DNA of 64,000 bases from Marinobacter nanhaiticus D15-8W. GTDB taxonomy: Bacteria; Pseudomonadota; Gammaproteobacteria; Pseudomonadales; Oleiphilaceae. Numbering within the stretch: position 1 is the stretch's first letter; each line of letters starts with the position of its first letter. A program made the position numbers and the translations under genes. Below the pieces are notes generated by a model. That model was not told the DNA's origin and did no database searches. It worked only from the letters and a program-made list of their open reading frames with translations. The stretch lies in the NCBI RefSeq assembly GCF_036511935.1, contig NZ_AP028878.1, positions 4,154,001 to 4,218,000 on the forward strand, written 5' to 3'. This document shows, piece after piece, positions 1 to 64,000 of the stretch.

Positions 1-1
1 G

Positions 2-367
2 GACAAGCGACTGCGTCACTGGCAACAGGTGGCCATCAGTGCCGCCGAACAATGCGGACGCGCTCGGGTGCCCGATATCGAACCGGTCGCTACGCTTGCA
101 GACTGGTTCGCGGTAACCGGTAACGAAGATCTTAGACTGGTGCTACATCACCGTACCCCGCAGTCTCTTGCCGGGCTGGACAGGCCCCAAACGTTGGCGC
201 TGCTGGTTGGGCCGGAAGGTGGGCTAAGCGATGAAGAGATCCAGGCGGCGGAGGCGGCCGGTTTCCTGCCCGCAGCGCTAGGGCCGCGAGTGCTTCGAAC
301 CGAAACGGCGCCGGTAGCGGCTTTGGCCATTTGCCATTGGTTGTGGGGCGACGGGCAGAAGGATTAG
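2..367 (+). CDS. rsmE: 16S rRNA m3U1498 methyltransferase RsmE, C-terminal part (cut by window start)
   Basis: This is the last ~121 codons of RsmE, the SPOUT-class enzyme that methylates N3 of U1498 in 16S rRNA using S-adenosylmethionine. The reading frame is open from base 2, so the gene begins outside the window. The GTG at 29 is internal. The visible part contains the SAM-binding trefoil-knot signature LLVGPEGGLSDEEI and the later GPRVLRTETAPVAAL motif, both diagnostic of the family. The following 400 bases hold only repeats, so nothing points to an operon with the efflux genes downstream. Identification is firm; only the N-terminal PUA-like part is missing. Confidence 0.95.
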   Translation, partial: DKRLRHWQQVAISAAEQCGRARVPDIEPVATLADWFAVTGNEDLRLVLHHRTPQSLAGLDRPQTLALLVGPEGGLSDEEIQAAEAAGFLPAALGPRVLRTETAPVAALAICHWLWGDGQKD

Positions 368-423
368 GTTCTTTGTGGATAAAGGTACCGCACATAACGC
401 ATCCTGAGCCTTAACAGACAGGG

Positions 424-669
424 GCGCCTGTCGGCGCCTCCGAAGCTGAAGAGGGTGTTGCAAAACGTAGCGAGCGAAGGCTAGGCAAGGCGGAAATTCG
501 CGAAAAAGCGCAGTTTACTGGTAGTAAATGAGCATTTTGAGCGAATTTCCAACGCCGCATGGCCGAGCGCAGTAGTTTTGCAACACCCTCTGAAGCGTCG
601 GCTACATTTTTCGGAACCCTCGAGCGTGTAGCAGATGCTTTAGCTTCTGAGTAGCCCGCAGGGCTACCG
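424..669 (-). repeat. Dispersed imperfect palindromic repeat, interrupted by a 140-bp insertion
   Basis: Bases 424-450 and 591-669 together form one copy of a repeat that occurs in opposite orientation at 38.6-39.0 kb. When the 140 bases between them and one TGAA are removed, the joined sequence CTCCGAAGCTGAAGCGTCGG matches the reverse complement of the 38.76-kb copy exactly. Similarity continues through CTCGAGCGTGTAGCAGA and AGCTTCTGAG. The two halves of the repeat are roughly complementary, so RNA from it could fold. No protein is likely here; open frames crossing it are incidental. Confidence 0.85.
451..590. mobile_element. 140-bp palindromic MITE-like insertion with TGAA target duplication
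   Basis: The element begins GAGGGTGTTGCAAAAC (451-466) and ends with the exact reverse complement (575-590). The interior is also an imperfect palindrome (GGAAATTCGC near 492 pairs with GCGAATTTCC near 541) closing on TTTACT-GGT-AGTAAA at 514-528. It carries no gene. TGAA lies directly on both sides (447-450 and 591-594), and the empty site is seen in the repeat copies at 38.6-39.0 kb. This fits a non-autonomous element moved by a transposase elsewhere. A structured-RNA or REP-like role is also possible. Confidence 0.8.
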
Positions 670-768
670 GGTGATCGGGAAAGCACGATAGTTCCAAGCA
701 AGACGATACGGTGTGCACCCGATATTGCCGCACCACTACAACGATAACTGTTCCAGAGAGTTTCGGTC

Positions 769-2037
769 GTGCGAAAAACCAACCGTTTTTGGGCCAGGCG
801 CCGCCTGCTGCCCCTCGTCCTTATTGTTATCGCGATTGCGGTCGTGGTGGCGCTGTTCAGGCTCAAGCCTGCACCTCCCGAAGCCACGGCCGAAGAAAAG
901 GCCTGGCCTGTCCAGACCTCGGTGATCGAATCCGCCGCACGCTCGCCGCAACTACGTTTGCTGGGCCGTATCGAGACTCCCTACCAGTCCACCCTGAGCG
1001 CCGCCGTTACGGCTAATGTCGAAGCCCTACCGGTGCTCGAAGGCCAGGCGGTCGACCAGGGCGATATCATCATCGAACTGGAAGACACCGAAGTGGAACT
1101 GCTGCGGGCGCAGCGCCAGGCCGATGTGAACGAACTGCAGAGCCAGATCAAGCAGGAACAGAACCAATTCAAGGCTGACCAACGCCTACTGGAGCGCGAA
1201 AAGGCGCTGGTCGCTATTTCACAGCGCGCGCTGGATCGTGAAAACCGCCTGGAAGCTTCCAACCTCAACAGCCGTGCCCGTATCGACCAGGCTCAACAGG
1301 CCCTGCAGTCCGCGGAAATTTCACTGGTGAACCGGGAGCTGGCGGTCGCCAATCACGAAAGCCGGCTGCAATCCCTTGAGGCCCGTCTGGCTCGGGCTAA
1401 GGCCCTACTCGAGCAAGCCAAGCTCGACCTGGAACGCACTTCAATCCGGGCGCCCTTTGCTGGCGTGGTCACTGACATTCAGGTCAGCCCCGGTGAGCGG
1501 GTACGTCCCGGTGAGGTCCTGGCAAGCCTCTATGCCACCGACAACCTGGAAGTACGCGCCCAGATCCCCATGCAGCGCGTGGGTGTGGTCCAGCAAGCCC
1601 TGGCTGACAAGGCCAGCCTGACCGCGACCACATCGATCACGGGCGATCCCTACGAACTCCTGCTGGCCCGACTTTCCGGCCAGGTCAATCCGGGGGCCGG
1701 CGGTGTGGATGGCTTGTTCCGGTTTGCCGACGAAACACCGTCCGCCGCCCTGAACCGCACGCTGGACCTGACCCTGGAACTGCCGCCGCAGTCCAACCTG
1801 TTTTCCGTACCGGTCTCGTCATTGTACGACGAGCACACGCTATACCGTATCTCCGAAGGCAGGCTCGAGTCGGTCGATGTGACGGTCGTCGGTGATCGCT
1901 TTGGCGACGGTCGTCAGAGCCTGCTCGTGCGTTCCAAACAACTCAAGACCGGCGATCGTATTCTCACCACTCAGCTACCCAACGCCATCAGCGGCCTCAA
2001 GGTCACCGTGATGAATCCGGGAGCCGACCATGGCTGA
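769..2037 (+). CDS. RND efflux periplasmic adaptor (membrane fusion) subunit
   Basis: The 422-residue HlyD/AcrA-type adaptor would link an inner-membrane RND pump to an outer-membrane channel. A basic N-terminus and one hydrophobic segment (about residues 12-30) make a membrane anchor with no lipobox. Residues ~75-105 are the first lipoyl half, ~110-225 a long coiled-coil hairpin rich in Q, E, R and L, followed by the second lipoyl half (SIRAPFAGVVTDIQVSPGER) and a beta-barrel domain. The start is GTG at 769 with AGAG upstream. Its last 8 bases overlap the pump gene, which implies translational coupling. Substrate is unknown, and no outer-membrane partner is adjacent. Confidence 0.88.
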   Translation: MRKTNRFWARRRLLPLVLIVIAIAVVVALFRLKPAPPEATAEEKAWPVQTSVIESAARSPQLRLLGRIETPYQSTLSAAVTANVEALPVLEGQAVDQGDIIIELEDTEVELLRAQRQADVNELQSQIKQEQNQFKADQRLLEREKALVAISQRALDRENRLEASNLNSRARIDQAQQALQSAEISLVNRELAVANHESRLQSLEARLARAKALLEQAKLDLERTSIRAPFAGVVTDIQVSPGERVRPGEVLASLYATDNLEVRAQIPMQRVGVVQQALADKASLTATTSITGDPYELLLARLSGQVNPGAGGVDGLFRFADETPSAALNRTLDLTLELPPQSNLFSVPVSSLYDEHTLYRISEGRLESVDVTVVGDRFGDGRQSLLVRSKQLKTGDRILTTQLPNAISGLKVTVMNPGADHG

Positions 2038-5000
2038 AGATCCCGGCCAACACCGTAACGACATCCTCGGCCGTTTCGCCCAACACAAGGTCGCCGCCAA
2101 CCTGCTGATGCTGATCATGCTGCTGGCGGGCATCTATGCCCTGAGCGGCCTGAACCGCCAGTTCCTGCCCAACTTCGCCACCGACTTCATTACGGTCACC
2201 GTGGTCTGGCCCGGCGCCAGCGCCGAGGACGTGGCCCGTTCCATCACTACGCCGTTGGAACAGGAGCTGCGCAATCTTGATAACGTGAAGGAGATGCGCT
2301 CCACCTCTACCCTCGGCTACGGCAACATCGTAATCGAGTACGAGGAAGGCACGGACATGGGCATCGCCCTGGACCAGGTGAACGAGCATGTCGGCCTGGT
2401 GCGCAACCTGCCCAGCGATGCCGAACGCCCGGAAATCAGCAAGTATATCCGCAACGAACCGATCGCCACGGTCATCCTCACCGGCCCCGCCCGCCTTGAA
2501 GCCCTGCGTCCCATGGCCTACCGCTTCGAGGACGAACTGCTCAACCGCGGGGTCGCGAAGGTCGAGCTGACAGGGCTACCCGATCGGGAAATTGCCATCG
2601 AGGTGGACAGCGAAAACATCGCTGACCTGGGAATGTCGCTGCCTCAACTGGGCCAGCGTATCGTTGGGCAGAGCCAGGACATACCCGCCGGCACTGTGGG
2701 CGATGAGGAATCCGCCCGTGAAATCCGCAGCCTGGAAAAGGGGCGCACCGCTAGCCAGTTCGCCAACATGGCCATCATGACCACGGCGGATGGACGACGC
2801 CTGACCCTGGGCGATGTGGCAGAGATCACCCTGCGCCCCAAGGACGATGCGGTCGAAGTCTTTTATCAGGGCCAACCCGCCGTGCTCATGCAACTTCAGC
2901 GGGCGGAAACCAGCGACGCCCTGAATTCTGCAGGGATCATGCAGCAATGGCTGGGGGATACGCGCCCGTCGCTGCCCCAGGATATCCAGCTCATCGTGTT
3001 CGACGAGCAGTATGAGCTGATCGTCGACCGTATCAACCTGCTGCTGAAGAACGGCATCGGCGGACTGATCCTGGTCGTCGGCATCCTGTTTATCTTCCTC
3101 AACGGCCGCATTGCCTTCTGGGTAGCGGCGGGTATCCCTATCTCGTTCATGGGTACGTTGGCGATCCTCTGGATGAACGGCGGCAGCATCAACATGGTCA
3201 GTCTGTTCGCGCTGATCATGGCTTTGGGGATTATCGTCGACGACGCTATCGTCGTGGCGGAAGACGCCATGACCCACTACCAGCGCGGAGAGCGATCGCT
3301 GCAGGCTGCCGAGGGCGGTGCGCGACGGATGTTGGTGCCGGTCATGAGTTCGTCGCTGACAACCATTGCCGCCTTCCTGCCGCTGATGCTGGTGAGCGGG
3401 ATCATCGGTCAGATTTTGCGGGATATTCCCTTCGTGGTGATCTGCGTGATCATCGCGTCGCTGATCGAGAGCTTCCTGATCCTCCCCGGGCACCTGCGGT
3501 CCTCGTTCCACAAGCACCACCATCGGGAGGAAGGCCCATTGCGCAAGAAGCTGGACCGGGGATTCAATCGCTTCCGCGACAATTATTTCCGGCCCATGGC
3601 AGAGTGGAGCCTGAGCAACCGGGGCACGGTCATCGTGGCTACGGGATGTGCGCTGTTGATCAGCCTGGCCATCGTCGTTTCCGGACATGTCCGTTTCACC
3701 TTCTTTCCCACCCCGGAGTCATCACGCATTGTTGCCAGCGTTAAATTCGCGGCCGGCACACCGCCTTCGGACGTAAAATCCTACGGGCGCTTAATGGAAG
3801 ACATTCTCTGGGAGACGAACAGTCAGTTGAAGGACGAGCGCGACCTCGTGAAAGTGGCCGTGCTGCAACTTAATCGCGGGTCATTCGACGGTGGCGTCTC
3901 CATCGAACGCGGCGAACAGTACGCCATGGTGACCGTGGAGCTGGTCACACCGGATGCCCGCAGCGTGCGCAACCCCGAATTTATCGCCGCCTGGCGCAAG
4001 GCCTTGCCGCAACTGGCGGGTGTAGAGCAACTATCGATTACCAGCCCCCAAGGCGGCCCACCGGGCAAACCGCTCGACGTGTTCATTTCCGGGGCCGATG
4101 CCGCGACGCTGAAGGATGCCGCCGAATCCCTGAAAGAAGACCTGCGCAATTACGAAGGCGTCACCGATATTCTTGACGACCTGCCCTACGGCAAGCAGCA
4201 GTATATCTTCACCCTGACTCCCCTGGCGCAATCCCTCGGTCTGACCATCGATGATGTTGGTCGTCAGATGCGGGCTGCGTTGGATGGTCAGCTGTTGCAG
4301 GTCTTCTATGACGCCCACGACGAGGTGGAGGTGCGGATCATGCTGCCGGAGGCCGAACGCAACCTGCAGCGTACGCTGGACACGCTCCCCATCGTCACGC
4401 CGACGGGAGACACCACACCACTCGCCAACGTCATCAACCTGGAATCCCGCCGTGGCCTGGCATTGTTGCGTCATACCGATGGTCAGCTGGGGGTCCACGT
4501 TACCGCCGATGTGGACCCGACCGTGACCAACGCCAACCAGGTGATTGCCGATCTGCAGCAGGATGCCATCGACGAACTGGAGAGCACGTACGGCGTGAAC
4601 ACCCGCTTCGAAGGCAAGGCGGAAGAGCAACGGGAGACGGGCCAGGACATGATGGCGGGAGCCTTGATTGGCCTGGCACTGATCTACATCATCCTGGCGT
4701 GGGTCTTCGGCGCCTATACCTGGCCCCTGGCGGTGATGATCGCTATTCCCTTCGGCCTGTGCGGCGCCATCCTGGGCCATTTATTGCTCGGCATCGACCT
4801 GACCATCCTGTCTCTGTTCGGTATGTTCGGCCTGTCCGGCATCGTGATCAACGACTCGATCATCCTGGTGACCTTCTACAAGGAACTCCGGGCCGGCGGC
4901 ATGCCCGTGCGTGAAGCGCTGGTGGAGGCGGCCTGCCAGCGTCTGCGTGCAGTGCTGCTGACGTCACTGACCACCATCAGCGGGCTGCTGCCTCTCTTGT

Positions 5001-5185
5001 TCGAGACCTCCCTGCAAGCCCAGTTCCTGATTCCCATGGCGGTGAGCATCGCCTTCGGCCTGGCGGTGGGTACCTTCCTGATCCTGCTGGTGGTACCGGT
5101 ATTGCTATCGCTGATCGAGGGCGCTTCGAACCGCCTGCAACGGGCGAGGGACAATCGCGCAAAGATCTCCGAACAGCAAGGCTGA
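2030..5185 (+). CDS. RND-family efflux transporter, inner-membrane pump (AcrB/HAE-type)
   Basis: The 1051-residue protein has the full RND architecture: 12 membrane helices and two large periplasmic loops. Helix 4 carries the proton-relay pair in GIIVDDAIVVAEDA. The equivalent helix-10 segment reads GIVINDSIILVTFYK, so the lysine of the classical AcrB GLSAKNAILIVEF motif is replaced. This sets it in the 'VND' subgroup rather than with AcrB/MexB. It overlaps the adaptor gene by 8 bases, and no outer-membrane factor follows, so a TolC-like channel encoded elsewhere is probable. Export of toxic compounds or lipids is an inference; substrate cannot be read from sequence. Confidence 0.9.
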   Translation: MAEDPGQHRNDILGRFAQHKVAANLLMLIMLLAGIYALSGLNRQFLPNFATDFITVTVVWPGASAEDVARSITTPLEQELRNLDNVKEMRSTSTLGYGNIVIEYEEGTDMGIALDQVNEHVGLVRNLPSDAERPEISKYIRNEPIATVILTGPARLEALRPMAYRFEDELLNRGVAKVELTGLPDREIAIEVDSENIADLGMSLPQLGQRIVGQSQDIPAGTVGDEESAREIRSLEKGRTASQFANMAIMTTADGRRLTLGDVAEITLRPKDDAVEVFYQGQPAVLMQLQRAETSDALNSAGIMQQWLGDTRPSLPQDIQLIVFDEQYELIVDRINLLLKNGIGGLILVVGILFIFLNGRIAFWVAAGIPISFMGTLAILWMNGGSINMVSLFALIMALGIIVDDAIVVAEDAMTHYQRGERSLQAAEGGARRMLVPVMSSSLTTIAAFLPLMLVSGIIGQILRDIPFVVICVIIASLIESFLILPGHLRSSFHKHHHREEGPLRKKLDRGFNRFRDNYFRPMAEWSLSNRGTVIVATGCALLISLAIVVSGHVRFTFFPTPESSRIVASVKFAAGTPPSDVKSYGRLMEDILWETNSQLKDERDLVKVAVLQLNRGSFDGGVSIERGEQYAMVTVELVTPDARSVRNPEFIAAWRKALPQLAGVEQLSITSPQGGPPGKPLDVFISGADAATLKDAAESLKEDLRNYEGVTDILDDLPYGKQQYIFTLTPLAQSLGLTIDDVGRQMRAALDGQLLQVFYDAHDEVEVRIMLPEAERNLQRTLDTLPIVTPTGDTTPLANVINLESRRGLALLRHTDGQLGVHVTADVDPTVTNANQVIADLQQDAIDELESTYGVNTRFEGKAEEQRETGQDMMAGALIGLALIYIILAWVFGAYTWPLAVMIAIPFGLCGAILGHLLLGIDLTILSLFGMFGLSGIVINDSIILVTFYKELRAGGMPVREALVEAACQRLRAVLLTSLTTISGLLPLLFETSLQAQFLIPMAVSIAFGLAVGTFLILLVVPVLLSLIEGASNRLQRARDNRAKISEQQG

Positions 5186-5330
5186 GCGTCGGCACCCTGA
5201 CTATGATCCTGCTGACTTTCCCGCGCCGCGCCACTGTCATTGACAGCGCAGTGGGCGGCAAAGATGATGCGTGGATCCGATCCGGCCTCCCACAGCCTGG
5301 CGAAAGCTGCCTGAACGAGTAGTCACATCC

Positions 5331-6560
5331 ATGAGCGAGCTGCTGCACAACGTTGAATTCTGGCAATACCTCAGCATCCCGGTCGTTGCCGCCGTCATTG
5401 GCTGGGTGACCAACTGGCTGGCTATAAAGATGACGTTCTACCCGCTGGAGTTCGTCGGTATCCGCCCGATCTGGGGCTGGCAGGGCATTATCCCGTCCAA
5501 AGCGCGCAAGATGGCCGCCAAGAGCGTGGATGCCACCATCGCCAAGATTGGCACGGTGCAGGAAATCTTCGACCAGATCGACCCCCATGTGCTCGCCGAA
5601 TATGTCATCCACAATGTCGAGCCACGCACCGAGGAGTACGTCGACGAATTGATGTTGAAGGAGTACCCGACCTTTTGGGAAAACCTCCCTTCGTCGGCCC
5701 GCAACATGGTCTATGAGCGCGTGCGCAAGTCTACGCCGCAGCTCGTGGACAATCTCGTGGATGACCTATCGGAGAATATCGAGGGCCTGCTCGATATCAA
5801 GGGCATGGTGATCGATCGCCTGGCAGCCGATAAGAGACTGCTCAACCAGATCTTCCTGGAATGCGGCGATAAGGAATTCCGGTTTATCGTCAATTCCGGT
5901 TTCTACTTCGGGTTCCTGTTCGGCCTGGTACAAATGGGCGTGTGGTATTTCTACCAGGCCTGGTGGGTGCTGCCGTTCTTCGGTCTGCTGGTGGGTTGGG
6001 CGACCAACTGGATCGCCCTCAACGTTATCTTCCGGCCGCTGGAGCCGCGCAAGATCGGGCCATTCAAGCTGCAGGGGCTGTTCCTCAAGCGCCAACGAGA
6101 GGTGGCCGAATCCTTCTGCCATATCGTCACCCACGAGATTCTGACCGTGGGCAACATTATCAACGCCATCCTCAATGGCCCCAACGGCGAGCGTGCCAGG
6201 AACATGGTGAAGAAGCACATCAAGCCGCTGGTGGACGAAACCGCGGGTATGGGCAAGGCCCTCACGCAAGTGGCTTTCGGCCCCACCGGCTTCGCCACGT
6301 TGAAGAACAAGGTGGGTGAAAAGGCGCTGGAGATCTCCTCCACGTCATTCAACAACCCCGTGTTCGAGAAGGACCGTGCCGAGGCCGTGGAGAAAATCAT
6401 GGTGGAGCGGATGATTGCGCTGTCATCCGCGGAATTCCAGGACCTGCTGCGCCCCTGCTTCCAGGAGGACGAGATCAAGCTGATCCTGGTCGGGGCGGCA
6501 TTGGGCTTTGCCGCCGGTGTTGCGCAATTCGTATTTGTCTTCGGCCAACAGCTGTTCTGA
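5331..6560 (+). CDS. DUF445 family membrane protein
   Basis: This 409-residue protein belongs to the DUF445 (YheB/YjiN-like) family, whose function is unknown. A hydrophobic N-terminus contains GWVTNWLAIKMTFYPLE, and a central membrane stretch contains the related GWATNWIALNVIFRPLE, so the protein looks like an internal duplication around two GWxTNWxA motifs. A last membrane segment ends the protein. The start at 5331 was chosen because the family begins at this hydrophobic region; the frame stays open 20 codons upstream. A nested inverted repeat (GAACTGG at 6559, CCAGTTC at 6601) overlaps the stop codon and may act in termination. Confidence 0.85.
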   Translation: MSELLHNVEFWQYLSIPVVAAVIGWVTNWLAIKMTFYPLEFVGIRPIWGWQGIIPSKARKMAAKSVDATIAKIGTVQEIFDQIDPHVLAEYVIHNVEPRTEEYVDELMLKEYPTFWENLPSSARNMVYERVRKSTPQLVDNLVDDLSENIEGLLDIKGMVIDRLAADKRLLNQIFLECGDKEFRFIVNSGFYFGFLFGLVQMGVWYFYQAWWVLPFFGLLVGWATNWIALNVIFRPLEPRKIGPFKLQGLFLKRQREVAESFCHIVTHEILTVGNIINAILNGPNGERARNMVKKHIKPLVDETAGMGKALTQVAFGPTGFATLKNKVGEKALEISSTSFNNPVFEKDRAEAVEKIMVERMIALSSAEFQDLLRPCFQEDEIKLILVGAALGFAAGVAQFVFVFGQQLF

Positions 6561-6753
6561 ACTGGACGCCCGGGCTGGTAATGCCAGTCGGGAGAAAACG
6601 CCAGTTCCGGACCACACTGTAGAAAGACGTAAAATCATCCGCAGCCCTCTTCTTGAGATCTCAAGCCCTGTCGTAAACTCCTAACCAACAACACCAAGCA
6701 TTGCGCCCCAGTGGTGCTATTTTAATGGACACGACTTTCTGAGGGCCGAACGG

Positions 6754-7791
6754 ATGTGGCGCCTGTTCAGTTGGCTGAAACCGAAAGCACCAGAAAAACA
6801 GGCGGTGACACGTCGCGAATCCGGGCTGCTGAATCCCGCCAATCCGAATATCGATGACGAGGAAGAAACCCACGCCGCCCTGAGGCAGTTGGAAAACCAT
6901 CTGTTCTGCTGGCTGCTCGACGCCAGCCCGGCCCAGGTCGAGCGGGACACGGCCCACGCGCCAGTCATTCTCGAGGCGCTGCAACAGCGCGTTATCGATA
7001 ACGGCTTGGCGGAGCTACCGCGCCAGCCTGCGGTACTTCCCATGCTCATGCGCGCGCTCTCCAACGACAACGTCAGCCGTAAGGAACTCTCGGAAATCAT
7101 CCTCTCGGACCCGGCGCTGACCGACCAGTTGCTGCATATGGCCAACAGCCCGTTCTTCCTGCCCGGCGAGCAGCATATCGAGTCTGTCGAACATGCCATC
7201 TTCCTGCTCGGGATCAACGGTGTACGCAGCGTGGCCTCGGCGGCAGTAGTGCGCCCGATGATGACTGCCCGCAGCAGCCAGGAAGCCTTGTTCGCGCAAC
7301 GGGTATGGCGGTGGGGGCTGGCCTGCGCACGCTCCGCAGAACTTATTGCCGATGCCCGCGGGGGCGACGGCAATGCCTTCTTCCTGGTAGGGCTACTGCC
7401 CTCGCTGGCCTACATTACGATCCGGCGGGAAGTCGCCCGTCTATACAAATCCGAATGCCCGGGCGTGGCGATGGAGCCGGCAGTCATGCGGTCGGCCCTG
7501 CGCAGCTGTGACTGGGCGACGGCGCAGATCGTCGCCACCAAGTGGGAGCTGCCGCCGCGCTATCACGCCTACCTGCTGACCGCGGAACGACCGGCGCCGC
7601 AAAGCGAGCACACCCCGCTGAACGACGGCATCATCCTGGGGACACGGGAGGTGCTGCGTCACGCCCAACAACGCAACCTGCCCGAGGACCAACTGGTCGC
7701 AGCGCTGCAGATGGATCCGGACCAGTTCCAGACGATCCGCAATGCCCTGGTCAATATGTTGCGGAACGGCGCAGCGCCCAAACCCCGCTGA
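6754..7791 (+). CDS. HDOD domain protein
   Basis: The 345-residue cytoplasmic protein has an HDOD domain at about residues 85-275. Its start matches family members in LPRQPAVLPMLMRALSND, followed by DPALTDQLLHMANSPFF. HDOD proteins lack the catalytic metal site of true HD phosphodiesterases and usually act as scaffolds in signalling or motility control. GAGGG precedes the ATG. The gene converges on the YihY-type gene with only one base between the stop codons. No second signalling domain is visible, so its partner is unknown. Confidence 0.8.
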   Translation: MWRLFSWLKPKAPEKQAVTRRESGLLNPANPNIDDEEETHAALRQLENHLFCWLLDASPAQVERDTAHAPVILEALQQRVIDNGLAELPRQPAVLPMLMRALSNDNVSRKELSEIILSDPALTDQLLHMANSPFFLPGEQHIESVEHAIFLLGINGVRSVASAAVVRPMMTARSSQEALFAQRVWRWGLACARSAELIADARGGDGNAFFLVGLLPSLAYITIRREVARLYKSECPGVAMEPAVMRSALRSCDWATAQIVATKWELPPRYHAYLLTAERPAPQSEHTPLNDGIILGTREVLRHAQQRNLPEDQLVAALQMDPDQFQTIRNALVNMLRNGAAPKPR

Positions 7792-7792
7792 A

Positions 7793-9100
7793 TCAGTCCC
7801 GGCGCGGTTTGAGCAGCTCTGCCATGGTTCTCGTGTCGCTGCAGTTGGGGAGCGGTGAAAGGTCGTCCGGCAACACCTTGGGCAGGCGCCGCACCAGGCG
7901 CTCCTCGTCGGTACGGATAACCGCGAGGATCTCCTCGATGCTGATCAAATCCAGCGCACGGGCCGGCACGAGGCCGTCCCCTTCAGGCCCAGCCAGCATG
8001 AGCAGCCCGCCGCGAATCAGCTTGTCACTGATCTTGCGCGACACTTCGGCGGGAATACCCATCTCCTCCTCAAGCTGTTCCTGCTGGGGCGTCGCCTTGC
8101 CCTCACTGAAGGGCTTGCACACCATCCACATCATCACCAGCGCCACCTGCTCCTGCAGCTCGGGAGATACCCTCACCTCACGACGCTTGGAAATCGCCCG
8201 GGGATTCTGGATGTAGAACACAAGGCTGGAACCGACCAACAGCACCAGCCAGTTCAGGTAGAGCCAGATCAACAGGATGATGCCGATGGCGAAACTGGAA
8301 TAGATTGCCTCATACCGGGCCGATCCTGCGACGAAGGACGCAAAAAGCATACTGAGCGCCTGCCAGGACACCCCGGCAATGACCCCGCCGATCAGCGCGT
8401 ACTTGAATCCAACCTTGGTGTTGGGCATGAACACGTACATGAACGTGAACGCCAATACGACGATGAAGAAGGGAGTGAAGCGGCTCAGGAACAGCACCAC
8501 GGTGCCCAGGGGCTCTATCGCGATCAGCGTCTGGACGACCGTCGAGGAGAAAATGGTCGCCGTGATCCCGACCGCCAACACCATCATCAGTGGGCCGATC
8601 ATGATAACGCTAACGTAGTTGCTGAACCGCTGCGTGAGCGAGCGCATCTGCGGCACCCGCCAGATGGTATTGAAGGCAAACTCGATCTTCTGCACCAGCG
8701 AAATGACGGTGTAGATCAGCAACGCAAGGCCTACCGAACCCAGCACGCCCACCTTGATGTTATCGACGAACTCGAGAATCTTGTTCGCCATATCGATCCC
8801 CTGGGGACCCATGGGCTCGAAGAACTGGTACAGGAAAGGCTGGATACGCTGGTGCACATCCATGGCCTTGAGCACCGAGAAGCTCAATGCCAGCAGCGGC
8901 ACGATACTGAGGAGGGTTGTGTAGACCAGGCTCATGGCATGCAGCGTGAGCTGGCCGTTAATCACATCCCGGGCCACCGCGTAGATGACCCGTCCGGCCC
9001 TATAGAGGGCAATCCAGGGCATTTTCCTGGGGGGGTTCGGATTGGCCAGGATCCATTGTTCCAAGGCCTCAACACGTTCCTTGATTGGGCTTAGGCTCAC
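7793..9100 (-). CDS. YihY/BrkB-family inner-membrane protein
   Basis: A 435-residue member of the family once misnamed ribonuclease BN (YihY/virulence factor BrkB). About six hydrophobic segments lie between residues ~45 and 290, with conserved features such as SLVYTTLLSIVPLLALSFSVL and a YxxxxxAFGIILLIWLYLNW-like region near 260. A C-terminal ~140-residue cytoplasmic extension is soluble and charged. Function is not established. The start is GTG at 9100. An AGGACG/CGTCCT inverted repeat at 9152-9166 sits upstream. Confidence 0.83.
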   Translation of the reverse strand: MSLSPIKERVEALEQWILANPNPPRKMPWIALYRAGRVIYAVARDVINGQLTLHAMSLVYTTLLSIVPLLALSFSVLKAMDVHQRIQPFLYQFFEPMGPQGIDMANKILEFVDNIKVGVLGSVGLALLIYTVISLVQKIEFAFNTIWRVPQMRSLTQRFSNYVSVIMIGPLMMVLAVGITATIFSSTVVQTLIAIEPLGTVVLFLSRFTPFFIVVLAFTFMYVFMPNTKVGFKYALIGGVIAGVSWQALSMLFASFVAGSARYEAIYSSFAIGIILLIWLYLNWLVLLVGSSLVFYIQNPRAISKRREVRVSPELQEQVALVMMWMVCKPFSEGKATPQQEQLEEEMGIPAEVSRKISDKLIRGGLLMLAGPEGDGLVPARALDLISIEEILAVIRTDEERLVRRLPKVLPDDLSPLPNCSDTRTMAELLKPRRD

Positions 9101-9290
9101 AAAAACGCTCTCGGTCTGGGTTGGCGATTACCCTTTAGGGCTTACCGGTGGAGGACGATACGTCCTGTGCCGCGTCACCGATTGCCAGTATGGCGCATTT
9201 CCTGCCGAGTCAGAAATGGCCCATGTTGCAACTATCGAAAAATTCACGGTTTATGCCGCGGTATTGAAACCAGCCCAGGGGCTATTACCC

Positions 9291-10469
9291 TCAACCTTCG
9301 CGTCCATCGGCCCGGGGGCGGGCAAGGATCCCCGCGTAGAACACCAGGAACAGGGCAAACGCCAGAACCCAGAGACCACCACTGATCCGCACGCCCAGGG
9401 CCCACTCAATACCGCCGAAAGCAGTCACCACCCGCACCAGCGCCGCAGCCTGGATAGCAAGAAACGCCGCCACCATGCCAGTGGGGAGAACCAGCGCCCT
9501 CCCTGTATGCCCAAGGGAAACCCGCGCGATAACACCTAACACCAGGCTGCCGATGACACCCAGTCCCGCGGCATGGGCCCACGCGCTGCCCGGCCAGTCG
9601 AGCAGCTGGTGCCCCGCCAGCAACACCAGGGCCACGGGGATCCAGAGTAGCGAGAGGTGAAGAATCCACAGCAGCGGATTTCGCGCTACCCGCCAGCCCT
9701 TCCAGCCGATAAGGCGCGACAACATCAAGGCAGCAGCCACCAGAGCCGCCAGTCCACTACCCCAGTGTCTGCCTGCCAGCAGGAGCGCCAGCAGGGCCAC
9801 CATGCTCGCTAACTGGAGCATGTCCAGCCTTGGAAAGACCTTGACGGCTGACCCATCAAGCCCCTGCTGGCGCAGCCAGCCTGAGGAAAACGCCGGCGTA
9901 ATCCGACCGCCGATGATGCCCGAGAGCGCCATAGCCATCACCAACCCACCGGAGATGAACAACGGGTTGAACGATAGAACAAAGCCGAGCTGCATCCCCC
10001 AGAGCAGTCCCAATACCACCAGGATCATCAGTTGCCGACGTTGGCGTGCTCGCCAGATACGCCAACCAGCGTCGAACATCACCAGCGGCATGAAAGCCAG
10101 GTTGACCGCGTGAACCAAAATCGCTGGCACCTCTGCGCCGCCAGCCAGAAGCAGGCGTCCACCGAGCCAGACCAGCCAGAGGCCGAAGAGGGACGCGCCG
10201 TGGGTGCGCTCCGTACTGGTCCAGACGCAAACCGCAGTCAGCAGGAAACCGGCAATGGCGGCAGATAGAAAACCGAACAGCATCTCGTGTTGATGCCAGA
10301 ACAAGCCCGGCATGGCCAACGGCAAACGCAGCTCCCCGGAAGCCACGCCGATCCAGAGAGGGACGGCAAACACCCCGAGTAGCGCCAACGACAGGAAGAA
10401 GATACGGAAGGGATAGCTGAAGAGCTGCCCGATGGCCGGTCGATCGATGGCAACACTGTCGGTTTGCAT
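9291..10469 (-). CDS. nnrS: NnrS family protein (nitric-oxide-responsive membrane protein)
   Basis: A 392-residue, very hydrophobic NnrS homologue with about 12 membrane segments. NnrS proteins carry haem and copper in Rhodobacter and protect against nitrosative stress. The start ATG at 10469 is chosen over the GTG at 10484 because GGAG lies 8 bases in front of it. A perfect 23-bp NsrR-type palindrome (10516-10538) lies about 50 bases upstream, so NO-induced expression under the nsrR gene at 44.4 kb is the natural reading. It diverges from the SirB2-like gene. Confidence 0.88.
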   Translation of the reverse strand: MQTDSVAIDRPAIGQLFSYPFRIFFLSLALLGVFAVPLWIGVASGELRLPLAMPGLFWHQHEMLFGFLSAAIAGFLLTAVCVWTSTERTHGASLFGLWLVWLGGRLLLAGGAEVPAILVHAVNLAFMPLVMFDAGWRIWRARQRRQLMILVVLGLLWGMQLGFVLSFNPLFISGGLVMAMALSGIIGGRITPAFSSGWLRQQGLDGSAVKVFPRLDMLQLASMVALLALLLAGRHWGSGLAALVAAALMLSRLIGWKGWRVARNPLLWILHLSLLWIPVALVLLAGHQLLDWPGSAWAHAAGLGVIGSLVLGVIARVSLGHTGRALVLPTGMVAAFLAIQAAALVRVVTAFGGIEWALGVRISGGLWVLAFALFLVFYAGILARPRADGREG

Positions 10470-10515
10470 GGCATCGCACTCCACGAAATGGCTACAGCAT
10501 CAGGTTAAGACTTTT

Positions 10516-10538
10516 AAGATTCATTTTAAATAAATCTT
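10516..10538 (-). promoter_or_regulatory. NsrR-type operator of nnrS
   Basis: AAGATTCATTT-T-AAATAAATCTT is an almost perfect 11-1-11 palindrome. Each half matches the gammaproteobacterial NsrR half-site AANATGNATTT at 10 of 11 positions. It lies between nnrS and the SirB2-like gene and could control both. The binding protein is inferred from the motif and from nsrR being present in this window. Confidence 0.8.
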
Positions 10539-10612
10539 TTTGAGTATTACTCGGGACGGAGGCATCATGGTCCCGCTGAAAATGAAGACTGTTCGGACCG
10601 AAGGGCCCCTCC

Positions 10613-10987
10613 ATGCAATGGTATCCACTGCTAAAACACATCCATATCACCACCGCCGGCCTGACAGCCGTTCTTTTTATCCTACGTCTTGCGTTGGATG
10701 CCGGCGGCCGGCCAGGCTGGCGATCGACGCCACTCAAATGGCTACCCCACCTGAATGACACCCTACTGCTGGCAGCCGCCATCGGCCTGCTGGTCGTCAC
10801 CGGTTGGATGCCTTTCGTCCACCACTGGCTGACTGGCAAGGTGATTCTTCTCTTGGGTTATATCGTCGCAGGACGTTACGCCATCAAGCCACGATATGGC
10901 CGTTCCACACGCATCACCGCGGCCACGCTCGCGCTGTTCCAGCTTGCCCTGATCTTCTGGCTGGCGCTGAACAAGCCGATGTTCTGA
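10613..10987 (+). CDS. SirB2-family small membrane protein
   Basis: A 124-residue protein with four hydrophobic segments, matching the SirB (SirB2) family: it opens with WYPLLKHIHITTAGLTAVLF and has a central WLTGKVILLLGYIVAG segment. The family name comes from a Salmonella invasion locus, but its biochemical role is unknown. It diverges from nnrS across the NsrR-type operator. Two hairpins, shared with the narK transcript end, follow its stop codon at 11020-11073. Confidence 0.82.
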   Translation: MQWYPLLKHIHITTAGLTAVLFILRLALDAGGRPGWRSTPLKWLPHLNDTLLLAAAIGLLVVTGWMPFVHHWLTGKVILLLGYIVAGRYAIKPRYGRSTRITAATLALFQLALIFWLALNKPMF

Positions 10988-11009
10988 CCGACTCCGCATC
11001 CCTCCTCCC

Positions 11010-11037
11010 ATAAAAAAAAGGCGCCCGGAGGAGCGCC
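11010..11037 (-). terminator. Rho-independent terminator of narK
   Basis: On the minus strand, a GGCGC...GCGCC hairpin (11020-11037) is followed directly by eight T residues (11012-11019 on the plus strand read as A). It lies about 70 bases past the narK fusion stop. Confidence 0.8.
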
Positions 11038-11043
11038 AAGGCT

Positions 11044-11073
11044 CCGCCCGTGCGAATCGTTCAGCACGGGCGG
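11044..11073. terminator. Strong 10-bp hairpin between convergent SirB2-like gene and narK
   Basis: CCGCCCGTGC (11044-11053) pairs perfectly with GCACGGGCGG (11064-11073) across a 10-base loop. With the neighbouring hairpin it sits between convergent genes and probably helps stop transcription from either side. There is no clear T-run on the plus strand. Confidence 0.55.
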
Positions 11074-11104
11074 ATTAACGGGTTAATGCATCACTGCCGT
11101 GGGA

Positions 11105-13774
11105 CTAGCACGGGAACGGCGCATTGCGTCTTGAGTAGTACCACCAGGTCAGCACCATGCAGCTGGCATAGAACACGATGAAGCCGATCAGCGCCGGCGC
11201 CACCCCGCCAGTCAGGTCGATCGAGGTACCGTAGGATTTGGGGATAAAGAACCCGCCGTAGGCGGCAAATGCGGAGATGAATCCCAGCACCGCCGCAGAC
11301 TCCTTGTTCGCGGCCTTTTCGGCACGCGTCTTGTCCTGGCCGCCGATTTCCTTCATCAGCAGGTCGCGGAAGATGATGGGGACCATACGGAAAGTCGAGC
11401 CGTTGCCGATGCCTGAGGCCGCGAAAAGCACCAGGAACATCAAGAAGAAGCCCCAGAAATTGCCCGCCCCGTTATCGCCGGGCAGGAAGTAAAGCACACC
11501 CATAATGCCCAGGATCATCACTGCGAACGTCCAGAAGGTTACGCGAGCTCCACCCAGCTTGTCCGCCAGGATACCGCCCACCGGTCGGGACAACGCGCCG
11601 ACCAATGGCCCCAGGAAAGCGAACTTCACCGGGTCGACCTGCGGGAACTGCATGCCTGACAGCAGCGGGAAGCCGGCGGCAAAGCCGATGAAGCTGCCGA
11701 ACATCCCCAGGTAGAGCCAGCACATGCGCCAGTTGTCGGCGCGACGGAAGATGACTGCCTGGTCGCGGAAGCTGGATTTGGCATCGGCAATATCGTTCAT
11801 ACCGAACCAGGCGGCGATGGCGCCGACGACGATTAGCGGCGCCCAGATAAAGGCCGCATTCTGCAACCATAGCATCTCGCCCTGATTGGGACCGGTGACA
11901 ATGGTCAGGCCATCCCCCGCCCAGTTACCGAATACGCTACTGGCGATCACCAGCGGCGCCAACAACTGCATACCGGACACGCCCAGGTTGCCCAGGCCGG
12001 CATTCAGGCCAAGGGCTGCGCCCTTCTGGGACTGCGGATAGAAGAAGCTGATATTGGCCATACTGGAGGCGAAGTTACCACCACCGAAGCCACAAAGCAG
12101 TGCCAGCACCAGCATCACCAGGTACGGCGTACTGGTATCCTGGATAGCGAAGCCGATCCAGATGCACGGCAGCAGCAACGAGGCGGTAGAGATAGCTGTC
12201 CAGCGGCGGCCGCCGAAGATGGGCACCATGAAACTGTAGAAGATGCGCAGGGTTGCGCCGGACAACGCCGGCAAGGCCGCGAGCCAGAACAACTGGTTGG
12301 AGCTGTAGTCAAAGCCCAGCTTAGGCATCTTCACCACCAGGATGCTCCAGATGGTCCATACCGCGAAGGCCAGGAACAGGTTGGGAATCGAGATCCACAG
12401 GTTACGCCGGGCAATGCCCTTGCCCTTGGCTTCCCAGAATTCCGGATCCTCCGGGCGCCAGTCGTCCAGCACGAACATGGACGGCGTAGCCAACTCGGGC
12501 AGGTCAGTCTTCTCTTCCTTCTGGCTCCACTCCACGCGCTCGGCGGAACGGATGGCATAGTGCATCCACACCAGCGCTGCGGTCACGATAACGAACAGCA
12601 GCATGAAACAGCTTTGCCAGATGCCGATGACATCGTTGAGCATGCCGAAGGTCAGCGGCATCAGGAAGCCGCCCAAACCACCGATCATGCCGACGACACC
12701 GCCGACCGCACCCACATGCCGGGGGTAATAGACCGGGATGTGCTTGAACACGGCGGCTTTGCCCAGGGACATGAAGAAGCCCAGCACGAAGGTCAGCAGA
12801 ATGAAGGCTGGCAGGCTCATCGCCAGACTGAAGGCGATATCGCCTTTCACACCCTCGACCGTGTAATCGGTCGGCGGGTAGCTCAGCAGGAAGGTGCAGA
12901 TCACCGAGGCAATCAATGTCCAGTACATGACCCGGCGGGCGCCGTAGCGGTCGGACAACCAGCCACCGAGGATCCGGAAAAGGGAAGCCGGAACGGTATA
13001 GAGCGCGGCGATGACACCGGCGGTGGCGATGTCCAGGCCATAGACCTCGATCAGGTAGTGTGGCAGCCACAACGCGAGTGCCACGAAGGCGCCAAATACG
13101 AAGAAGTAGTACAGCGAGAAGCGCCAGACACGGACTTCGGCCAGCGGCGCCATTTGCTGCATGAAACTCTCGCTGCGACGGCCCTGACGTTCGGCAGCGA
13201 GTGGATCCTCCTTCGCAATGACGAAGAACACTACACCCATGATGGCCAGGACCGTCGCGTAAACCTGGGCGGTTCCCTGCCAGCCCAACGCCAGCAATAG
13301 GAACGGTGCGCCGAAATTGGTCAGGGCGGCACCGACGTTGCCCGCACCGAAGATACCCAGGGCGGTGCCTTGTCTGGAGGGTTCGAACCAGGCGGCGGTG
13401 TAGGTCACACCGACGATAAAGGAACCACCCGCCAGCCCCACACCGAGGGCAGCCACCAGCAGCATCGGATAGCTATTGGCAAACGTCAGCAGATACACGC
13501 AAGCGGACGTCGCCAGCATCACCAGCGAGAAGACCTTGCGGCCACCGAAACGGTCGGCCCAGATCCCCAGAAACAGACGGCTGATGGAGCCGGTCAGGAT
13601 AGGGGTGGCCATCAACAGGCCAAGCTGGGTTTCGGACAGCCCGAAATCCTGCTTCAGCTTAAGACCGATGATGGAAAAAATCGTCCACACCGCAAAACAC
13701 AGTGTAAACGCGAAAGTTGAGATCCCGAGGGCCCGATTCTGGTCCCCTCGGGCGGGAGCTGCCGTTGTCGCCAT
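11105..13774 (-). CDS. narK: NarK fusion: nitrate/H+ symporter joined to nitrate/nitrite antiporter
   Basis: The 889-residue protein is two complete major-facilitator domains in tandem, about 24 membrane helices. Residues ~15-420 form a NarK1-type half (signature GLAGGSFIVGVTYTAAWF; second motif GGVVGMIGGLGGF). Residues ~465-885 form a NarK2-type half (signature GFGGGNFASSMANISFFYP). Such NarK1-NarK2 fusions are known from Paracoccus, where one half imports nitrate with protons and the other exchanges nitrite for nitrate. The start at 13774 has GGAG six bases upstream; a TTG 12 bases further up is less likely. A 14-bp ANR box and a -10 element lie upstream, and a T-run terminator follows. Confidence 0.92.
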   Translation of the reverse strand: MATTAAPARGDQNRALGISTFAFTLCFAVWTIFSIIGLKLKQDFGLSETQLGLLMATPILTGSISRLFLGIWADRFGGRKVFSLVMLATSACVYLLTFANSYPMLLVAALGVGLAGGSFIVGVTYTAAWFEPSRQGTALGIFGAGNVGAALTNFGAPFLLLALGWQGTAQVYATVLAIMGVVFFVIAKEDPLAAERQGRRSESFMQQMAPLAEVRVWRFSLYYFFVFGAFVALALWLPHYLIEVYGLDIATAGVIAALYTVPASLFRILGGWLSDRYGARRVMYWTLIASVICTFLLSYPPTDYTVEGVKGDIAFSLAMSLPAFILLTFVLGFFMSLGKAAVFKHIPVYYPRHVGAVGGVVGMIGGLGGFLMPLTFGMLNDVIGIWQSCFMLLFVIVTAALVWMHYAIRSAERVEWSQKEEKTDLPELATPSMFVLDDWRPEDPEFWEAKGKGIARRNLWISIPNLFLAFAVWTIWSILVVKMPKLGFDYSSNQLFWLAALPALSGATLRIFYSFMVPIFGGRRWTAISTASLLLPCIWIGFAIQDTSTPYLVMLVLALLCGFGGGNFASSMANISFFYPQSQKGAALGLNAGLGNLGVSGMQLLAPLVIASSVFGNWAGDGLTIVTGPNQGEMLWLQNAAFIWAPLIVVGAIAAWFGMNDIADAKSSFRDQAVIFRRADNWRMCWLYLGMFGSFIGFAAGFPLLSGMQFPQVDPVKFAFLGPLVGALSRPVGGILADKLGGARVTFWTFAVMILGIMGVLYFLPGDNGAGNFWGFFLMFLVLFAASGIGNGSTFRMVPIIFRDLLMKEIGGQDKTRAEKAANKESAAVLGFISAFAAYGGFFIPKSYGTSIDLTGGVAPALIGFIVFYASCMVLTWWYYSRRNAPFPC

Positions 13775-13803
13775 ATAAATCTCCAAAATGGCATTCAGAG
13801 GGT

Positions 13804-13852
13804 TACGGCAACTCTAGTGAGGGCCCAGGGTGCGGGAATTGATATTTCTCAA
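13804..13852 (-). promoter_or_regulatory. narK promoter with class II ANR/FNR box
   Basis: TTGAT-ATTT-CTCAA (13839-13852) matches the ANR/FNR consensus TTGAT-N4-ATCAA at 9 of 10 positions. On the minus strand TAGAGT (13816-13811) can serve as the -10. The predicted start at 13804 then puts the box centre at exactly -41.5, the classical class II activator position, and leaves a 29-base leader before the ATG. Confidence 0.8.
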
Positions 13853-13950
13853 GCTCACAAGGGCCTCGCTCGGCCCTGTCAGAAAGCAGGCATTCAGCCG
13901 TACAGGAAGGGCAGATTAAATGCTTTTATATCATAAAGTTGCGAAGGCAC

Positions 13951-13966
13951 TACTCCTCTTTGGGTA
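13951..13966. promoter_or_regulatory. NarL/NarP 7-2-7 site between narK and hemN
   Basis: TACTCCT-CT-TTGGGTA fits the inverted heptamer pair TACYYMT-N2-AKKRGTA at 13 of 14 defined positions. It sits in the 400-bp region between divergent narK and hemN, about 154 bases upstream of the predicted narK start. It is the best NarL-type site I found in the window. Confidence 0.7.
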
Positions 13967-14086
13967 GCCAGTCGGCGCAGCCAGTTCATTGGGAGTAACC
14001 CGACGTTTCCACCCATCGATCCATCGCTCGGACCCAAGCAAATTATCTTTTAAGCTACTGATAGACAAAGCATTCATAGCATCACC

Positions 14087-14102
14087 CACCTCCAAAGAGG
14101 TA
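14087..14102. promoter_or_regulatory. Second NarL/NarP-like 7-2-7 site, nearer hemN
   Basis: CACCTCC-AA-AGAGGTA fits the 7-2-7 pattern at 11 of 14 positions. It lies 85 bases before the hemN start. Apart from this, the site at 13951 and the narK promoter, the 13787-14186 region shows no gene and no clear ANR box for hemN. Confidence 0.45.
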
Positions 14103-14186
14103 GATAGCCTATAGCCTCCGGGGAAGAGGCCGCAAAAGCGCGCGTTGCTACTATTGCAACCTCATCCATTGCCCGGCGAATGCATC

Positions 14187-15614
14187 ATGACTTCGCAACA
14201 ACGTCTCCAGCAGCGCTCAGCCAACACGCCGTCAAACGCTTCCGAATTCTGGGACGAAGCGCTGATCCATCGCTATGATCTGACGGGGCCGCGATACACC
14301 TCCTATCCGACGGCTGTGGAGTTTACCGATACGTACGGGCCGAGCGACTTCGTGGCTAATGCCGAGGCCAGCCAATCCAGCGGCCGCCCACTATCCTTGT
14401 ACACTCACCTGCCGTTCTGTGCGCATCTTTGCTACTACTGCGCCTGTAACAAGGTGATCACAAAGAAGCGTGACAAGGCACTCCCTTATGTTGACCGATT
14501 GCTGAAGGAAGCGCGTCTCCAGGCCCGGCTATTCGGCCCCCATCGCCCCGTGCGTCAGCTGCATTGGGGCGGCGGTACACCCACATTCCTGCCCGACGAT
14601 GTGATGCAGCGGTTGATGGATGGCTATCTCGAGCTGTTCAACCTGCAGTGGGACGAGGCCCGCGACTACAGTATCGAGATCGATCCACGGGAGGTCGGCG
14701 AACACACCCTCGGGGCACTGTGGTATCTGGGTTTCAACCGGATCAGCCTGGGCGTGCAGGATCTCAACCCCCAGGTACAGAAAGCGGTCAATCGTATCCA
14801 GCCCCGGGCCATGACAGAAGCTGTATTGACTGAAGCCCGGCAATTGGGATTCAACTCCATCAACCTGGACCTGATCTACGGCCTGCCCTACCAGACACCG
14901 GAGTCCTTCGCCGAGACACTGGAACATGTCATCGAGATGTCGCCGGACCGCCTGTCGATCTTCAGCTATGCGCACCTGCCGGCACGCTTCTATCCACAGA
15001 CCCGGATCCAGGCGGACACGCTGCCCTCACCGGCGCAAAAACTGACCATCCTGCAGAACACCATCAACCGCCTGCTGCAGGCGGGCTACGTCTACATCGG
15101 CATGGATCATTTCGCCAAGCCGAACGACAGCCTGGCCGTGGCCCAGCGCGACGGCCGGCTGCATCGCAATTTCCAGGGCTACACCACCCATGGCGACTGC
15201 GACCTGGTCTCTCTCGGCGTTTCCGCCATCGGCCAGACGGAACACGCCTACTTCCAGAATCTGCACGACCTGCCGGCCTATGAAGCCAGTATCGACGCCG
15301 GCCAGTTGGCGACCCACAGGGGCGTCCGGCTCAGTCGCGACGATCGTCTCCGACGCTGGACGATCAACCGCCTGATCTGTCAGTTCGAACTGGACCGTGC
15401 GCTGCTCCGGGAGACGTGGGGCGAGGATTTCGACACCTACTTTGCCCCGGAGTACCAGCGGTTACAGCCCATGCTCGATGACGGCCTGCTCACGGATTCA
15501 GGGGGCGTCCTTAAGGTTATGCCGAAGGGCCGCCTGCTGATCCGCGCGATCTGTCAGGTATTCGACCGCTATCGCCAAGCTGACCCCAACCAACGATTCT
15601 CGCGGATCATTTGA
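14187..15614 (+). CDS. hemN: Oxygen-independent coproporphyrinogen III oxidase
   Basis: The 475-residue radical-SAM enzyme converts coproporphyrinogen III to protoporphyrinogen IX without O2, a step required for anaerobic haem synthesis. The [4Fe-4S]-SAM motif is CAHLCYYCACNK near residue 70, followed by the GGGTPTFLP glycine loop; length is typical of HemN (E. coli 457). The start at 14187 gives MTSQQRL; the frame extends 14 codons upstream without a better site. It diverges from the narK fusion across a shared regulatory region and overlaps the convergent trhP by 8 bases. Denitrifiers usually place hemN under ANR. Confidence 0.94.
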   Translation: MTSQQRLQQRSANTPSNASEFWDEALIHRYDLTGPRYTSYPTAVEFTDTYGPSDFVANAEASQSSGRPLSLYTHLPFCAHLCYYCACNKVITKKRDKALPYVDRLLKEARLQARLFGPHRPVRQLHWGGGTPTFLPDDVMQRLMDGYLELFNLQWDEARDYSIEIDPREVGEHTLGALWYLGFNRISLGVQDLNPQVQKAVNRIQPRAMTEAVLTEARQLGFNSINLDLIYGLPYQTPESFAETLEHVIEMSPDRLSIFSYAHLPARFYPQTRIQADTLPSPAQKLTILQNTINRLLQAGYVYIGMDHFAKPNDSLAVAQRDGRLHRNFQGYTTHGDCDLVSLGVSAIGQTEHAYFQNLHDLPAYEASIDAGQLATHRGVRLSRDDRLRRWTINRLICQFELDRALLRETWGEDFDTYFAPEYQRLQPMLDDGLLTDSGGVLKVMPKGRLLIRAICQVFDRYRQADPNQRFSRII

Positions 15615-16914
15615 GCCAGCGGGTCAGGAAGCTGTGCTCCAGGCTTCCGCGGATGCCCTGGGGTCGGGGAATGCGCACGCGGTAGCCGCTACCGGGGGCG
15701 TATTCCATGGTTTGGCCAGTGGAGGACTCGATGGTTGCAGCGTCGAATCTCAGGCTGCCTGCCGGCGTGATGAGCTCAAGCGGCTGATGGGGCGCGAAGC
15801 GATTCTTCACGTCAATGGTGAGCCAGTGATCCGAAGCCTCGACGACTGCGCCAACCAACTGTTGTGAACCCAGATCCGAAGTGCCCCGTTCGTAATTCTG
15901 GTAGTCCTGTGGCAGGTGACGGCGCAGGAACCCCTCCGTGTAGCCCCGATTTGAAAGGGCTTCCAACTCATCCATCAACGCCATATCGAATGGCTGCCCC
16001 GCCACGGCGCTATCGATAGCCCGGCGGTAGACCTGCGTGGTGCGGGCAACATAGTAGGTACTCTTGGTTCGGCCTTCGATCTTGAGCGAATGTACGCCCA
16101 TGCGGACCAGTTCACCGACGTGCTGAACCGCACGCAGGTCCCGCGAGTTCATGATGTACGTGCCGTGCTCGTCCTCATAGGCCGGAATGAAACTACCGGG
16201 CCGATTAGGCTCTTCCAGCAACAGCTCACGGGGCTCGACGGTTTGCACGGCACTCGAAGCCACCAAATCGTCACTGTGATCGTGCGTGTGGTCAACCGCA
16301 CGGTAGTTCCAGCGGCAGGCATTGGTACAGGCGCCCTGATTGGCGTCACGATGGTTCATATAGCCGGAGAGCAGACAGCGCCCGGAATAGGCCATGCAAA
16401 GTGCACCATGGACAAACACCTCCAGCTCCATGTCCGGCACCCGCTCGCGGATCTCGCGAACCTCATCCAGGGCCAGTTCACGGGACAGGATGACACGCTG
16501 TATGCCCTGCCGGCGCCAGAACTCCACCGTGGCCCAGTTGACGGCATTGGCCTGGACGGAGAGGTGTATCGGCTGATCCGGCCAATGCTCGCGCACCAGC
16601 ATGATCAACCCCGGGTCCGACATGATCAAAGCATCCGGTCCCTGTTCGACAATGGGTTCCAGGTCATTCAGATAGGTGCGCACCTTGCTGTTATGCGGCG
16701 CGATGTTGGAGACCAGGTAGAATGCCCGACCCAGCGCCCGGGCGCGCTCCATTCCCTCGGCCAGCGCCGACGGGTCCTTGAAACTGTTGTTGCGCACCCT
16801 TAGCGAATACCGGGGCTGACCGGCATAGACGGCATCGGCGCCATAGGCAAAAGCGGTTTCCAGGTGATCGAGCGTACCGGCAGGCGCCAGTAGTTCGGGG
16901 ATCGTCATCGTCAT
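15607..16914 (-). CDS. trhP: tRNA 5-hydroxyuridine synthesis protein TrhP (YegQ-type U32 peptidase family)
   Basis: About 435 residues closely resembling E. coli YegQ/TrhP: PELLAPAGTL at the start, AFAYGADAVYAGQPRYSLRV, and the U32 signature with cysteines in CMAYSGRCLLSGYM and NQGACTNACRW. TrhP makes 5-hydroxyuridine at the tRNA wobble base, with prephenate as hydroxyl source in E. coli; the cysteines probably bind an iron-sulfur cluster. The start is uncertain: ATGs at 16914 and 16908 fit the family, and the frame is open to 16962, none with a strong ribosome site. It is one of three U32-family genes within 7 kb. Confidence 0.88.
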   Translation of the reverse strand: MTMTIPELLAPAGTLDHLETAFAYGADAVYAGQPRYSLRVRNNSFKDPSALAEGMERARALGRAFYLVSNIAPHNSKVRTYLNDLEPIVEQGPDALIMSDPGLIMLVREHWPDQPIHLSVQANAVNWATVEFWRRQGIQRVILSRELALDEVREIRERVPDMELEVFVHGALCMAYSGRCLLSGYMNHRDANQGACTNACRWNYRAVDHTHDHSDDLVASSAVQTVEPRELLLEEPNRPGSFIPAYEDEHGTYIMNSRDLRAVQHVGELVRMGVHSLKIEGRTKSTYYVARTTQVYRRAIDSAVAGQPFDMALMDELEALSNRGYTEGFLRRHLPQDYQNYERGTSDLGSQQLVGAVVEASDHWLTIDVKNRFAPHQPLELITPAGSLRFDAATIESSTGQTMEYAPGSGYRVRIPRPQGIRGSLEHSFLTRWLK

Positions 16915-17087
16915 ATCCAGAATCTGTGAATTCAATGTCGGCATGGAGTTCAGGGCCGGCATTGTGCCGAGACTCGACGACAGGCGACTTGACCAGACTC
17001 AAGGTTCACCCGGATATTTTCAGCTAACATATGTACGCTGAAATACAGATGCAGTCAGTTGGGTACACCCTCCCGGGGAAGAACAGC

Positions 17088-17597
17088 ATGACCACGGACG
17101 CCTTCGCCAACCTGGTAACGGCTATGATTACCTACCTCCAATCCGCGGGTATCAGTGCAAACCTGCTTGCACGCTATACCGAGACGTCCCCTGAGCAGTT
17201 GGACCATCCGTCCACCGCATTGTCTCCCTCCCAATTGCAGCGTCTCTGGCAACTGATCCAGACCCGGGTGCTGCCGTCGATGGCTTTCAGCTTCAAGGTT
17301 CGCCCCTTGATTGCCGAGGAACTGGCCCAGGGGCCGGTGCGTGTCGACACTGTCGCCGCGAGGCTACATATGAGTCGGCATACGCTTTACAAGAAACTCA
17401 GACTGGAAAACCTGACGTTTGGCCGTCTGCTCGACGATGTGCGACGCGAGGAGGCCGTCACCCTGCTGAAGGACCTCGATCGCCCACTGGTTGAGGTGGC
17501 GGAAAGGCTGGGCTTTTCCGAACCCAGCGCATTCTGCCGCGCGTTCAAACGCTGGATGGGTCAGTCACCGGGCGCCTTCAGGCAGGCCATCGCCTGA
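17088..17597 (+). CDS. Short AraC-family transcriptional regulator
   Basis: This 169-residue protein has a C-terminal AraC double helix-turn-helix (about residues 75-167; [20 protein letters not shown], then [20 protein letters not shown]). The N-terminal ~70 residues resemble the end of the arabinose-binding-type domain found in OruR/ArgR-like regulators, but most of that domain is absent. The start at 17088 has GGGGAAG eight bases upstream; the frame is open 19 codons further. It overlaps convergent fabB by 20 bases. Target and ligand are unknown, and control of the neighbouring fabA-fabB pair is only a guess. Confidence 0.75.
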
Positions 17598-18795
17598 AGA
17601 CCAACGAGGCATTCGTGCCCCCAAACCCGAAACTATTGCTCATGACCAACGGCAACGCCTGATCCTCGACGAGCGCCCTGACCAGGGGGTACCCTTCGGC
17701 CCGTGAGTCTAGGGTTTCTATGTTCGCCGATGGCGTAACAAAGCCCTGCTGTTGCATAAGCAGGCTGTAGATGGCCTCGTGCACGCCCGCAGCCCCCAAT
17801 GCGTGGCCACTGAGCGGCTTGGTTGAGGCCAGCAGGGGCATCTCCGGGCCGAAGACCGCACGAATGGCTTCGAGTTCGATGATATCGCCGGCGGGTGTGC
17901 TGGTGCCGTGCGTATTGATATAGGCTACCGGATCGTCAATGCCGGCAAGGGCCTGCTGCATACAGCGCACAGCACCGCGCCCTGACGGCGCCACCATATC
18001 GGCGCCATCCGAAGTAGCCCCGAATCCAACGACTTCCGCCAGGATCGGTGCACCACGTGCCTGGGCGTGCTCTAACGCTTCAAGCACCAGTACACCGCCA
18101 CCCCCGGAAATAACGAAGCCATCGCGTTCCGCATCATAGGTGCGCGAAGCACGCCCCGGCATGTCGTTATAGCGTGTCGACAGCGCACCCATGGCGTCGA
18201 ACAACAGGCTCAGGCTCCAGTGGATATCCTCTCCACCGCCAGCGAACATGACGTCCTGACGCCCCATGGCGATGAGGTCCCGCGCGTGGCCGATACAATG
18301 TGCACTCGTGGCGCAGGCTGACGTAATCCCATAGTTGACGCCAGTAATCCCGAACGCCGTCGCCAGCGATGCATTGATCGAACTCCCCATGGTGCGCGGC
18401 ACGCGATAGGGCCCCACCCGGCGCAGGCCGCGATCACGGTGCGTGTCGATCGCATCCATCAGCTCCACCGTCGATGCGCCGCCGGTGCCCATGACCACAC
18501 CGGTCATTTCATCCTGGATGGAAGATCGTTCCAGTTGCGCCTGCTCGACAGCTTCCGCCATGGCCAGGTAGGTATAACCGGCAGCGGGACACATGAAGCG
18601 CAGGTGCCGGCGGTCAATCAACTCAGCCAGATCCAGCTTGATCTGCCCACACACCTGGCTACGCAGCCCCGCATCCCGCGCCTGTTCACTAAAGCCGATG
18701 CCCGGCTTTACCGTTTTCAGGGACTCCAGAACCTGCTCCTGGTTGTAGCCGAGGCTCGACACGATTCCCATGCCTGTCACGACAACCCGTCTCAT
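17578..18795 (-). CDS. fabB: 3-oxoacyl-ACP synthase I
   Basis: The 405-residue condensing enzyme elongates unsaturated acyl-ACPs in type II fatty-acid synthesis. The catalytic cysteine is Cys161 in [12 protein letters not shown], with the two histidines in NTHGTSTP and SGHALGAAG, the Cys-His-His triad typical of FabB/FabF. Its pairing with fabA, 9 bases apart, identifies it as FabB. AGGAGG precedes the ATG. Its 3' end overlaps the AraC-type gene on the other strand by 20 bases. Confidence 0.93.
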
Positions 18796-18804
18796 ACTGA
18801 CCTC

Positions 18805-19317
18805 CTAGAACCCATCGGTATCGGTGAAAAGCCCGACCCGCAGGTCGCGGGCGGTATAGATTTCCCGGCCGTCCACAGACACGCTGCCGTCCGCAATAGC
18901 CATGGTCAGTTTTCGTCGAATGACCCGTTTGATATCCAGCCGGTAGCTCACCCGCTTGTTATGAGGCAGCACCTGGCCAAAGAAACGAACCTCACCGGCG
19001 CCCAGGGCACGCCCCTTACCCTCGTCACCGCTCCAACCCAGGAAGAAACCAACCAGTTGCCAGAGTGCGTCCAGCCCCAGGCAGCCGGGCATGACCGGAT
19101 CATCGATAAAATGACACTGGAAGAACCAGAGATCGGGGTGGATATCCAACTCGGCTTCGACACTGCCCTGACCGAAAGCCCCGTCATGGGCATCGATATG
19201 AACAATGCGGTCGAACATCAGCATGTAGTCAACCGGCAGACGAACCGCACCGGGAAATAGCCGGCCGTGACCACAGGTCTCCAGGGCCGGGCGGTCAAAT
19301 TGATGGGCTTCGATCAT
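18805..19317 (-). CDS. fabA: 3-hydroxydecanoyl-ACP dehydratase/isomerase
   Basis: The 170-residue enzyme dehydrates 3-hydroxydecanoyl-ACP and isomerises the product to the cis-3 form, the branch point to unsaturated fatty acids. Catalytic His69 and Asp83 lie in [20 protein letters not shown], matching E. coli His70 and Asp84. The start at 19317 has GAGGTG just upstream and gives the family length; the frame's long upstream extension is not part of the gene. It is the first gene of fabA-fabB and diverges from the SRPBCC gene. With cti at 46 kb, the window holds both synthesis and trans-conversion of unsaturated lipids. Confidence 0.95.
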
Positions 19318-19527
19318 GCAACACCTCAGATTCAGGCCGACCAACGGGATCGGCTCACCAGTTAATGAGGCCTCCCACAGTAACCAAAGCTCACCCCGAT
19401 CCCATTGACCCACTGTTGACGTTCCTTGACCGAAAGTCGCCAACAAGCCTTCCAATTGACGCTCATCAAGGCGGTGGTCCCGGTTCCACCTTAATCTGCT
19501 ACTAAATCCTTGATACCGGAGGACACC

Positions 19528-20037
19528 ATGCCGGATGAAGCCATGTGTTGGGGAGAGATCAGGCGAAAGGGAAATCGTGTGGTCGCCCGCCTGGAGCGGA
19601 ATATTGACCACGACATAGAGCAGGTCTGGACCATGCTCACCGACTCCGTGCACCTGCCGCAATGGCTCGCTGCCGGCTATGTCGAGCAACGCCGGGGCGG
19701 TGTGGTGAAACTGGATTTCGGACTGAGCGGCAGCGCCATCGATTGTCAGGTCCATGCTATTAGACCGCCGGAACTACTGGCCTATTCCTGGAGCGCAGGG
19801 ACCGACCCTGAACGCCCCATTCGCTGGGAGTTGAAGCAGACCCACGTCGGCACGCACCTGATCCTGTCACTCGATCTGCCTGACGATGGCAACGTGGCCC
19901 TGTCCTGCGCCGGCTGGGACGCGCACCTGGAAATGCTGCTGGCCGCGCTGGAAGGCATATCGATCCACTTTCCCAAAGACCGGTTCCGCGAGGCCCGAGC
20001 CGGTTTTGACACCATGCTTAAACACGAGGCGGCCTGA
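19528..20037 (+). CDS. SRPBCC (AHSA1-like) domain protein
   Basis: The 169-residue soluble protein has the START/Bet-v1-like fold of the SRPBCC superfamily, recognisable from [22 protein letters not shown] near the start and a C-terminal [14 protein letters not shown] helix. These proteins bind hydrophobic ligands; AHSA1 members are often paired with ArsR regulators, but none is here. A perfect GGAGGA precedes the chosen ATG. It diverges from fabA and lies 42 bases before the cytochrome gene, so co-transcription with the cytochrome is possible. Ligand is unknown. Confidence 0.75.
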
Positions 20038-20079
20038 GTTTCCGGCCGACAAACAAAGACATACACAGTCGAGAGAGAA

Positions 20080-20400
20080 ATGATGAAGTATCCACTGTCA
20101 GTCGCATTCACTGTCCTGCTCGCCGCACCCGCCGTACCGGTATTCGCAGCGGATGACGGTCAGGCCCTGTTTAGCAGTAAGCCCTGTGTCGCCTGTCACC
20201 GCGTCGACCAGAAGCTGGTCGGACCGGCCCTTAACGAGGTTGCCGCAAAGTACCCGGACGACGACGCCACCAAGCAGCGCCTGGCCGATCACATCAAGAA
20301 CGGCACATCCGGCAACTGGGGCCAGATCCCAATGCCGCCTAATGCGGTTACTGAAGAGGAAGCTCTGAAGCTGGCCGAGTGGGTCCTGGGGCTGAAGTAA
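20080..20400 (+). CDS. Periplasmic monohaem cytochrome c, c551/c552 type
   Basis: The 106-residue precursor has a Sec signal peptide (residues 1-23, ending FAA) and a mature ~82-residue class I cytochrome. The haem site is CVACH near mature position 12, and the methionine ligand is in [23 protein letters not shown], the Pseudomonas c551 pattern. Such proteins feed electrons to cytochrome cd1 nitrite reductase or to peroxidases and oxidases. No nirS gene lies in the window, so the electron acceptor here is not known. A GCCCCA/TGGGGC hairpin follows the stop. Confidence 0.88.
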
Positions 20401-20511
20401 TTGCCCTCTGGCCCCAGCCCCTGCGGTTGGGGCACACCCAAGCCATAGCCGCAAGAAGATGTTGGCAGCCCCCAAGGCTTGCCAGGTCCCTTCCCCCGGA
20501 TGGAGTAAGGC

Positions 20512-21510
20512 ATGGAACTCGTCTGCCCCGCCGGCAGCTTGCCCGCGCTTAAGAAGGCCATCGACAACGGTGCCGACGCCGTTTATCTCGGTTTTCGGGA
20601 CAGTACCAATGCGCGGCAGTTTGCCGGCCTCAACTTTAACGAAACCCGCGCAGCGGAAGGTATCGATTACGCCCATAGGCAGGGTCGCCGCGTCTTCTGT
20701 GCCATCAATACGTTTCCCCAGCCGTCGGGCTGGTCGCAGTGGACCGCAGCCGTCGATCGTGCTGCGGCGCTGGGCGTAGATGCGTTGATCCTCGCTGATA
20801 TGGGACTGCTGGACTATGCCGCCAACCGGTATCCCGACCTGCCAAGACATCTCTCGGTCCAGGGATCTGCGACCAGCTACGAGGCCCTGCGTTTTTACAA
20901 GCAGCAGTTCGGCATCCGTCGTGCGGTGCTCCCCCGTGTCCTGTCACTGGACCAGGTCCGCAACGTGGCTCGCCACAGCCCGGTCGAGCTTGAAGTCTTT
21001 GGCTTCGGCAGCCTGTGTATCATGGCCGAGGGTCGCTGTTATCTCTCGTCATACATCACCGATGAATCGCCCAACACCCGCGGCGCCTGCTCACCGGCCA
21101 AAGCGGTGCGCTGGCAGGAAACCCCGGACGGCGGCCTGGAATCCCGCCTCAATGACGTGTTGATCGACCGCTACCACAAAGACGAACCGGCCGGCTACCC
21201 GACCCTGTGCAAGGGCCGTTTCAATGTCGAGGGCGACACTTACCACGCCATCGAGGAGCCGGTCAGCCTGAACACGCTCGACCTGCTGCCGGAACTGCAG
21301 GCCCTGGGCATCCAGGCGGTGAAGATCGAGGGCCGTCAACGCAGCCCGGCTTACATCGCCGAGGTCGCCCGCACGTGGCGGGGGGCGCTGGATAGCCTCG
21401 CGAAGGCTCCGGCAGACTACAGTGTCAAACCGAACTGGCAGCATACGCTGGCCGGACTTTCCGAGGGTGGCCTGACCACCCTGGGCGCCTACCACCGCAA
21501 GTGGAAATAA
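20512..21510 (+). CDS. ubiU: O2-independent ubiquinone hydroxylation protein UbiU
   Basis: The 332-residue U32-family protein matches E. coli UbiU (YhbU): [20 protein letters not shown] at the start and an iron-sulfur cysteine set around [13 protein letters not shown] and TRGACSPAK. With UbiV it hydroxylates the ubiquinone ring in anoxic conditions, using prephenate rather than O2. ATGGAA at 20512 follows a GGAG ribosome site. It is followed 20 bases later by ubiV, with ubiT convergent beyond. The set supplies ubiquinone to NarGHI and the NO reductase when O2 is absent. Confidence 0.93.
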
Positions 21511-21530
21511 ACACCGAAACAGGAGCTGTG

Positions 21531-22421
21531 ATGAAACTTTCCCTGGGGCCGATCCTGTGGTTCTGGTCGCGCCAGGCGGTCTTCGACTTCTACGCCGAGG
21601 CGGCCGAATGGCCCGTGGACATTATCTACCTCGGCGAGGCCGTCTGTTCCCGGCGCCGGGAACTGAAGCCGGACGACTGGCTGGCGTTGGCCCGGGACCT
21701 GAAGGCCTGCGGTAAGGAGGTCGTGCTGTCGACACTGACCCTGGTGGAGTCCGAGGCAGATCTTCGCCGCCTGCGCCGATTCTGCGAGCAGGGCGAGTTC
21801 ACCGTCGAAGCCAATGACCAGAGCGCACTGCAACTGGCCATAGAAGCCGGCCTGCCCTTCATCACCGGCCCGGCCATGAACATCTACAATACCTCGACCC
21901 TTCGACTGCTGGTGGAGAACGGTCTCAAACGCTGGAACCTGCCCGTCGAGTTATCGAAGGCCACGCTGGACGACATGCAGGGCGAAATCCGCCAGACGGA
22001 GTTGAGCGCACCAGTGGAAGTCTTCAGTTGGGGGTTCCTGCCACTGGCCTGGTCCTCGCGATGTTTTACGGCCCGCCACTACAATCTGCCAAAAGACAAT
22101 TGCAGCTTTCGCTGCCTCGAGCATCCGGAAGGCCTTGAACTGACGTCGCAGGAAGCGCAGCCACTGTTTCGCATCAACGGTACCTCTACCCTTTCCGGTG
22201 CACGCTATGACCTGATGCGCCACCTCCCGGACATGACCGACATGGGCGTGAGCGTGGCCCGACTGAGCCCGGAGCGCAAAGGCATGGAGGACGTGGTGAA
22301 ACGGTTCGATCTGGTGCGCCGCGGGGTCATGCCCCTACGCGATCCGCTGGAATTGGTGGAAGCGCCGCCCTGCAACGGCTACTGGTACGGCGCGCCCGGC
22401 ATGGATCAGGTCGGCAACTGA
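21531..22421 (+). CDS. ubiV: O2-independent ubiquinone hydroxylation protein UbiV
   Basis: The 296-residue U32-family partner of UbiU, matching YhbV/Ubi[21 protein letters not shown] at the start, [17 protein letters not shown] plus FRCLEHPEG carrying the [4Fe-4S] cysteines. The start at 21531 has AGGAG upstream; a 10-codon extension overlapping ubiU is ignored. UbiU and UbiV form a heterodimer in E. coli. The 3' end overlaps convergent ubiT by 16 bases. Confidence 0.93.
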
Positions 22422-22924
22422 CGTCGACGAACAGCCTGGAGCCGGGTCCAGAAGGCAGGCACCAACGACCACTCCAGGCTGTCGAGCAGGTTCCGCAAGC
22501 CCAGCCCCAACTCCGTGTCGCCTTCAATAATGAGTCGACGCTGGAAGAACAGCTGATCCGGGTCCTGCTGCCTTTGGGCCAGTTGCCGGAACGCGGCAAT
22601 CGATCCGCGAATGGTGGCTTCGCCCGGCCCCTCGACGACACGCAGGCGCGACTGCCAGAAACCCAGGCTGACACCGGGCCCGCCCCCATTCACTTCCAAC
22701 CGGATAACCCGGCCTTCGAACGGTTCGAATTCGCCGTCGGCGATGGCCTTACCGAACAGTCGGTTGAGCGGAAGCTCCGCAATAGCTTGCTTGAAAGGTA
22801 ACGGGACCTGCCGATCGACGGCGCCCAATAGCGGGAGCGGTGAAGGTAGCAGGCTGCTGGCGACGCCGGCAGCCTGCCTCAATAGCGGAAGGTAACTGCG
22901 AACGACGGCCTCGGGCTGGGGCAT
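22406..22924 (-). CDS. ubiT: Anaerobic ubiquinone biosynthesis accessory protein UbiT (SCP2 lipid-binding)
   Basis: The 172-residue protein has an SCP2 sterol-carrier domain (about residues 45-145; [20 protein letters not shown]). It corresponds to E. coli YhbT/UbiT, which binds prenylated ubiquinone precursors and is needed only without O2. GGAG precedes the start. It lies 103 bases downstream of narL on the same strand, so some transcripts may run through from narXL; a lone TTGAT half-site at 22997 is too weak to call an ANR box. Confidence 0.88.
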
Positions 22925-23027
22925 GAAGATACTCCGTTTTACACGTCGGGTTCTTGCAACACGGAGAAAGCTTAGCGCGAAGCATCTCGCAATAACTTGA
23001 TTTATCGCAGCCTGGGCGCTGTTTTCC

Positions 23028-23681
23028 TTACCGCAGCCCCTCCTCTACGGCCCACACAGCCACTTCCACCCGCGAACGCAGGTTGAGTTTTTTCAGCAGG
23101 TGCTTGACGTGGACCTTCACGGTACCGTCGCTGATATCGAGCCGGCGGCCGATCATCTTGTTCGACAGGCCGTCGGCGATCAGCTTGAGGATGTCACGTT
23201 CCCGTGGCGTCAGACTTGCGTAGTCCGGTTTTGCTTCTGGCTGAGGCTTCTGCGAACGCAAGGCCTGGGCCAGTAACGTGGTGAGTTTGTCGCTGATCAC
23301 CATCTTGCCCAGGGCGGCCTGCTTCAACTGGTCAATCATGTCCAGCGGCTCCATGTCCTTGAGCAGATAGCCATCGGCACCGGCACGCAGGGCTTCGACC
23401 ACATCATCTTCACTGTCGGACACGGTAAAGATGACGATACGGGAACTGATATTTTCTTCCCGCAGCTTCTTCAGGGCCTCGATGCCATTCATCTCCGGCA
23501 TGTTGAGATCCAGCAGGATCAGGTCCGGTTCGATGTCGATCGCCTTCTGCACGCCGTCCATGGCATTGCTGGCCTCACCGGCCACCGCCATATCCGGTTC
23601 CATGTCGATCAACTGCTTGATGCCCTGCCGCAACAGCGGATGGTCATCGATCAAAAGGATACTTGCCGGCGTATCAGCCAT
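23028..23681 (-). CDS. narL: Nitrate/nitrite response regulator NarL
   Basis: The 217-residue response regulator has an N-terminal receiver with phosphoacceptor Asp58 in [11 protein letters not shown], acidic pair Asp12-Asp13 and a later conserved lysine, then a LuxR/GerE helix-turn-helix ([19 protein letters not shown]). It follows narX by 48 bases in the same direction, which makes the NarX-NarL pair secure. AGGAG precedes the ATG. Candidate NarL heptamer sites occur near narK/hemN, the second narK, moaB, moaD and ric. Confidence 0.93.
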
Positions 23682-23729
23682 AGGCGCTCCTGATTCCTGG
23701 TGGTTCGATAGTCTGTTCTTGCGTGGGGG

Positions 23730-25592
23730 TCAACCCGCCGAGACCTCGCTGGATATCACATGGCGGCTCTTGGGCACGAAACTCAACATAATCTCCACGC
23801 CGCCCGTCGCCCGGTTACCCACCGTCAGCTTGCCGCCCAAGGTGCGGGCCCGATCCTGCATGATGATCATGCCATAGTGTTGTAGCGGCTGGTCGCCACC
23901 GGGCATACCCACACCATTGTCGAGAATTGCGACCCGTACCTGGGGCGAGCGAAAGTCCACACGGACGATCACTTCGGTGGCCTGGGCATGCTTCACCGCA
24001 TTGGCCAGCGCCTCACGGATAATCTGCAGGATATGGATCTCCTCATTGGGAGAAAGAATCCGGGCAGGTAGTTCGTATTCCAGTTCTACCGGCGTGCCGA
24101 GTCTTTCGGCAAACTCACCCACGGTCTGCCGCACTGCGGTTGCCAGATCCGGCGTGTCGAGTTTAAGCCGGAACGTGGTCAGCAGTTCCCGCAGCTGGCG
24201 GTAGGCGCTGTTGAGGCCGGTACTCAGCTCATTCAGGATTTCGGCATGGAACGCGCTCTGCTCTCCCGCCACTTCAAGCCGGCTCAGGCGAGCCACCTGC
24301 ATCTTCAGGTAGGTCAGTGACTGGGCGAGGGAGTCATGCAGTTCGCGGGCGATGACCGCTCGCTCCTCGGCCAGGGTCAGTTGCTGTTCTTCCGTAATCT
24401 GCCGTTCGAGGAAGATGGCTGTGGCCAATTGGTCGCACAGGGTTTCCAGCAGCCGCCGTGAGGATTCCGGCAGGTGTTCGTTTGCCGGGTACCAAACCTC
24501 GAGCGTACCCAGCAACTGGTTGCTGGTCCGGATTGGCAACAGCAGGCGCCGCCCGTCGTTGTCCTCGGAAGGGAGCGCGTCGTACTGCTCCGGCGCGACC
24601 AGGCAGGCGTTGCAATCATGATCCCGACAATAGAACGGGCGTTCCCGGGTAGCGGTCACGACTGCCTGGACCGGCTGGGGCGTGTTCTTGTCATGCAGGA
24701 ACAGAAGGATCGGCCCCACGCCCAGCAGCTGCTCCAGCTCCTGCAACATGGGGATCGCGCCATTACAGAGGTCATGACTGGCAAACAGATTGCGGCTGGT
24801 ACGGTGCAGCAACTCCAGGGCAGCGTTGCTGCGCTCGAGTTCCGCGGTCTTCTGCTGGGTCTCCGATTCCAGTTGCTCGTAACTGAGGCTGAGCTGACTG
24901 GTCATCTGGTCGAAGGCCTGCCCCAGCCGGGACAGCTCGTCGGCCCCGCCCAGATGGGCGCGTTGCGAGAAATCCTTACGCGCTACGGCGCCAGCGATAT
25001 CCACCAGCCGTCCGAGCGGATCGAGTACCCGACGTTTGATGTCGACGAAAAGGAACAGGATGATCAGCACCGACAGCACGAGGCTGACCATCTGCACGAT
25101 GTTCATGACCTGAACGCGCGCCTCGGCGCGCTCCTCCAACAGGGTGACCAGACGGTTGATCTGCGCGACGAACTGCTCGATCTGACTTCGCAGTCCCTGG
25201 TTCAGGGCTTGGTCAGGGGGCAACGCCAGGGCGGGTCGGATGTCGTTAGCCCAGTGATCGAGGATCAGCTGGTACTGCTGACGCAGGGGATGGGCGGAGT
25301 CCTCTGGCAGGGTGCGCGTCAGGTCCGGAGAACGCAGCCGATCGCCGAACTGCTCGATCACCTTCAGGCGCTCCGCCTCGGTATAGGCGGTCTGCGCCCG
25401 GCTGATTTCATACATATCGGACAGCAGCCCGAAGCTGTGCAAACGCAGCGAGCCGGCGACGTTGATGGCCGTGGCACTGCCCTGGATGCTGGTGGAAATG
25501 GTCAACGAGACCAGCATATTCGTCAGGGCGATCAGCGTGATGGCCCCGACGACCACGGTTATCCGGTGTACTAGAGAAGTCCTGGAAGCCAT
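23730..25592 (-). CDS. narX: Nitrate/nitrite sensor histidine kinase NarX
   Basis: The 620-residue sensor has a membrane segment at ~11-32, a periplasmic sensor with the nitrate-binding P-box INVAGSLRLHSFGLL (43-57, key Arg50), a second membrane segment near 170, a HAMP linker, a central GAF-like module with a CRDHDCNACLV cysteine cluster, a HisKA_3 domain with His419 in ARELHDSLAQSL, and an ATPase domain (DNGVGMPGG). The start at 25592 puts the first membrane segment at the N-terminus; the frame extends 64 codons upstream but that part is not family-like. It diverges from the second narK. Confidence 0.94.
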   Translation of the reverse strand: MASRTSLVHRITVVVGAITLIALTNMLVSLTISTSIQGSATAINVAGSLRLHSFGLLSDMYEISRAQTAYTEAERLKVIEQFGDRLRSPDLTRTLPEDSAHPLRQQYQLILDHWANDIRPALALPPDQALNQGLRSQIEQFVAQINRLVTLLEERAEARVQVMNIVQMVSLVLSVLIILFLFVDIKRRVLDPLGRLVDIAGAVARKDFSQRAHLGGADELSRLGQAFDQMTSQLSLSYEQLESETQQKTAELERSNAALELLHRTSRNLFASHDLCNGAIPMLQELEQLLGVGPILLFLHDKNTPQPVQAVVTATRERPFYCRDHDCNACLVAPEQYDALPSEDNDGRRLLLPIRTSNQLLGTLEVWYPANEHLPESSRRLLETLCDQLATAIFLERQITEEQQLTLAEERAVIARELHDSLAQSLTYLKMQVARLSRLEVAGEQSAFHAEILNELSTGLNSAYRQLRELLTTFRLKLDTPDLATAVRQTVGEFAERLGTPVELEYELPARILSPNEEIHILQIIREALANAVKHAQATEVIVRVDFRSPQVRVAILDNGVGMPGGDQPLQHYGMIIMQDRARTLGGKLTVGNRATGGVEIMLSFVPKSRHVISSEVSAG

Positions 25593-25701
25593 AACCTTCA
25601 GTTGGAATCCATGTTGGTGCTCATCATAACAATTGATGGACCGATGTCTGCACCCTGCAGAAACCGAGTAGCAAAACAATTCCAGCAGGCTTCGGGGGAA
25701 T

Positions 25702-25737
25702 ACCCTACTACCTCCAACTGGATAGAGGGATACCCAA
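25702..25737. promoter_or_regulatory. Cluster of NarL-like heptamers between narX and narK
   Basis: TACCTCC (25710) and TACCCAA (25731) each match TACYYMT at 6 of 7, and TACCCTA (25702) at 5 of 7. They sit together in the 263-bp region between divergent narX and narK. I could not find a convincing ANR box in this region. Confidence 0.4.
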
Positions 25738-25855
25738 GGAGGCGGTCCCCCGTAAAACCCTTTGCGCTCAACCACCCTGGCCACGAAAACTAGGCAGATA
25801 CTTTTTGTGTCAACCTACAGTGGATGCCACAGGCCCGAGCCTGGGGCACAGCGCC

Positions 25856-27139
25856 ATGCAAACCACGGAACTACGACAGGACAGTCTGCTGTCCCTGGCA
25901 ACGATTCTGCCCCCCGCCTTTGCCGGATTTTTCGTGGCATTTGGCTGCTGGACCCTGTTCGCCGTTATTGGTGTCCATGTCCGTACCCAGTTGGGACTGA
26001 CAGATATCCAGTTCGGGCTGTTGCTGGCCCTTCCCATTCTTTCCGGAGGCGTGATTGCCGTTCCCGCCGGGATTCTCGCACAGCGTTTCGGTGCCCGTAG
26101 TGTCATGCTGGGCTGTCTGGCCGGTCTGATACCTATTATGGCCCTGTTGAGCTGGGTCGAAAGCCTGTGGAGCTATTTTTTGGTGGCCTGTGGGCTGGGG
26201 CTCGCCGGCGGCACCTTCAGCTCGGGCCTCCAGTTTCTATCCAATCGTGCTCCGCCCCGCCACCGGGGACTGGCTCTCAGCCTCTTCACCGTCGGCATGC
26301 TCGGCGCCGGTTTCAACTATTACCTGGTATCGGTCGTTCACGAAGCCTATAGCTGGCGCGCGGCGCCAATGGCCTACCTGGTCCTGCTGGTGGTTGTGAC
26401 GGCACTTTACGCGCTGCTGACCGAGCCCGATACGAGGCCAACGAATTATCACGGCCCTAACCGCAAGCCTGGCAATATAGGATTGCTCTATAACGCCGAC
26501 GTGCTCCTGCTGTGCCTGTTGTTTGCCGTGACGGGGGGCGGCATCCTGGCCCTCGCCCTATGGCTGCCAGACTTCATCAGCGCCAGTTTCGATTTGCCGC
26601 TGAATCATGGCGCCCGCCTGGCAACCGGCTTCATAGCGCCTGCAGCGCTGTGCCAAGTGCTGGGAGGTTGGCTGGCTGACCGGTGTGGCGCCGTGCCGGT
26701 ACTGCGCCGGGCGCTCATGGCCAGTCTCATTCCCGGTCTTCTGCTGTCCTACCCCACCATGTCGCTGGCGGTGGAAGGCAGTCGCGGATTGATCCACCTC
26801 CAGATTGCCCTGCCGCTAGCGGTTGAAATCGGTCTGATCGGTCTACTGGGCGTCACGCTCGGCATTGCCCTTGGCAGTTTGCTGCGTCTGCTGGTCGAGC
26901 TACAGCCGGAACGAACCGCCTTCTGTGCAGGACTGATGTTGCTGTCCGGTTGCCTGGCCGGTTTCCTGCTGCCGCTCCTGTTCGCCATGGCCAATCACTG
27001 GATCGGCATTCGTAGTGCCGCGTTCATGCTTCTTTTCGGCTTTTCCGCTGTGAGTCTATGGGCGCTCACCCTCCACTCCCGCAGGTATATTCGCCGCCGT
27101 TTGCTTAAGGGAGAGAAGCCCCTATCACCTTGGGGGTAG
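25856..27139 (+). CDS. NarK-type nitrate/nitrite transporter, single-domain
   Basis: A 427-residue major-facilitator protein with 12 membrane helices. The first nitrate signature appears as GLAGGTFSSGLQFLSNR, typical of NarK1/NasA-type carriers. It lies 89 bases upstream of narG and probably heads the narK-narGHJI transcript. It is much shorter than, and separate from, the 889-residue NarK fusion at 11-13.8 kb, so the region encodes three NarK domains. The ATG at 25856 was chosen; a GTG 17 codons upstream is possible. A 6-bp GACCCC/GGGGT-type hairpin follows the stop before narG. Confidence 0.85.
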   Translation: MQTTELRQDSLLSLATILPPAFAGFFVAFGCWTLFAVIGVHVRTQLGLTDIQFGLLLALPILSGGVIAVPAGILAQRFGARSVMLGCLAGLIPIMALLSWVESLWSYFLVACGLGLAGGTFSSGLQFLSNRAPPRHRGLALSLFTVGMLGAGFNYYLVSVVHEAYSWRAAPMAYLVLLVVVTALYALLTEPDTRPTNYHGPNRKPGNIGLLYNADVLLLCLLFAVTGGGILALALWLPDFISASFDLPLNHGARLATGFIAPAALCQVLGGWLADRCGAVPVLRRALMASLIPGLLLSYPTMSLAVEGSRGLIHLQIALPLAVEIGLIGLLGVTLGIALGSLLRLLVELQPERTAFCAGLMLLSGCLAGFLLPLLFAMANHWIGIRSAAFMLLFGFSAVSLWALTLHSRRYIRRRLLKGEKPLSPWG

Positions 27140-27228
27140 ACCCCGGCTATGTCGGGGTAACCACGCAGATTCCATGGTTTTTCCTGTTCACAATGAGCGT
27201 CGTGCAATAACGATCTCGGAGAGAGACC

Positions 27229-30200
27229 ATGAGTCATTTGATCGACAAACTGAGTTACTTCAAGAAGAAGCGTGAGCCCTTCGCCAATGGCCATGGTGAG
27301 ACTCATGCCGTCAACCGCGATGCCGAAGACGGCTACCGCGGCCGCTGGCAATACGACAAGGTGGTCCGCTCCACCCACGGCGTGAACTGCACCGGCTCGT
27401 GCAGCTGGAAAATCTACGTCAAGAACGGCCTGGTCACCTGGGAAACCCAGCAGACCGACTACCCCCGCACCCGTCCGGACCTGCCCAACCACGAGCCCCG
27501 CGGCTGCCCGCGCGGCGCCAGCTATTCCTGGTACATGTACAGCGCCAACCGCCTGAAGTACCCCCTGGCCCGCAAGCACCTGCTCAAGCTCTGGCGTGAG
27601 GCCAAGGCCAAACGCAGCGATCCGGTGGAGGCCTGGACCTCCATCGTCGAGGACCCGGCCAAGACCGCCGAATACAAGACCCGCCGTGGCATGGGGGGCT
27701 TCGTCCGCTCCAGCTGGGAAGAGCTCAATGAGCTGATCGGCGCAGCCAATGTGTACACCGCCAAGACCTATGGCCCCGACCGCGTGATCGGCTTCTCGCC
27801 GATTCCAGCCATGTCCATGGTGTCCTACGCCTCCGGCGCGCGCTATCTCTCCATGATCGGTGGCGTCTGCCTGAGCTTCTACGACTGGTACTGTGACCTT
27901 CCGCCGGCCTCGCCGCAGACCTGGGGCGAGCAGACGGACGTGCCCGAGTCCGCCGACTGGTACAACAGCGGCTACATCATCGCCTGGGGCTCGAACGTCC
28001 CCCAGACCCGGACCCCGGATGCCCACTTCTTCACCGAGGTGCGCTACAAGGGCACCAAGACCGTGGCCATCACGCCGGACTACGCCGAGGTGGCCAAACT
28101 CTCCGATGAATGGATCAACCCCAAGCAGGGCACTGATGCAGCCCTGGGCCTGGCCATGGGTCATGTCATCCTGAAGGAATTCCACGTCGACAACCCCAGT
28201 CCCTACTTCACCGACTACGTGCGCCGCTACACCGATATGCCGCACCTGGTCATGCTGGAACCCCGCGAGGACGGCCGCTTCGTGCCGGGCCGGTTCCTGC
28301 GCGCCAGCGACCTGGTAGACGGCCTGGGCGAGAGCAACAACCCCGAGTGGAAAACCATCGCCGTCAATGAAAACGATGACAGCCTGACCGCGCCGAACGG
28401 CTCGATCGGCTACCGCTGGGGCGAGAAAGGCAAGTGGAACCTGAAGCAGAACGCCGGCAGCGAACAGGCCGACGTAACACTGCGCCTGTCCCTCAAGGAC
28501 GCCCATGACGAGGTGGTCAAAGTCGCCTTCCCCTACTTCGGCGGCATCCAGCACGAGCACTTCAAGCACGTGGAACTGCGCGACACCCTGACCCATAGCC
28601 TGGGTGCGCGGAAGATCATCCTGGCTAACGGTCAGGAGGCGCTGGCGGTAACGGTCTATGACCTGATGATCGCCAATTACGGCATCGACCGGGGTCTGGG
28701 CGAAGACGATGGCGCCACCACCTATGATGACAATGCCCCCTACACCCCCGCCTGGCAGGAAACCATCACCGGCGTCCCGCGGGACAAGGTGATCCGCATC
28801 GCCCGCGAATTCGCCGACAATGCCAACAAGACCCGCGGTCGTTCCATGATCATCGTCGGTGCCGGTATGAACCACTGGTACCACATGGACATGAACTACC
28901 GCAGCCTGATCAACATGCTGATCCTCTGTGGCTGTGTCGGTCAGAGTGGCGGTGGCTGGGCCCACTATGTCGGCCAGGAAAAACTGCGTCCGCAGACCGG
29001 ATGGCAGCCGCTGGCGTTCGGCCTGGACTGGCAGCGCCCGCCACGCCACATGAACGGTACCTCCTTCTTCTACGCCCACTCCGGCCAGTGGCGTTACGAG
29101 AAGCTGGGCGTGGACGAGATCCTCTCGCCGCTGGCAGACAAGTCGAAGTTCACCGGCAGCCTGATCGACTATAACGTGCGGGCCGAGCGCATGGGCTGGC
29201 TGCCCTCCGCCCCCCAGCTCAACCGCAACCCGCTAACCATAGCCGCGGAAGCTGAAAAGGCAGGCCTCGACGTGGCCGACTACGTGACCCAGTCCCTGAA
29301 GGACGGCTCCCTGGCATTTGCCAGCGAAGACCCGGAGGCGCCGGCCAACCATCCGCGCAACATGTTTATCTGGCGCTCTAACCTGCTGGGTTCCTCCGGC
29401 AAGGGCCACGAATACATGCTCAAGTACCTGCTGGGCACCAAGAACGGCCTGCAGGGCAAGGACCTGGGCGAGACCGGTGGCGTCAAGCCGCAGGAAGTGA
29501 AATGGCATGACGAGGCCCGCGAGGGCAAGCTCGACCTGCTGGTGACCCTGGACTTCCGCATGTCCACCACCTGCCTGTATTCGGACGTCGTTCTACCCAC
29601 CGCCACCTGGTACGAGAAGGACGACCTGAACACGTCCGACATGCACCCGTTCATCCACCCGCTGACGGCGGCGACCGATCCCGCCTGGGAAGCGCGCAGT
29701 GACTGGGAGATCTACAAGGGCATCGCCCGCGCCTTCTCCAAGGCGGCGGTCGGACATCTGGGCGTTGAGAAGGACGTGGTCACCCTGCCGCTGCAGCACG
29801 ACGCACCGGCAGAGCTGGGCCAGCCGTTCGAGGTGAAGGACTGGAAGAAGGGCGAGTGCGAGCTGATTCCGGGTAAGACCGCGCCCAACTTCATCACCGT
29901 AAAGCGCGATTATCCCAATACCTATGCCCGTTTCACTTCCCTCGGCCCGCTGATGGAAAAGATCGGCAATGGCGGCAAGGGCATCAGCTGGAACACCGAG
30001 AAGGAAGTCAACTTCTTGCGCCAGTTGAACTACCAGCACATCGAGGGCCCCAACGCCGGCCAGCCGAAGATCGAAAGCGCGATCGACGCGGCAGAGGTGA
30101 TCCTCACCCTGGCTCCGGAAACCAATGGTCAGGTCGCGGTAAAGGCCTGGCAGGCGCTGTCCGACATTACCGGTCTGGACCACACCCACCTCGCAACCAA

Positions 30201-30978
30201 CAAGGAGGAGGAGAAGATCCGCTTCCGCGATGTGGTGGCCCAGCCGCGCAAGATCATCTCCAGCCCGACCTGGTCGGGGCTCGAGGATGAGCATGTGTCC
30301 TACAACGCCGGCTACACCAACGTCCACGAGCTGATCCCCTGGCGCACCCTGACCGGCCGCCAGCAGTTCTACCAGGATCATGAGTGGATGCGTGCGTTCG
30401 GCGAGAGCCTGCTGGTCTACCGGCCGCCGATCGACACCAAGGCTTCCGGCCCGATGCTAGGCGTCAAGCCCAACGGCTTCAGGGAGAAGGCGCTGAACTG
30501 GATCACCCCGCACCAGAAGTGGGGCATTCACAGCACCTACAGCGAAAACCTGCTGATGCAGACCCTCTCCCGCGGTGGGCCGATCGTGTGGATGAGCGAA
30601 GACGACGCCCGCGAACTGGGTATCGAGGACAACGACTGGATCGAATTGTTCAACCTCAACGGCGCCATTACGGCCCGTGCGGTGGTGAGTCAACGGGTCA
30701 TGCCCGGCCTGGTGATGATGTACCACGCCCAGGAGCGCCTGGTGAGCATCCCCGGTTCGGAAATCACCGGCACCCGCGGCGGCATTCATAATTCGGTCAC
30801 CCGCGTGTGCCCGAAACCGACCCACATGATCGGCGGCTACGCGCAGTATTCATACGGGTTCAACTACTACGGCACGGTCGGTTCCAACCGGGACGAGTTT
30901 GTCGTGGTGCGCAAGATGAAGAACGTCGACTGGCTCGACGGCGAAGGCCAGGACGAAGTACAGGAGGCCGCCAAATGA
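27229..30978 (+). CDS. narG: Respiratory nitrate reductase alpha subunit
   Basis: The 1249-residue catalytic subunit holds the bis-MGD molybdenum centre and the FS0 cluster and reduces nitrate to nitrite on the cytoplasmic side. The FS0 ligands are visible as His50, Cys54 and Cys58 (HGVNCTGSCSW) plus Cys93. The length matches E. coli NarG (1247). GGAGAGA precedes the ATG. Its stop overlaps the narH start (ATGA), and the narGHJI order is canonical. Codon use resembles the neighbours. Long antisense frames here are composition effects. Confidence 0.97.
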   Translation: MSHLIDKLSYFKKKREPFANGHGETHAVNRDAEDGYRGRWQYDKVVRSTHGVNCTGSCSWKIYVKNGLVTWETQQTDYPRTRPDLPNHEPRGCPRGASYSWYMYSANRLKYPLARKHLLKLWREAKAKRSDPVEAWTSIVEDPAKTAEYKTRRGMGGFVRSSWEELNELIGAANVYTAKTYGPDRVIGFSPIPAMSMVSYASGARYLSMIGGVCLSFYDWYCDLPPASPQTWGEQTDVPESADWYNSGYIIAWGSNVPQTRTPDAHFFTEVRYKGTKTVAITPDYAEVAKLSDEWINPKQGTDAALGLAMGHVILKEFHVDNPSPYFTDYVRRYTDMPHLVMLEPREDGRFVPGRFLRASDLVDGLGESNNPEWKTIAVNENDDSLTAPNGSIGYRWGEKGKWNLKQNAGSEQADVTLRLSLKDAHDEVVKVAFPYFGGIQHEHFKHVELRDTLTHSLGARKIILANGQEALAVTVYDLMIANYGIDRGLGEDDGATTYDDNAPYTPAWQETITGVPRDKVIRIAREFADNANKTRGRSMIIVGAGMNHWYHMDMNYRSLINMLILCGCVGQSGGGWAHYVGQEKLRPQTGWQPLAFGLDWQRPPRHMNGTSFFYAHSGQWRYEKLGVDEILSPLADKSKFTGSLIDYNVRAERMGWLPSAPQLNRNPLTIAAEAEKAGLDVADYVTQSLKDGSLAFASEDPEAPANHPRNMFIWRSNLLGSSGKGHEYMLKYLLGTKNGLQGKDLGETGGVKPQEVKWHDEAREGKLDLLVTLDFRMSTTCLYSDVVLPTATWYEKDDLNTSDMHPFIHPLTAATDPAWEARSDWEIYKGIARAFSKAAVGHLGVEKDVVTLPLQHDAPAELGQPFEVKDWKKGECELIPGKTAPNFITVKRDYPNTYARFTSLGPLMEKIGNGGKGISWNTEKEVNFLRQLNYQHIEGPNAGQPKIESAIDAAEVILTLAPETNGQVAVKAWQALSDITGLDHTHLATNKEEEKIRFRDVVAQPRKIISSPTWSGLEDEHVSYNAGYTNVHELIPWRTLTGRQQFYQDHEWMRAFGESLLVYRPPIDTKASGPMLGVKPNGFREKALNWITPHQKWGIHSTYSENLLMQTLSRGGPIVWMSEDDARELGIEDNDWIELFNLNGAITARAVVSQRVMPGLVMMYHAQERLVSIPGSEITGTRGGIHNSVTRVCPKPTHMIGGYAQYSYGFNYYGTVGSNRDEFVVVRKMKNVDWLDGEGQDEVQEAAK

Positions 30979-32534
30979 AAATCAGATCCCAAGTAGGCAT
31001 GGTGCTCAACCTGGACAAGTGCATCGGTTGCCACACCTGCTCGGTCACCTGCAAGAACGTCTGGACCAGTCGCGAAGGCATGGAATACGCCTGGTTCAAT
31101 AACGTCGAGACCAAGCCCGGCATCGGCTACCCCAAGGAGTGGGAGAACCAGGACAAGTGGAAAGGCGGCTGGCTTCGTGACAGCAACGGCAAGATCCGCC
31201 CGCGTATCGGCGGTCGCTTTCGGGTACTGGCGAACATCTTCGCCAACCCGGACCTGCCGGAAATCGAGGACTACTACGAGCCGTTCGACTTCGACTACCA
31301 GCACCTGCACACCGCCGGTGACAGCAAGCACCAGCCGATCGCCCGGCCCAAGTCGGCGATCTCCGGCAAGCGCATGAAGAAGGTCGAATGGGGTCCCAAC
31401 TGGGAGGAAATCCTGGGGACCGAGTTCGCCAAGCGACGCAAGGACAAGAACTTCGACCAGATCCAGGCGGATATCTACGGCCAGTTCGAAAGCACCTTCA
31501 TGATGTACCTGCCGCGCCTGTGCGAACACTGCCTCAACCCGGCGTGCGTGGCCTCTTGCCCCAGCGGCGCGATCTACAAGCGCGAGGAAGATGGCATCGT
31601 GCTGATCGACCAGGACAAGTGCCGCGGCTGGCGGATGTGCGTGTCCGGCTGCCCGTACAAGAAGATCTACTTCAACTGGAAGACCGGCAAATCCGAGAAG
31701 TGTATCTTCTGCTACCCGCGCATTGAAGTGGGCCTGCCCACCGTGTGTTCGGAAACCTGTGTCGGCCGCATCCGCTACCTCGGTGTATTGCTCTACGACG
31801 CCGACCGTATCGAAGAGGTCGCCAGCGCGCCGGGCGAACAGGACCTGTACGAGAAGCAACTGGAGATATTCCTCGATCCGTTCGATCCCCAGGTGATCGA
31901 ACAGGCCCGCAAGGCTGGCGTTGCCGATAGCGTGATCAAGGCCGCCCAGGAATCCCCGGTCTACAAGATGGCGGTGGACTGGAAGCTGGCCCTGCCGCTG
32001 CACCCGGAATACCGCACCCTGCCGATGGTCTGGTATGTGCCGCCCCTGAGCCCGATCCAGTCCGCCGCCGAGGCGGGCAAGATCGAGTTCGAAGGCGTGC
32101 TGCCCAAGATCGAGAGCCTGCGCATCCCGGTCAAGTACCTGGCCAACCTGCTCACCGCCGGCGACGAGAAGCCGGTGCTACGGGCGCTCAAGCGGATTCT
32201 GGCGATGCGCTACTACAAGCGGGCTGAAACCGTAGACGGTGTCGAGGACCTGTCACCCCTGGAAGAAGTCGGTCTCAGCAAGGCCCAGGCCGAAGAGATG
32301 TACCGCTACCTGGCCATCGCCAACTACGAGGACCGCTTCGTCATCCCGACCACACACATGGAACTGGCGAAAGAAGCCTTCCCCGAGCGTGGTGGCTGCG
32401 GCTTCAGCTTCGGCGACGGCTGCACTGGCGGCGACAGCGAATTCAGCCTGTTCGGTGGCCGCAAGCAGACCACCAGCATGGTGCAGAAGCTCAGCACCGT
32501 GAAGCAGGTCGACCCGAAACAATTGCAGGACTGA
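30975..32534 (+). CDS. narH: Respiratory nitrate reductase beta subunit
   Basis: The 519-residue electron-transfer subunit carries three [4Fe-4S] and one [3Fe-4S] cluster between NarI haems and NarG. Cysteine groups are visible in CIGCHTCSVTCKNVW, CEHCLNPACVASCP, CRGWRMCVSGCPYKK and CIFCYPRIEV; the tryptophan in the third group replaces the fourth cysteine, as expected for the [3Fe-4S] cluster. The start at 30975 overlaps the narG stop by 4 bases, so translation is coupled. Confidence 0.97.
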   Translation: MKIRSQVGMVLNLDKCIGCHTCSVTCKNVWTSREGMEYAWFNNVETKPGIGYPKEWENQDKWKGGWLRDSNGKIRPRIGGRFRVLANIFANPDLPEIEDYYEPFDFDYQHLHTAGDSKHQPIARPKSAISGKRMKKVEWGPNWEEILGTEFAKRRKDKNFDQIQADIYGQFESTFMMYLPRLCEHCLNPACVASCPSGAIYKREEDGIVLIDQDKCRGWRMCVSGCPYKKIYFNWKTGKSEKCIFCYPRIEVGLPTVCSETCVGRIRYLGVLLYDADRIEEVASAPGEQDLYEKQLEIFLDPFDPQVIEQARKAGVADSVIKAAQESPVYKMAVDWKLALPLHPEYRTLPMVWYVPPLSPIQSAAEAGKIEFEGVLPKIESLRIPVKYLANLLTAGDEKPVLRALKRILAMRYYKRAETVDGVEDLSPLEEVGLSKAQAEEMYRYLAIANYEDRFVIPTTHMELAKEAFPERGGCGFSFGDGCTGGDSEFSLFGGRKQTTSMVQKLSTVKQVDPKQLQD

Positions 32535-32544
32535 GGAGATCACC

Positions 32545-33285
32545 ATGCAAACCCTACGTGTAATCGCCCGCCTGCTGGAATACCCCACGGCGGAACTGCA
32601 GGCGGCCAAGGACGACCTGGTAGCTGCGGTGCTGGCGGACGACCGCCTGCCATCTAGCCAGAAACATGCCCTGCTGACCTGCGTCGAGCGGCTCTGTGTC
32701 GGCAACCTGATGGACCTGCAGGAAAACTACGTGTCCCTGTTCGAACGCGGTCGCTCCCTCTCGCTGCTGCTGTTCGAGCACGTGCACGGCGAATCCCGGG
32801 ATCGTGGCCAGGCGATGGTGGACCTGATGAACCACTACGCCGAGGCCGGCCTTGAGCTGGACGTGCGGGAATTGCCCGACCACCTGCCGCTGTTCCTGGA
32901 GTACCTTTCCACCCGCGAGTGGCAGGAAATCCGGACCTGGCTGGAGGACATCCACCACATCCTGGGTCTGTTGGCCGAGCGCCTGCACCAGCGGGAAAGC
33001 ATTTATCAGTTGCCCTTCGAGGCCCTGCTGACGCTGGCCGGACAGGCACCCGACCGCCAGGAACTGGCCACGGTCGTCGCCGCCGAGGAGCGGGACGATA
33101 CGCCGGAGGCCCTGGACAAGGTATGGGAAGAGGAAATGGTCAAGTTCCTCGACGACCAGGGGGAGTCATGCGGCAACAGCGGCTTCGTCGGCCAGCGCCG
33201 GCACGAGCTTGACCAGGTCCAACGCGTCCACCTCAGTGACGAACTGATGCAGGACGCCATGAAACAGCAGATTGGCGGCGCCTGA
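32545..33285 (+). CDS. narJ: Nitrate reductase molybdenum-cofactor assembly chaperone
   Basis: The 246-residue TorD/NarJ-family chaperone holds apo-NarGH for cofactor insertion. The helical protein has the characteristic YVSLFERGRSLSLLLFEHVHGESRDRG segment near residues 60-85. GAGGAG precedes the ATG, 10 bases after narH. It is not expected to be part of the final enzyme. Confidence 0.95.
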   Translation: MQTLRVIARLLEYPTAELQAAKDDLVAAVLADDRLPSSQKHALLTCVERLCVGNLMDLQENYVSLFERGRSLSLLLFEHVHGESRDRGQAMVDLMNHYAEAGLELDVRELPDHLPLFLEYLSTREWQEIRTWLEDIHHILGLLAERLHQRESIYQLPFEALLTLAGQAPDRQELATVVAAEERDDTPEALDKVWEEEMVKFLDDQGESCGNSGFVGQRRHELDQVQRVHLSDELMQDAMKQQIGGA

Positions 33286-33302
33286 GGCACAGGAGAACAA
33301 CC

Positions 33303-33980
33303 ATGGACTACTTGAATACACTGCTCTTCGGGATCTACCCGTACGTTGCCCTGACGGTGTTCGTCATCGGCAGTTGGGTGCGCTACGACATGGGCCAGTT
33401 CACCTGGAAGGCCGGTTCCAGCCAGATGCTGGGGCGCGGCAAGATGCGCCTGGCCAGCAACCTGTTCCACGTCGGTATCCTGGTGATCTTCTTCGGTCAC
33501 CTGGTGGGCTTGCTAACACCGCACTGGGTCTATGAACCGTTCATGAGCCCCGGCACCAAGCAGGTGATGGCGATCACGGTTGGTGGCATCGCCGGTATCG
33601 CCTGCCTGATTGGCGCCGCCATGCTCACCTATCGCCGGCTGACCCAACCGCGGGTACGTGCGACCGGTAGCTTTGCCGACCTGCTGATCATTGTCATCCT
33701 GCTGGTACAGGTTGCGTTGGGCCTGCTGACGATCCTGCCGACCCTGGGCCACCTGGATGGGAGCACCATGCTGCTGTTCTCCTCCTGGGCGCAATCGATC
33801 ATGACCTTCCAGGGCGGCGCGGCGGAGTATCTCGCCGGGGTCCACTGGATCTACAAGACCCATATCTTCCTGGGGCTGACGATCTTTGTGCTGTTCCCGT
33901 TCACCCGTCTGGTGCATATGTTCAGCCTGCCGCTGGAGTATGTCGGCCGCCGCTACCAGGTGGTTCGCCGCCGGGTCTAG
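33303..33980 (+). CDS. narI: Respiratory nitrate reductase gamma subunit
   Basis: The 225-residue membrane cytochrome b oxidises quinol and passes electrons to NarH. Five hydrophobic segments are visible; the haem-ligand histidines include His56 (LFHVGIL) and His66 (FGHLVG) and a second pair in the C-terminal helices. AGGAG precedes the ATG. It closes narGHJI, with the ppiC-type gene 57 bases downstream. Confidence 0.96.
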   Translation: MDYLNTLLFGIYPYVALTVFVIGSWVRYDMGQFTWKAGSSQMLGRGKMRLASNLFHVGILVIFFGHLVGLLTPHWVYEPFMSPGTKQVMAITVGGIAGIACLIGAAMLTYRRLTQPRVRATGSFADLLIIVILLVQVALGLLTILPTLGHLDGSTMLLFSSWAQSIMTFQGGAAEYLAGVHWIYKTHIFLGLTIFVLFPFTRLVHMFSLPLEYVGRRYQVVRRRV

Positions 33981-34037
33981 AAGCCGTCCCTGTCTATCGT
34001 TAAACGCGGGAGCCCGTGCTCCCGCCTGGAGTTTTCC

Positions 34038-34847
34038 ATGCAGATGATCGAAACCGTCGACGTCTCCAACCCGAAAGAACGCCGCTTCCCGCCGGTACGT
34101 GTGGGTATCCAGCAGATCGATGAAGATCAAATCGCCGCCGAGATGCAATACCACACAGCCGAGAAACTCGAGGATGCATGGCACGAAGCCGCCCGCAGCC
34201 TGGTCATCCGTGAACTGCTGCTGCGCAAGGCCGATACCTTTGGCATCAGCGACGAACTGGATGAGGAAGCCCGCATCGCAGCCGTCATCGACGAGGCTAT
34301 CGACGTGCCCGAACCGGATGAAGCCAACTGCCGGCGCTTCTTCGAGGCCAACCCGGACCAGTTCCGCACACCGACCTTATTGGCGGTCAGTCATATCCTG
34401 CTGGCAGCGGCGCCGGACGATGTCATCGCTCGTACTGAACAGGAAGATACCGGCAAACTGCTGATCGCCAAGCTCGCGGATGGCCAGGCGGACTTTGCCC
34501 AATTGGCTCATGCTTACTCGGCATGCGAGTCCCGCAAACAGGGCGGACAACTGGGCCAGATCGCCAAGGGTCAGACGGTGGACGAATTCGAACGTGTGGT
34601 ATGGCGTCTGCCGGAAGGACTGCACCCGCAGCTGGTGGAGAGCCGCTACGGCTACCATATCGTGCGCGTCGACCGGCGCATGGAGGGCCAGCCTCTGGGA
34701 TTCGATCAGGCCAAGCCGACCATTCGCCAGTACCTGCTGGAGAAAGTCACCCGGCGCTGGTTGCGCCAGTACGTGCAGGTTTTGGCTCTGGAGTTTGGTG
34801 TGGAAGGTGTGGATCTGGAGCTACCGGATTCGCCGCTGATGCAGTAG
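34038..34847 (+). CDS. PpiC/parvulin-type peptidyl-prolyl isomerase of the nar operon
   Basis: The 269-residue protein has a C-terminal parvulin domain (about residues 115-215: VSHILLAA, then DFAQLAHAYSACESRKQGGQLGQ and YGYHIVRVD). The N-terminal half is helical, NifM-like. There is no signal peptide, so it acts in the cytoplasm, presumably helping NarGHI folding. It sits 57 bases after narI, as often seen in nar operons of pseudomonads and relatives, with GGAG before the ATG. A weak hairpin at 34960-34982 follows. Confidence 0.85.
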   Translation: MQMIETVDVSNPKERRFPPVRVGIQQIDEDQIAAEMQYHTAEKLEDAWHEAARSLVIRELLLRKADTFGISDELDEEARIAAVIDEAIDVPEPDEANCRRFFEANPDQFRTPTLLAVSHILLAAAPDDVIARTEQEDTGKLLIAKLADGQADFAQLAHAYSACESRKQGGQLGQIAKGQTVDEFERVVWRLPEGLHPQLVESRYGYHIVRVDRRMEGQPLGFDQAKPTIRQYLLEKVTRRWLRQYVQVLALEFGVEGVDLELPDSPLMQ

Positions 34848-35073
34848 CCCGTATGTTCGGGGTTAGCAGACTCCCAGCTCCAAAGACCTACCAAGACTGT
34901 CACCTCGTGCTGGAAGCGAGTACTCCTCCATGCCTTCGCCGCTATAAAGGGCCATCCCTGCCCTTCCTCCGGCAAGGAGGGCTACTCGCTTCTATCCGTC
35001 GGCTGCGTTAACGCAACGGGGCGAGAAGCACGCGGAATACGCTCGCACGTATTCCACAAACGCCCAACTCTCC

Positions 35074-35097
35074 TTGATCGATATCGGTAATACCCCT
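35074..35097 (+). promoter_or_regulatory. FNR/ANR-like box with NarL heptamer upstream of moaB
   Basis: TTGAT-CGAT-ATCGG (35074-35087) matches the ANR/FNR pattern at 8 of 10, and TACCCCT (35091-35097) is a perfect NarL heptamer. They lie about 110 bases before moaB in a 350-bp region (34848-35197) that holds no gene. TACCCCC-TC-TGGGGGA at 35113-35128 is a weaker 7-2-7 pair. Confidence 0.5.
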
Positions 35098-35197
35098 TCA
35101 CAACCACCGATCTACCCCCTCTGGGGGAGCGATCCAACAAGCTGCCACCATTACCATTGAATCCAGTAAAAACCTGAATTTCCGGGAGGATTCAACG

Positions 35198-35761
35198 ATG
35201 GCCCACGCCTCAGCCGACGCCCCTTTCCAGCCGCTCGATATCGCTGTCCTGACAGTGTCCGATACCCGTTCCCTGGACAACGACCAGTCCGGCGACACAC
35301 TGCAGCAGCGGCTCACCGATGCCGGCCATAACCTGAGCGAACGACTGCTGGTCAGGGACGACATCTACGAAATCCGGGCGGTGGTTTCACAATGGATTGC
35401 CAACCACGATGTACCGGTCGTCCTGGTCACCGGCGGCACCGGTTTTTCAAGCCGTGACAGCACGCCCGAGGCCCTGCTGCCTCTATTCGACAAGACCGTC
35501 GAAGGCTATGGCGAACTGTTCCGCCACCTCTCATTTGCGAGCATCGGCACCTCGACAATCCAGTCCCGCGCCGTGGCCGGCCTGGCCAACCATACCCTGA
35601 TTTGCGCGATGCCCGGCGCGCCGCGTGCCTGTGCCCTGGCATGGGACGAAATCATCGGCCCGCAGTTGGACATCCGCCACCGGCCGTGCAATTTCGTCGA
35701 CCAGCTACGCCGTCAGCCGCGCACCCCGTGTACCTCCCGCTCTCTTTCCGGAGCTGCGTGA
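35198..35761 (+). CDS. moaB: Molybdopterin adenylyltransferase, MoaB/MogA type
   Basis: The 187-residue MoCF-domain protein activates molybdopterin by adenylation before metal insertion. The family core VLVTGGTGFSSRDSTPEAL is clear near residue 72. GGGAGG precedes the ATG. The stop codon shares a base with the moeA start (TGATG), so moaB-moeA are coupled, with dnr overlapping moeA in turn. Placed just after narGHJI, it supplies cofactor to the nitrate reductase. Confidence 0.9.
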   Translation: MAHASADAPFQPLDIAVLTVSDTRSLDNDQSGDTLQQRLTDAGHNLSERLLVRDDIYEIRAVVSQWIANHDVPVVLVTGGTGFSSRDSTPEALLPLFDKTVEGYGELFRHLSFASIGTSTIQSRAVAGLANHTLICAMPGAPRACALAWDEIIGPQLDIRHRPCNFVDQLRRQPRTPCTSRSLSGAA

Positions 35762-37023
35762 TGACCGAGTGCATCTGCGACCTGGAACGTCCGGGCAATT
35801 ACAGCCAGAAAGCCAAGGCGCTGCTGCCCGTAGCCACGGCCCAGGCAACGCTGAGCGAGATCGCCAGGATCAGGGTCGGCCGCGAGCAACGCAGGCTGGA
35901 AGACTGCCAGGGCAGAATCCTGGCCACAGACCTCCATGCGGTGCAGACCGTTCCTCCACACGACAACAGCGCGATGGACGGCTACGGTGTGAGCCTGGCC
36001 GATTTGCCGGAGCATCGCACCCTCGCGGTATCCCAGCGCGTGCCAGCCGGCACCGTACCCTTGCCACTCGTCGAAGGGACGGCGGTCCGGATCTTTACCG
36101 GCGCACCCATCCCCGCCGGCGTCGATGCCGTCATTCCGCAGGAGCAGGTGACGGTTCTTGGCGACCAACATATCCAACTGCACATCACGCCGGTACGTGG
36201 GCAGAACATCCGCCGTGCCGGGGAAGATATTCATATCGGCGAAGCCTTGCTGGAAGCCGGAACCCGACTTGAGGCCGCCGAGATTGGCCTGCTGGCGAGC
36301 CAGGGGATTGAGGCGGTAGAGGTTTACGCGCAGCTGCGCGTGGCCGTGCTCACTACAGGTAACGAGCTGGTGGCGCCCGGCCAGGCACTGGCACCCGGCC
36401 AGATCTACAACAGCAACGCCTTTACCCTGCGGGCTGCCCTTGAACGCCTGGGGTGCCGAGTGACGCAGGTCGACGTGGTTGAAGACAGCTTCGACGCCAC
36501 CCGGGACGGCCTGGCCCGGGCAGCGGCAGACCACGACCTGGTCATTACCACCGGTGGCGTCTCCGTCGGTGACGAGGACCATGTGCGTCCGGCTGTGCAG
36601 GCGCTCGGATCACTCAAGATCTGGGGGATCGCCATGAAACCCGGTAAGCCCTTTGCCTTCGGCCAGATTGGTGAAACCCCGTTCCTTGGCCTGCCAGGGA
36701 ACCCCATGGCAGCGCTGGTGACCTTCGAAGTGCTGGCAAGCGATTACATTCGCCGCCTGATGGGTGCCCGCGTGCAACCAGTTATTCCCACGCCGATACC
36801 CGCCGGCTTCAACCAGACCAGGACCAACCCGCGACAGGAATACTTGCGTGTCGTGCTGGATATGAGATCCGGTGAACCACGTGCGGTCCTCGCCGGATCA
36901 CAGAGTTCCGGCGTGCTGTCGGTTGCCAGTCGCGCCGACGGCTACCTGATTATTCCCCCGCATCAGACGATTATGGAGGGCGCACTTTATGGCTTTGTCC
37001 ACCGTGACCAGTTCTACCGCTGA
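35761..37023 (+). CDS. moeA: Molybdopterin molybdenumtransferase
   Basis: The 420-residue enzyme inserts molybdate into adenylated molybdopterin. Recognisable motifs are PHDNSAMDGYGV (~residue 65), RIFTGAPIPAGVDAVIPQE (~110), GQIYNSNAF and TTGGVSVGDEDHV in the MoCF domain, and FLGLPGNPMAALVTFEV (~310). The start at 35761 shares one base with the moaB stop; the frame extends upstream through moaB but only by chance. Its last 35 bases overlap dnr. Confidence 0.94.
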   Translation: MTECICDLERPGNYSQKAKALLPVATAQATLSEIARIRVGREQRRLEDCQGRILATDLHAVQTVPPHDNSAMDGYGVSLADLPEHRTLAVSQRVPAGTVPLPLVEGTAVRIFTGAPIPAGVDAVIPQEQVTVLGDQHIQLHITPVRGQNIRRAGEDIHIGEALLEAGTRLEAAEIGLLASQGIEAVEVYAQLRVAVLTTGNELVAPGQALAPGQIYNSNAFTLRAALERLGCRVTQVDVVEDSFDATRDGLARAAADHDLVITTGGVSVGDEDHVRPAVQALGSLKIWGIAMKPGKPFAFGQIGETPFLGLPGNPMAALVTFEVLASDYIRRLMGARVQPVIPTPIPAGFNQTRTNPRQEYLRVVLDMRSGEPRAVLAGSQSSGVLSVASRADGYLIIPPHQTIMEGALYGFVHRDQFYR

Positions 37024-37738
37024 GATTGCCCTGCGTGCCGAGGCCCTGGCCGTCAACGATGCCGATGACGCCCTGGACGCCCTTCGCGGGCACCCGCTTT
37101 TCAGGCAGTTGAGCAACGGCGATTTTGACGATCTCGTCTTGCGTATCCGTCGCATCGATCTGCAGCACCACCAGTTGCTCTATCGCCAGGACACCGATGC
37201 CCAGCATTTCTACTTCGTGGTATCTGGTCGGCTGCGCCTGTATCGGCTCGACTATTCCGGTTTCGAGCGGACCCTCGATAGCCTGGGTGCGGGCGACTGC
37301 TTCGCCGAAGTAATGATCTACGCGGATCCGGCCCGTTACGCCTGCTACGCCGAATCCCTCAAGCGTAGCGTGGTGCTAAGCATTCCGATCCAGGCCTACC
37401 GGGCACTGATCAAGGCCCGTCCGGATTACGCCGAAACTGCCCTGGCCCACTACGCCGCCCGGGCAGTCTCACGCTTCCACGACCTGGAGATCATGACCGT
37501 ACAGAGCGCCCGGGAGCGCCTGATCCGCTACCTGCTGGATCTGCTCCCGGATGGCGCGGAACAGGATGGCGAGATTGAACTGCCGCTGCCCAAGTGTCTC
37601 ATTGCTTCGCGCCTGGCCATGCAGCCGGAGACCTTTTCGCGCCAACTCAACGAACTCAAGAGCAATGGCCTGCTGCGTGTCAGTGGAAGTCGGCTGGTTA
37701 TTCCGGACGCCCAACGCCTGATGCAGCTCAGCCAGTAA
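36989..37738 (+). CDS. dnr: Crp/Fnr-family regulator, DNR/NarR-like
   Basis: The 249-residue regulator has a cyclic-nucleotide-binding-like domain (~45-160) and a C-terminal Crp-type helix-turn-helix (IASRLAMQPETFSRQLNELK) ending the recognition region. It lacks the N-terminal cysteine cluster of FNR/ANR, so it does not sense O2 through an iron-sulfur cluster. The PETFSR recognition helix resembles DNR and NarR, which respond to NO (via haem) or to nitrate/nitrite. GGAGGG precedes the ATG, which lies inside moeA (35-base overlap), making it the third gene of moaB-moeA-dnr. DNR versus NarR cannot be settled by eye. Confidence 0.85.
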   Translation: MALSTVTSSTAEIALRAEALAVNDADDALDALRGHPLFRQLSNGDFDDLVLRIRRIDLQHHQLLYRQDTDAQHFYFVVSGRLRLYRLDYSGFERTLDSLGAGDCFAEVMIYADPARYACYAESLKRSVVLSIPIQAYRALIKARPDYAETALAHYAARAVSRFHDLEIMTVQSARERLIRYLLDLLPDGAEQDGEIELPLPKCLIASRLAMQPETFSRQLNELKSNGLLRVSGSRLVIPDAQRLMQLSQ

Positions 37739-37763
37739 GTACACGCAGATTTCGGGAGGACCG

Positions 37764-38180
37764 ATGCCTACCGCAAGCGAACCCCGCAGGAACCGACCAC
37801 TGATCTACGCCTGCTCGGGCTGCTCCGATGTCGCCCAACTGGCTAACGACGCTGCGGTGCGCCTCGATCACGCCGGTGATTTCGAAATGTCCTGCATCTC
37901 AGGCGTTGGCGGTACGGTCAAGCCACTGGTGAAGACGGCCCGTTCGGGCCGGGCGATCACCGTCATCGATGGCTGCCCCCTGCACTGTGCCAACGCCTGT
38001 CTCGAGAACGTCGGGGTACAGCCAGAGCGCCATATTCGACTTTACGAGTACGGCTTCAAGAAACATTACGGCCAGAGCTATGGCGAAGACGCCGTCGATG
38101 AGGTCTGCCAGTTGGTCCTGACCGGCAGCCTGAGCGAAGACGCCAGCCGAGTTACCAATGAGAGAACGATCAATGATTGA
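37764..38180 (+). CDS. DGC-domain putative zinc-binding protein
   Basis: The 138-residue cysteine-rich protein contains ACSGCSDVAQLAND near residue 17, a lone cysteine in MSCISGVGG, and VIDGCPLHCANACLENVG near residue 73, the Asp-Gly-Cys core of the DGC family. Family members are described as putative metal-binding proteins and often lie near denitrification or metal genes, but no function is proven. GGGAGG precedes the ATG, 25 bases after dnr. Its end overlaps the next gene by 8 bases. Confidence 0.72.
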   Translation: MPTASEPRRNRPLIYACSGCSDVAQLANDAAVRLDHAGDFEMSCISGVGGTVKPLVKTARSGRAITVIDGCPLHCANACLENVGVQPERHIRLYEYGFKKHYGQSYGEDAVDEVCQLVLTGSLSEDASRVTNERTIND

Positions 38181-38574
38181 AAGCTACCGCGACCTGATCG
38201 AGGCCGCCGATACCCAATCCGAGCCTCAGCGCTTCCTGTTCGTATTCTGCCGGGCCGAATTGCCCGAAGACGCCTCGCCAGAGGAACAAAGCCGGTTTGG
38301 CCGTGGCGAAGGGGGAGCCCTGAGCCCGATCATTTGCGTCGACAAGCCACTGCAGGAGGTTCGTCAGTTTGAATCGCTGGTGGAGGAATCCCGAGCCACC
38401 GGTCAGGACTGGGATGTGGTCTTCGTTGCAGCGATGTCCGGCCGCGGCGGCCAGGCGCCGACCACCGATGAGGCCCAGCAACCGCTGACCATGATGGTGG
38501 AGACGATTCGGTTGGGAAATGTGGGGAATTACCTGGCGTTCTCGCGGGGTGGGGAGCTATTAGCAATCGGCTGA
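38173..38574 (+). CDS. Uncharacterised 133-residue protein
   Basis: A small soluble acidic protein with no recognised domain. Similar proteins in databases are sometimes labelled 'ribonucleotide reductase subunit alpha', but nothing in this sequence supports that activity. Features seen: RFLFVFCRAELPED with a cysteine, LSPIICVDKPL, and a DVVFVAAMSGRGG core that looks like a buried beta strand followed by a glycine loop. It starts inside the end of the DGC gene (ATGATTGA overlap), so the two are translationally coupled and probably work together downstream of dnr. Confidence 0.6.
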   Translation: MIESYRDLIEAADTQSEPQRFLFVFCRAELPEDASPEEQSRFGRGEGGALSPIICVDKPLQEVRQFESLVEESRATGQDWDVVFVAAMSGRGGQAPTTDEAQQPLTMMVETIRLGNVGNYLAFSRGGELLAIG

Positions 38575-38593
38575 ACGGAGCCTGCCGGCGGTC

Positions 38594-39003
38594 AGGCGCC
38601 TTCGGCGCCTCAGAAGCTGAGGCTTCTGCTACACGCTCGAGTTATCTGGCAAATGTAGCCGACGCTTTAGCTTCGGAGCAGCCGTCAGGCTGCTGGATAC
38701 CAACGACCAGGCTCAGCGGTACTTCATCTTCAGTCCTTCGTTACTTAGGCACCTCCGGCGCCTCAGAAGCTGAAGCTTCTGCTACACGCTCGAGTTACTT
38801 GGTGAATGTAGCCGACGCTTCAGCTTCGGAGCAGCCGCCAGGCTGCCGGATACCAACGACCAGGCTCAGCGGTACTTCATCTTCAGTCCTTCGTTACTTA
38901 GGCACCTCTGGCGCCTCAGAAGCTAAAGCTTCTGCTACACACTCGAGTTATCTGGCAAATGTAGCCGACGCTTTAGCTTCGGAGCAGCCGCCAGGCTGCC
39001 TGA
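38594..39003. repeat. Tandem 153-bp repeat, about 2.7 copies
   Basis: CCTCAGAAGCTGAGGCTTCT-type starts recur at 38608, 38761 and 38914, exactly 153 bases apart. Each unit contains an imperfect palindrome (AGAAGCTGAAGCTTCTGCTAC against GTAGCCGACGCTTYAGCTTC) followed by a unique-looking spacer; the third copy stops after about 90 bases. The array fills the gap between the 133-residue gene and the moaA end (convergent), so it may terminate or protect transcripts. The repeat family also occurs, broken by an insertion, at 424-669. Short open frames inside it are not genes. Confidence 0.85.
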
Positions 39004-39024
39004 CATAGCCACACCACACGCATC

Positions 39025-40026
39025 TCACCCACCCGTCATATTCATGAACCGCAGAATCTGGACATCCCCTTCATTACTGAAGTGGTGCCGCTCCGGCTTG
39101 AGTTCCATCGCTTTCACAATCGTCTCCCGCAACTTGCCATCACCTTGGGGATACCCTCTCAGCACGCGCCGCAGGTCCACTGAGTGCTCGTTGCCCAGGC
39201 AGAGTAGCAAGCGCCCTTCGACGGTGACGCGCACGCGGTTGCAGGTGGCACAGAAATTATGGGAGTGCGGCGAAATGAAGCCGATACGTACCGGGCTGTC
39301 CTTCATGCGGAAATAGCGGGCAGGACCACCGCTGTCATCGGTGGTTGGGAAAAGCTCGTGGTAGCGGGCAATCCGGGAACGCACCTCGTCGCTACTGCAC
39401 AGACTCTCGCCCCGGTCATGCTCGGTAATGTCACCCAGGGGCATTTCCTCGATAAAACTGATATCCACCTGCTTGCGACGGGCAAATTCCACGAGGTCAA
39501 GGATCTCGTCGTCGTTACGCCCCTTCATGATCACGGCATTGAGCTTGATACCACGAAATCCCGCCTCGCGGGCGGCGTCAATGCCTGCCAGCACGCGCGT
39601 GAGTTGACCGGTTCGGGTGATCTGATGGAAGCGTTCGTGGTCCAGGGTGTCCAGGCTGATATTCAGCCGATGCAAGCCTGCCTTGCGTAACGGCTCAGCC
39701 AGCTTGGGCAACTGGTTGCCATTCGTGGTCATAGCGAAGTCGCGCAGGCCGAGGCCTCCGATCTCACCGACCAGCTCAAGGATGTCCTTGCGTACCAGGG
39801 GTTCGCCCCCGGTCAGGCGGATTTTCTCCGTGCCCAGACTCTGGAAGGTCCGGGCCAGCCGCGCGATTTCCTCCAGGGTCAGGACCTGCTGCCGCGGCAG
39901 GAACGTCATATCCTCTGCCATGCAGTACACACAGCGGAAGTCACAACGGTCTGTGACCGACAGGCGCACGTAGTTGATGGTTCGGCCGAAACGGTCCCTT
40001 AGAGGCTCAATTGTCTTAGCGGACAT
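39025..40026 (-). CDS. moaA: GTP 3',8-cyclase (molybdenum cofactor step 1)
   Basis: The 333-residue radical-SAM enzyme makes the first pterin precursor from GTP. The N-terminal cluster motif is [12 protein letters not shown], the C-terminal second [4Fe-4S] site is in [15 protein letters not shown] and LLLCLG, and the protein ends in the conserved double glycine (MTGG). GGGGAG precedes the ATG. It follows moaD by 9 bases, so moaD-moaA form one transcript that converges on the repeat array. Confidence 0.96.
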
Positions 40027-40035
40027 GGACTCCCC

Positions 40036-40293
40036 TTACCCACCGGTTACCGGCGGGAAAAGCGCCAGCTCGTCCCCCGGCACAACGTGGTGGCCTTCGC
40101 GCACCATGGTCTGGTTTACGGCCGTCATCAGCCGGACCCCCTCAAGGGATACGGCCAGCGAGGGCCGCGTGCGCAGGTCGACGAGAATGTCCGAAAGGGC
40201 AAGGCCTTCGGCGGGAACATCGTAGTCCAGCGTTTCGATACCGGACAGTTCCCGCAACTGGGCAAACAGGCGAACAGTAATGGAATGGTTCAT
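40036..40293 (-). CDS. moaD: Molybdopterin synthase sulfur carrier subunit
   Basis: The 85-residue ubiquitin-like protein ends in the obligatory Gly-Gly (LFPPVTGG), where the thiocarboxylate forms. It donates sulfur to molybdopterin together with MoaE, which is not encoded in this window. A NarL-type 7-2-7 site lies about 75 bases upstream. Confidence 0.92.
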   Translation of the reverse strand: MNHSITVRLFAQLRELSGIETLDYDVPAEGLALSDILVDLRTRPSLAVSLEGVRLMTAVNQTMVREGHHVVPGDELALFPPVTGG

Positions 40294-40369
40294 AGTCAGT
40301 CGGCAATCAAAGTGTGAGCAGGCAAAGTGGGAATAGCCTTATTGTTGCAGTGATACCGCCGGTGACCGA

Positions 40370-40385
40370 TACCTCCCTCGGGGTA
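40370..40385 (-). promoter_or_regulatory. NarL/NarP-like 7-2-7 site upstream of moaD-moaA
   Basis: TACCTCC-CT-CGGGGTA matches TACYYMT-N2-AKKRGTA at 12 of 14 positions and lies between the norB terminator and moaD. Nitrate control of the moaDA transcript is the inference. Confidence 0.55.
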
Positions 40386-40419
40386 ACCCGGCGGTTCATT
40401 GGTAGGTGCGCGCGCCTCC

Positions 40420-40446
40420 AAAAAAACCGGGAGCAGTGGCTCCCGG
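40420..40446 (-). terminator. Rho-independent terminator of ric-norB
   Basis: CCGGGAGC-AGTG-GCTCCCGG (40427-40446) forms an 8-bp perfect stem; on the minus strand it is followed by seven T residues. It lies 25 bases past the norB stop. Confidence 0.88.
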
Positions 40447-40470
40447 CAAACGGACGGTATGATGTCCAAA

Positions 40471-42753
40471 CTATTTGGCGACAGCCGCAGACTCCGTTTC
40501 GGGCAGGACCGGCTGCGCGGAATCGCCCCACAACCCCTTGACCACCTGCCAGCCAACCGCTGCAGCACCGACGATAAAGACTACATCGCCAAAGGTCCTG
40601 ACCCAGCGCAGGGTCTGCAGGATCTCGCTTTGCATGAAGCCTTCGCTTCGGGCATACCAGAGCCCCTGGTCCGCGCTGGCTGCGAACTGGATCAGCCCGA
40701 CCGGCAACAGGCTGGTGAACAGCATCAGTACCAGTCCGCCGTTAAGCCACCAGAAGCCCACTTTCATCAGTCGCTCGTCGAAACGGATACCCGGACGGAT
40801 ATAGCGCAGGATCAGCAGCGTAAAGCCCAGGGCAAGGAAGCCGTAAACTCCGAACAGCGCCGCATGGGCATGGGTCGGTGTAGTATTGAGACCCTGGATG
40901 TAATACAAGGCGATCGGCGGGTTGATCATGAAGCCGAACACCCCGGCACCCAGCATGTTCCAGAAGGCCACCGCGACGAAAAACATCAGCGGCCAGCGCA
41001 CGTTCTCCATCCACGGCGCACGGAACTTCAGGCGCCAGTTTTCCCAGGCTTCGTAGCCCAGCACCACCAGCGGTACCACTTCCAGCGCGCTGAAGGTTGC
41101 CCCGACCGCCATTACCGGCGTGGTGGTTCCCGCGAAGTAGAGATGGTGGAAGGTACCCGGTACGCCGCCCAGCATGAACAAAGACGCCGATGCCAGGCTC
41201 GCCGCCGTCGCGACGGTGCGGGATACGAGGCCCATGCTGCAGAATATGAAGGCCAGTGCGGTGGTCGCAAACACTTCGAAGAAACCTTCCACCCACAGGT
41301 GGACGATCCACCAGCGCCAGTACTCCATGATGGACAGCGGTGTACGTTCGCCGTAGAAGAAACCAGCACCATAGAACAGACCGATTGCCACTACCGAGGC
41401 CGTCAGCAGCGCCAGCAGGTGCTTGTCGCCGGGCTTTCTCAGTGCCGGAACGATGCCGCGGAGCATTAGCACCAACCAGAAAGCAATACCGGTGAATTTG
41501 CCGATCTGCCAGAGACGGCCAAGGTCCACGAACTCGTAGCCCTGATGCCCCAGCCAGAAGTTCCACTCTGCCGGCATGATCTGGGCGATGGCCAGATAGT
41601 TACCGACAAAGGAGCCGACCACGACAACCACCAGCGCCCAGAAAAGCACGTCGACGCCAAGTTTCTGCAATTTCGGATCCTTGCCGCCGTTGATGATGGG
41701 CGCAAGGAACAGGCCCGCAGCCAGGAAACCGGTCGCGATCCAGAACAGGGCCGCCTGGATGTGCCATGTGCGCACCAGTGAGTATGGAAACCACTCAGAG
41801 ACGTTGATGCCGTAGAAGCCCTGTCCCTCGACCGTGTAGTGCGCGGTAAACCCGCCAAGCAATACCTGGAACCCGAACAAGGCAACCACCAGGAACAGGT
41901 ACTTGCCCAGCGCTTTCTGCGAGGGGGTCAGTACAAACGTAGTCAGTGGATCCTTCACCGGTGCATCCGGCTCCTCTTCCTCCTTGCCGCGCAGGAAAGC
42001 CCACGCCCACACCAATCCACCGACGCCAGCGATCAGCAGCACCACACTGATGACTGACCACATGATGTTCTCACCCGTCGGCACGTTATCGATCAGCGGT
42101 TCGTGGGGCCAGTTGTTGGTGTAGGTCGCGTCGCCGCCGGGGCGCTCAGTGGCAGCGGCCCAAGCCGTCCAGAAGAAGAACTGGGTCATGAGCTCGCGCC
42201 GTTCTGCGCTGGGAAGGGTGTTCTCCTTCATGGCGTAGTTTTCGCGGGTGGACCGCAGTTCCGGATCGGCGCTGAATAAGCGGCTGTAGTAATCGGCGGT
42301 GTCGCGAATCGCGGCCACACGACGCTCGGACAGCGTGAGCGTGTCGGTGGCGGCATCGTAGGTATTGGTGCGGTAAGCCTCTTTCAGTTCATATTGCAGG
42401 GCATTCTGCTCCGAACCGGTCAGGCTGTCGTAGGGTGCGCCATAGGTATCCTGTGCCGCCAGTTCGAGCCAGGTGACCAGCTCCCGGTGCAGCCAGTCTG
42501 CGGTCCAATCCGGCGCCTGGTAGGCACCGTGCCCCCAGATCGAGCCCAGCTGCATACCGCCAACGGACTGCCAGGCCGTTTGGCCGTCGAGGATGCTGTC
42601 CTCGGTCATCAGCTGTTCGCCGGACGTGCTGACCACACGGTCTGGAATGGGCGGCGCCGAGCGGTAAACCTCCGCGCCGAAATAGCCAAGCATGGCGAAG
42701 GTCACCGCCAGAACGGCAATCAGGATAAACCAGAGTCTGCGATAGCTAGTCAT
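40471..42753 (-). CDS. norB: Quinol-dependent nitric oxide reductase (single-subunit qNor)
   Basis: The 760-residue enzyme reduces NO to N2O with quinol electrons at the inner membrane. Compared with two-subunit NorCB it has the long N-terminal extension of qNor (DGQTAWQSVGGMQLGSIWGHG in the periplasmic part, ~residues 60-80) fused to a 12-helix haem-copper-type core, with metal-ligand histidines in WWIVHLWVEGFFEVF and the HLYFAGTTTP region. No norC is present, as expected. The start at 42753 overlaps the ric stop by 8 bases, so ric-norB are coupled. An NsrR-type operator precedes ric. Confidence 0.93.
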   Translation of the reverse strand: MTSYRRLWFILIAVLAVTFAMLGYFGAEVYRSAPPIPDRVVSTSGEQLMTEDSILDGQTAWQSVGGMQLGSIWGHGAYQAPDWTADWLHRELVTWLELAAQDTYGAPYDSLTGSEQNALQYELKEAYRTNTYDAATDTLTLSERRVAAIRDTADYYSRLFSADPELRSTRENYAMKENTLPSAERRELMTQFFFWTAWAAATERPGGDATYTNNWPHEPLIDNVPTGENIMWSVISVVLLIAGVGGLVWAWAFLRGKEEEEPDAPVKDPLTTFVLTPSQKALGKYLFLVVALFGFQVLLGGFTAHYTVEGQGFYGINVSEWFPYSLVRTWHIQAALFWIATGFLAAGLFLAPIINGGKDPKLQKLGVDVLFWALVVVVVGSFVGNYLAIAQIMPAEWNFWLGHQGYEFVDLGRLWQIGKFTGIAFWLVLMLRGIVPALRKPGDKHLLALLTASVVAIGLFYGAGFFYGERTPLSIMEYWRWWIVHLWVEGFFEVFATTALAFIFCSMGLVSRTVATAASLASASLFMLGGVPGTFHHLYFAGTTTPVMAVGATFSALEVVPLVVLGYEAWENWRLKFRAPWMENVRWPLMFFVAVAFWNMLGAGVFGFMINPPIALYYIQGLNTTPTHAHAALFGVYGFLALGFTLLILRYIRPGIRFDERLMKVGFWWLNGGLVLMLFTSLLPVGLIQFAASADQGLWYARSEGFMQSEILQTLRWVRTFGDVVFIVGAAAVGWQVVKGLWGDSAQPVLPETESAAVAK

Positions 42754-43429
42754 TGCGCATACCCCCGAGCCTGCCATCGATACGGTGGAAGAGAACATTG
42801 TTCTCCAGGTGAATGTGCTCCATCAGGTCCTGGCGTATGGTTTCCAGACCTGCATATAGGGCGCGCCAGGTATTGCAGGCGCCGTCAGGCAGTGTCAACT
42901 CACCGGTCAGGGCAAGAACGGTGTCGAGGGCGTCGCCGTGATCATCGTGGTCCTGGCGCATCACCATCACGGGTGCGGTTGCCATCCCGGCCATACCCCG
43001 GGCGATCATCGGGAACAGGATCTGCTCCTCCTTGGCCATGTGATCTTCCAGCTCCTGCTGCATATGTTCCAGATGGGCTCCCAGACCAGCGGGGCAGGCA
43101 GGATGACCACCGTGCACACGCTCCACCCGCTGCGCCAGACGAATCAGTTCCGGCAATTGCTGCCGATGCACGTCGTGATAGCGGGTCAGGATGTGTTCGA
43201 TCAGTTCCGGGTTATCGAGCTGCCCGGTCTGTTGATGGTCCATTGGGTCGGGATTGAGCCCCTCCAGCGCGCCAACCAACTCAGCAATATCCAGCCCGCG
43301 CTTGGCCGCCGCCTCGGCCAGGGGCTTGTTGCCTCCGCAGCAAAAGTCGAGCTTTAGCTTGTGAAACAGGGCTGTAGCCCCGGGGATATCCCGGGCAAGC
43401 TGCCCAACGGTTTGTTCTTGCAGGTTCAC
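42746..43429 (-). CDS. ric: Iron-sulfur cluster repair di-iron protein (RIC/YtfE/ScdA)
   Basis: The 227-residue protein repairs iron-sulfur clusters damaged by NO. An N-terminal ScdA domain carries LDFCCGGNKPL (Cys pair near residue 30), and a hemerythrin-like domain provides the di-iron histidines (HDVHRQQLPEL, HLEHMQQELEDH, DHDDHGDAL, LMEHIHLENN). The start is GTG at 43429 with GGAG eight bases upstream; the frame continues 26 codons but that part is unlike the family. It leads the ric-norB transcript, under a 23-bp NsrR-type palindrome. Confidence 0.92.
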   Translation of the reverse strand: MNLQEQTVGQLARDIPGATALFHKLKLDFCCGGNKPLAEAAAKRGLDIAELVGALEGLNPDPMDHQQTGQLDNPELIEHILTRYHDVHRQQLPELIRLAQRVERVHGGHPACPAGLGAHLEHMQQELEDHMAKEEQILFPMIARGMAGMATAPVMVMRQDHDDHGDALDTVLALTGELTLPDGACNTWRALYAGLETIRQDLMEHIHLENNVLFHRIDGRLGGMRND

Positions 43430-43506
43430 GGTCTTACTCCTTCTGTCGCTCTCAAAACCTGTCACGGTCAGGATCCGCCGCTTTCCGCGATCGCCTCTCG
43501 ACCACA

Positions 43507-43529
43507 AACATTTATTTAAATTACATCTT
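43507..43529 (-). promoter_or_regulatory. NsrR-type operator of ric-norB
   Basis: AACATTTATTT-A-AATTACATCTT is an 11-1-11 palindrome; each half matches the NsrR half-site at 10 of 11. It lies about 80 bases upstream of the ric start. Confidence 0.78.
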
Positions 43530-43576
43530 TAAAATTGTAAAAGTAAATACAGGACATGAATTTTATTTCGTCAGCA

Positions 43577-43593
43577 CTGTGAACGCTTCACAG
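43577..43593. promoter_or_regulatory. Perfect 7-3-7 inverted repeat in the ric/71-residue gene intergenic region
   Basis: CTGTGAA-CGC-TTCACAG is an exact inverted repeat midway between the two NsrR-type sites. It does not match NsrR, ANR or NarL patterns that I know. It could be a binding site for another dimeric regulator or a small RNA hairpin. Confidence 0.4.
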
Positions 43594-43623
43594 AAGCTTG
43601 CTGGAAACGTGCTTATAGCGCCA

Positions 43624-43639
43624 TACACCCTATGGGGTA
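43624..43639. promoter_or_regulatory. NarL/NarP-like 7-2-7 site
   Basis: TACACCC-TA-TGGGGTA fits the inverted heptamer pattern at 11 of 14 positions. It lies between the divergent ric and 71-residue genes, suggesting nitrate input besides NO control. Confidence 0.45.
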
Positions 43640-43698
43640 GCAGCGATCCAGCATAGGTGTATTCACCCAGCGGCGGGACTTGCAAAGCCATCACGGCA

Positions 43699-43732
43699 AA
43701 CCTATATTTAAAATGTATTTTAAAAGAATGTT
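43699..43732 (+). promoter_or_regulatory. NsrR-type operator of the nsrR operon
   Basis: AAAATGTATTT (43710-43720) is an 11 of 11 match to AANATGNATTT, paired with AAAAGAATGTT (9 of 11). An overlapping register, 43699-43721, matches 9 and 10 of 11. The site ends 14 bases before the ATG of the 71-residue gene, which suggests NsrR represses its own operon. Confidence 0.65.
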
Positions 43733-43745
43733 TCTGGAGAGGTTT

Positions 43746-43961
43746 ATGGAAAAGGTACTCGGGTTTGCCAATACGGCCTTACTGGTGGCCGTCCTCGCGC
43801 TGATCTCGACAGTATTAGTGACCTATCCCTTTGCCGAACATCTGAGCATGTCGGCACAGATCGCGGCCCATATCGGCACACTACTCTTCGCCACGCTGGT
43901 CAAGTTGTCCTACATCCTGCGGCTGATTTCCCTGAAAGCCCTGGGCAGACCCGTGCACTAA
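43746..43961 (+). CDS. Small two-helix membrane protein of the nsrR operon
   Basis: The 71-residue protein has two hydrophobic segments: one at residues ~6-28 (GFANTALLVAVLALISTVLVTYPF), a short loop, then AAHIGTLLFATLVKLSYILRL. No family is recognised with certainty. GGAGAGG precedes the ATG; the frame is open 22 codons further upstream through the operator, so the inner start is preferred. With DUF454 and nsrR it forms an apparent three-gene transcript under an NsrR-type site, so a role in the NO response is a fair inference. Confidence 0.65.
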   Translation: MEKVLGFANTALLVAVLALISTVLVTYPFAEHLSMSAQIAAHIGTLLFATLVKLSYILRLISLKALGRPVH

Positions 43962-43984
43962 TTACCGTTAGACTGGAGGTATCC

Positions 43985-44371
43985 ATGCAAGGCGACCCAA
44001 TAGGACTCATGAGCCCCGGTTTGATCGGATACCGTATTCTTGCCTACACCAGCCTGGGCCTGGCGATTGCCGGCATCGTGCTGCCGCTGCTTCCCACCAC
44101 GCCCTTCGTGCTGCTGGCTGCCTGGTCGGCTGGGCGCAGCTCGCCGGAATTTCATCGCTGGCTGCACAACCACCGTACTTTCGGTCCAATCATAGAGAAC
44201 TGGAAGACGCGTCGCGCCGTACCTATGCGGGCCAAGTGGCTGGCCTGCGCGATGCTGCTGTTGAGTTGGGGTATGCTGTTCGCTTCCGGCGCCTCGATAT
44301 GGCTGCTGGCAGGATTGGCCGTATTCTTCTGCGGCCTGCTGGTCTTCCTGTTCACCCGGCCTTCTCGCTGA
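43985..44371 (+). CDS. DUF454 (YbaN-type) membrane protein
   Basis: The 128-residue protein has three hydrophobic segments and the family core GIVLPLLPTTPFVLLAAW, with FHRWLHNHRTFGPIIENW after it, both diagnostic of DUF454/YbaN. Function is unknown. GGAGG precedes the ATG, 23 bases after the 71-residue gene, and nsrR follows 30 bases later. Homologues lie near respiratory or haem genes in other bacteria. Confidence 0.85.
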   Translation: MQGDPIGLMSPGLIGYRILAYTSLGLAIAGIVLPLLPTTPFVLLAAWSAGRSSPEFHRWLHNHRTFGPIIENWKTRRAVPMRAKWLACAMLLLSWGMLFASGASIWLLAGLAVFFCGLLVFLFTRPSR

Positions 44372-44401
44372 GCTGGTCGTTGTTTTTGCTGGAGTTATTG
44401 C

Positions 44402-44839
44402 ATGCACATCACCCGATATACTGACTATTCCCTTCGGGTATTGATCTATCTCGCCCTCCAACAGGATCGCCTGGCCACCATCCAGGAAATCGCCGATAGC
44501 TACGATATCTCCAAGAACCATCTGATGAAGGTGGTCCATCAATTGACGCTGAAAGGCTATATCGAAAGCATCCGGGGCAAGAATGGCGGCCTGCGCCTGC
44601 ATCGCAGGCCGGATGACATCAACATCGGTGTACTGGTACGGGAGACCGAGCAGGACCTGAACCTGGTGGAATGTTTCTCGTCGAAGAACAAGTGTTGCAT
44701 CACACCGGTGTGCGGGTTGAAGAACATCCTGGCGGAAGCATTGATGGCCTTCCTGGAGACCCTCGACCAGTACACGTTGGCTGACGTTCTTCCGGATCGG
44801 CAGAAACCCCAGCTGCTACGGCTATTGCAGATCGCCTGA
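44402..44839 (+). CDS. nsrR: Nitric-oxide-sensing Rrf2-family repressor
   Basis: The 145-residue Rrf2 regulator has an N-terminal winged helix (MHITRYTDYSLRVLIYLALQ) and the [4Fe-4S] cysteines in ECFSSKNKCCITPVCGL: Cys91, Cys98 (or 99) and Cys104. Spacing after the first cysteine is two residues longer than in E. coli NsrR (91, 96, 102), but the CxxxxxC second half agrees. NO destroys the cluster and releases repression. Candidate operators in this window precede nnrS, ric-norB and its own operon. An 11-bp-stem terminator follows. Confidence 0.93.
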   Translation: MHITRYTDYSLRVLIYLALQQDRLATIQEIADSYDISKNHLMKVVHQLTLKGYIESIRGKNGGLRLHRRPDDINIGVLVRETEQDLNLVECFSSKNKCCITPVCGLKNILAEALMAFLETLDQYTLADVLPDRQKPQLLRLLQIA

Positions 44840-44840
44840 T

Positions 44841-44869
44841 GAAGGCCGGCGTCATACGCGCCGGCCTTC
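44841..44869. terminator. Bidirectional terminator between nsrR and the alcohol dehydrogenase
   Basis: GAAGGCCGGCG (44841-44851) and CGCCGGCCTTC (44859-44869) form an 11-bp perfect stem with a 7-base loop, just after nsrR and 15 bases from the convergent dehydrogenase stop. Confidence 0.8.
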
Positions 44870-44883
44870 CCTGCGTTTCCCAC

Positions 44884-45939
44884 TCAAGGCGTAATTGCCA
44901 CCTTGAGCACCCCATCCCGTTGATGGGAAAAGAGATCGTAGGCCTCGACGATATCGTCAAGCTTGAAGCGATGGGTCACCATGGCCGTGAGGTCTACGCG
45001 ACCGGAGTCGATGACCGCCATCAGGCGCCGCATCCGCTCCTTGCCGCCCGGGCATAGGGTCGTGACGATCTTGTGGTCGCCCAATCCGGCAGCGATCGCT
45101 TCCAGCGGCATGGTCAGCTTGCCGGAATAGACGCCCAGGCTGGAGAGGGTTCCGCCCGGCCGCAGTACCCGCAAACAGGACTCAAAAGTCTCTTGGGTGC
45201 CCAGCGCCTCAATGGCCACGTCCACACCTCGCCCCTCGGTCAAGGCCATGATGCTTTCTTGCGGATCGTCGCGGCGGAAGTTGATCACGTGATCCGCGCC
45301 CAGCTTGCGGGACACCTCCAGCCGCTCATCGACACCGTCGACGACGATGATGCGGGTCGCGCCCATCAGCTTGGCACCGGCGGTAGCACAGAGGCCTATC
45401 GGGCCCTGGGCGAAGATGGCTACCGTATCGCCGATACGGATATGACCACTCTCGGCGCCGCCGAAGCCGGTACTCATGATATCCGGACACATCAGGACCT
45501 GTTCGTCGCTGAGCCCCTCGGGCACCAGCGTCAGGTTGGCCATGGCATTGGGAATGCGCACGTATTCGGCCTGACAGCCATCGATCGTGTTGCCCATCTG
45601 CCAGCCACCCATGACCTTGCCGCCGCACTGACTCTTGTCGCCGCCCAGGCAGGGGTGGCACTGGCCGCAGGGTGTGATCGCCCCGGCGATAACCCGCTGC
45701 CCCACCTCATACCCGGTTACGGCCTCCCCGAGCGCCTCGATGATGCCGACCGGCTCGTGGCCCACGGTGAGGCCGGCCGCTACCGGATACTCGCCCTTCA
45801 GGATGTGCACATCGGTACCGCAGATGGTGGTCGTGGTGACCTTCAACAACGCATCCGTCGGTCCGATTTCCGGGATCGGCTTCTCCTGCAGTTCGATCCG
45901 TCCCGGTTCCACAAATACAGCTGCCCTCATCGTATTCAT
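44884..45939 (-). CDS. Zinc-containing NAD(P)-dependent alcohol dehydrogenase
   Basis: The 351-residue medium-chain dehydrogenase resembles the Cupriavidus necator-type ADH: TTTTICGTDVHILKGEYPV with the catalytic cysteine, GLTVGHEPVGI with the zinc histidine, and a GxGxxG-like AQGPIGLCATAGAKLMGA nucleotide site. Cysteines in CGQCHPCLGGDKSQC resemble a structural-zinc loop. GGAGGA precedes the ATG at 45939; a 22-codon upstream extension is ignored. Physiological substrate is unknown. It converges on nsrR and is not evidently part of the respiratory set. Confidence 0.85.
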   Translation of the reverse strand: MNTMRAAVFVEPGRIELQEKPIPEIGPTDALLKVTTTTICGTDVHILKGEYPVAAGLTVGHEPVGIIEALGEAVTGYEVGQRVIAGAITPCGQCHPCLGGDKSQCGGKVMGGWQMGNTIDGCQAEYVRIPNAMANLTLVPEGLSDEQVLMCPDIMSTGFGGAESGHIRIGDTVAIFAQGPIGLCATAGAKLMGATRIIVVDGVDERLEVSRKLGADHVINFRRDDPQESIMALTEGRGVDVAIEALGTQETFESCLRVLRPGGTLSSLGVYSGKLTMPLEAIAAGLGDHKIVTTLCPGGKERMRRLMAVIDSGRVDLTAMVTHRFKLDDIVEAYDLFSHQRDGVLKVAITP

Positions 45940-46085
45940 GACCTGTCCTCCAAACAGTGAATCGGCCGCCAACCATCCTGACCGTAGGGTGATTGCCAAA
46001 CGCAACTATAACGTCGTTATGTCACGATACGCGGTCCGCAGATAGCACCCTTGATTGGGGTCAATGTTGCAGGAGAAAACAGGAA

Positions 46086-46104
46086 GGGCCTGCCACGCAG
46101 GCCC
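46086..46104 (-). terminator. Terminator hairpin after cti
   Basis: GGGCCTGC-CAC-GCAGGCCC is an 8-bp stem with a 3-base loop, 10 bases past the cti stop; the minus strand downstream is T-rich (TTCCTGTTTT). Confidence 0.65.
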
Positions 46105-46113
46105 GTGGGTCGC

Positions 46114-48510
46114 TCAGAGGTTTTCGTAGCGGTTCACGTCAAAAACACCCGCTTCGGTAGGTTCCGTTTCCCGTACATAGGCCTGGAAATCGGCCATCAG
46201 TGTCCAGAACTCAGGGTGCGTCCGGCGAATTCCCCAACGAGCCGCCAAGGCATGCAAGTCATCCTGGGTATCGATGGCCCGGAATGCCGAGACGAACGGG
46301 TCGAGTTCCGCCAGCGGCACGTCAAAACTGAAGTTGGGATAGCTGCCCAGCGTGCCATTGAGCACCGTCACCGTGTCTTCGTCCCGCAGCAAGCGGCTGT
46401 CCTCGCCGAACATGAAAGCGACGTTGGAATGGGCGCGGTTGTGAACCAGCGTATAGACCCAGCGCTCATCACCGTCCGTCACTCGCAGGAAGGTCACTTC
46501 AGGCAGACGGGTAATCGCGGGGAGCGTGGCACCGGTTTCACGGGTCAGTGGGCGCAGGAGCGCTTCGGCCTGGCGCTGGCTATCGCTCAACCCCGGACGG
46601 TCACAGGTCGCACCACCGCATCGATTCAGGGTGTCTGGCGGACCGACCACCTTATCCGCCCGCTCCATCAGCAACGTCGCAAAGCGATGCATAACGACCG
46701 ACTCGTCCTGGCGATCGTCCACCGACTCGTAGTCCATCGCCACTGAAGTGTCGGTATCGAGATCGGTATAGCTAATGGCGTCCTTGATCTTGCCCGAACC
46801 CTGGTACCAGTGGTCGTAGATGGCCTGGCGCGCGTCGGCCGGCACATAACGCAGGAAATTGTGCTCGGCACCGTTGCGGATCAGGTCGAAGTAAAGTCGG
46901 GTCTGAGCCTGGTGCGAGACGCTGCCGAAGACATTGAAGTTCACCACCAGCTCGTAATAGGTGCGTTCAAGCAGCGGGTAATCCATCACCCAGATGGTCC
47001 GCGGCACCTGGCCATGGAGCCCGCGACGCACCGACGCACTGTCGTGGTGGCGGAAGATTGTCAGCAGTGCGTCCCGGTTCCAGCCGTCGCCATCCCAGAT
47101 TTCGTCCACCGTGGCGCCATCGGTTTTTCGCTTCGCGTAATGGCTCTGACGCAGCTTGAGGTAGTCGTTACGCTTGCCCTTGTAGTCGAACCACTCCGGC
47201 CCGAGGGCGAGAATATCGCTGTCCTGACCGGGCAGACCGAGCAGCGGCGTGACCTCGTCGCGGTAGGCAGCATCGTTGACATAGGCCTCCTGGTCCGGAT
47301 CCTCGAACACCGTCCAGAACTGGTCGCGGATGACATCAGTGGCAATCTGACCACGGCACACCGGGCCACGGATAAAGTTACGGACGAAGTATTCGGCGTT
47401 GTCCAGCATGAACTGGTAGCGGGCTCTTGCTGGAATCGCGGCAAAAACCTCGAATGGGTTGGAGCGTTCGTCATAGCCGTAGCCCGGCCGTTCGCTGACT
47501 TTCCAGTCGGACTCCAGGAACAATGACTGGTAGCGCTCCATGCGTGCATCGCCAAGGGCATAGGTGATGTGCGTCTTCTCGACGATGGTGCGGGTGATGG
47601 GCTGCAATCGGTAATAGAACTGGCCTTCGGGGTCGTCGTTCGGGCGCACCGTGGCGACCGGCAAGATGCGTTCGCCCGGAGGCGTCCAGGACCGCACCAG
47701 TTCGTAGAAGTGGCTACCGTCGACATCGGGAAAATGAAGGTGCGCCGCAAACAGGTGCTCGAACAGGTAACGGGCGACCAGCTGCTCCCGCAGTCCGGAC
47801 TGGTTGAAGAAGGATTCCCACCGCTCGACGGCAGCCCTTTCCGCGGCTCTGGGGGCATACGGCGCGGGTTCGGTTACCGCGCCCTCTGCAATCCAGGTGC
47901 TCAGCGTTTGATATTCCTGGTCTGTCAGCCCGGTGGTTGCGAAGGGCATCCCGCCATGGGGGTTGGCCTCCGCATAATCGGCGAAGCCGGAAAGCGTTGG
48001 ACAGCTCTGGGCACGGCCAATACCTAACCTGACGTCCTCCGGCACCCGGCTGTTGGCGGGCAGCGGATGCCCACGCCCCAGTTCGATCATTTTGAACAGT
48101 ACCGCCGTATCCCGCGCATCCAGAGCGCCAGCAGCTTCCCCATGCAGCACGGAGAAGAAGCCCTTCCCTCGCCAATCGGTCGCGTTGAGCGCATCGACGC
48201 CCAACCGCGTGGGCATCATGTCCTCCAGCCGGCTCCCGTCGTAGACCGGTAATGGCGAGGCGCCACGTTCGACACCCTCGGCACTGGTGAGTTTGAGTTG
48301 GCAGGGCGCGTCGTAGCAGCCATGGCAGGCGATGCACTTGGATTCGAAGATGGGCCGGATATCCTCCTGATAGCTATAGGTCTGGTTGATGGCAACCAGC
48401 GGCTGGGGATTGTCGTAGGTCGGAATCTGGCTACAGGCATAGATCAGGCCACTGAGGAGAACCAGCACGGCAACCTGTGTGGATCGACGACGTCGGTCGA
48501 CTTGGGGCAT
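46114..48510 (-). CDS. cti: Periplasmic fatty acid cis/trans isomerase
   Basis: The 798-residue enzyme turns cis double bonds of membrane phospholipid acyl chains into trans, quickly stiffening the membrane under solvent or heat stress; it is best known in Pseudomonas and Vibrio. A signal sequence ends near LIYAC (residue ~26, a possible lipobox), and the cytochrome-c-type haem site CIACHGCYDAPCQ follows at residue ~58. The length matches known Cti proteins (~760-800). GGATG precedes the ATG. The 317 bases upstream show no gene or clear operator. Confidence 0.92.
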   Translation of the reverse strand: MPQVDRRRRSTQVAVLVLLSGLIYACSQIPTYDNPQPLVAINQTYSYQEDIRPIFESKCIACHGCYDAPCQLKLTSAEGVERGASPLPVYDGSRLEDMMPTRLGVDALNATDWRGKGFFSVLHGEAAGALDARDTAVLFKMIELGRGHPLPANSRVPEDVRLGIGRAQSCPTLSGFADYAEANPHGGMPFATTGLTDQEYQTLSTWIAEGAVTEPAPYAPRAAERAAVERWESFFNQSGLREQLVARYLFEHLFAAHLHFPDVDGSHFYELVRSWTPPGERILPVATVRPNDDPEGQFYYRLQPITRTIVEKTHITYALGDARMERYQSLFLESDWKVSERPGYGYDERSNPFEVFAAIPARARYQFMLDNAEYFVRNFIRGPVCRGQIATDVIRDQFWTVFEDPDQEAYVNDAAYRDEVTPLLGLPGQDSDILALGPEWFDYKGKRNDYLKLRQSHYAKRKTDGATVDEIWDGDGWNRDALLTIFRHHDSASVRRGLHGQVPRTIWVMDYPLLERTYYELVVNFNVFGSVSHQAQTRLYFDLIRNGAEHNFLRYVPADARQAIYDHWYQGSGKIKDAISYTDLDTDTSVAMDYESVDDRQDESVVMHRFATLLMERADKVVGPPDTLNRCGGATCDRPGLSDSQRQAEALLRPLTRETGATLPAITRLPEVTFLRVTDGDERWVYTLVHNRAHSNVAFMFGEDSRLLRDEDTVTVLNGTLGSYPNFSFDVPLAELDPFVSAFRAIDTQDDLHALAARWGIRRTHPEFWTLMADFQAYVRETEPTEAGVFDVNRYENL

Positions 48511-48827
48511 CGGACATCCTTTTCAAATACGGTGGTCGCTATCGACCGAGGTACGGGGCGGATCGGGGCATAGAGCACGGTGTCGTTAATTCATCAGCCT
48601 TCCGAGACGCGGGGAATCGAACGAACAGCCAGACTAGATACGTGCCGCCAAAGCAAAGCGCTCATTATAGGGAGAAAATACGGCAAGCGGCTGTCAATCA
48701 CATTACTGTGTGCTCCGACGGCCAGTGGCCAGCACCTGCAAACGGGTCTATGTTGTGGAGTCCAGCTCTGTCCTATCAAAACCAAAAAATCTCGGCAAAT
48801 CCAAGAAAGCTCGGCGAGGGAGGCAAC

Positions 48828-49175
48828 ATGCGATACGAAGGGAGTTGTCACTGCGGCAATATAGCTTACGAAGTGGAAGGTGACATCGACAGCCTGATGG
48901 CCTGCAACTGCTCAATCTGCAGTCGGCGCGGCTACCTGCTCTGGTTCGTACCCCGGGAGGCAGTCAAGCTGAAGACACCGGAAAACAACATGAGCAGCTA
49001 CACCTTCAACACCCACAAGATCCAGCATAACTTCTGTCCGACTTGCGGCTGCGCGCCTGTGGGATTTGGAGAGGATCCCCGCGGCAACGAGGTCGCTGCG
49101 ATCAACGCCCGCTGCATTCCCGACCTCGACCTGGGCAGTCTGCAAATCAATCATTTCGACGGTCGCAGCGTCTGA
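48828..49175 (+). CDS. GFA-family (glutathione-dependent formaldehyde-activating-like) protein
   Basis: The 115-residue zinc-binding protein has the GFA cysteine pattern GSCHCGNIAYEV, CNCSICSRRG and CPTCGC. It is short compared with true Gfa (~190), like many small family members of unknown substrate. The start at 48828 has GAGGGAGG in front; the frame runs much further upstream but without family similarity. Confidence 0.83.
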   Translation: MRYEGSCHCGNIAYEVEGDIDSLMACNCSICSRRGYLLWFVPREAVKLKTPENNMSSYTFNTHKIQHNFCPTCGCAPVGFGEDPRGNEVAAINARCIPDLDLGSLQINHFDGRSV

Positions 49176-49183
49176 GGTGACTT

Positions 49184-49213
49184 GGCAGCCGGCGGAGCAG
49201 ATCGCCGGCCTGC
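49184..49213. terminator. Hairpin between convergent GFA and DUF952 genes
   Basis: GGCAGCCGGCG and CGCCGGCCTGCC pair with one bulge around an 8-base loop. The position between two convergent stops suggests bidirectional termination, without a T-run. Confidence 0.5.
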
Positions 49214-49225
49214 CGCCCATCCTCG

Positions 49226-49606
49226 TTACAACGCCCATACCAAGGCCTCCGGACCCAGGACGTAACGCCGCCCTTGCTGGCGTCTGCAAGCCTCCAGCGG
49301 ATATAGCGCCGTGATCCACTCCAGCTGAAGATGAGGTCGGTCCAGCATCGGGTAATACCACGGATGCTCGTCGGTCGGCGCCAGCCACTCAATATCCTCC
49401 GCAAAGTGACGGGTATCGAGGGCGACGGCTAGAGGCAGTTCCTCGGGGGTAAAATAGCGGGCGGCTACGGTTTCCACCGCCGCCCGCGTATTGAGGTGGA
49501 TACGACCCGCCCGGCGGTCGTTCCTGCAGCGGCGAATACGGCCGGTTCGTTGCGCGTCACTCCACTCCCTGGCCGAAACCACGCGGTACAGAATATCTTG
49601 AGTCAT
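49226..49606 (-). CDS. DUF952 family protein
   Basis: The 126-residue cytoplasmic protein opens with ILYRVVSAREWSDAQRTG and contains RIHLNTRAAVETVAARYF, typical of DUF952, whose function is unknown (some members resemble ADP-ribosyltransferase folds). GGAGGAG precedes the ATG. It lies 61 bases after the FMN reductase on the same strand and might share its SoxR-controlled transcript. Confidence 0.8.
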   Translation of the reverse strand: MTQDILYRVVSAREWSDAQRTGRIRRCRNDRRAGRIHLNTRAAVETVAARYFTPEELPLAVALDTRHFAEDIEWLAPTDEHPWYYPMLDRPHLQLEWITALYPLEACRRQQGRRYVLGPEALVWAL

Positions 49607-49667
49607 TTCTCCTCCTTGGCTTGAACCTCAATGACGCTATAGATCGCCCATCTGTGACACGCCCGAC

Positions 49668-50237
49668 TCACACTGCCTCGTCGTAAGGCGCAACGCTTCG
49701 CGCGCTGCGTGTCGCGGCGGCCCACCAACGCAAACGCTGGACCATTTTCCTTAGCGACGAGTCGGTGCGCCCCGCATCGATCAACTCGCCGCTGTCGTCG
49801 AACCGGCTCCAGATATCCGGCAGCGCTACAGAATCCCTCAGAGTCACGGTATGGAGTTCGGCGAAGACCTGGCGCAGTTGCTCGACCGCCCGTATACCGC
49901 CGGATATTCCGCCGTAGCTGACAAACCCCACCGGCTTGGTCTGCCACTCGTCGTAAGCCGAATCGATCAGTTCCTTGAGCGCGGCCGGAAAACTGTGGTT
50001 GTACTCCGGGGTGATCACGATGAAGCCGTCCATCCCGGCCAGCTGCTTCGACAGGTCCTTGGCGAACACCCCCTTGGGTCGTCCGCCACCGATACCGAAC
50101 TGCACGGGATCTATGACCTGTACGGAGAGTTGTTCCATACCCTGCAGCGACCGAACCACCCAGGCAGTCACCCGGTCGCAAAGTCGCCCTTCCCGCACGC
50201 TGCCCATGATCACGCCGATACGTGTGCGCTCTCCCAT
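49668..50237 (-). CDS. NADPH-dependent FMN reductase (flavodoxin-like)
   Basis: The 189-residue flavoprotein has the flavodoxin-fold phosphate loop GVIMGSVREGRLCDRV, the GFIVITPEYNHSFPAALKELID motif and YGGISGG, which define the NADPH-dependent FMN reductase/azoreductase family. TAGGAGG precedes the ATG. It diverges from soxR, and a SoxR-type promoter points towards this gene, so it is probably an oxidative- or redox-cycler-stress enzyme. Confidence 0.88.
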   Translation of the reverse strand: MGERTRIGVIMGSVREGRLCDRVTAWVVRSLQGMEQLSVQVIDPVQFGIGGGRPKGVFAKDLSKQLAGMDGFIVITPEYNHSFPAALKELIDSAYDEWQTKPVGFVSYGGISGGIRAVEQLRQVFAELHTVTLRDSVALPDIWSRFDDSGELIDAGRTDSSLRKMVQRLRWWAAATRSARSVAPYDEAV

Positions 50238-50283
50238 AACATCCTCCTACCTTCGTTTGTGTTGGTGCCTGAAGCTGGAAGGA

Positions 50284-50314
50284 AGCTTAAAACCTCAAGT
50301 AAAGTTGAGGTCAA
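50284..50314 (-). promoter_or_regulatory. SoxR-controlled promoter of the FMN reductase gene
   Basis: CCTCAAGTAAAGTTGAGG (50293-50310) is a SoxR box, differing from the E. coli type CCTCAAGTTAACTTGAGG at two central bases. On the minus strand it sits between a -35 TTGACC (50314-50309) and a -10 TAAGCT (50289-50284) with a 19-base spacer, the overlong spacer expected of MerR-family promoters. Transcription therefore runs into the FMN reductase gene. Confidence 0.85.
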
Positions 50315-50338
50315 ACAAAACCATCATCGGAGAAAACC

Positions 50339-50806
50339 ATGGCGAACATAGACGCCAGCAATATCCAGAACCCGCTCACGGTGGGCGAAGTCAGCCGGCG
50401 CAGCGGCGTCGCCGTCTCAGCCATCCATTTCTATGAGCAGAAGGGGTTGATCAGCAGCTGGCGCAGCAACGGCAACCAGCGGCGCTTTCACCGGGACGTG
50501 CTGCGCCGGATCGCGGTAATCAAGGTGGCGCAGCGGCTGGGGATACCCCTTGCAAAAATCGCCGACGCCCTCGCTACGCTGCCCAAGGAACGCACGGTCA
50601 CCGCCGAGGACTGGCAACGACTCTCTGCCCGCTGGCAGACAGAACTGGATGACCGTATCGCAAAGCTAACCCGCCTGCGTGATCACCTGGGCGAATGTAT
50701 TGGCTGTGGCTGCCTTTCCATGGACGCCTGCAAACTACGCAATCCCTCGGATAACCTGGGAGATGAAGGCTCAGGCCCCAGACTGCTGGATCCGGACAGA
50801 CAATGA
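50339..50806 (+). CDS. soxR: Redox-sensing MerR-family activator SoxR
   Basis: The 155-residue regulator has a MerR winged helix ([20 protein letters not shown]) and the [2Fe-2S] ligands in [12 protein letters not shown]: Cys120, 123, 125 and 131, the CX2CXCX5C pattern. Oxidation of the cluster activates transcription. No soxS is present; like pseudomonad SoxR it probably acts directly on its target, the divergent FMN reductase gene. Confidence 0.93.
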
Positions 50807-50919
50807 AACGAACCAACGGATTGCGAACAATTGTCCCTTTGATTAAAAGATGATCACGCCCAAACTTCGCGGTATGCTAATGCACTGAAGTCTATGAACT
50901 TCAAAGCGGGAGTATCACC

Positions 50920-51582
50920 ATGAAAACCTTGCGGATAGACATCGTCTCCGATGTTGCCTGTCCGTGGTGCGCTATTGGTTATGCGCGCCTGAAGCAGGCG
51001 ATGGAAGAGGTCAACGACGAATTCAGCTTTACCCTCGACTGGCATGCGTTCGAGCTCAACCCGGATATGCCGCTGGCCGGCGAGCCTATCCTGGAGCATC
51101 TCAGCCGCAAGTATGGCCGTAGCGCCGCCGAAATGGAGTCGACCCAGGCCCAGATGATGGACATCGCCCATGGCCTCGGGCTCAACTTCGGCAAGCTGCA
51201 GGAACGCTATGCGCGCAACACCTTCGATGCCCACCGCCTGCTGAAGTGGGCGAAAACCCAGAACCGCCAGACCGAACTCAAGCTGGCCCTGTTCGAAGCC
51301 TATTTCGGCCGTGCGGAGAATGTTTCGGACGATGCGGTGCTGAGGCAATGCGTCGAGGCGATTGGACTGGAGGGCGACGCCGCCCAGCATGTGCTGGATT
51401 CCGATGATTACGCGGTCGCCGTCCGGGCCGACGAGGAACGCTACCAGCAAGCCGGCGTTACCGCAGTGCCCGCCTTTATCGTTAACCAGCGCTACCTGAT
51501 CTCCGGTGCCCAGGAGCCTCATACGCTGGTAAAGGCGTTCCGGGAAATTGCCGAGGACCGGATCGAGACGTCGCCGGTTTGA
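50920..51582 (+). CDS. DsbA-family oxidoreductase, FrnE-like
   Basis: The 220-residue cytoplasmic thioredoxin-fold protein has a CPWC redox motif in DVACPWCAIGYARL near residue 14 and the long helical insertion of the DsbA/FrnE group. There is no signal peptide. The family is described as 2-hydroxychromene isomerase/DsbA-like, often tied to oxidative or metal stress. CGGGAG precedes the ATG. Its C-terminal VTAVPAFIVNQRYLISGAQ carries the usual cis-proline. Confidence 0.85.
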   Translation: MKTLRIDIVSDVACPWCAIGYARLKQAMEEVNDEFSFTLDWHAFELNPDMPLAGEPILEHLSRKYGRSAAEMESTQAQMMDIAHGLGLNFGKLQERYARNTFDAHRLLKWAKTQNRQTELKLALFEAYFGRAENVSDDAVLRQCVEAIGLEGDAAQHVLDSDDYAVAVRADEERYQQAGVTAVPAFIVNQRYLISGAQEPHTLVKAFREIAEDRIETSPV

Positions 51583-51651
51583 TGGCAAAAAACAAGTGGA
51601 TGGCGAGATTACGCGGGCAGGGTTGGCAACATTAAAACCGGCAAAGCCGTT

Positions 51652-51685
51652 GTAGGTCGGGTTACGCTCTGCTAACCCGACCTAC
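51652..51685. repeat. REP-like 13-bp perfect hairpin
   Basis: GTAGGTCGGGTTA and TAACCCGACCTAC flank an 8-base loop. The sequence resembles the 'GTCGGGTTA' palindromic elements scattered in many proteobacteria and lies between the DsbA-like gene and the convergent AraC gene, where it may also end transcription. Confidence 0.65.
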
Positions 51686-51709
51686 GCAACTACAAAACCG
51701 GTGCTCTCC

Positions 51710-52690
51710 CTACGCCGGCGCCGACACCCGCTGCTCCCCTCGCAACTTAACCACGTCGGCCCGGGGCGGTGCGCCGAACAAGCGGCTGTACTCGCGGCTG
51801 AAGTGGGACGGGCTCTCATAGCCCACCCGGTAACTGGCGGTAGCCGCCTCAAGCCCCTCCGCCAGCATCAAACGCCTTGCCTCGAGTAGCCGCAACTTCT
51901 TCTGGAACTGCAGCGGCGACATGCGGGTCACTTGCTTGAATGTGTGGAACAAGGCGGACTCGCTCATGTTCACTTCTTCCGCCAGGTCCTTCACCCGCAG
52001 ACTTTCCGTGTAACGATCCTTGAGTACCGCAATCACCCGGGAAACCCGATGGACTGATGAATCCGCCACGGCAAACTTGCGCATGCGCGGGCCCATCTCG
52101 CCTATCAGGGCGCGGTAGATGATCTCGCGCCGGGCCAACGGCGCCAGTATCGAGATATCGTCAGGGGTCTCAAGCAGACTCGTCAGACGACTGACCGCAT
52201 CCAGCATACCCTTGTCCATCTGCGCCAGGCAGAGGCCGCAGGCACTTTCCGGACAGGCTTCCGCCTCCGGGTCGAACTTGAGCTGGCTACCCATCTCCAG
52301 CACCAGGTTACTGACTTCCTGAGGGTCGACCGTGATCTTCATGGCCAGGTAAGGCATGTCTGGCGATGCTGTCACGATGCGCCCCATCACCGGAATATGA
52401 ACCGACGACACCAGATAGGAAAGCGGACCATACATCAACTCACGGTCGCCAAAGTTCACTGTCTTATGGCCCTGTACGACGAAGATCAGGGACGGGTCGT
52501 ATACACCGGACACACAGCTGGTGGGCGAGTCGGAACGGAAGATTTCCAGGCCTGGCACCGCCGTGCCCTGGATTTTCTGGTCTTCGGACCAACGCTGCAG
52601 GGTCTGGGCCAGCCGCAGGCGGACGGCTTCCAGACTCTTGTCTGGTGTTGCCCGGTCGTACATATCGAAGCTGAGGTCTCTCACAAGCAC
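51710..52690 (-). CDS. AraC-family regulator with AraC_N cupin-like domain
   Basis: The 326-residue regulator has an N-terminal AraC_N domain (~residues 30-180: GVYDPSLIFVVQGHKTVNFG and YLVSSVHIPVMGRIV) and a C-terminal double helix-turn-helix (VKDLAEEVNMSESALFHTF, then YRVGYESPSHFSREYSRLFG). AGGAG precedes the GTG start at 52690. It is divergent from the RND operon 606 bases away and is the nearest candidate regulator for it, though nothing in the sequence proves this. Confidence 0.85.
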   Translation of the reverse strand: MLVRDLSFDMYDRATPDKSLEAVRLRLAQTLQRWSEDQKIQGTAVPGLEIFRSDSPTSCVSGVYDPSLIFVVQGHKTVNFGDRELMYGPLSYLVSSVHIPVMGRIVTASPDMPYLAMKITVDPQEVSNLVLEMGSQLKFDPEAEACPESACGLCLAQMDKGMLDAVSRLTSLLETPDDISILAPLARREIIYRALIGEMGPRMRKFAVADSSVHRVSRVIAVLKDRYTESLRVKDLAEEVNMSESALFHTFKQVTRMSPLQFQKKLRLLEARRLMLAEGLEAATASYRVGYESPSHFSREYSRLFGAPPRADVVKLRGEQRVSAPA

Positions 52691-53296
52691 GGTCTCTCTC
52701 CTGCCTTTGCGGCCGACAAAACGGACTCCAGTATACGCATGGACAAAAAACCGTCAGCGCTGGCTTATTAAATTTAGCAGGAATAGGCAAGCACGTGACA
52801 GGAACGGGCAAATCATCAACGGTTGTGCATTTATTCAGTGCTCTTTTTAATCCCGCAACCGCCATGCACCACATTGAACCCACCTTTTGAGATTATCCGG
52901 CGAAACGTCTCTAACACGCCTCACTGTCACACCTGTGCAATATTGTTCAGCGTTTTATGGCGTTATCGTTTTTTCCTTCCAAACGACGTTCCAAGGCGGA
53001 GCTACGCAGTCCTGGGCCGAACAGCCAAGTGCGCGCGCCAACCAAAACTTCGAACTTGTGGAGAAATGGGCAATCTCTTCGCAGAAACCGGTTACCGCAG
53101 ATCAGGCACGCGCCCTTACATTAGCCTCACGTCTTCGACGGAAATCATCCACACCATACCCACCGCCTGATTGGCTCATGCATCCAGGGGCAGGCGTGGA
53201 GACTTTCGTCTGTGCGACCGTGCAGCACCCCCCTGCATGGACTCCCAGTGCCAACCACGACGATTCGATTAACCGCTCGCGAGGAGAACGCGATTC
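52691..53296. other. 606-bp region without a confident gene, upstream of RND operon
   Basis: The region separates the AraC-type gene from the divergent efflux operon. A 141-codon plus-strand frame (52887-53312) crosses it but has no recognisable domain and runs into the adaptor gene start in another frame, so I do not call it. The first ~300 bases are AT-richer than the surroundings, suiting promoters. No clear operator was recognised. Confidence 0.5.
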
Positions 53297-54487
53297 ATGG
53301 ACTTGTTTCTGAAAAAACACGCGCTTGTGAGAACCCGAACACCCTATCTATCCCTGGTCCTTTCAATGCTGCTGGTCGTTGGTCTGGCAGGCTGCGATGT
53401 CCACAGCGAGGAGGCAGCGGCTCCGCCGCCACCGCCAGCGGTCGATGTCGCTCGGGTCAAACCTGAGCCGGTGACCCTCTGGGATGGCTTTACCGGTCGC
53501 GTTGTCGCACCGGAATCCGTGGAGCTGCGCCCGCGGGTCAGCGGCTACATCGACAAGGTGGCCTTCGAGGAAGGTGAGCTGGTGAAGCAGGGTGACCTGC
53601 TATTCCAGATCGACGCCCGGCCCTACCAGGCGGCGGCGAACGCGGCCAAAGCCGAGCTCAGCCGCGCCCGCAGCCAGTATGCTCTGGCCCGGAGCGAGGC
53701 CCGCCGCGCCAAGCAGTTACTGGATAGCCGGGCGATTTCCCAGGAGGAATACGACCAGCGTGAATCGGCGATGGCCACCGCGCAGTCTGCCGTATTGGCC
53801 GCTGAAGCCGCGCTGGACAGCGCCGAGCTAAACCTGGAATACACCGAGATCCGTTCACCGATAAACGGCCGCGTGAGCCGGGCCTTCGTCACCCGGGGCA
53901 ACCTCGCCTCGAGCGACCAGACCCTGCTGACTCGCGTGGTTTCGGTGGATCCGGTCTACGTCTATTTCGAAAGCGACGAGCAGACCGCCACCGAAGCCTT
54001 GAACCGTCTGGGTGACGACCAGCTACCGTCAGTGAAGGTCAGCCTCGCCGGTGAGGATGGCTTCGGCCATGAAGCCCTGGTGGATTTTGTGGACAACCAG
54101 TTGGACGCCAGCACCGGCACCCTGCAGTACCGCGCGGTCATGGCGAACCCTGAAGGCATCATTCGCCCGGGCCAGTTCGCCCGGGTTCAGATGCCGGTGG
54201 CCGAACTGGACCAGGCACTACTGGTAGACCAGCAAGCGGTGCTCACTGACCAGGACCGTCGATACGTCTACGTGTTGGAGGACGACAATAAGGTCAATCG
54301 CCGCTATATCGAACCCGGTGAGCGGTCCAACGGCCTGCTCGTGGTTCACGAGGGCCTCAAGGCCGACGACCGCATCGTGGTCAACGGTTTGCAGAAGATC
54401 CTGATGCCTGGCATGCAGGTCGCGCCGGAACTGGTCGCCATGCGCCCCAGCGAACGCGAACAACCCCAGGTCGCCAGCACGCACTAG
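53297..54487 (+). CDS. RND efflux periplasmic adaptor lipoprotein (AcrA/MexE-like)
   Basis: The 396-residue adaptor starts with a lipoprotein signal: a hydrophobic stretch ending in VGLAGC (Cys at residue 33), then a proline-rich linker. Lipoyl halves, a coiled-coil hairpin (~residues 100-170) and beta-barrel domains follow (VELRPRVSGYIDKVAFEEGE; TEIRSPINGRVSRAFV). It leads adaptor-pump-channel; the pump starts 95 bases later. The family relates to MexE/AcrA, which export antibiotics and solvents, but the substrate here is unknown. Confidence 0.9.
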   Translation: MDLFLKKHALVRTRTPYLSLVLSMLLVVGLAGCDVHSEEAAAPPPPPAVDVARVKPEPVTLWDGFTGRVVAPESVELRPRVSGYIDKVAFEEGELVKQGDLLFQIDARPYQAAANAAKAELSRARSQYALARSEARRAKQLLDSRAISQEEYDQRESAMATAQSAVLAAEAALDSAELNLEYTEIRSPINGRVSRAFVTRGNLASSDQTLLTRVVSVDPVYVYFESDEQTATEALNRLGDDQLPSVKVSLAGEDGFGHEALVDFVDNQLDASTGTLQYRAVMANPEGIIRPGQFARVQMPVAELDQALLVDQQAVLTDQDRRYVYVLEDDNKVNRRYIEPGERSNGLLVVHEGLKADDRIVVNGLQKILMPGMQVAPELVAMRPSEREQPQVASTH

Positions 54488-54582
54488 CGCGTCACCAGGC
54501 AACAGGCAGTCCCCAAGCATTCCAAATTGATTAAATCCTATCTGGCGCGGTCCCCGGGACCGCGCCCCGGGAGAGTTATGTC

Positions 54583-57500
54583 ATGAACTTCTCGAAATTC
54601 TTCGTCGACAGGCCGATCTTCGCCTCGGTCCTGTCCATCATCATCTTCGTGGTGGGGCTGATCAGCATTCCCGGTTTGCCGGTCAGCGAATACCCGGAGG
54701 TGGTGCCGCCCAGCGTTCAGGTCACTGCCCGTTACCCGGGCGCCAACCCGAAAACCATCTCTGAAACCGTCGCCACTCCGTTGGAGGAATCCATCAACGG
54801 CGTGGAAGACATGATCTACATGAAATCCGTGGCCGGCAGTGACGGCACCCTGGCGCTGACCGTAACGTTCAAGCTGGGTACCGATCCGGACCGTGCCCAG
54901 GTGCAGGTCCAGAACCGCGTCACCCAAGCCCTGCCCCGCCTGCCAGAAGACGTACGGCGCCAGGGTGTGACGACGCAGAAGCAGTCGCCCAACCTGATGA
55001 TGGCGGTGCACTTGCTGTCGCCGGACAACACCTTCGACGCCACCTACATTCGCAACTACGGCGTACTGCATATCCGCGACGAATTGGCGCGTATACCCGG
55101 CGTGGGCCAGGCCGGCCTGTTCGGCGCCGGCGACTATGCCATGCGTCTGTGGGTCGATCCGCAGCGTGCAGCGTCCTATGGTCTGACGGCGGGTGATGTG
55201 GCCAATGCCATCCGCGAACAGAACATCCAGGTCTCCGCCGGTCAGATCGGCGCCCAGCCGATGCCGGAAGCCAACGACTTCCTGATTTCCATCAATGCGC
55301 AAGGCCGCCTGGAAAGCGCCGAGGAATTCGAGAACATCGTCATCAAGACCGGCCAGGACGGACGCGTCGTCCGGCTGCGGGACATCGGCCGCGCCGAACT
55401 GGCCTCCTCGGAAGACTCCCTGCGTGCCCTGCTTAACGGGAAGCAGGCGGTAGCGCTGCCGATCTTCCAGTCACCGGGCTCGAACGCGCTGGAGGTCTCC
55501 GCCGCCGTTCGCGCGAAAATGGCCGAACTGGACGACAACTTCCCGGAAGGGCTGGAATGGGAAGTGGCCTACGACCCCACGGTTTTCGTCAGCACCTCGA
55601 TCAAGGCCGTGATCACCACGCTGCTGGAAGCGGTGGCATTGGTGGTACTCGTGGTCATCCTGTTCCTGCAGACCTGGCGCGCGTCACTGATCCCGCTGCT
55701 CGCGGTGCCGGTCTCCATCGTCGGAACCTTCGCGATCCTGTCGCTGCTGGGATTCTCCATCAATACCCTGACCCTGTTCGGCATGGTGCTCGCAATCGGG
55801 ATCGTGGTGGATGACGCCATCGTGGTCGTGGAAAACGTCGAGCGCAATATCGAGGAAGGCCTTGCGCCGCTCAAGGCGGCCCACCAGGCGATGCGCGAGG
55901 TCAGCGGACCGATCGTGGCCATCAGCCTGGTACTCTGCGCGGTGTTCGTACCCATGGCGTTCCTGGACGGCATTACCGGCCAGTTCTATCGCCAGTTCGC
56001 GGTATCCATCGCCATCGCCACGGTGATCTCGGCCATCAACTCGCTGACCCTGTCGCCGGCGCTGGCAGCTGCGCTATTGAAGCCCCATGACGCCAAACCA
56101 GACCTGCCTGCACGCGTTATCGACAAGCTGTTTGGCTGGCTGTTCCGTCCGTTCAACCGTTTCTTCAACCGTAACGCCGAGCGCTACCAGGGCTTCGTGC
56201 ACCGCAGTCTCCGTACCCGCGGACTGGTGTTTGGCATCTATGTGCTATTGCTGGGCGGCACGGTGTACATGTTCAACCAGGTACCGGGCGGCTTTATCCC
56301 GACCCAGGACAAGACCTACCTGGTGGGCAGCATCCGCCTGCCGGAAGGTGCGTCCCTGGATCGCACGGAAGAGGTTGCACGTAAGGTCAGCGAGGTGGCG
56401 CTGGGCACCGAAGGTGTCTCACACGCCGCCGCTTTCGTTGGCTTCAACGCCCTGCAGGGCACCAATACGCCGAACATCGGCACCGTGTTCATCCTGTTCG
56501 ACGACTTCGACGTGCGGGAAAAAACCGCCCTGGAAATCGCCGGAGAGATCAACGGCAAACTGGCCGGCATCAAGGAAGGCTTTGCAGTGACCTTCATGCC
56601 GCCGCCGATCTTCGGTCTGGGCGCGGGCTCGGGCTACTCGATGTACGTGCAGGATCGCGCGGGTGCCGGCTATGGCGTCCTGCAGAACGCCACCAACCAG
56701 TTGGCGGGCGCGCTGAGCCAGGAGCCGGGGCTGAGCTATCCGTTCAGCTCTTACCAGGCCAATGTTCCACAACTTGACGCGGAAGTGGATCGCCGCCAGG
56801 CCAAAGCCCAGGGCGTTCGACTGGACGACCTGTTCGGCACCCTGCAGTTCTATTTCGGTTCGCTCTACATCAACGACTTCAACCTGTTCGGCCGCACCTA
56901 TCGGGTGGTTGCCCAGGCGGATGCGCCCTACCGGGATGACGTGAATGACCTCGAACACCTGTTCGTCAGCAACGACCAGGGCGAGATGGTGCCGTTGAGC
57001 ACCATGGTCCGGCTCAAGCGCAGCTTCGGCCCGGACCCGGTTATCCGTTACAACGGCTACCCGGCGGCGGACCTGGTAGGCCAGTCCGATCCGACCGTGT
57101 TGTCCTCCGGAGAGGCGTTGGACGCGGTGGCCCGCGTCGCCGAGCAAGTGCTGCCCCGGGGCATGGACATCCAGTGGACGGACCTGAGCTACCAGCAGAT
57201 TACCCAAGGCAATGCCGCGATGATCGTGTTCCCGCTGGCACTGCTACTGGTCTTCCTGGTGCTTGCCGCCCTGTATGAAAGCTGGGTACTGCCGCTGGCG
57301 GTCATCCTGATCGTGCCGATGTGTCTGCTCGCTGCGCTGTTCGGCGTCTGGCTCACTGGCGGTGACAACAACGTGTTCGTCCAGGTCGGACTTGTCGTGC
57401 TGATGGGATTGGCCTGCAAGAACGCGATCCTGATCGTGGAATTTGCGCGGGAGAAGGAAATGGAAGGCATGGATACCGTCCGCGCCGCTCTCGAAGCCTG

Positions 57501-57762
57501 CCGGCTGCGTTTGCGCCCGATCATCATGACCTCCGTCGCCTTCATCGCCGGTGTCGTACCTCTGGTGCTGGCGTCCGGCGCTGGCAGCGAAGTACGTAAC
57601 GCCATGGGCATTACCGTCTTCACCGGGATGATTGGCGTCACCCTGTTCGGCCTTTTGCTGACACCGGTGTTCTACGTCGCCCTCCGCACGCTGGTGCAGC
57701 GCGGAAAGTCGGTATCCGCTCAGCCCCGGTTGGAAGAATCTGCTGGAGAAAGCCATGCATAG
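54583..57762 (+). CDS. RND efflux pump, HAE1 type (AcrB/MexF-like)
   Basis: The 1059-residue pump has the 12-helix RND architecture with all classical proton-relay residues: GIVVDDAIVVVENVERN in helix 4 and LMGLACKNAILIVEFARE with the lysine in helix 10. It thus differs from the 2-5 kb pump. GGGAGAG precedes the ATG. The end overlaps the outer-membrane gene by 8 bases, giving a coupled tripartite operon. Confidence 0.93.
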   Translation: MNFSKFFVDRPIFASVLSIIIFVVGLISIPGLPVSEYPEVVPPSVQVTARYPGANPKTISETVATPLEESINGVEDMIYMKSVAGSDGTLALTVTFKLGTDPDRAQVQVQNRVTQALPRLPEDVRRQGVTTQKQSPNLMMAVHLLSPDNTFDATYIRNYGVLHIRDELARIPGVGQAGLFGAGDYAMRLWVDPQRAASYGLTAGDVANAIREQNIQVSAGQIGAQPMPEANDFLISINAQGRLESAEEFENIVIKTGQDGRVVRLRDIGRAELASSEDSLRALLNGKQAVALPIFQSPGSNALEVSAAVRAKMAELDDNFPEGLEWEVAYDPTVFVSTSIKAVITTLLEAVALVVLVVILFLQTWRASLIPLLAVPVSIVGTFAILSLLGFSINTLTLFGMVLAIGIVVDDAIVVVENVERNIEEGLAPLKAAHQAMREVSGPIVAISLVLCAVFVPMAFLDGITGQFYRQFAVSIAIATVISAINSLTLSPALAAALLKPHDAKPDLPARVIDKLFGWLFRPFNRFFNRNAERYQGFVHRSLRTRGLVFGIYVLLLGGTVYMFNQVPGGFIPTQDKTYLVGSIRLPEGASLDRTEEVARKVSEVALGTEGVSHAAAFVGFNALQGTNTPNIGTVFILFDDFDVREKTALEIAGEINGKLAGIKEGFAVTFMPPPIFGLGAGSGYSMYVQDRAGAGYGVLQNATNQLAGALSQEPGLSYPFSSYQANVPQLDAEVDRRQAKAQGVRLDDLFGTLQFYFGSLYINDFNLFGRTYRVVAQADAPYRDDVNDLEHLFVSNDQGEMVPLSTMVRLKRSFGPDPVIRYNGYPAADLVGQSDPTVLSSGEALDAVARVAEQVLPRGMDIQWTDLSYQQITQGNAAMIVFPLALLLVFLVLAALYESWVLPLAVILIVPMCLLAALFGVWLTGGDNNVFVQVGLVVLMGLACKNAILIVEFAREKEMEGMDTVRAALEACRLRLRPIIMTSVAFIAGVVPLVLASGAGSEVRNAMGITVFTGMIGVTLFGLLLTPVFYVALRTLVQRGKSVSAQPRLEESAGESHA

Positions 57763-59024
57763 AGTCAGTCTACTGCTCGCCGTTGTCCTGCTGGCGGGCT
57801 GTGCCGTAGGTCCGGATTACGAGCACCCGGCCGTCGATGCGCCGGACCAGTTCACGGAAGTCCATAGCGGGCTTCCTTTCGACCGGGCCCAGGAGGCCCG
57901 GTTCTGGAGCGGTTTCGATGATCCGATCCTGGCGGACCTCATAGATCAGGTCCTCTCTGCCAACCAGGATCTGAAAGTGGCCGTCGCGCGCTACGAGCGG
58001 GCCGATGCCCTGCTCCGGGGTAGTCGCCGTGAGCAGTTGCCCACCGTTGGCGCCAGCGCATCGGCGGCCTCGCAACACCTGGCCGCCGCCGAGCGTTCCT
58101 CAATAGACGGCGACGACGACATTGAACTGTACGAGGTCAATGCGAATGCCAGTTGGGAGCTGGACCTTTTCGGCCGCCTGCGTCGCGCGTCTGAGGCCCA
58201 GGCCGCCCGGTTCGAAGCTGCGGGCGCTGAACTCGATGCACTGCAGGTCGCCCTGGTGGGTCAGGTGGCCAGCAGTTACTTCGAGTTGCGCGGTCTGCAA
58301 CAACAACTGGACGTTGCCCAGCAGAATGTCCAGATTCAGCGGGATTCCCTGGGTATCGTGGAGGCCCGCCTGGAAGCGGGGCGCAGCACCAACTTCGATG
58401 TCATGCGTGCGCGTTCGCAACTGGAGAGTACCCGGGCGGCCATCCCGGAACTGCAGGCGGAGATACGCACCCGCATGCACCGGATCGCTGTGCTGACCGG
58501 ACAGGCACCGGGGAGTCTCATCGATGCGCTTTCCCCGCTTTAGCCTGGATGCCCTGATCGGTTCCGTCGCGCTCGACAGCAGCGACCTGTTCACGAGCTC
58601 CTCGGAGTCACGTCGTGTTGCGCTGGGTATCGACTGGACCTTCCTCAACTTTGGCCGTGTCCGTGCCCGTATCGACGCCCGGGATGCCGAAGCCAGTGCC
58701 GCACTGGCGCAGTATGAGCAGGTCATACTCGAAGCGCTGGAAGAAACGGAAAACCTGCTCGTGCGCTACCACCGCTTCCAGGACCGTACGGCGCTCCTGA
58801 AGGAGGCGTCACAAGCGGCTCGTAACGCCGCCGAACTGGCCCGCACCCGGTATGAACGCGGCTACATCGGTTACTTCGAAGTATTGGATGCGGAGCAGGA
58901 ATTACTGGATACGGAAAACGCGCTTGAGAGGAGCCGTACCTCCACGGTCCTGTCCATGGTCAATCTCTACCGGTCATTGGCGGGTGCGCCCCTGGAACCG
59001 GAGAGCACGGCGAGCGTCCAATAA
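57755..59024 (+). pseudogene. Outer-membrane efflux channel (OprM/NodT type), disrupted by internal deletion
   Basis: The first frame (57755-58543, 262 codons) begins as a lipoprotein (LLAGCAVGPDYEHP) and runs to RIAVLTGQAPGSLIDAL before a quick stop. The second (from ~58524 to 59024) resumes in another frame with FPRFSLDALIGSVALDSSDL and goes to the normal end. In OprM-like proteins about 45 residues including the RRPDIAAAERRL stretch lie between these points, and that stretch is absent from all frames here. A deletion of roughly 130 bases with a frame shift is the simplest account. A functional channel from this gene is unlikely unless the two parts can assemble. Confidence 0.82.
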
Positions 59025-59038
59025 CGCCATTACCCGGG

Positions 59039-59069
59039 CGAATCAACCGGACCGGGTTCGGTTGATTCG
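59039..59069 (+). terminator. Terminator-like 11-bp hairpin after the RND operon
   Basis: CGAATCAACCG and CGGTTGATTCG flank a 9-base loop, 14 bases after the outer-membrane gene stop. No strong T-run follows. Confidence 0.6.
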
Positions 59070-59123
59070 TCACCAAAAGCGCCTACTATAAATGGAGCCT
59101 CACGCTCTCAAGGAGGAGCCCGC

Positions 59124-59621
59124 ATGTCGTCTTTCCATCTCGCCCAACTCAACATCGCCCACCTTTCCGCCCCGATCGACTCACCTCAACTCACTGACTT
59201 CGTGGACAACCTGGACCGCATCAACGCCCTGGCCGACAGTGCGCCCGGCTTTATCTGGCGCCTGCAGACGGAAGAGGGTGACGCCACCAGCATCGACTAC
59301 TTCGGCCCCGAGGTGATCGCCAACATGTCGGTCTGGGAGGACGTGGATTCCCTGCATCACTATGTCTACCGCACGGCACATACTGAGGTGCTGCGACGCA
59401 AGAAAGAGTGGTTCGAAAAGATGCGCGAGTCGCACATGGTGTTGTGGTGGATTCCGGCAGGGCACCTGCCCACGTTGCTCGAGGCTGATGCCCGTCTGCG
59501 TTACCTGCGTAAGTACGGTCCCTCCCCGGACGCCTTTACCTTCAAGCAGGCCTATCCGGCGCCAGGCGACCAGAATGCCGTCATCACCCAGAGCTTCGAC
59601 GAAGCTTGCCCCGCATCATAG
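59124..59621 (+). CDS. DUF3291 family protein
   Basis: The 165-residue soluble protein matches DUF3291: HLAQLNIAHLSAPIDSPQL at the start, SVWEDVDSLHHYVYRTAHTEVLRRKKEWFE in the middle, and WWIPAGHLPTLLEADARLRYL. The fold is a ferredoxin-like monooxygenase-related one; function is unknown. AAGGAGG precedes the ATG. It stands alone between the efflux operon and the DUF486 gene. Confidence 0.83.
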   Translation: MSSFHLAQLNIAHLSAPIDSPQLTDFVDNLDRINALADSAPGFIWRLQTEEGDATSIDYFGPEVIANMSVWEDVDSLHHYVYRTAHTEVLRRKKEWFEKMRESHMVLWWIPAGHLPTLLEADARLRYLRKYGPSPDAFTFKQAYPAPGDQNAVITQSFDEACPAS

Positions 59622-59726
59622 ATAAGCATGTCCAGCCCTGACGAAACGCCCTAGAATCAACACTTCGCCCGTGCATCTAAACGCCGGGCGCAGTTTCTCA
59701 TTTCCGTTTCGTCTTCGGGTAATTCT

Positions 59727-60077
59727 ATGCCAGCTGCATTAACTGCCATCCTGTTGTTGCTCTGCAGCAACGTATTCATGACGTTCGCCTGGTATGCCCA
59801 CCTCAAGGAACTCAACAACAAGCCCTGGATTATCGCCGCGCTCGTGAGTTGGGGTATTGCGCTACTGGAGTACCTGTTCCAGGTGCCCGCCAACCGGATC
59901 GGGTACACTACCCTGAGCCTCGGTCAGCTCAAGGTGCTGCAGGAGGTGATCACCCTGTCGGTGTTCGTCCCCTTCTCGGTGCTGTACATGAAAGAGCCGC
60001 TGAAGCTGGACTACCTCTGGGCAGGCCTGTGCCTGGTCGGCGCGGTGTTTTTCATGTTCAGGAGCAAGCTCGCCTAG
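59727..60077 (+). CDS. DUF486 small multidrug-transporter-like membrane protein
   Basis: The 116-residue protein has four hydrophobic segments, resembling the small drug/metabolite transporter superfamily, with VPANRIGYTTLSLGQLKVLQEVI and YMKEPLKLDYLWAGLCLVGAVFFMF typical of DUF486. Substrate is unknown. The PaiB-like gene follows after 35 bases and may be co-transcribed. Confidence 0.83.
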   Translation: MPAALTAILLLLCSNVFMTFAWYAHLKELNNKPWIIAALVSWGIALLEYLFQVPANRIGYTTLSLGQLKVLQEVITLSVFVPFSVLYMKEPLKLDYLWAGLCLVGAVFFMFRSKLA

Positions 60078-60112
60078 CCGGGCGCGAGAGGAAGCGAGTC
60101 CAGGAGTCACCC

Positions 60113-60724
60113 ATGTACATTCCCAAGCACTTCGCCCAGTCCGACACCAATGCCATGCAGCAGCTGATTCGCGACCCCGGCTTCGGCACCCTGGTCACGG
60201 TGGAAAAAGGCGTGCCCCAGGCTAACCACATGCCGTTCTTTCTCGACGACAAGGGCCGCCTACAATGCCATGTGGCCCGCGGCAATCCGGTGTGGCAACA
60301 GATCGGCAACGCGCCGGATGTGCTGGTGATCTTCCAGGGGCCCGACGCCTATATCTCCCCTAGCTGGTACGCCACCAAGAAGGAAACCGGCAAGGCCGTG
60401 CCCACCTGGAACTACCAGGTCGTCCATGCCCACGGCCGCGCCTCGGCAATCGAGGATCCTGTCTGGTTGCGCCAGCATCTGGAAAACCTGACTCATCAGA
60501 ACGAACACCGCCGGGCCGATGCCTGGACGGTCGCCGATGCCCCTGCGGACTATATCGAGAAAATGATCGGCGCCATCGTCGGCCTCGACATCACCATCCA
60601 GCGCCTGGAGGGCAAGCTCAAGGCCAGCCAGAACCAGCCGGAAGCCAACCGCCTTGGCGTCAAGACGGGCCTCGATGCAGAGGGTACAGACTCAGCCCGG
60701 GCCATGGGCCGCTACGTTCCTTAG
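60113..60724 (+). CDS. PaiB-type FMN-binding negative transcriptional regulator family protein
   Basis: The 203-residue protein has the PaiB fold (split-barrel FMN-binding): [19 protein letters not shown] at the start, [20 protein letters not shown] near residue 82, and VVHAHGRA. Bacillus PaiB represses sporulation and protease genes, but in proteobacteria the role is unclear. CAGGAG precedes the ATG; an in-frame extension into the DUF486 gene is ignored. Confidence 0.87.
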
Positions 60725-60873
60725 CTTGGGCGGTTACAGGTAATGCCCGCATATCTTCACCGTTTGTTCACACCGTCGACACATTCCAGTGCGACCGTAT
60801 CCCTCAACCAAAGAATCTACAAACGAGCTCGCAGCCAGGACGTCGTGAGCCATTGATGAGAGAGGGAGTTCAC

Positions 60874-61092
60874 ATGGGACTGAGTGTCTGGCAAATCGTT
60901 CTCGTGGTTATCCTGTTCCTGCTCCTGTTCGGCCGCGGCAAGATTCCCGCCCTGATGTCGGATCTGGCGCAAGGCATCAAGAGCTTCAAGACCGGCATGC
61001 GTGACGAGCCGGAAAAAGATGAAGCCCGCACCCTGAAACCTGAAGTCACCGATACGGCCGAGCCTGCTGCGCAAAGCCGCACCACATCCTGA
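60874..61092 (+). CDS. tatA: Sec-independent protein translocase subunit TatA
   Basis: The 72-residue protein has one N-terminal membrane helix ([21 protein letters not shown]), a hinge and the amphipathic helix [15 protein letters not shown], then an acidic tail. TatA rings form the pore for folded proteins. GAGGGAG precedes the ATG. tatB follows after 18 bases and tatC 6 bases later. Confidence 0.93.
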
Positions 61093-61110
61093 TCGAGTGA
61101 GGCTTCGGCC

Positions 61111-61524
61111 ATGTTTGACCTGAGCTGGGTAGAACTCCTGTTCTGCGGTGCCTTGGCGTTGATCGTGATCGGTCCCAAGGATATGCCGCAACTCTTTCGC
61201 GCCGGTGGACGCCTGCTGAGTAAGGGGCGTCGCCTCTACAGCGATGTGGTCGGCAGCATGCACCAGCTTGAGCGCGAGGTGGATATTGCCTCGGGCAAGG
61301 GCCCTGAGCACGAGAACTGGCGCAACCTGATCCCCGAAGACCTGCGCAACCTGCCGGCGGATTTTCGGCCAGGCAGCCTGACCGCAGAAGACCATCAACG
61401 CCGCCGCGAGGCAATCGAGCAGGCCCGGCGCGATGCCGAGGCCGCCCGCCAGGCGGAAGCCGAACGGCAGGCGCAGATCGAGGCAGGCAGCAGCGCCAAC
61501 CCAACGCCGACAGACAAGCGGTAA
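61111..61524 (+). CDS. tatB: Sec-independent protein translocase subunit TatB
   Basis: The 137-residue receptor subunit has the FDLSWVELLFCGALALIVIGP membrane segment, then an amphipathic helix (LFRAGGRLLSKGRRLYSDVVG) and a long charged, glutamate- and alanine-rich C-terminal coil. With TatC it recognises twin-arginine signals. Confidence 0.93.
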   Translation: MFDLSWVELLFCGALALIVIGPKDMPQLFRAGGRLLSKGRRLYSDVVGSMHQLEREVDIASGKGPEHENWRNLIPEDLRNLPADFRPGSLTAEDHQRRREAIEQARRDAEAARQAEAERQAQIEAGSSANPTPTDKR

Positions 61525-61530
61525 CCCGCC

Positions 61531-62322
61531 ATGAGCCATGACGATCTGGATCTCTCCAAGGCCCCGTTGTTGACCCACCTGCTGGAACTCCGTACGCGAC
61601 TGCTCTACTGCCTGGCGTTCTTTGCTGTCGTGTTCGGGATCTCCTATCTCTTCGCGGAACACATCTACAGCTTCCTGCAGCAGCCGCTGCTGCAGATCTT
61701 CGGCGCGGAAAGCGGCCGGCGCATGATCTACACCGGGCTGCACGAGGCCTTCTTCACCTACCTCAAGCTGTCCTTCTTCATGGCCATGTTCGTGACCCTG
61801 CCACTGGCGTTGATCCAGGTCTGGAAGTTCATTGCTCCGGGGCTGTACCAGCGCGAGCAGAAGGCACTTTCTCCGCTGTTTATCATGACACCGGTGCTGT
61901 TCGTGATGGGCGCGTCGCTGGCGTTCTACGTGGTGATGCCGCTGGCGTGGGACTTCTTTATCAGCTTCGAACGACCTAACGTGGAACAGGGCATCAGCGT
62001 GGAACTGGAAGCACGGGTGAGTGAATACCTGGGATTGGTGATCAAGCTGATCCTGGCGTTCGGGCTGAGTTTCGAATTGCCGGTATTGCTGCTGGTGATG
62101 GCCAAGGGCGGTCTCGTAACCGCCGAATCGCTACGCAAGCATCGGCGCCACGCGATTGTCGTGACCTTCCTGGTCGCAGCCCTGATCACGCCACCGGACC
62201 TGATATCGCAGATCGCCCTGGGGCTGCCGATCGTGCTGTTGTACGAGCTGTCGATCCTGCTGATTCGCTGGACGCGGTCGGACGAAGAATCGGTGGAGCG
62301 GGCGGCGGCCAGTCAGGTTTAG
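61531..62322 (+). CDS. tatC: Sec-independent protein translocase subunit TatC
   Basis: The 263-residue six-helix protein is the main twin-arginine receptor. Hallmarks are THLLELRTRLLYCL at the N-terminus and the cytoplasmic loop FKFIAPGLYQREQKAL-like stretch near residue 95. It ends the tatABC operon; the Tat-signal protein lies 167 bases downstream. Confidence 0.95.
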   Translation: MSHDDLDLSKAPLLTHLLELRTRLLYCLAFFAVVFGISYLFAEHIYSFLQQPLLQIFGAESGRRMIYTGLHEAFFTYLKLSFFMAMFVTLPLALIQVWKFIAPGLYQREQKALSPLFIMTPVLFVMGASLAFYVVMPLAWDFFISFERPNVEQGISVELEARVSEYLGLVIKLILAFGLSFELPVLLLVMAKGGLVTAESLRKHRRHAIVVTFLVAALITPPDLISQIALGLPIVLLYELSILLIRWTRSDEESVERAAASQV

Positions 62323-62489
62323 TGTGTTGTCGGGATTATCACGAAATATTCACCCAACCGTAAAAACCCTTACCTCCGAGTGTCACAGGACCCTTGCAAG
62401 GTGTTGGGACGGCTCAAAGGACGTACCCGGCGGCAGACCGGGAGATGAGTCTACAACCTCAAAGAACCCCAAAAGCAAGGAGCTTCCTG

Positions 62490-63944
62490 ATGACTCACCT
62501 GTTCAAGCCTGAATTCGAGGGCGATAAGGAAATCCAGCCGGTCTTCAACCGTCGTGACTTCATGAAAGGCAGTTCGGCCGTTGCAGCCAGCACCGCCTTT
62601 GCGGCTATGGCAAGCCAGGCCAACGCGGCCAGCCTCCCTTACACCGATAACTATGGCCCGCTGTCACTCAAGGCCGACAAGGCAACCGGCCTGGAACTGC
62701 TCGCCCTGCCGGAAGGCTTCGAATATACGACCTACGGCTGGACCGGCATGATCCAGACCGACGGGCTGCCCACCCCGACCGACCACGACGGCATGGCTGT
62801 CGTGGCCGCCAAGAACAACATCATCGCCCTGGTGCGCAACCACGAAAACTCCGAAGGCGAAGGTGCCCCGTGCCTGCCGCGTGGCAATCGTGGTGTCTAC
62901 AACCCGGCCCAGTACGGCGGCACCACTAACCTGATGTTCGACATTATGGAAGGCAAGTTCCTGTCGTCCTACAACAGCCTGGGCGGCACCATCCGCAACT
63001 GTGCTGGCGGCGCCACGCCGTGGGGCACCTGGCTGTCCTGCGAAGAAACGTTCCATCCGTGGAACAACGGCCACCAGGGCTACAACCATGGCTACGTCTT
63101 CGAAGTGCCGGCCTTCGGTTTCTCAGATGGCGAAGCGATCCGCGAGATGGGCCGTTTCTCCCATGAAGCGGTGGCTGTCGATCCGGCCACCGGCATCGTC
63201 TACGAGACTGAAGATGCGGGCTCTTCCGCCTTCTATAAATTCGTTCCGGAAGGCAAATGGGGTGACCTGAAATCCGGCGGCAAGCTCTACGCCATGGTGC
63301 TGGACAACACTACCCGCCTTGACCTGCGCGGCGGCCTTACTGCCGGCACCACCTGGGACGTCACCTGGCAGGAAATCGGTGATCCGGATGCGATGAGCCA
63401 GTCCTGCTTCGACCAGGCGACCGATGCGGCCATCGTCGAACGCGGCGAGGGCTGCTGGTACGACGACGGCAAGATCTACTTCGTATCCACATCCGGTGGT
63501 GCAGCCAGCCTGGGCCAGATCTTCGTCTACGACCCGCGCAAGGAAACCTGCACCCTGCTGTTCGAATCCACCTCCGACAGCCAAGTCGACGGCCCGGACA
63601 ATATCGCCATCAGTCCCCGTGGCTCCATCCTGATGTGCGAGGACGGGGGCTCCAATCCCAAGCGTCTGGTCGGTCTGACCCAAGCAGGCATCACCTTCCC
63701 CTTCGCGGAAAACCGCATCGCACTGGACCAGGGTGACCTGAGCACCATCGACGCCGCGTTCCCGGGCGCCCGTGAGTTCTTCTGGGACGAAGTGGGGCCA
63801 TCCATGGATGGCTCCTCTCGCAGAAGCTTCACCGGCGTGGAATGGTGCGGCGCCACCTTCTATGGCCGCTGGCTGTTCGTGAACATCCAGTCGCCGGGAG
63901 TCACCTTCGCGATCACCGGACCATGGGAGAAAGGTGCGCTCTAA
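62490..63944 (+). CDS. Tat-exported PhoX-like (DUF839) phosphatase family protein
   Basis: The 484-residue periplasmic protein starts with a twin-arginine signal (FNRRDFMKGSSAVAAS, residues ~23-38, cleavage near NAA). The mature part has the PhoX/DUF839 beta-propeller features NHENSEGEGAPCLPRGNRG-like, GGATPWGTWLSCEETFHPW, METGRFSHEAVAVDP-like and EDGGSNPKRL. PhoX enzymes are Ca/Fe-dependent alkaline phosphatases; whether this member hydrolyses phosphate esters is untested. AAGGAG precedes the ATG. Its position right after tatABC fits its export route. A GCCCAC/GTGGGC hairpin (63966-63983) follows. Confidence 0.88.
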   Translation: MTHLFKPEFEGDKEIQPVFNRRDFMKGSSAVAASTAFAAMASQANAASLPYTDNYGPLSLKADKATGLELLALPEGFEYTTYGWTGMIQTDGLPTPTDHDGMAVVAAKNNIIALVRNHENSEGEGAPCLPRGNRGVYNPAQYGGTTNLMFDIMEGKFLSSYNSLGGTIRNCAGGATPWGTWLSCEETFHPWNNGHQGYNHGYVFEVPAFGFSDGEAIREMGRFSHEAVAVDPATGIVYETEDAGSSAFYKFVPEGKWGDLKSGGKLYAMVLDNTTRLDLRGGLTAGTTWDVTWQEIGDPDAMSQSCFDQATDAAIVERGEGCWYDDGKIYFVSTSGGAASLGQIFVYDPRKETCTLLFESTSDSQVDGPDNIAISPRGSILMCEDGGSNPKRLVGLTQAGITFPFAENRIALDQGDLSTIDAAFPGAREFFWDEVGPSMDGSSRRSFTGVEWCGATFYGRWLFVNIQSPGVTFAITGPWEKGAL

Positions 63945-64000
63945 GCACACCTACTGTTCACGGCCGCCCACAGGGACGTGGGCACCCCAACTAACAAAAA

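Follow-up and report, generated by a model that had tools for sequence, protein, structure and literature searches.

The interiors of MITEs are usually thought to drift while their ends are kept. In the available part of one account, bacterial MITEs are short elements with no gene, bounded by terminal inverted repeats and flanked by target duplications (PMC10969869). Insertion into REPs is known already from autonomous ISs of the IS3, IS110, IS4, IS256 and IS5 families, and for REP-specific ISs such as ISPsy8, ISRm22, ISPpu9/10 and others every copy lies at one REP position; ISPsy8 and ISRm22 insert at the REP symmetry axis with 3- and 6-bp duplications (PMC1525189, available part). Inverted-repeat targets are also known already for the IS1182 family: the autonomous staphylococcal IS1272 replaces a stem-loop and leaves no duplication, and in one branch of its model, 'pathway c', only the loop is duplicated (PMC5678879, available part). 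The REPs themselves include a GTAG-tagged type, described in the available text as GTAG adjoining a short stem-loop, also found as dimers (PMC3733652).

Here, we describe a palindromic element inserted into a REP within a window of 64,000 nucleotides from Marinobacter nanhaiticus D15-8W, this window being the whole stretch of DNA that was analysed. As far as our searches go, IS1182-type MITEs that duplicate REP loops are new, as is a MITE core kept across many different ends. A literature search by sequence text and by terms found no description of the core family, which is weak evidence, sequence being rarely given in text. Among the papers listed for short strings of the sequence, most were, to judge by title, on unrelated human or animal subjects. 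The features of the locus are as follows.

29-367, RNA methyltransferase gene, a neighbour
439-446, plus strand, left stem arm of the interrupted REP hairpin, TCCGAAGC (flank comparison, fold)
447-450, plus strand, left copy of the target duplication TGAA, the REP hairpin loop (sequence, flank comparison)
451-590, plus strand, MITE of core type 1, 140 bp (sequence, inverted ends, fold)
451-466, plus strand, left terminal inverted repeat, GAGGGTGTTGCAAAAC (self-comparison)
466-575, plus strand, hairpin core of 110 bp, found in the order with many other ends and having a covarying structure (core model)
575-590, minus strand, right terminal inverted repeat, an exact inverted copy of the left (self-comparison)
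591-594, plus strand, right copy of the target duplication TGAA (sequence, flank comparison)
595-602, plus strand, right stem arm of the interrupted REP hairpin, GCGTCGGC (flank comparison, fold)
631-650, plus strand, the other REP of the pair, inverted (REPIN-like doublet), differing from the consensus at 3 positions (REP search)
769-5185, membrane-fusion and AcrB-type efflux pair, neighbours
38658-38677, plus strand, uninterrupted REP, loop TTTA (REP search)
38811-38830, plus strand, uninterrupted REP, loop TTCA, an exact match of the restored target (REP search)
38964-38983, plus strand, uninterrupted REP, loop TTTA (REP search)

A preliminary description of the window had reported a 140-bp palindrome with perfect 16-bp ends between TGAA flanks, and this is borne out at 451-590. 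As single-stranded DNA, the 140-mer has a predicted fold of -42.2 kcal/mol (z = -8.7 against 200 dinucleotide shuffles). The only ORF of at least 100 aa over the element is a 158-aa frame on the minus strand, taken as a chance ORF. An Rfam scan of positions 300-800 of the window gave two matches, both far below gathering. The element has the features by which MITEs are recognised: it is short and non-coding, has terminal inverted repeats, and occurs in several copies at different loci with target duplications. Its ends are also common to autonomous elements, namely IS1182-family ISs in two other genomes (G361 and G341), not in its own. The same description held that removing the element plus one TGAA restores the sequence of the other repeat copies exactly. 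This is true of the 20-bp REP palindrome (TCCGAAGC-TGAA-GCGTCGGC, the complement of 38811-38830); the surrounding repeat of about 100 bp matches the three copies at 38.6-39.0 kb only approximately.

This surrounding repeat consists of two inverted REPs, one interrupted by the element (439-602) and the other at 631-650. The REP unit has GTAG beside an imperfect stem, CCGACGC/GCTTCGG, with a 4-nt loop, and judged by its sequence looks like a GTAG-type REP. In the predicted fold of the empty target site TGAA lies in the loop; with the element inserted, the REP stem outside it is predicted still to pair. For the uninterrupted 20-bp REP, allowing up to 3 mismatches, this genome has 268 matches, and filled sites make up roughly one ninth of the total when counted by 20-bp match.

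The genome of 5.4 Mb (two contigs) contains 68 matches to the 16-mer end at up to 2 mismatches, compared to 1 for the reversed control. Both ends could be placed for 35 elements, of which 15 have core 1 and are 140, 142, 156 or 157 bp long. The other 20 have a second palindromic core, rich in CTCTCCC, and measure 204-291 bp or, in the eight with a nested IS481-like IS, 1.5-1.6 kb; in DNA searches neither core retrieves the other. The genome holds about 40 instances in all, the count of 35 omitting five with an end missing or split by contig ends (1303419, 1583997, 3653867, 5074405 and 5336573/contig start). By eye, the first four have REP-like flanks and the fifth not clearly so. Another match, at 3361529, was judged a chance match.

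All 35 placed elements sit at the centre of a REP. The REP flanks show at most 3 mismatches over 20 bp in 33 of them; L089 and L105 go over this limit solely because their right flank is shifted by one base. The duplicated 4 bp are the REP hairpin loop, and the two copies are identical in 27 elements (TGAA/TTCA in 16, TAAA/TTTA in 11). At these 27 sites, stem complementarity averages 5.8 of 8 pairs when centred on the duplication compared to at most 3.9 at other offsets within 12. The preliminary description had named genomic copies lacking direct 4-bp flanks as evidence against its reading, and eight such copies exist; we read their point changes, one-base shifts or hybrid flanks as mutated or hybrid forms of the same site. 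In three elements (L067, L071 and L083) the flanks are mutually inverted rather than direct, exactly in L071 and exactly or nearly so in the others, a pattern expected from recombination between copies or from one hairpin arm being copied to the other.

Like the REP-specific ISs (PMC1525189), this MITE lies at one REP position in every placed copy of its own genome; it differs in being an IS1182-type MITE, since neither MITEs nor IS1182 appear in the available part of that account. With IS1272 it shares inverted-repeat targets and, probably, an IS1182-family transposase, but where the available text has IS1272 replacing a stem-loop, the MITE duplicates the loop (PMC5678879). The target resembles the GTAG-tagged REPs in sequence, the REP here being the target and not the element (PMC3733652, available part). 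The element was also considered as a 20-40-bp GTAG REP or REPIN in its own right and rejected, being 140 bp long with long inverted ends and its own duplications. IS1182-type MITEs thereby join the REP users found in print, and the 35 loop insertions offer a clean natural example of the loop-duplicating branch that the available text proposes, and does not show, for hairpin targeting in the IS1182 family.

An exact match to the 15-mer end is present in 7 of the family's 163 genomes, including 5 of 6 of the genus, and in 20 of the 390 sampled across the order. Outside the own genome, 25 of 26 distinct pairs were placed, 24 from congeners and one (L180) from another genus (G006); L194 was omitted, having no duplication at its right end. 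Eleven one-ended matches were also left out, of which L182, L324 and L328 have REP-like flanks by eye and the other eight do not. Among the 25 placed relatives, 17 are inserted in REPs or in hairpins resembling them; the remaining 8 lie elsewhere and have imperfect duplications or ones such as TGGA and GTGT. The possibility raised at the outset, that the unit always occurs inside this repeat in all relatives, fails on these eight, and the element is therefore no fixed part of the REP. In G001, which has 5 REP-like matches (2 for the reversed control), neither of two element pairs is in a REP. These placements show that the element is separate from the REP; it prefers REPs where REPs are common.

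Core-1 copies with these ends in other families have the duplications TAAA, CTAA, TGAA, TTAA, TTTA and CCAA; of 20 core-1 copies measured outside the congener list, 19 are 137-141 bp long and the other 212. Broadly, the target of these ends is mostly (T/C)NNA, a rule broken by TTCT (L394), TTTCT (L378) and GTGT (L329). Outside the genus, several copies with these ends occur at sites that lack a stem (3 of 8 pairs in L484, 1 of 8 in both L502 and L507), and the congeneric non-REP copies L332 and L329 show 2 of 8 stem pairs; a hairpin is therefore not obligatory. Among the 80 loci listed, out of at least 120 stretches of viral contigs with the 15-mer end, there was no credible pair. In L378, L394 and L395, from another family of the order, the same GAGGG ends surround a third palindromic core, AACCACAGAGACACGG..., and L394, less clearly L395, lies inside a palindrome of the CCCATGC..GCGTGGG type.

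Candidates for the transposase came from a DUF772 search of 12 genomes, which led to IS1182-family ISs. Those of another family of the order carry the ends of the element, at 16 of 16 and 14 of 16 bases. More specifically, G361 has two copies of 1708 bp, bounded by GAGGGTGTTGCAAAACCG and GAGGGTGTCGCGAAACCC; each lies within the palindrome CCCACGC-TCT-GCGTGGG and has a duplication of 5 bp, not 4. The 540-aa protein of one copy scores 296 bits against the NCBIfam IS1182 cut-off of 270. G341 has a 1722-bp copy with a TAAA duplication, assigned to IS1182 by its DUF772 match only. In a comparison by eye only, the ends of the MITE and of the G361 ISs match, and the IS interiors begin differently. 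In the genus, the searches turned up no IS1182 carrying these ends, two short G005 fragments (C66, C46) lying outside the comparison, and we infer from the ends that the driver is of this type and is absent from the genus or undetected there. The preliminary description had suggested a MITE mobilised from outside; the 4-bp duplications, the copies at other places in congeners and other genera, and IS1182 elements with the same ends elsewhere in the order all support it. Its remark that neither the transposase nor a 4-bp target rule was evident now has a partial answer: the ends belong to the IS1182 type, and the target is the REP hairpin loop.

The IS1182 elements of the genus itself were rejected as partners, having other ends (GAGGCTGTAGAAAAA), the duplication AAC and another target. 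Five copies are in the own genome, and a G005 fragment (L533) also has the end GAGGCTGTAGAAAAA. AAC/GTT is duplicated in 11 copies (L408, L412, L416, L418 and L419 in the own genome; L406 and L407; L528-L530 and L534), and for seven own-genus copies the flanks were read and give AAC|GC as the target, a site which we take to resemble integron attC sites.

The IS481-like IS of the own genome is present in 11 nearly identical copies (L101-L111) of 1309 bp, with a 405-aa transposase scoring 209.5 bits against NCBIfam IS481, just under the cut-off of 224. Ten of the 11 copies lie in CTCTCCC-rich palindromes, eight of these between GAGGG ends. It was first taken as the partner because it stands between GAGGG ends in units of 1523-1602 bp. 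It was then rejected, with its own TGTGCAA...TTGCACA ends, which differ from the terminal repeats of the element, and its own 3-bp duplications, as merely nested in eight elements.

We consider it likely that the element at 451-590 is a non-autonomous palindromic MITE that was mobilised in trans by a DDE transposase of the IS1182 family, one not found in its genome, and inserted into a REP with duplication of the loop, and that its core belongs to an order-wide lineage apparently served by different transposases. The starting points, observed directly, are the ends, the duplications and their place in the loop, the two cores that share one kind of end, and IS1182 elements elsewhere in the order whose ends are of this kind. 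From these, we infer an IS1182 enzyme as the mover. Such a transposase would recognise the GAGGGTGTTGCAAAA ends and join them across a 4-nt stagger, in this genus mostly at the two edges of a 4-nt REP hairpin loop. Joining at both 5' sides of the loop would duplicate the loop alone, and the REP stem outside the inserted hairpin would still be able to pair. The transposase may recognise the hairpin or cruciform itself.

Alternatively, REP loops may be chosen for their sequence (a GC-TTYA-GC core), or insertions may survive in them as harmless places, with no part played by hairpin recognition. We give this reading somewhat less than an even chance: non-REP insertions often have (T/C)NNA duplications yet poor stems, and among the own copies the REP sequence is nearly uniform, leaving stem and sequence inseparable, but the G361 IS1182 copies use an unrelated palindrome and IS1272, of the same family, uses inverted-repeat targets without shared sequence (PMC5678879, available part). 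It is very improbable that the unit belongs permanently to a composite REP element and was multiplied with the REP rather than inserted into it. Although each placed own copy is inside a REP, the genome also has the uninterrupted REP matches counted above, the relatives outside REPs and the G001 pairs contradict such a reading, and 134 of 381 genomes contain the same core, which has different flanks in those copies that were read. Equally hard to credit, if not more so, is movement of these elements by the IS481-like IS through its 405-aa transposase; its place between GAGGG ends in 8 of 11 copies does give units of 1.5-1.6 kb, mostly with REP-loop duplications, but the IS is 1309 bp long in 11 of 11 copies, makes 3-bp duplications (one reads as 4) and is also found at other places.

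In a database comparison, the middle of the element was found with other ends in plasmids of Halomonas and Pseudomonas and in a phage, and the core matches that carry names are mostly Pseudomonas and Halomonas. A 110-bp core model built from 12 copies (E up to 1e-4, at most 10 candidates scored per genome) matches the 134 of 381 genomes sampled from the order, in 68 of 138 genera. We examined 90 core copies from 46 genomes, taken from the best scorers listed and leaning towards well-kept cores. Their ends are paired (at least 11 of 15 bases) in 69 (68 with slightly different shifting), and clear paired ends are absent in 21. Ends agree at 12.0 of 15 bases within a copy compared to 7.1 between random copies, where 8.7% of end pairs reach 11 of 15.

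For 2228 between-genome pairs of copies with paired ends, mean identity is 75% in the core (5-95%: 66-85), a figure raised by the choice of copies by core score, compared to 46% in the ends (23-77), and in 95% of the pairs it is the core that shows the higher identity. Greedy clustering at up to 4 mismatches gave 22 end-types, a rough count: 10 have at least two copies and 12 are single copies, some types are shifted forms of others, and the largest cluster (21) mixes types with different duplications. Cluster representatives average 74% identity in the core and 39% in the ends, the second value being low in part because of how the clusters were formed. Tested jointly for ends and duplication, 24 of the 90 copies pass, some evidently by chance. 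In clear cases the duplication follows the end-type: mostly (T/C)NNA with GAGGGTGTTGCAAAA and near forms, TTAA with GGAACCTCTGAATAA, CTAG with GGCTCTGTACGAAAA and AAGCTGTTTCATAA, and TCA with GAGGGTGTTTACAAA. Of these end-types, GAGGGTGTTGCAAAA is the one that was compared with particular ISs.

The available account of bacterial MITEs (PMC10969869) mentions no core kept under changing ends, which is seen here. We read the core as one old MITE lineage that changes its transposase, an IS1182-type enzyme inserting it into REP loops in the present case. On the simplest view, this is an old palindromic MITE, and its two ends have on several occasions changed in concert to suit different IS1182-/IS5-like transposases. 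More tentatively, and at well under an even chance, we propose that one order-wide palindromic lineage keeps its hairpin core while both ends change together to successive transposases with different duplication rules, the driver in this genus being a loop-duplicating, hairpin-aimed IS1182 type. We hypothesize that the ends, as arms of one hairpin, are copied from each other (quasipalindrome correction) and can change together because of this, allowing the element to switch drivers, as an ordinary transposon cannot. A core more alike than its ends offers a natural way to test how elements without genes persist after the enzymes moving them are gone.

The core hairpin covaries. Across copies and an alignment both fitted by the model, and so leaning towards structure, 98.2% of cells are paired compared to 81.7% when shuffled and 34.5-39.2% when slid, and both sides are changed in 454 cells against 121. 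Mean entropy is 0.64 bits for unpaired bases and 0.70 for paired ones. G.T pairs number 146 (about 85 of them at one pair) against 22 A.C. At the core pair in columns 50/70 of alignment A2, 85 of 89 distinct copies have G.U, which a pure DNA palindrome would not usually show.

The main rival to an end-changing MITE is the capture of a functional hairpin by different ends: the core would be a structured RNA or regulatory hairpin under selection for a host or element function, while ends come and go. We regard this as unlikely, though the strong covariation, the conserved unpaired bases and the surplus of G.T over A.C, a hint that one RNA strand is constrained, speak for it. The copies were picked and aligned by a model that itself favours G.U, however, the 20 core loci scanned against Rfam gave no family at gathering score, and core copies have transposon-like features, with the paired ends described above and some clear duplications.

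A diverged copy of the element also lies at the junction of the own chromosome contig, which is cut inside it (C1:5336573 to contig start); the break is probably only the point at which the circle was opened.
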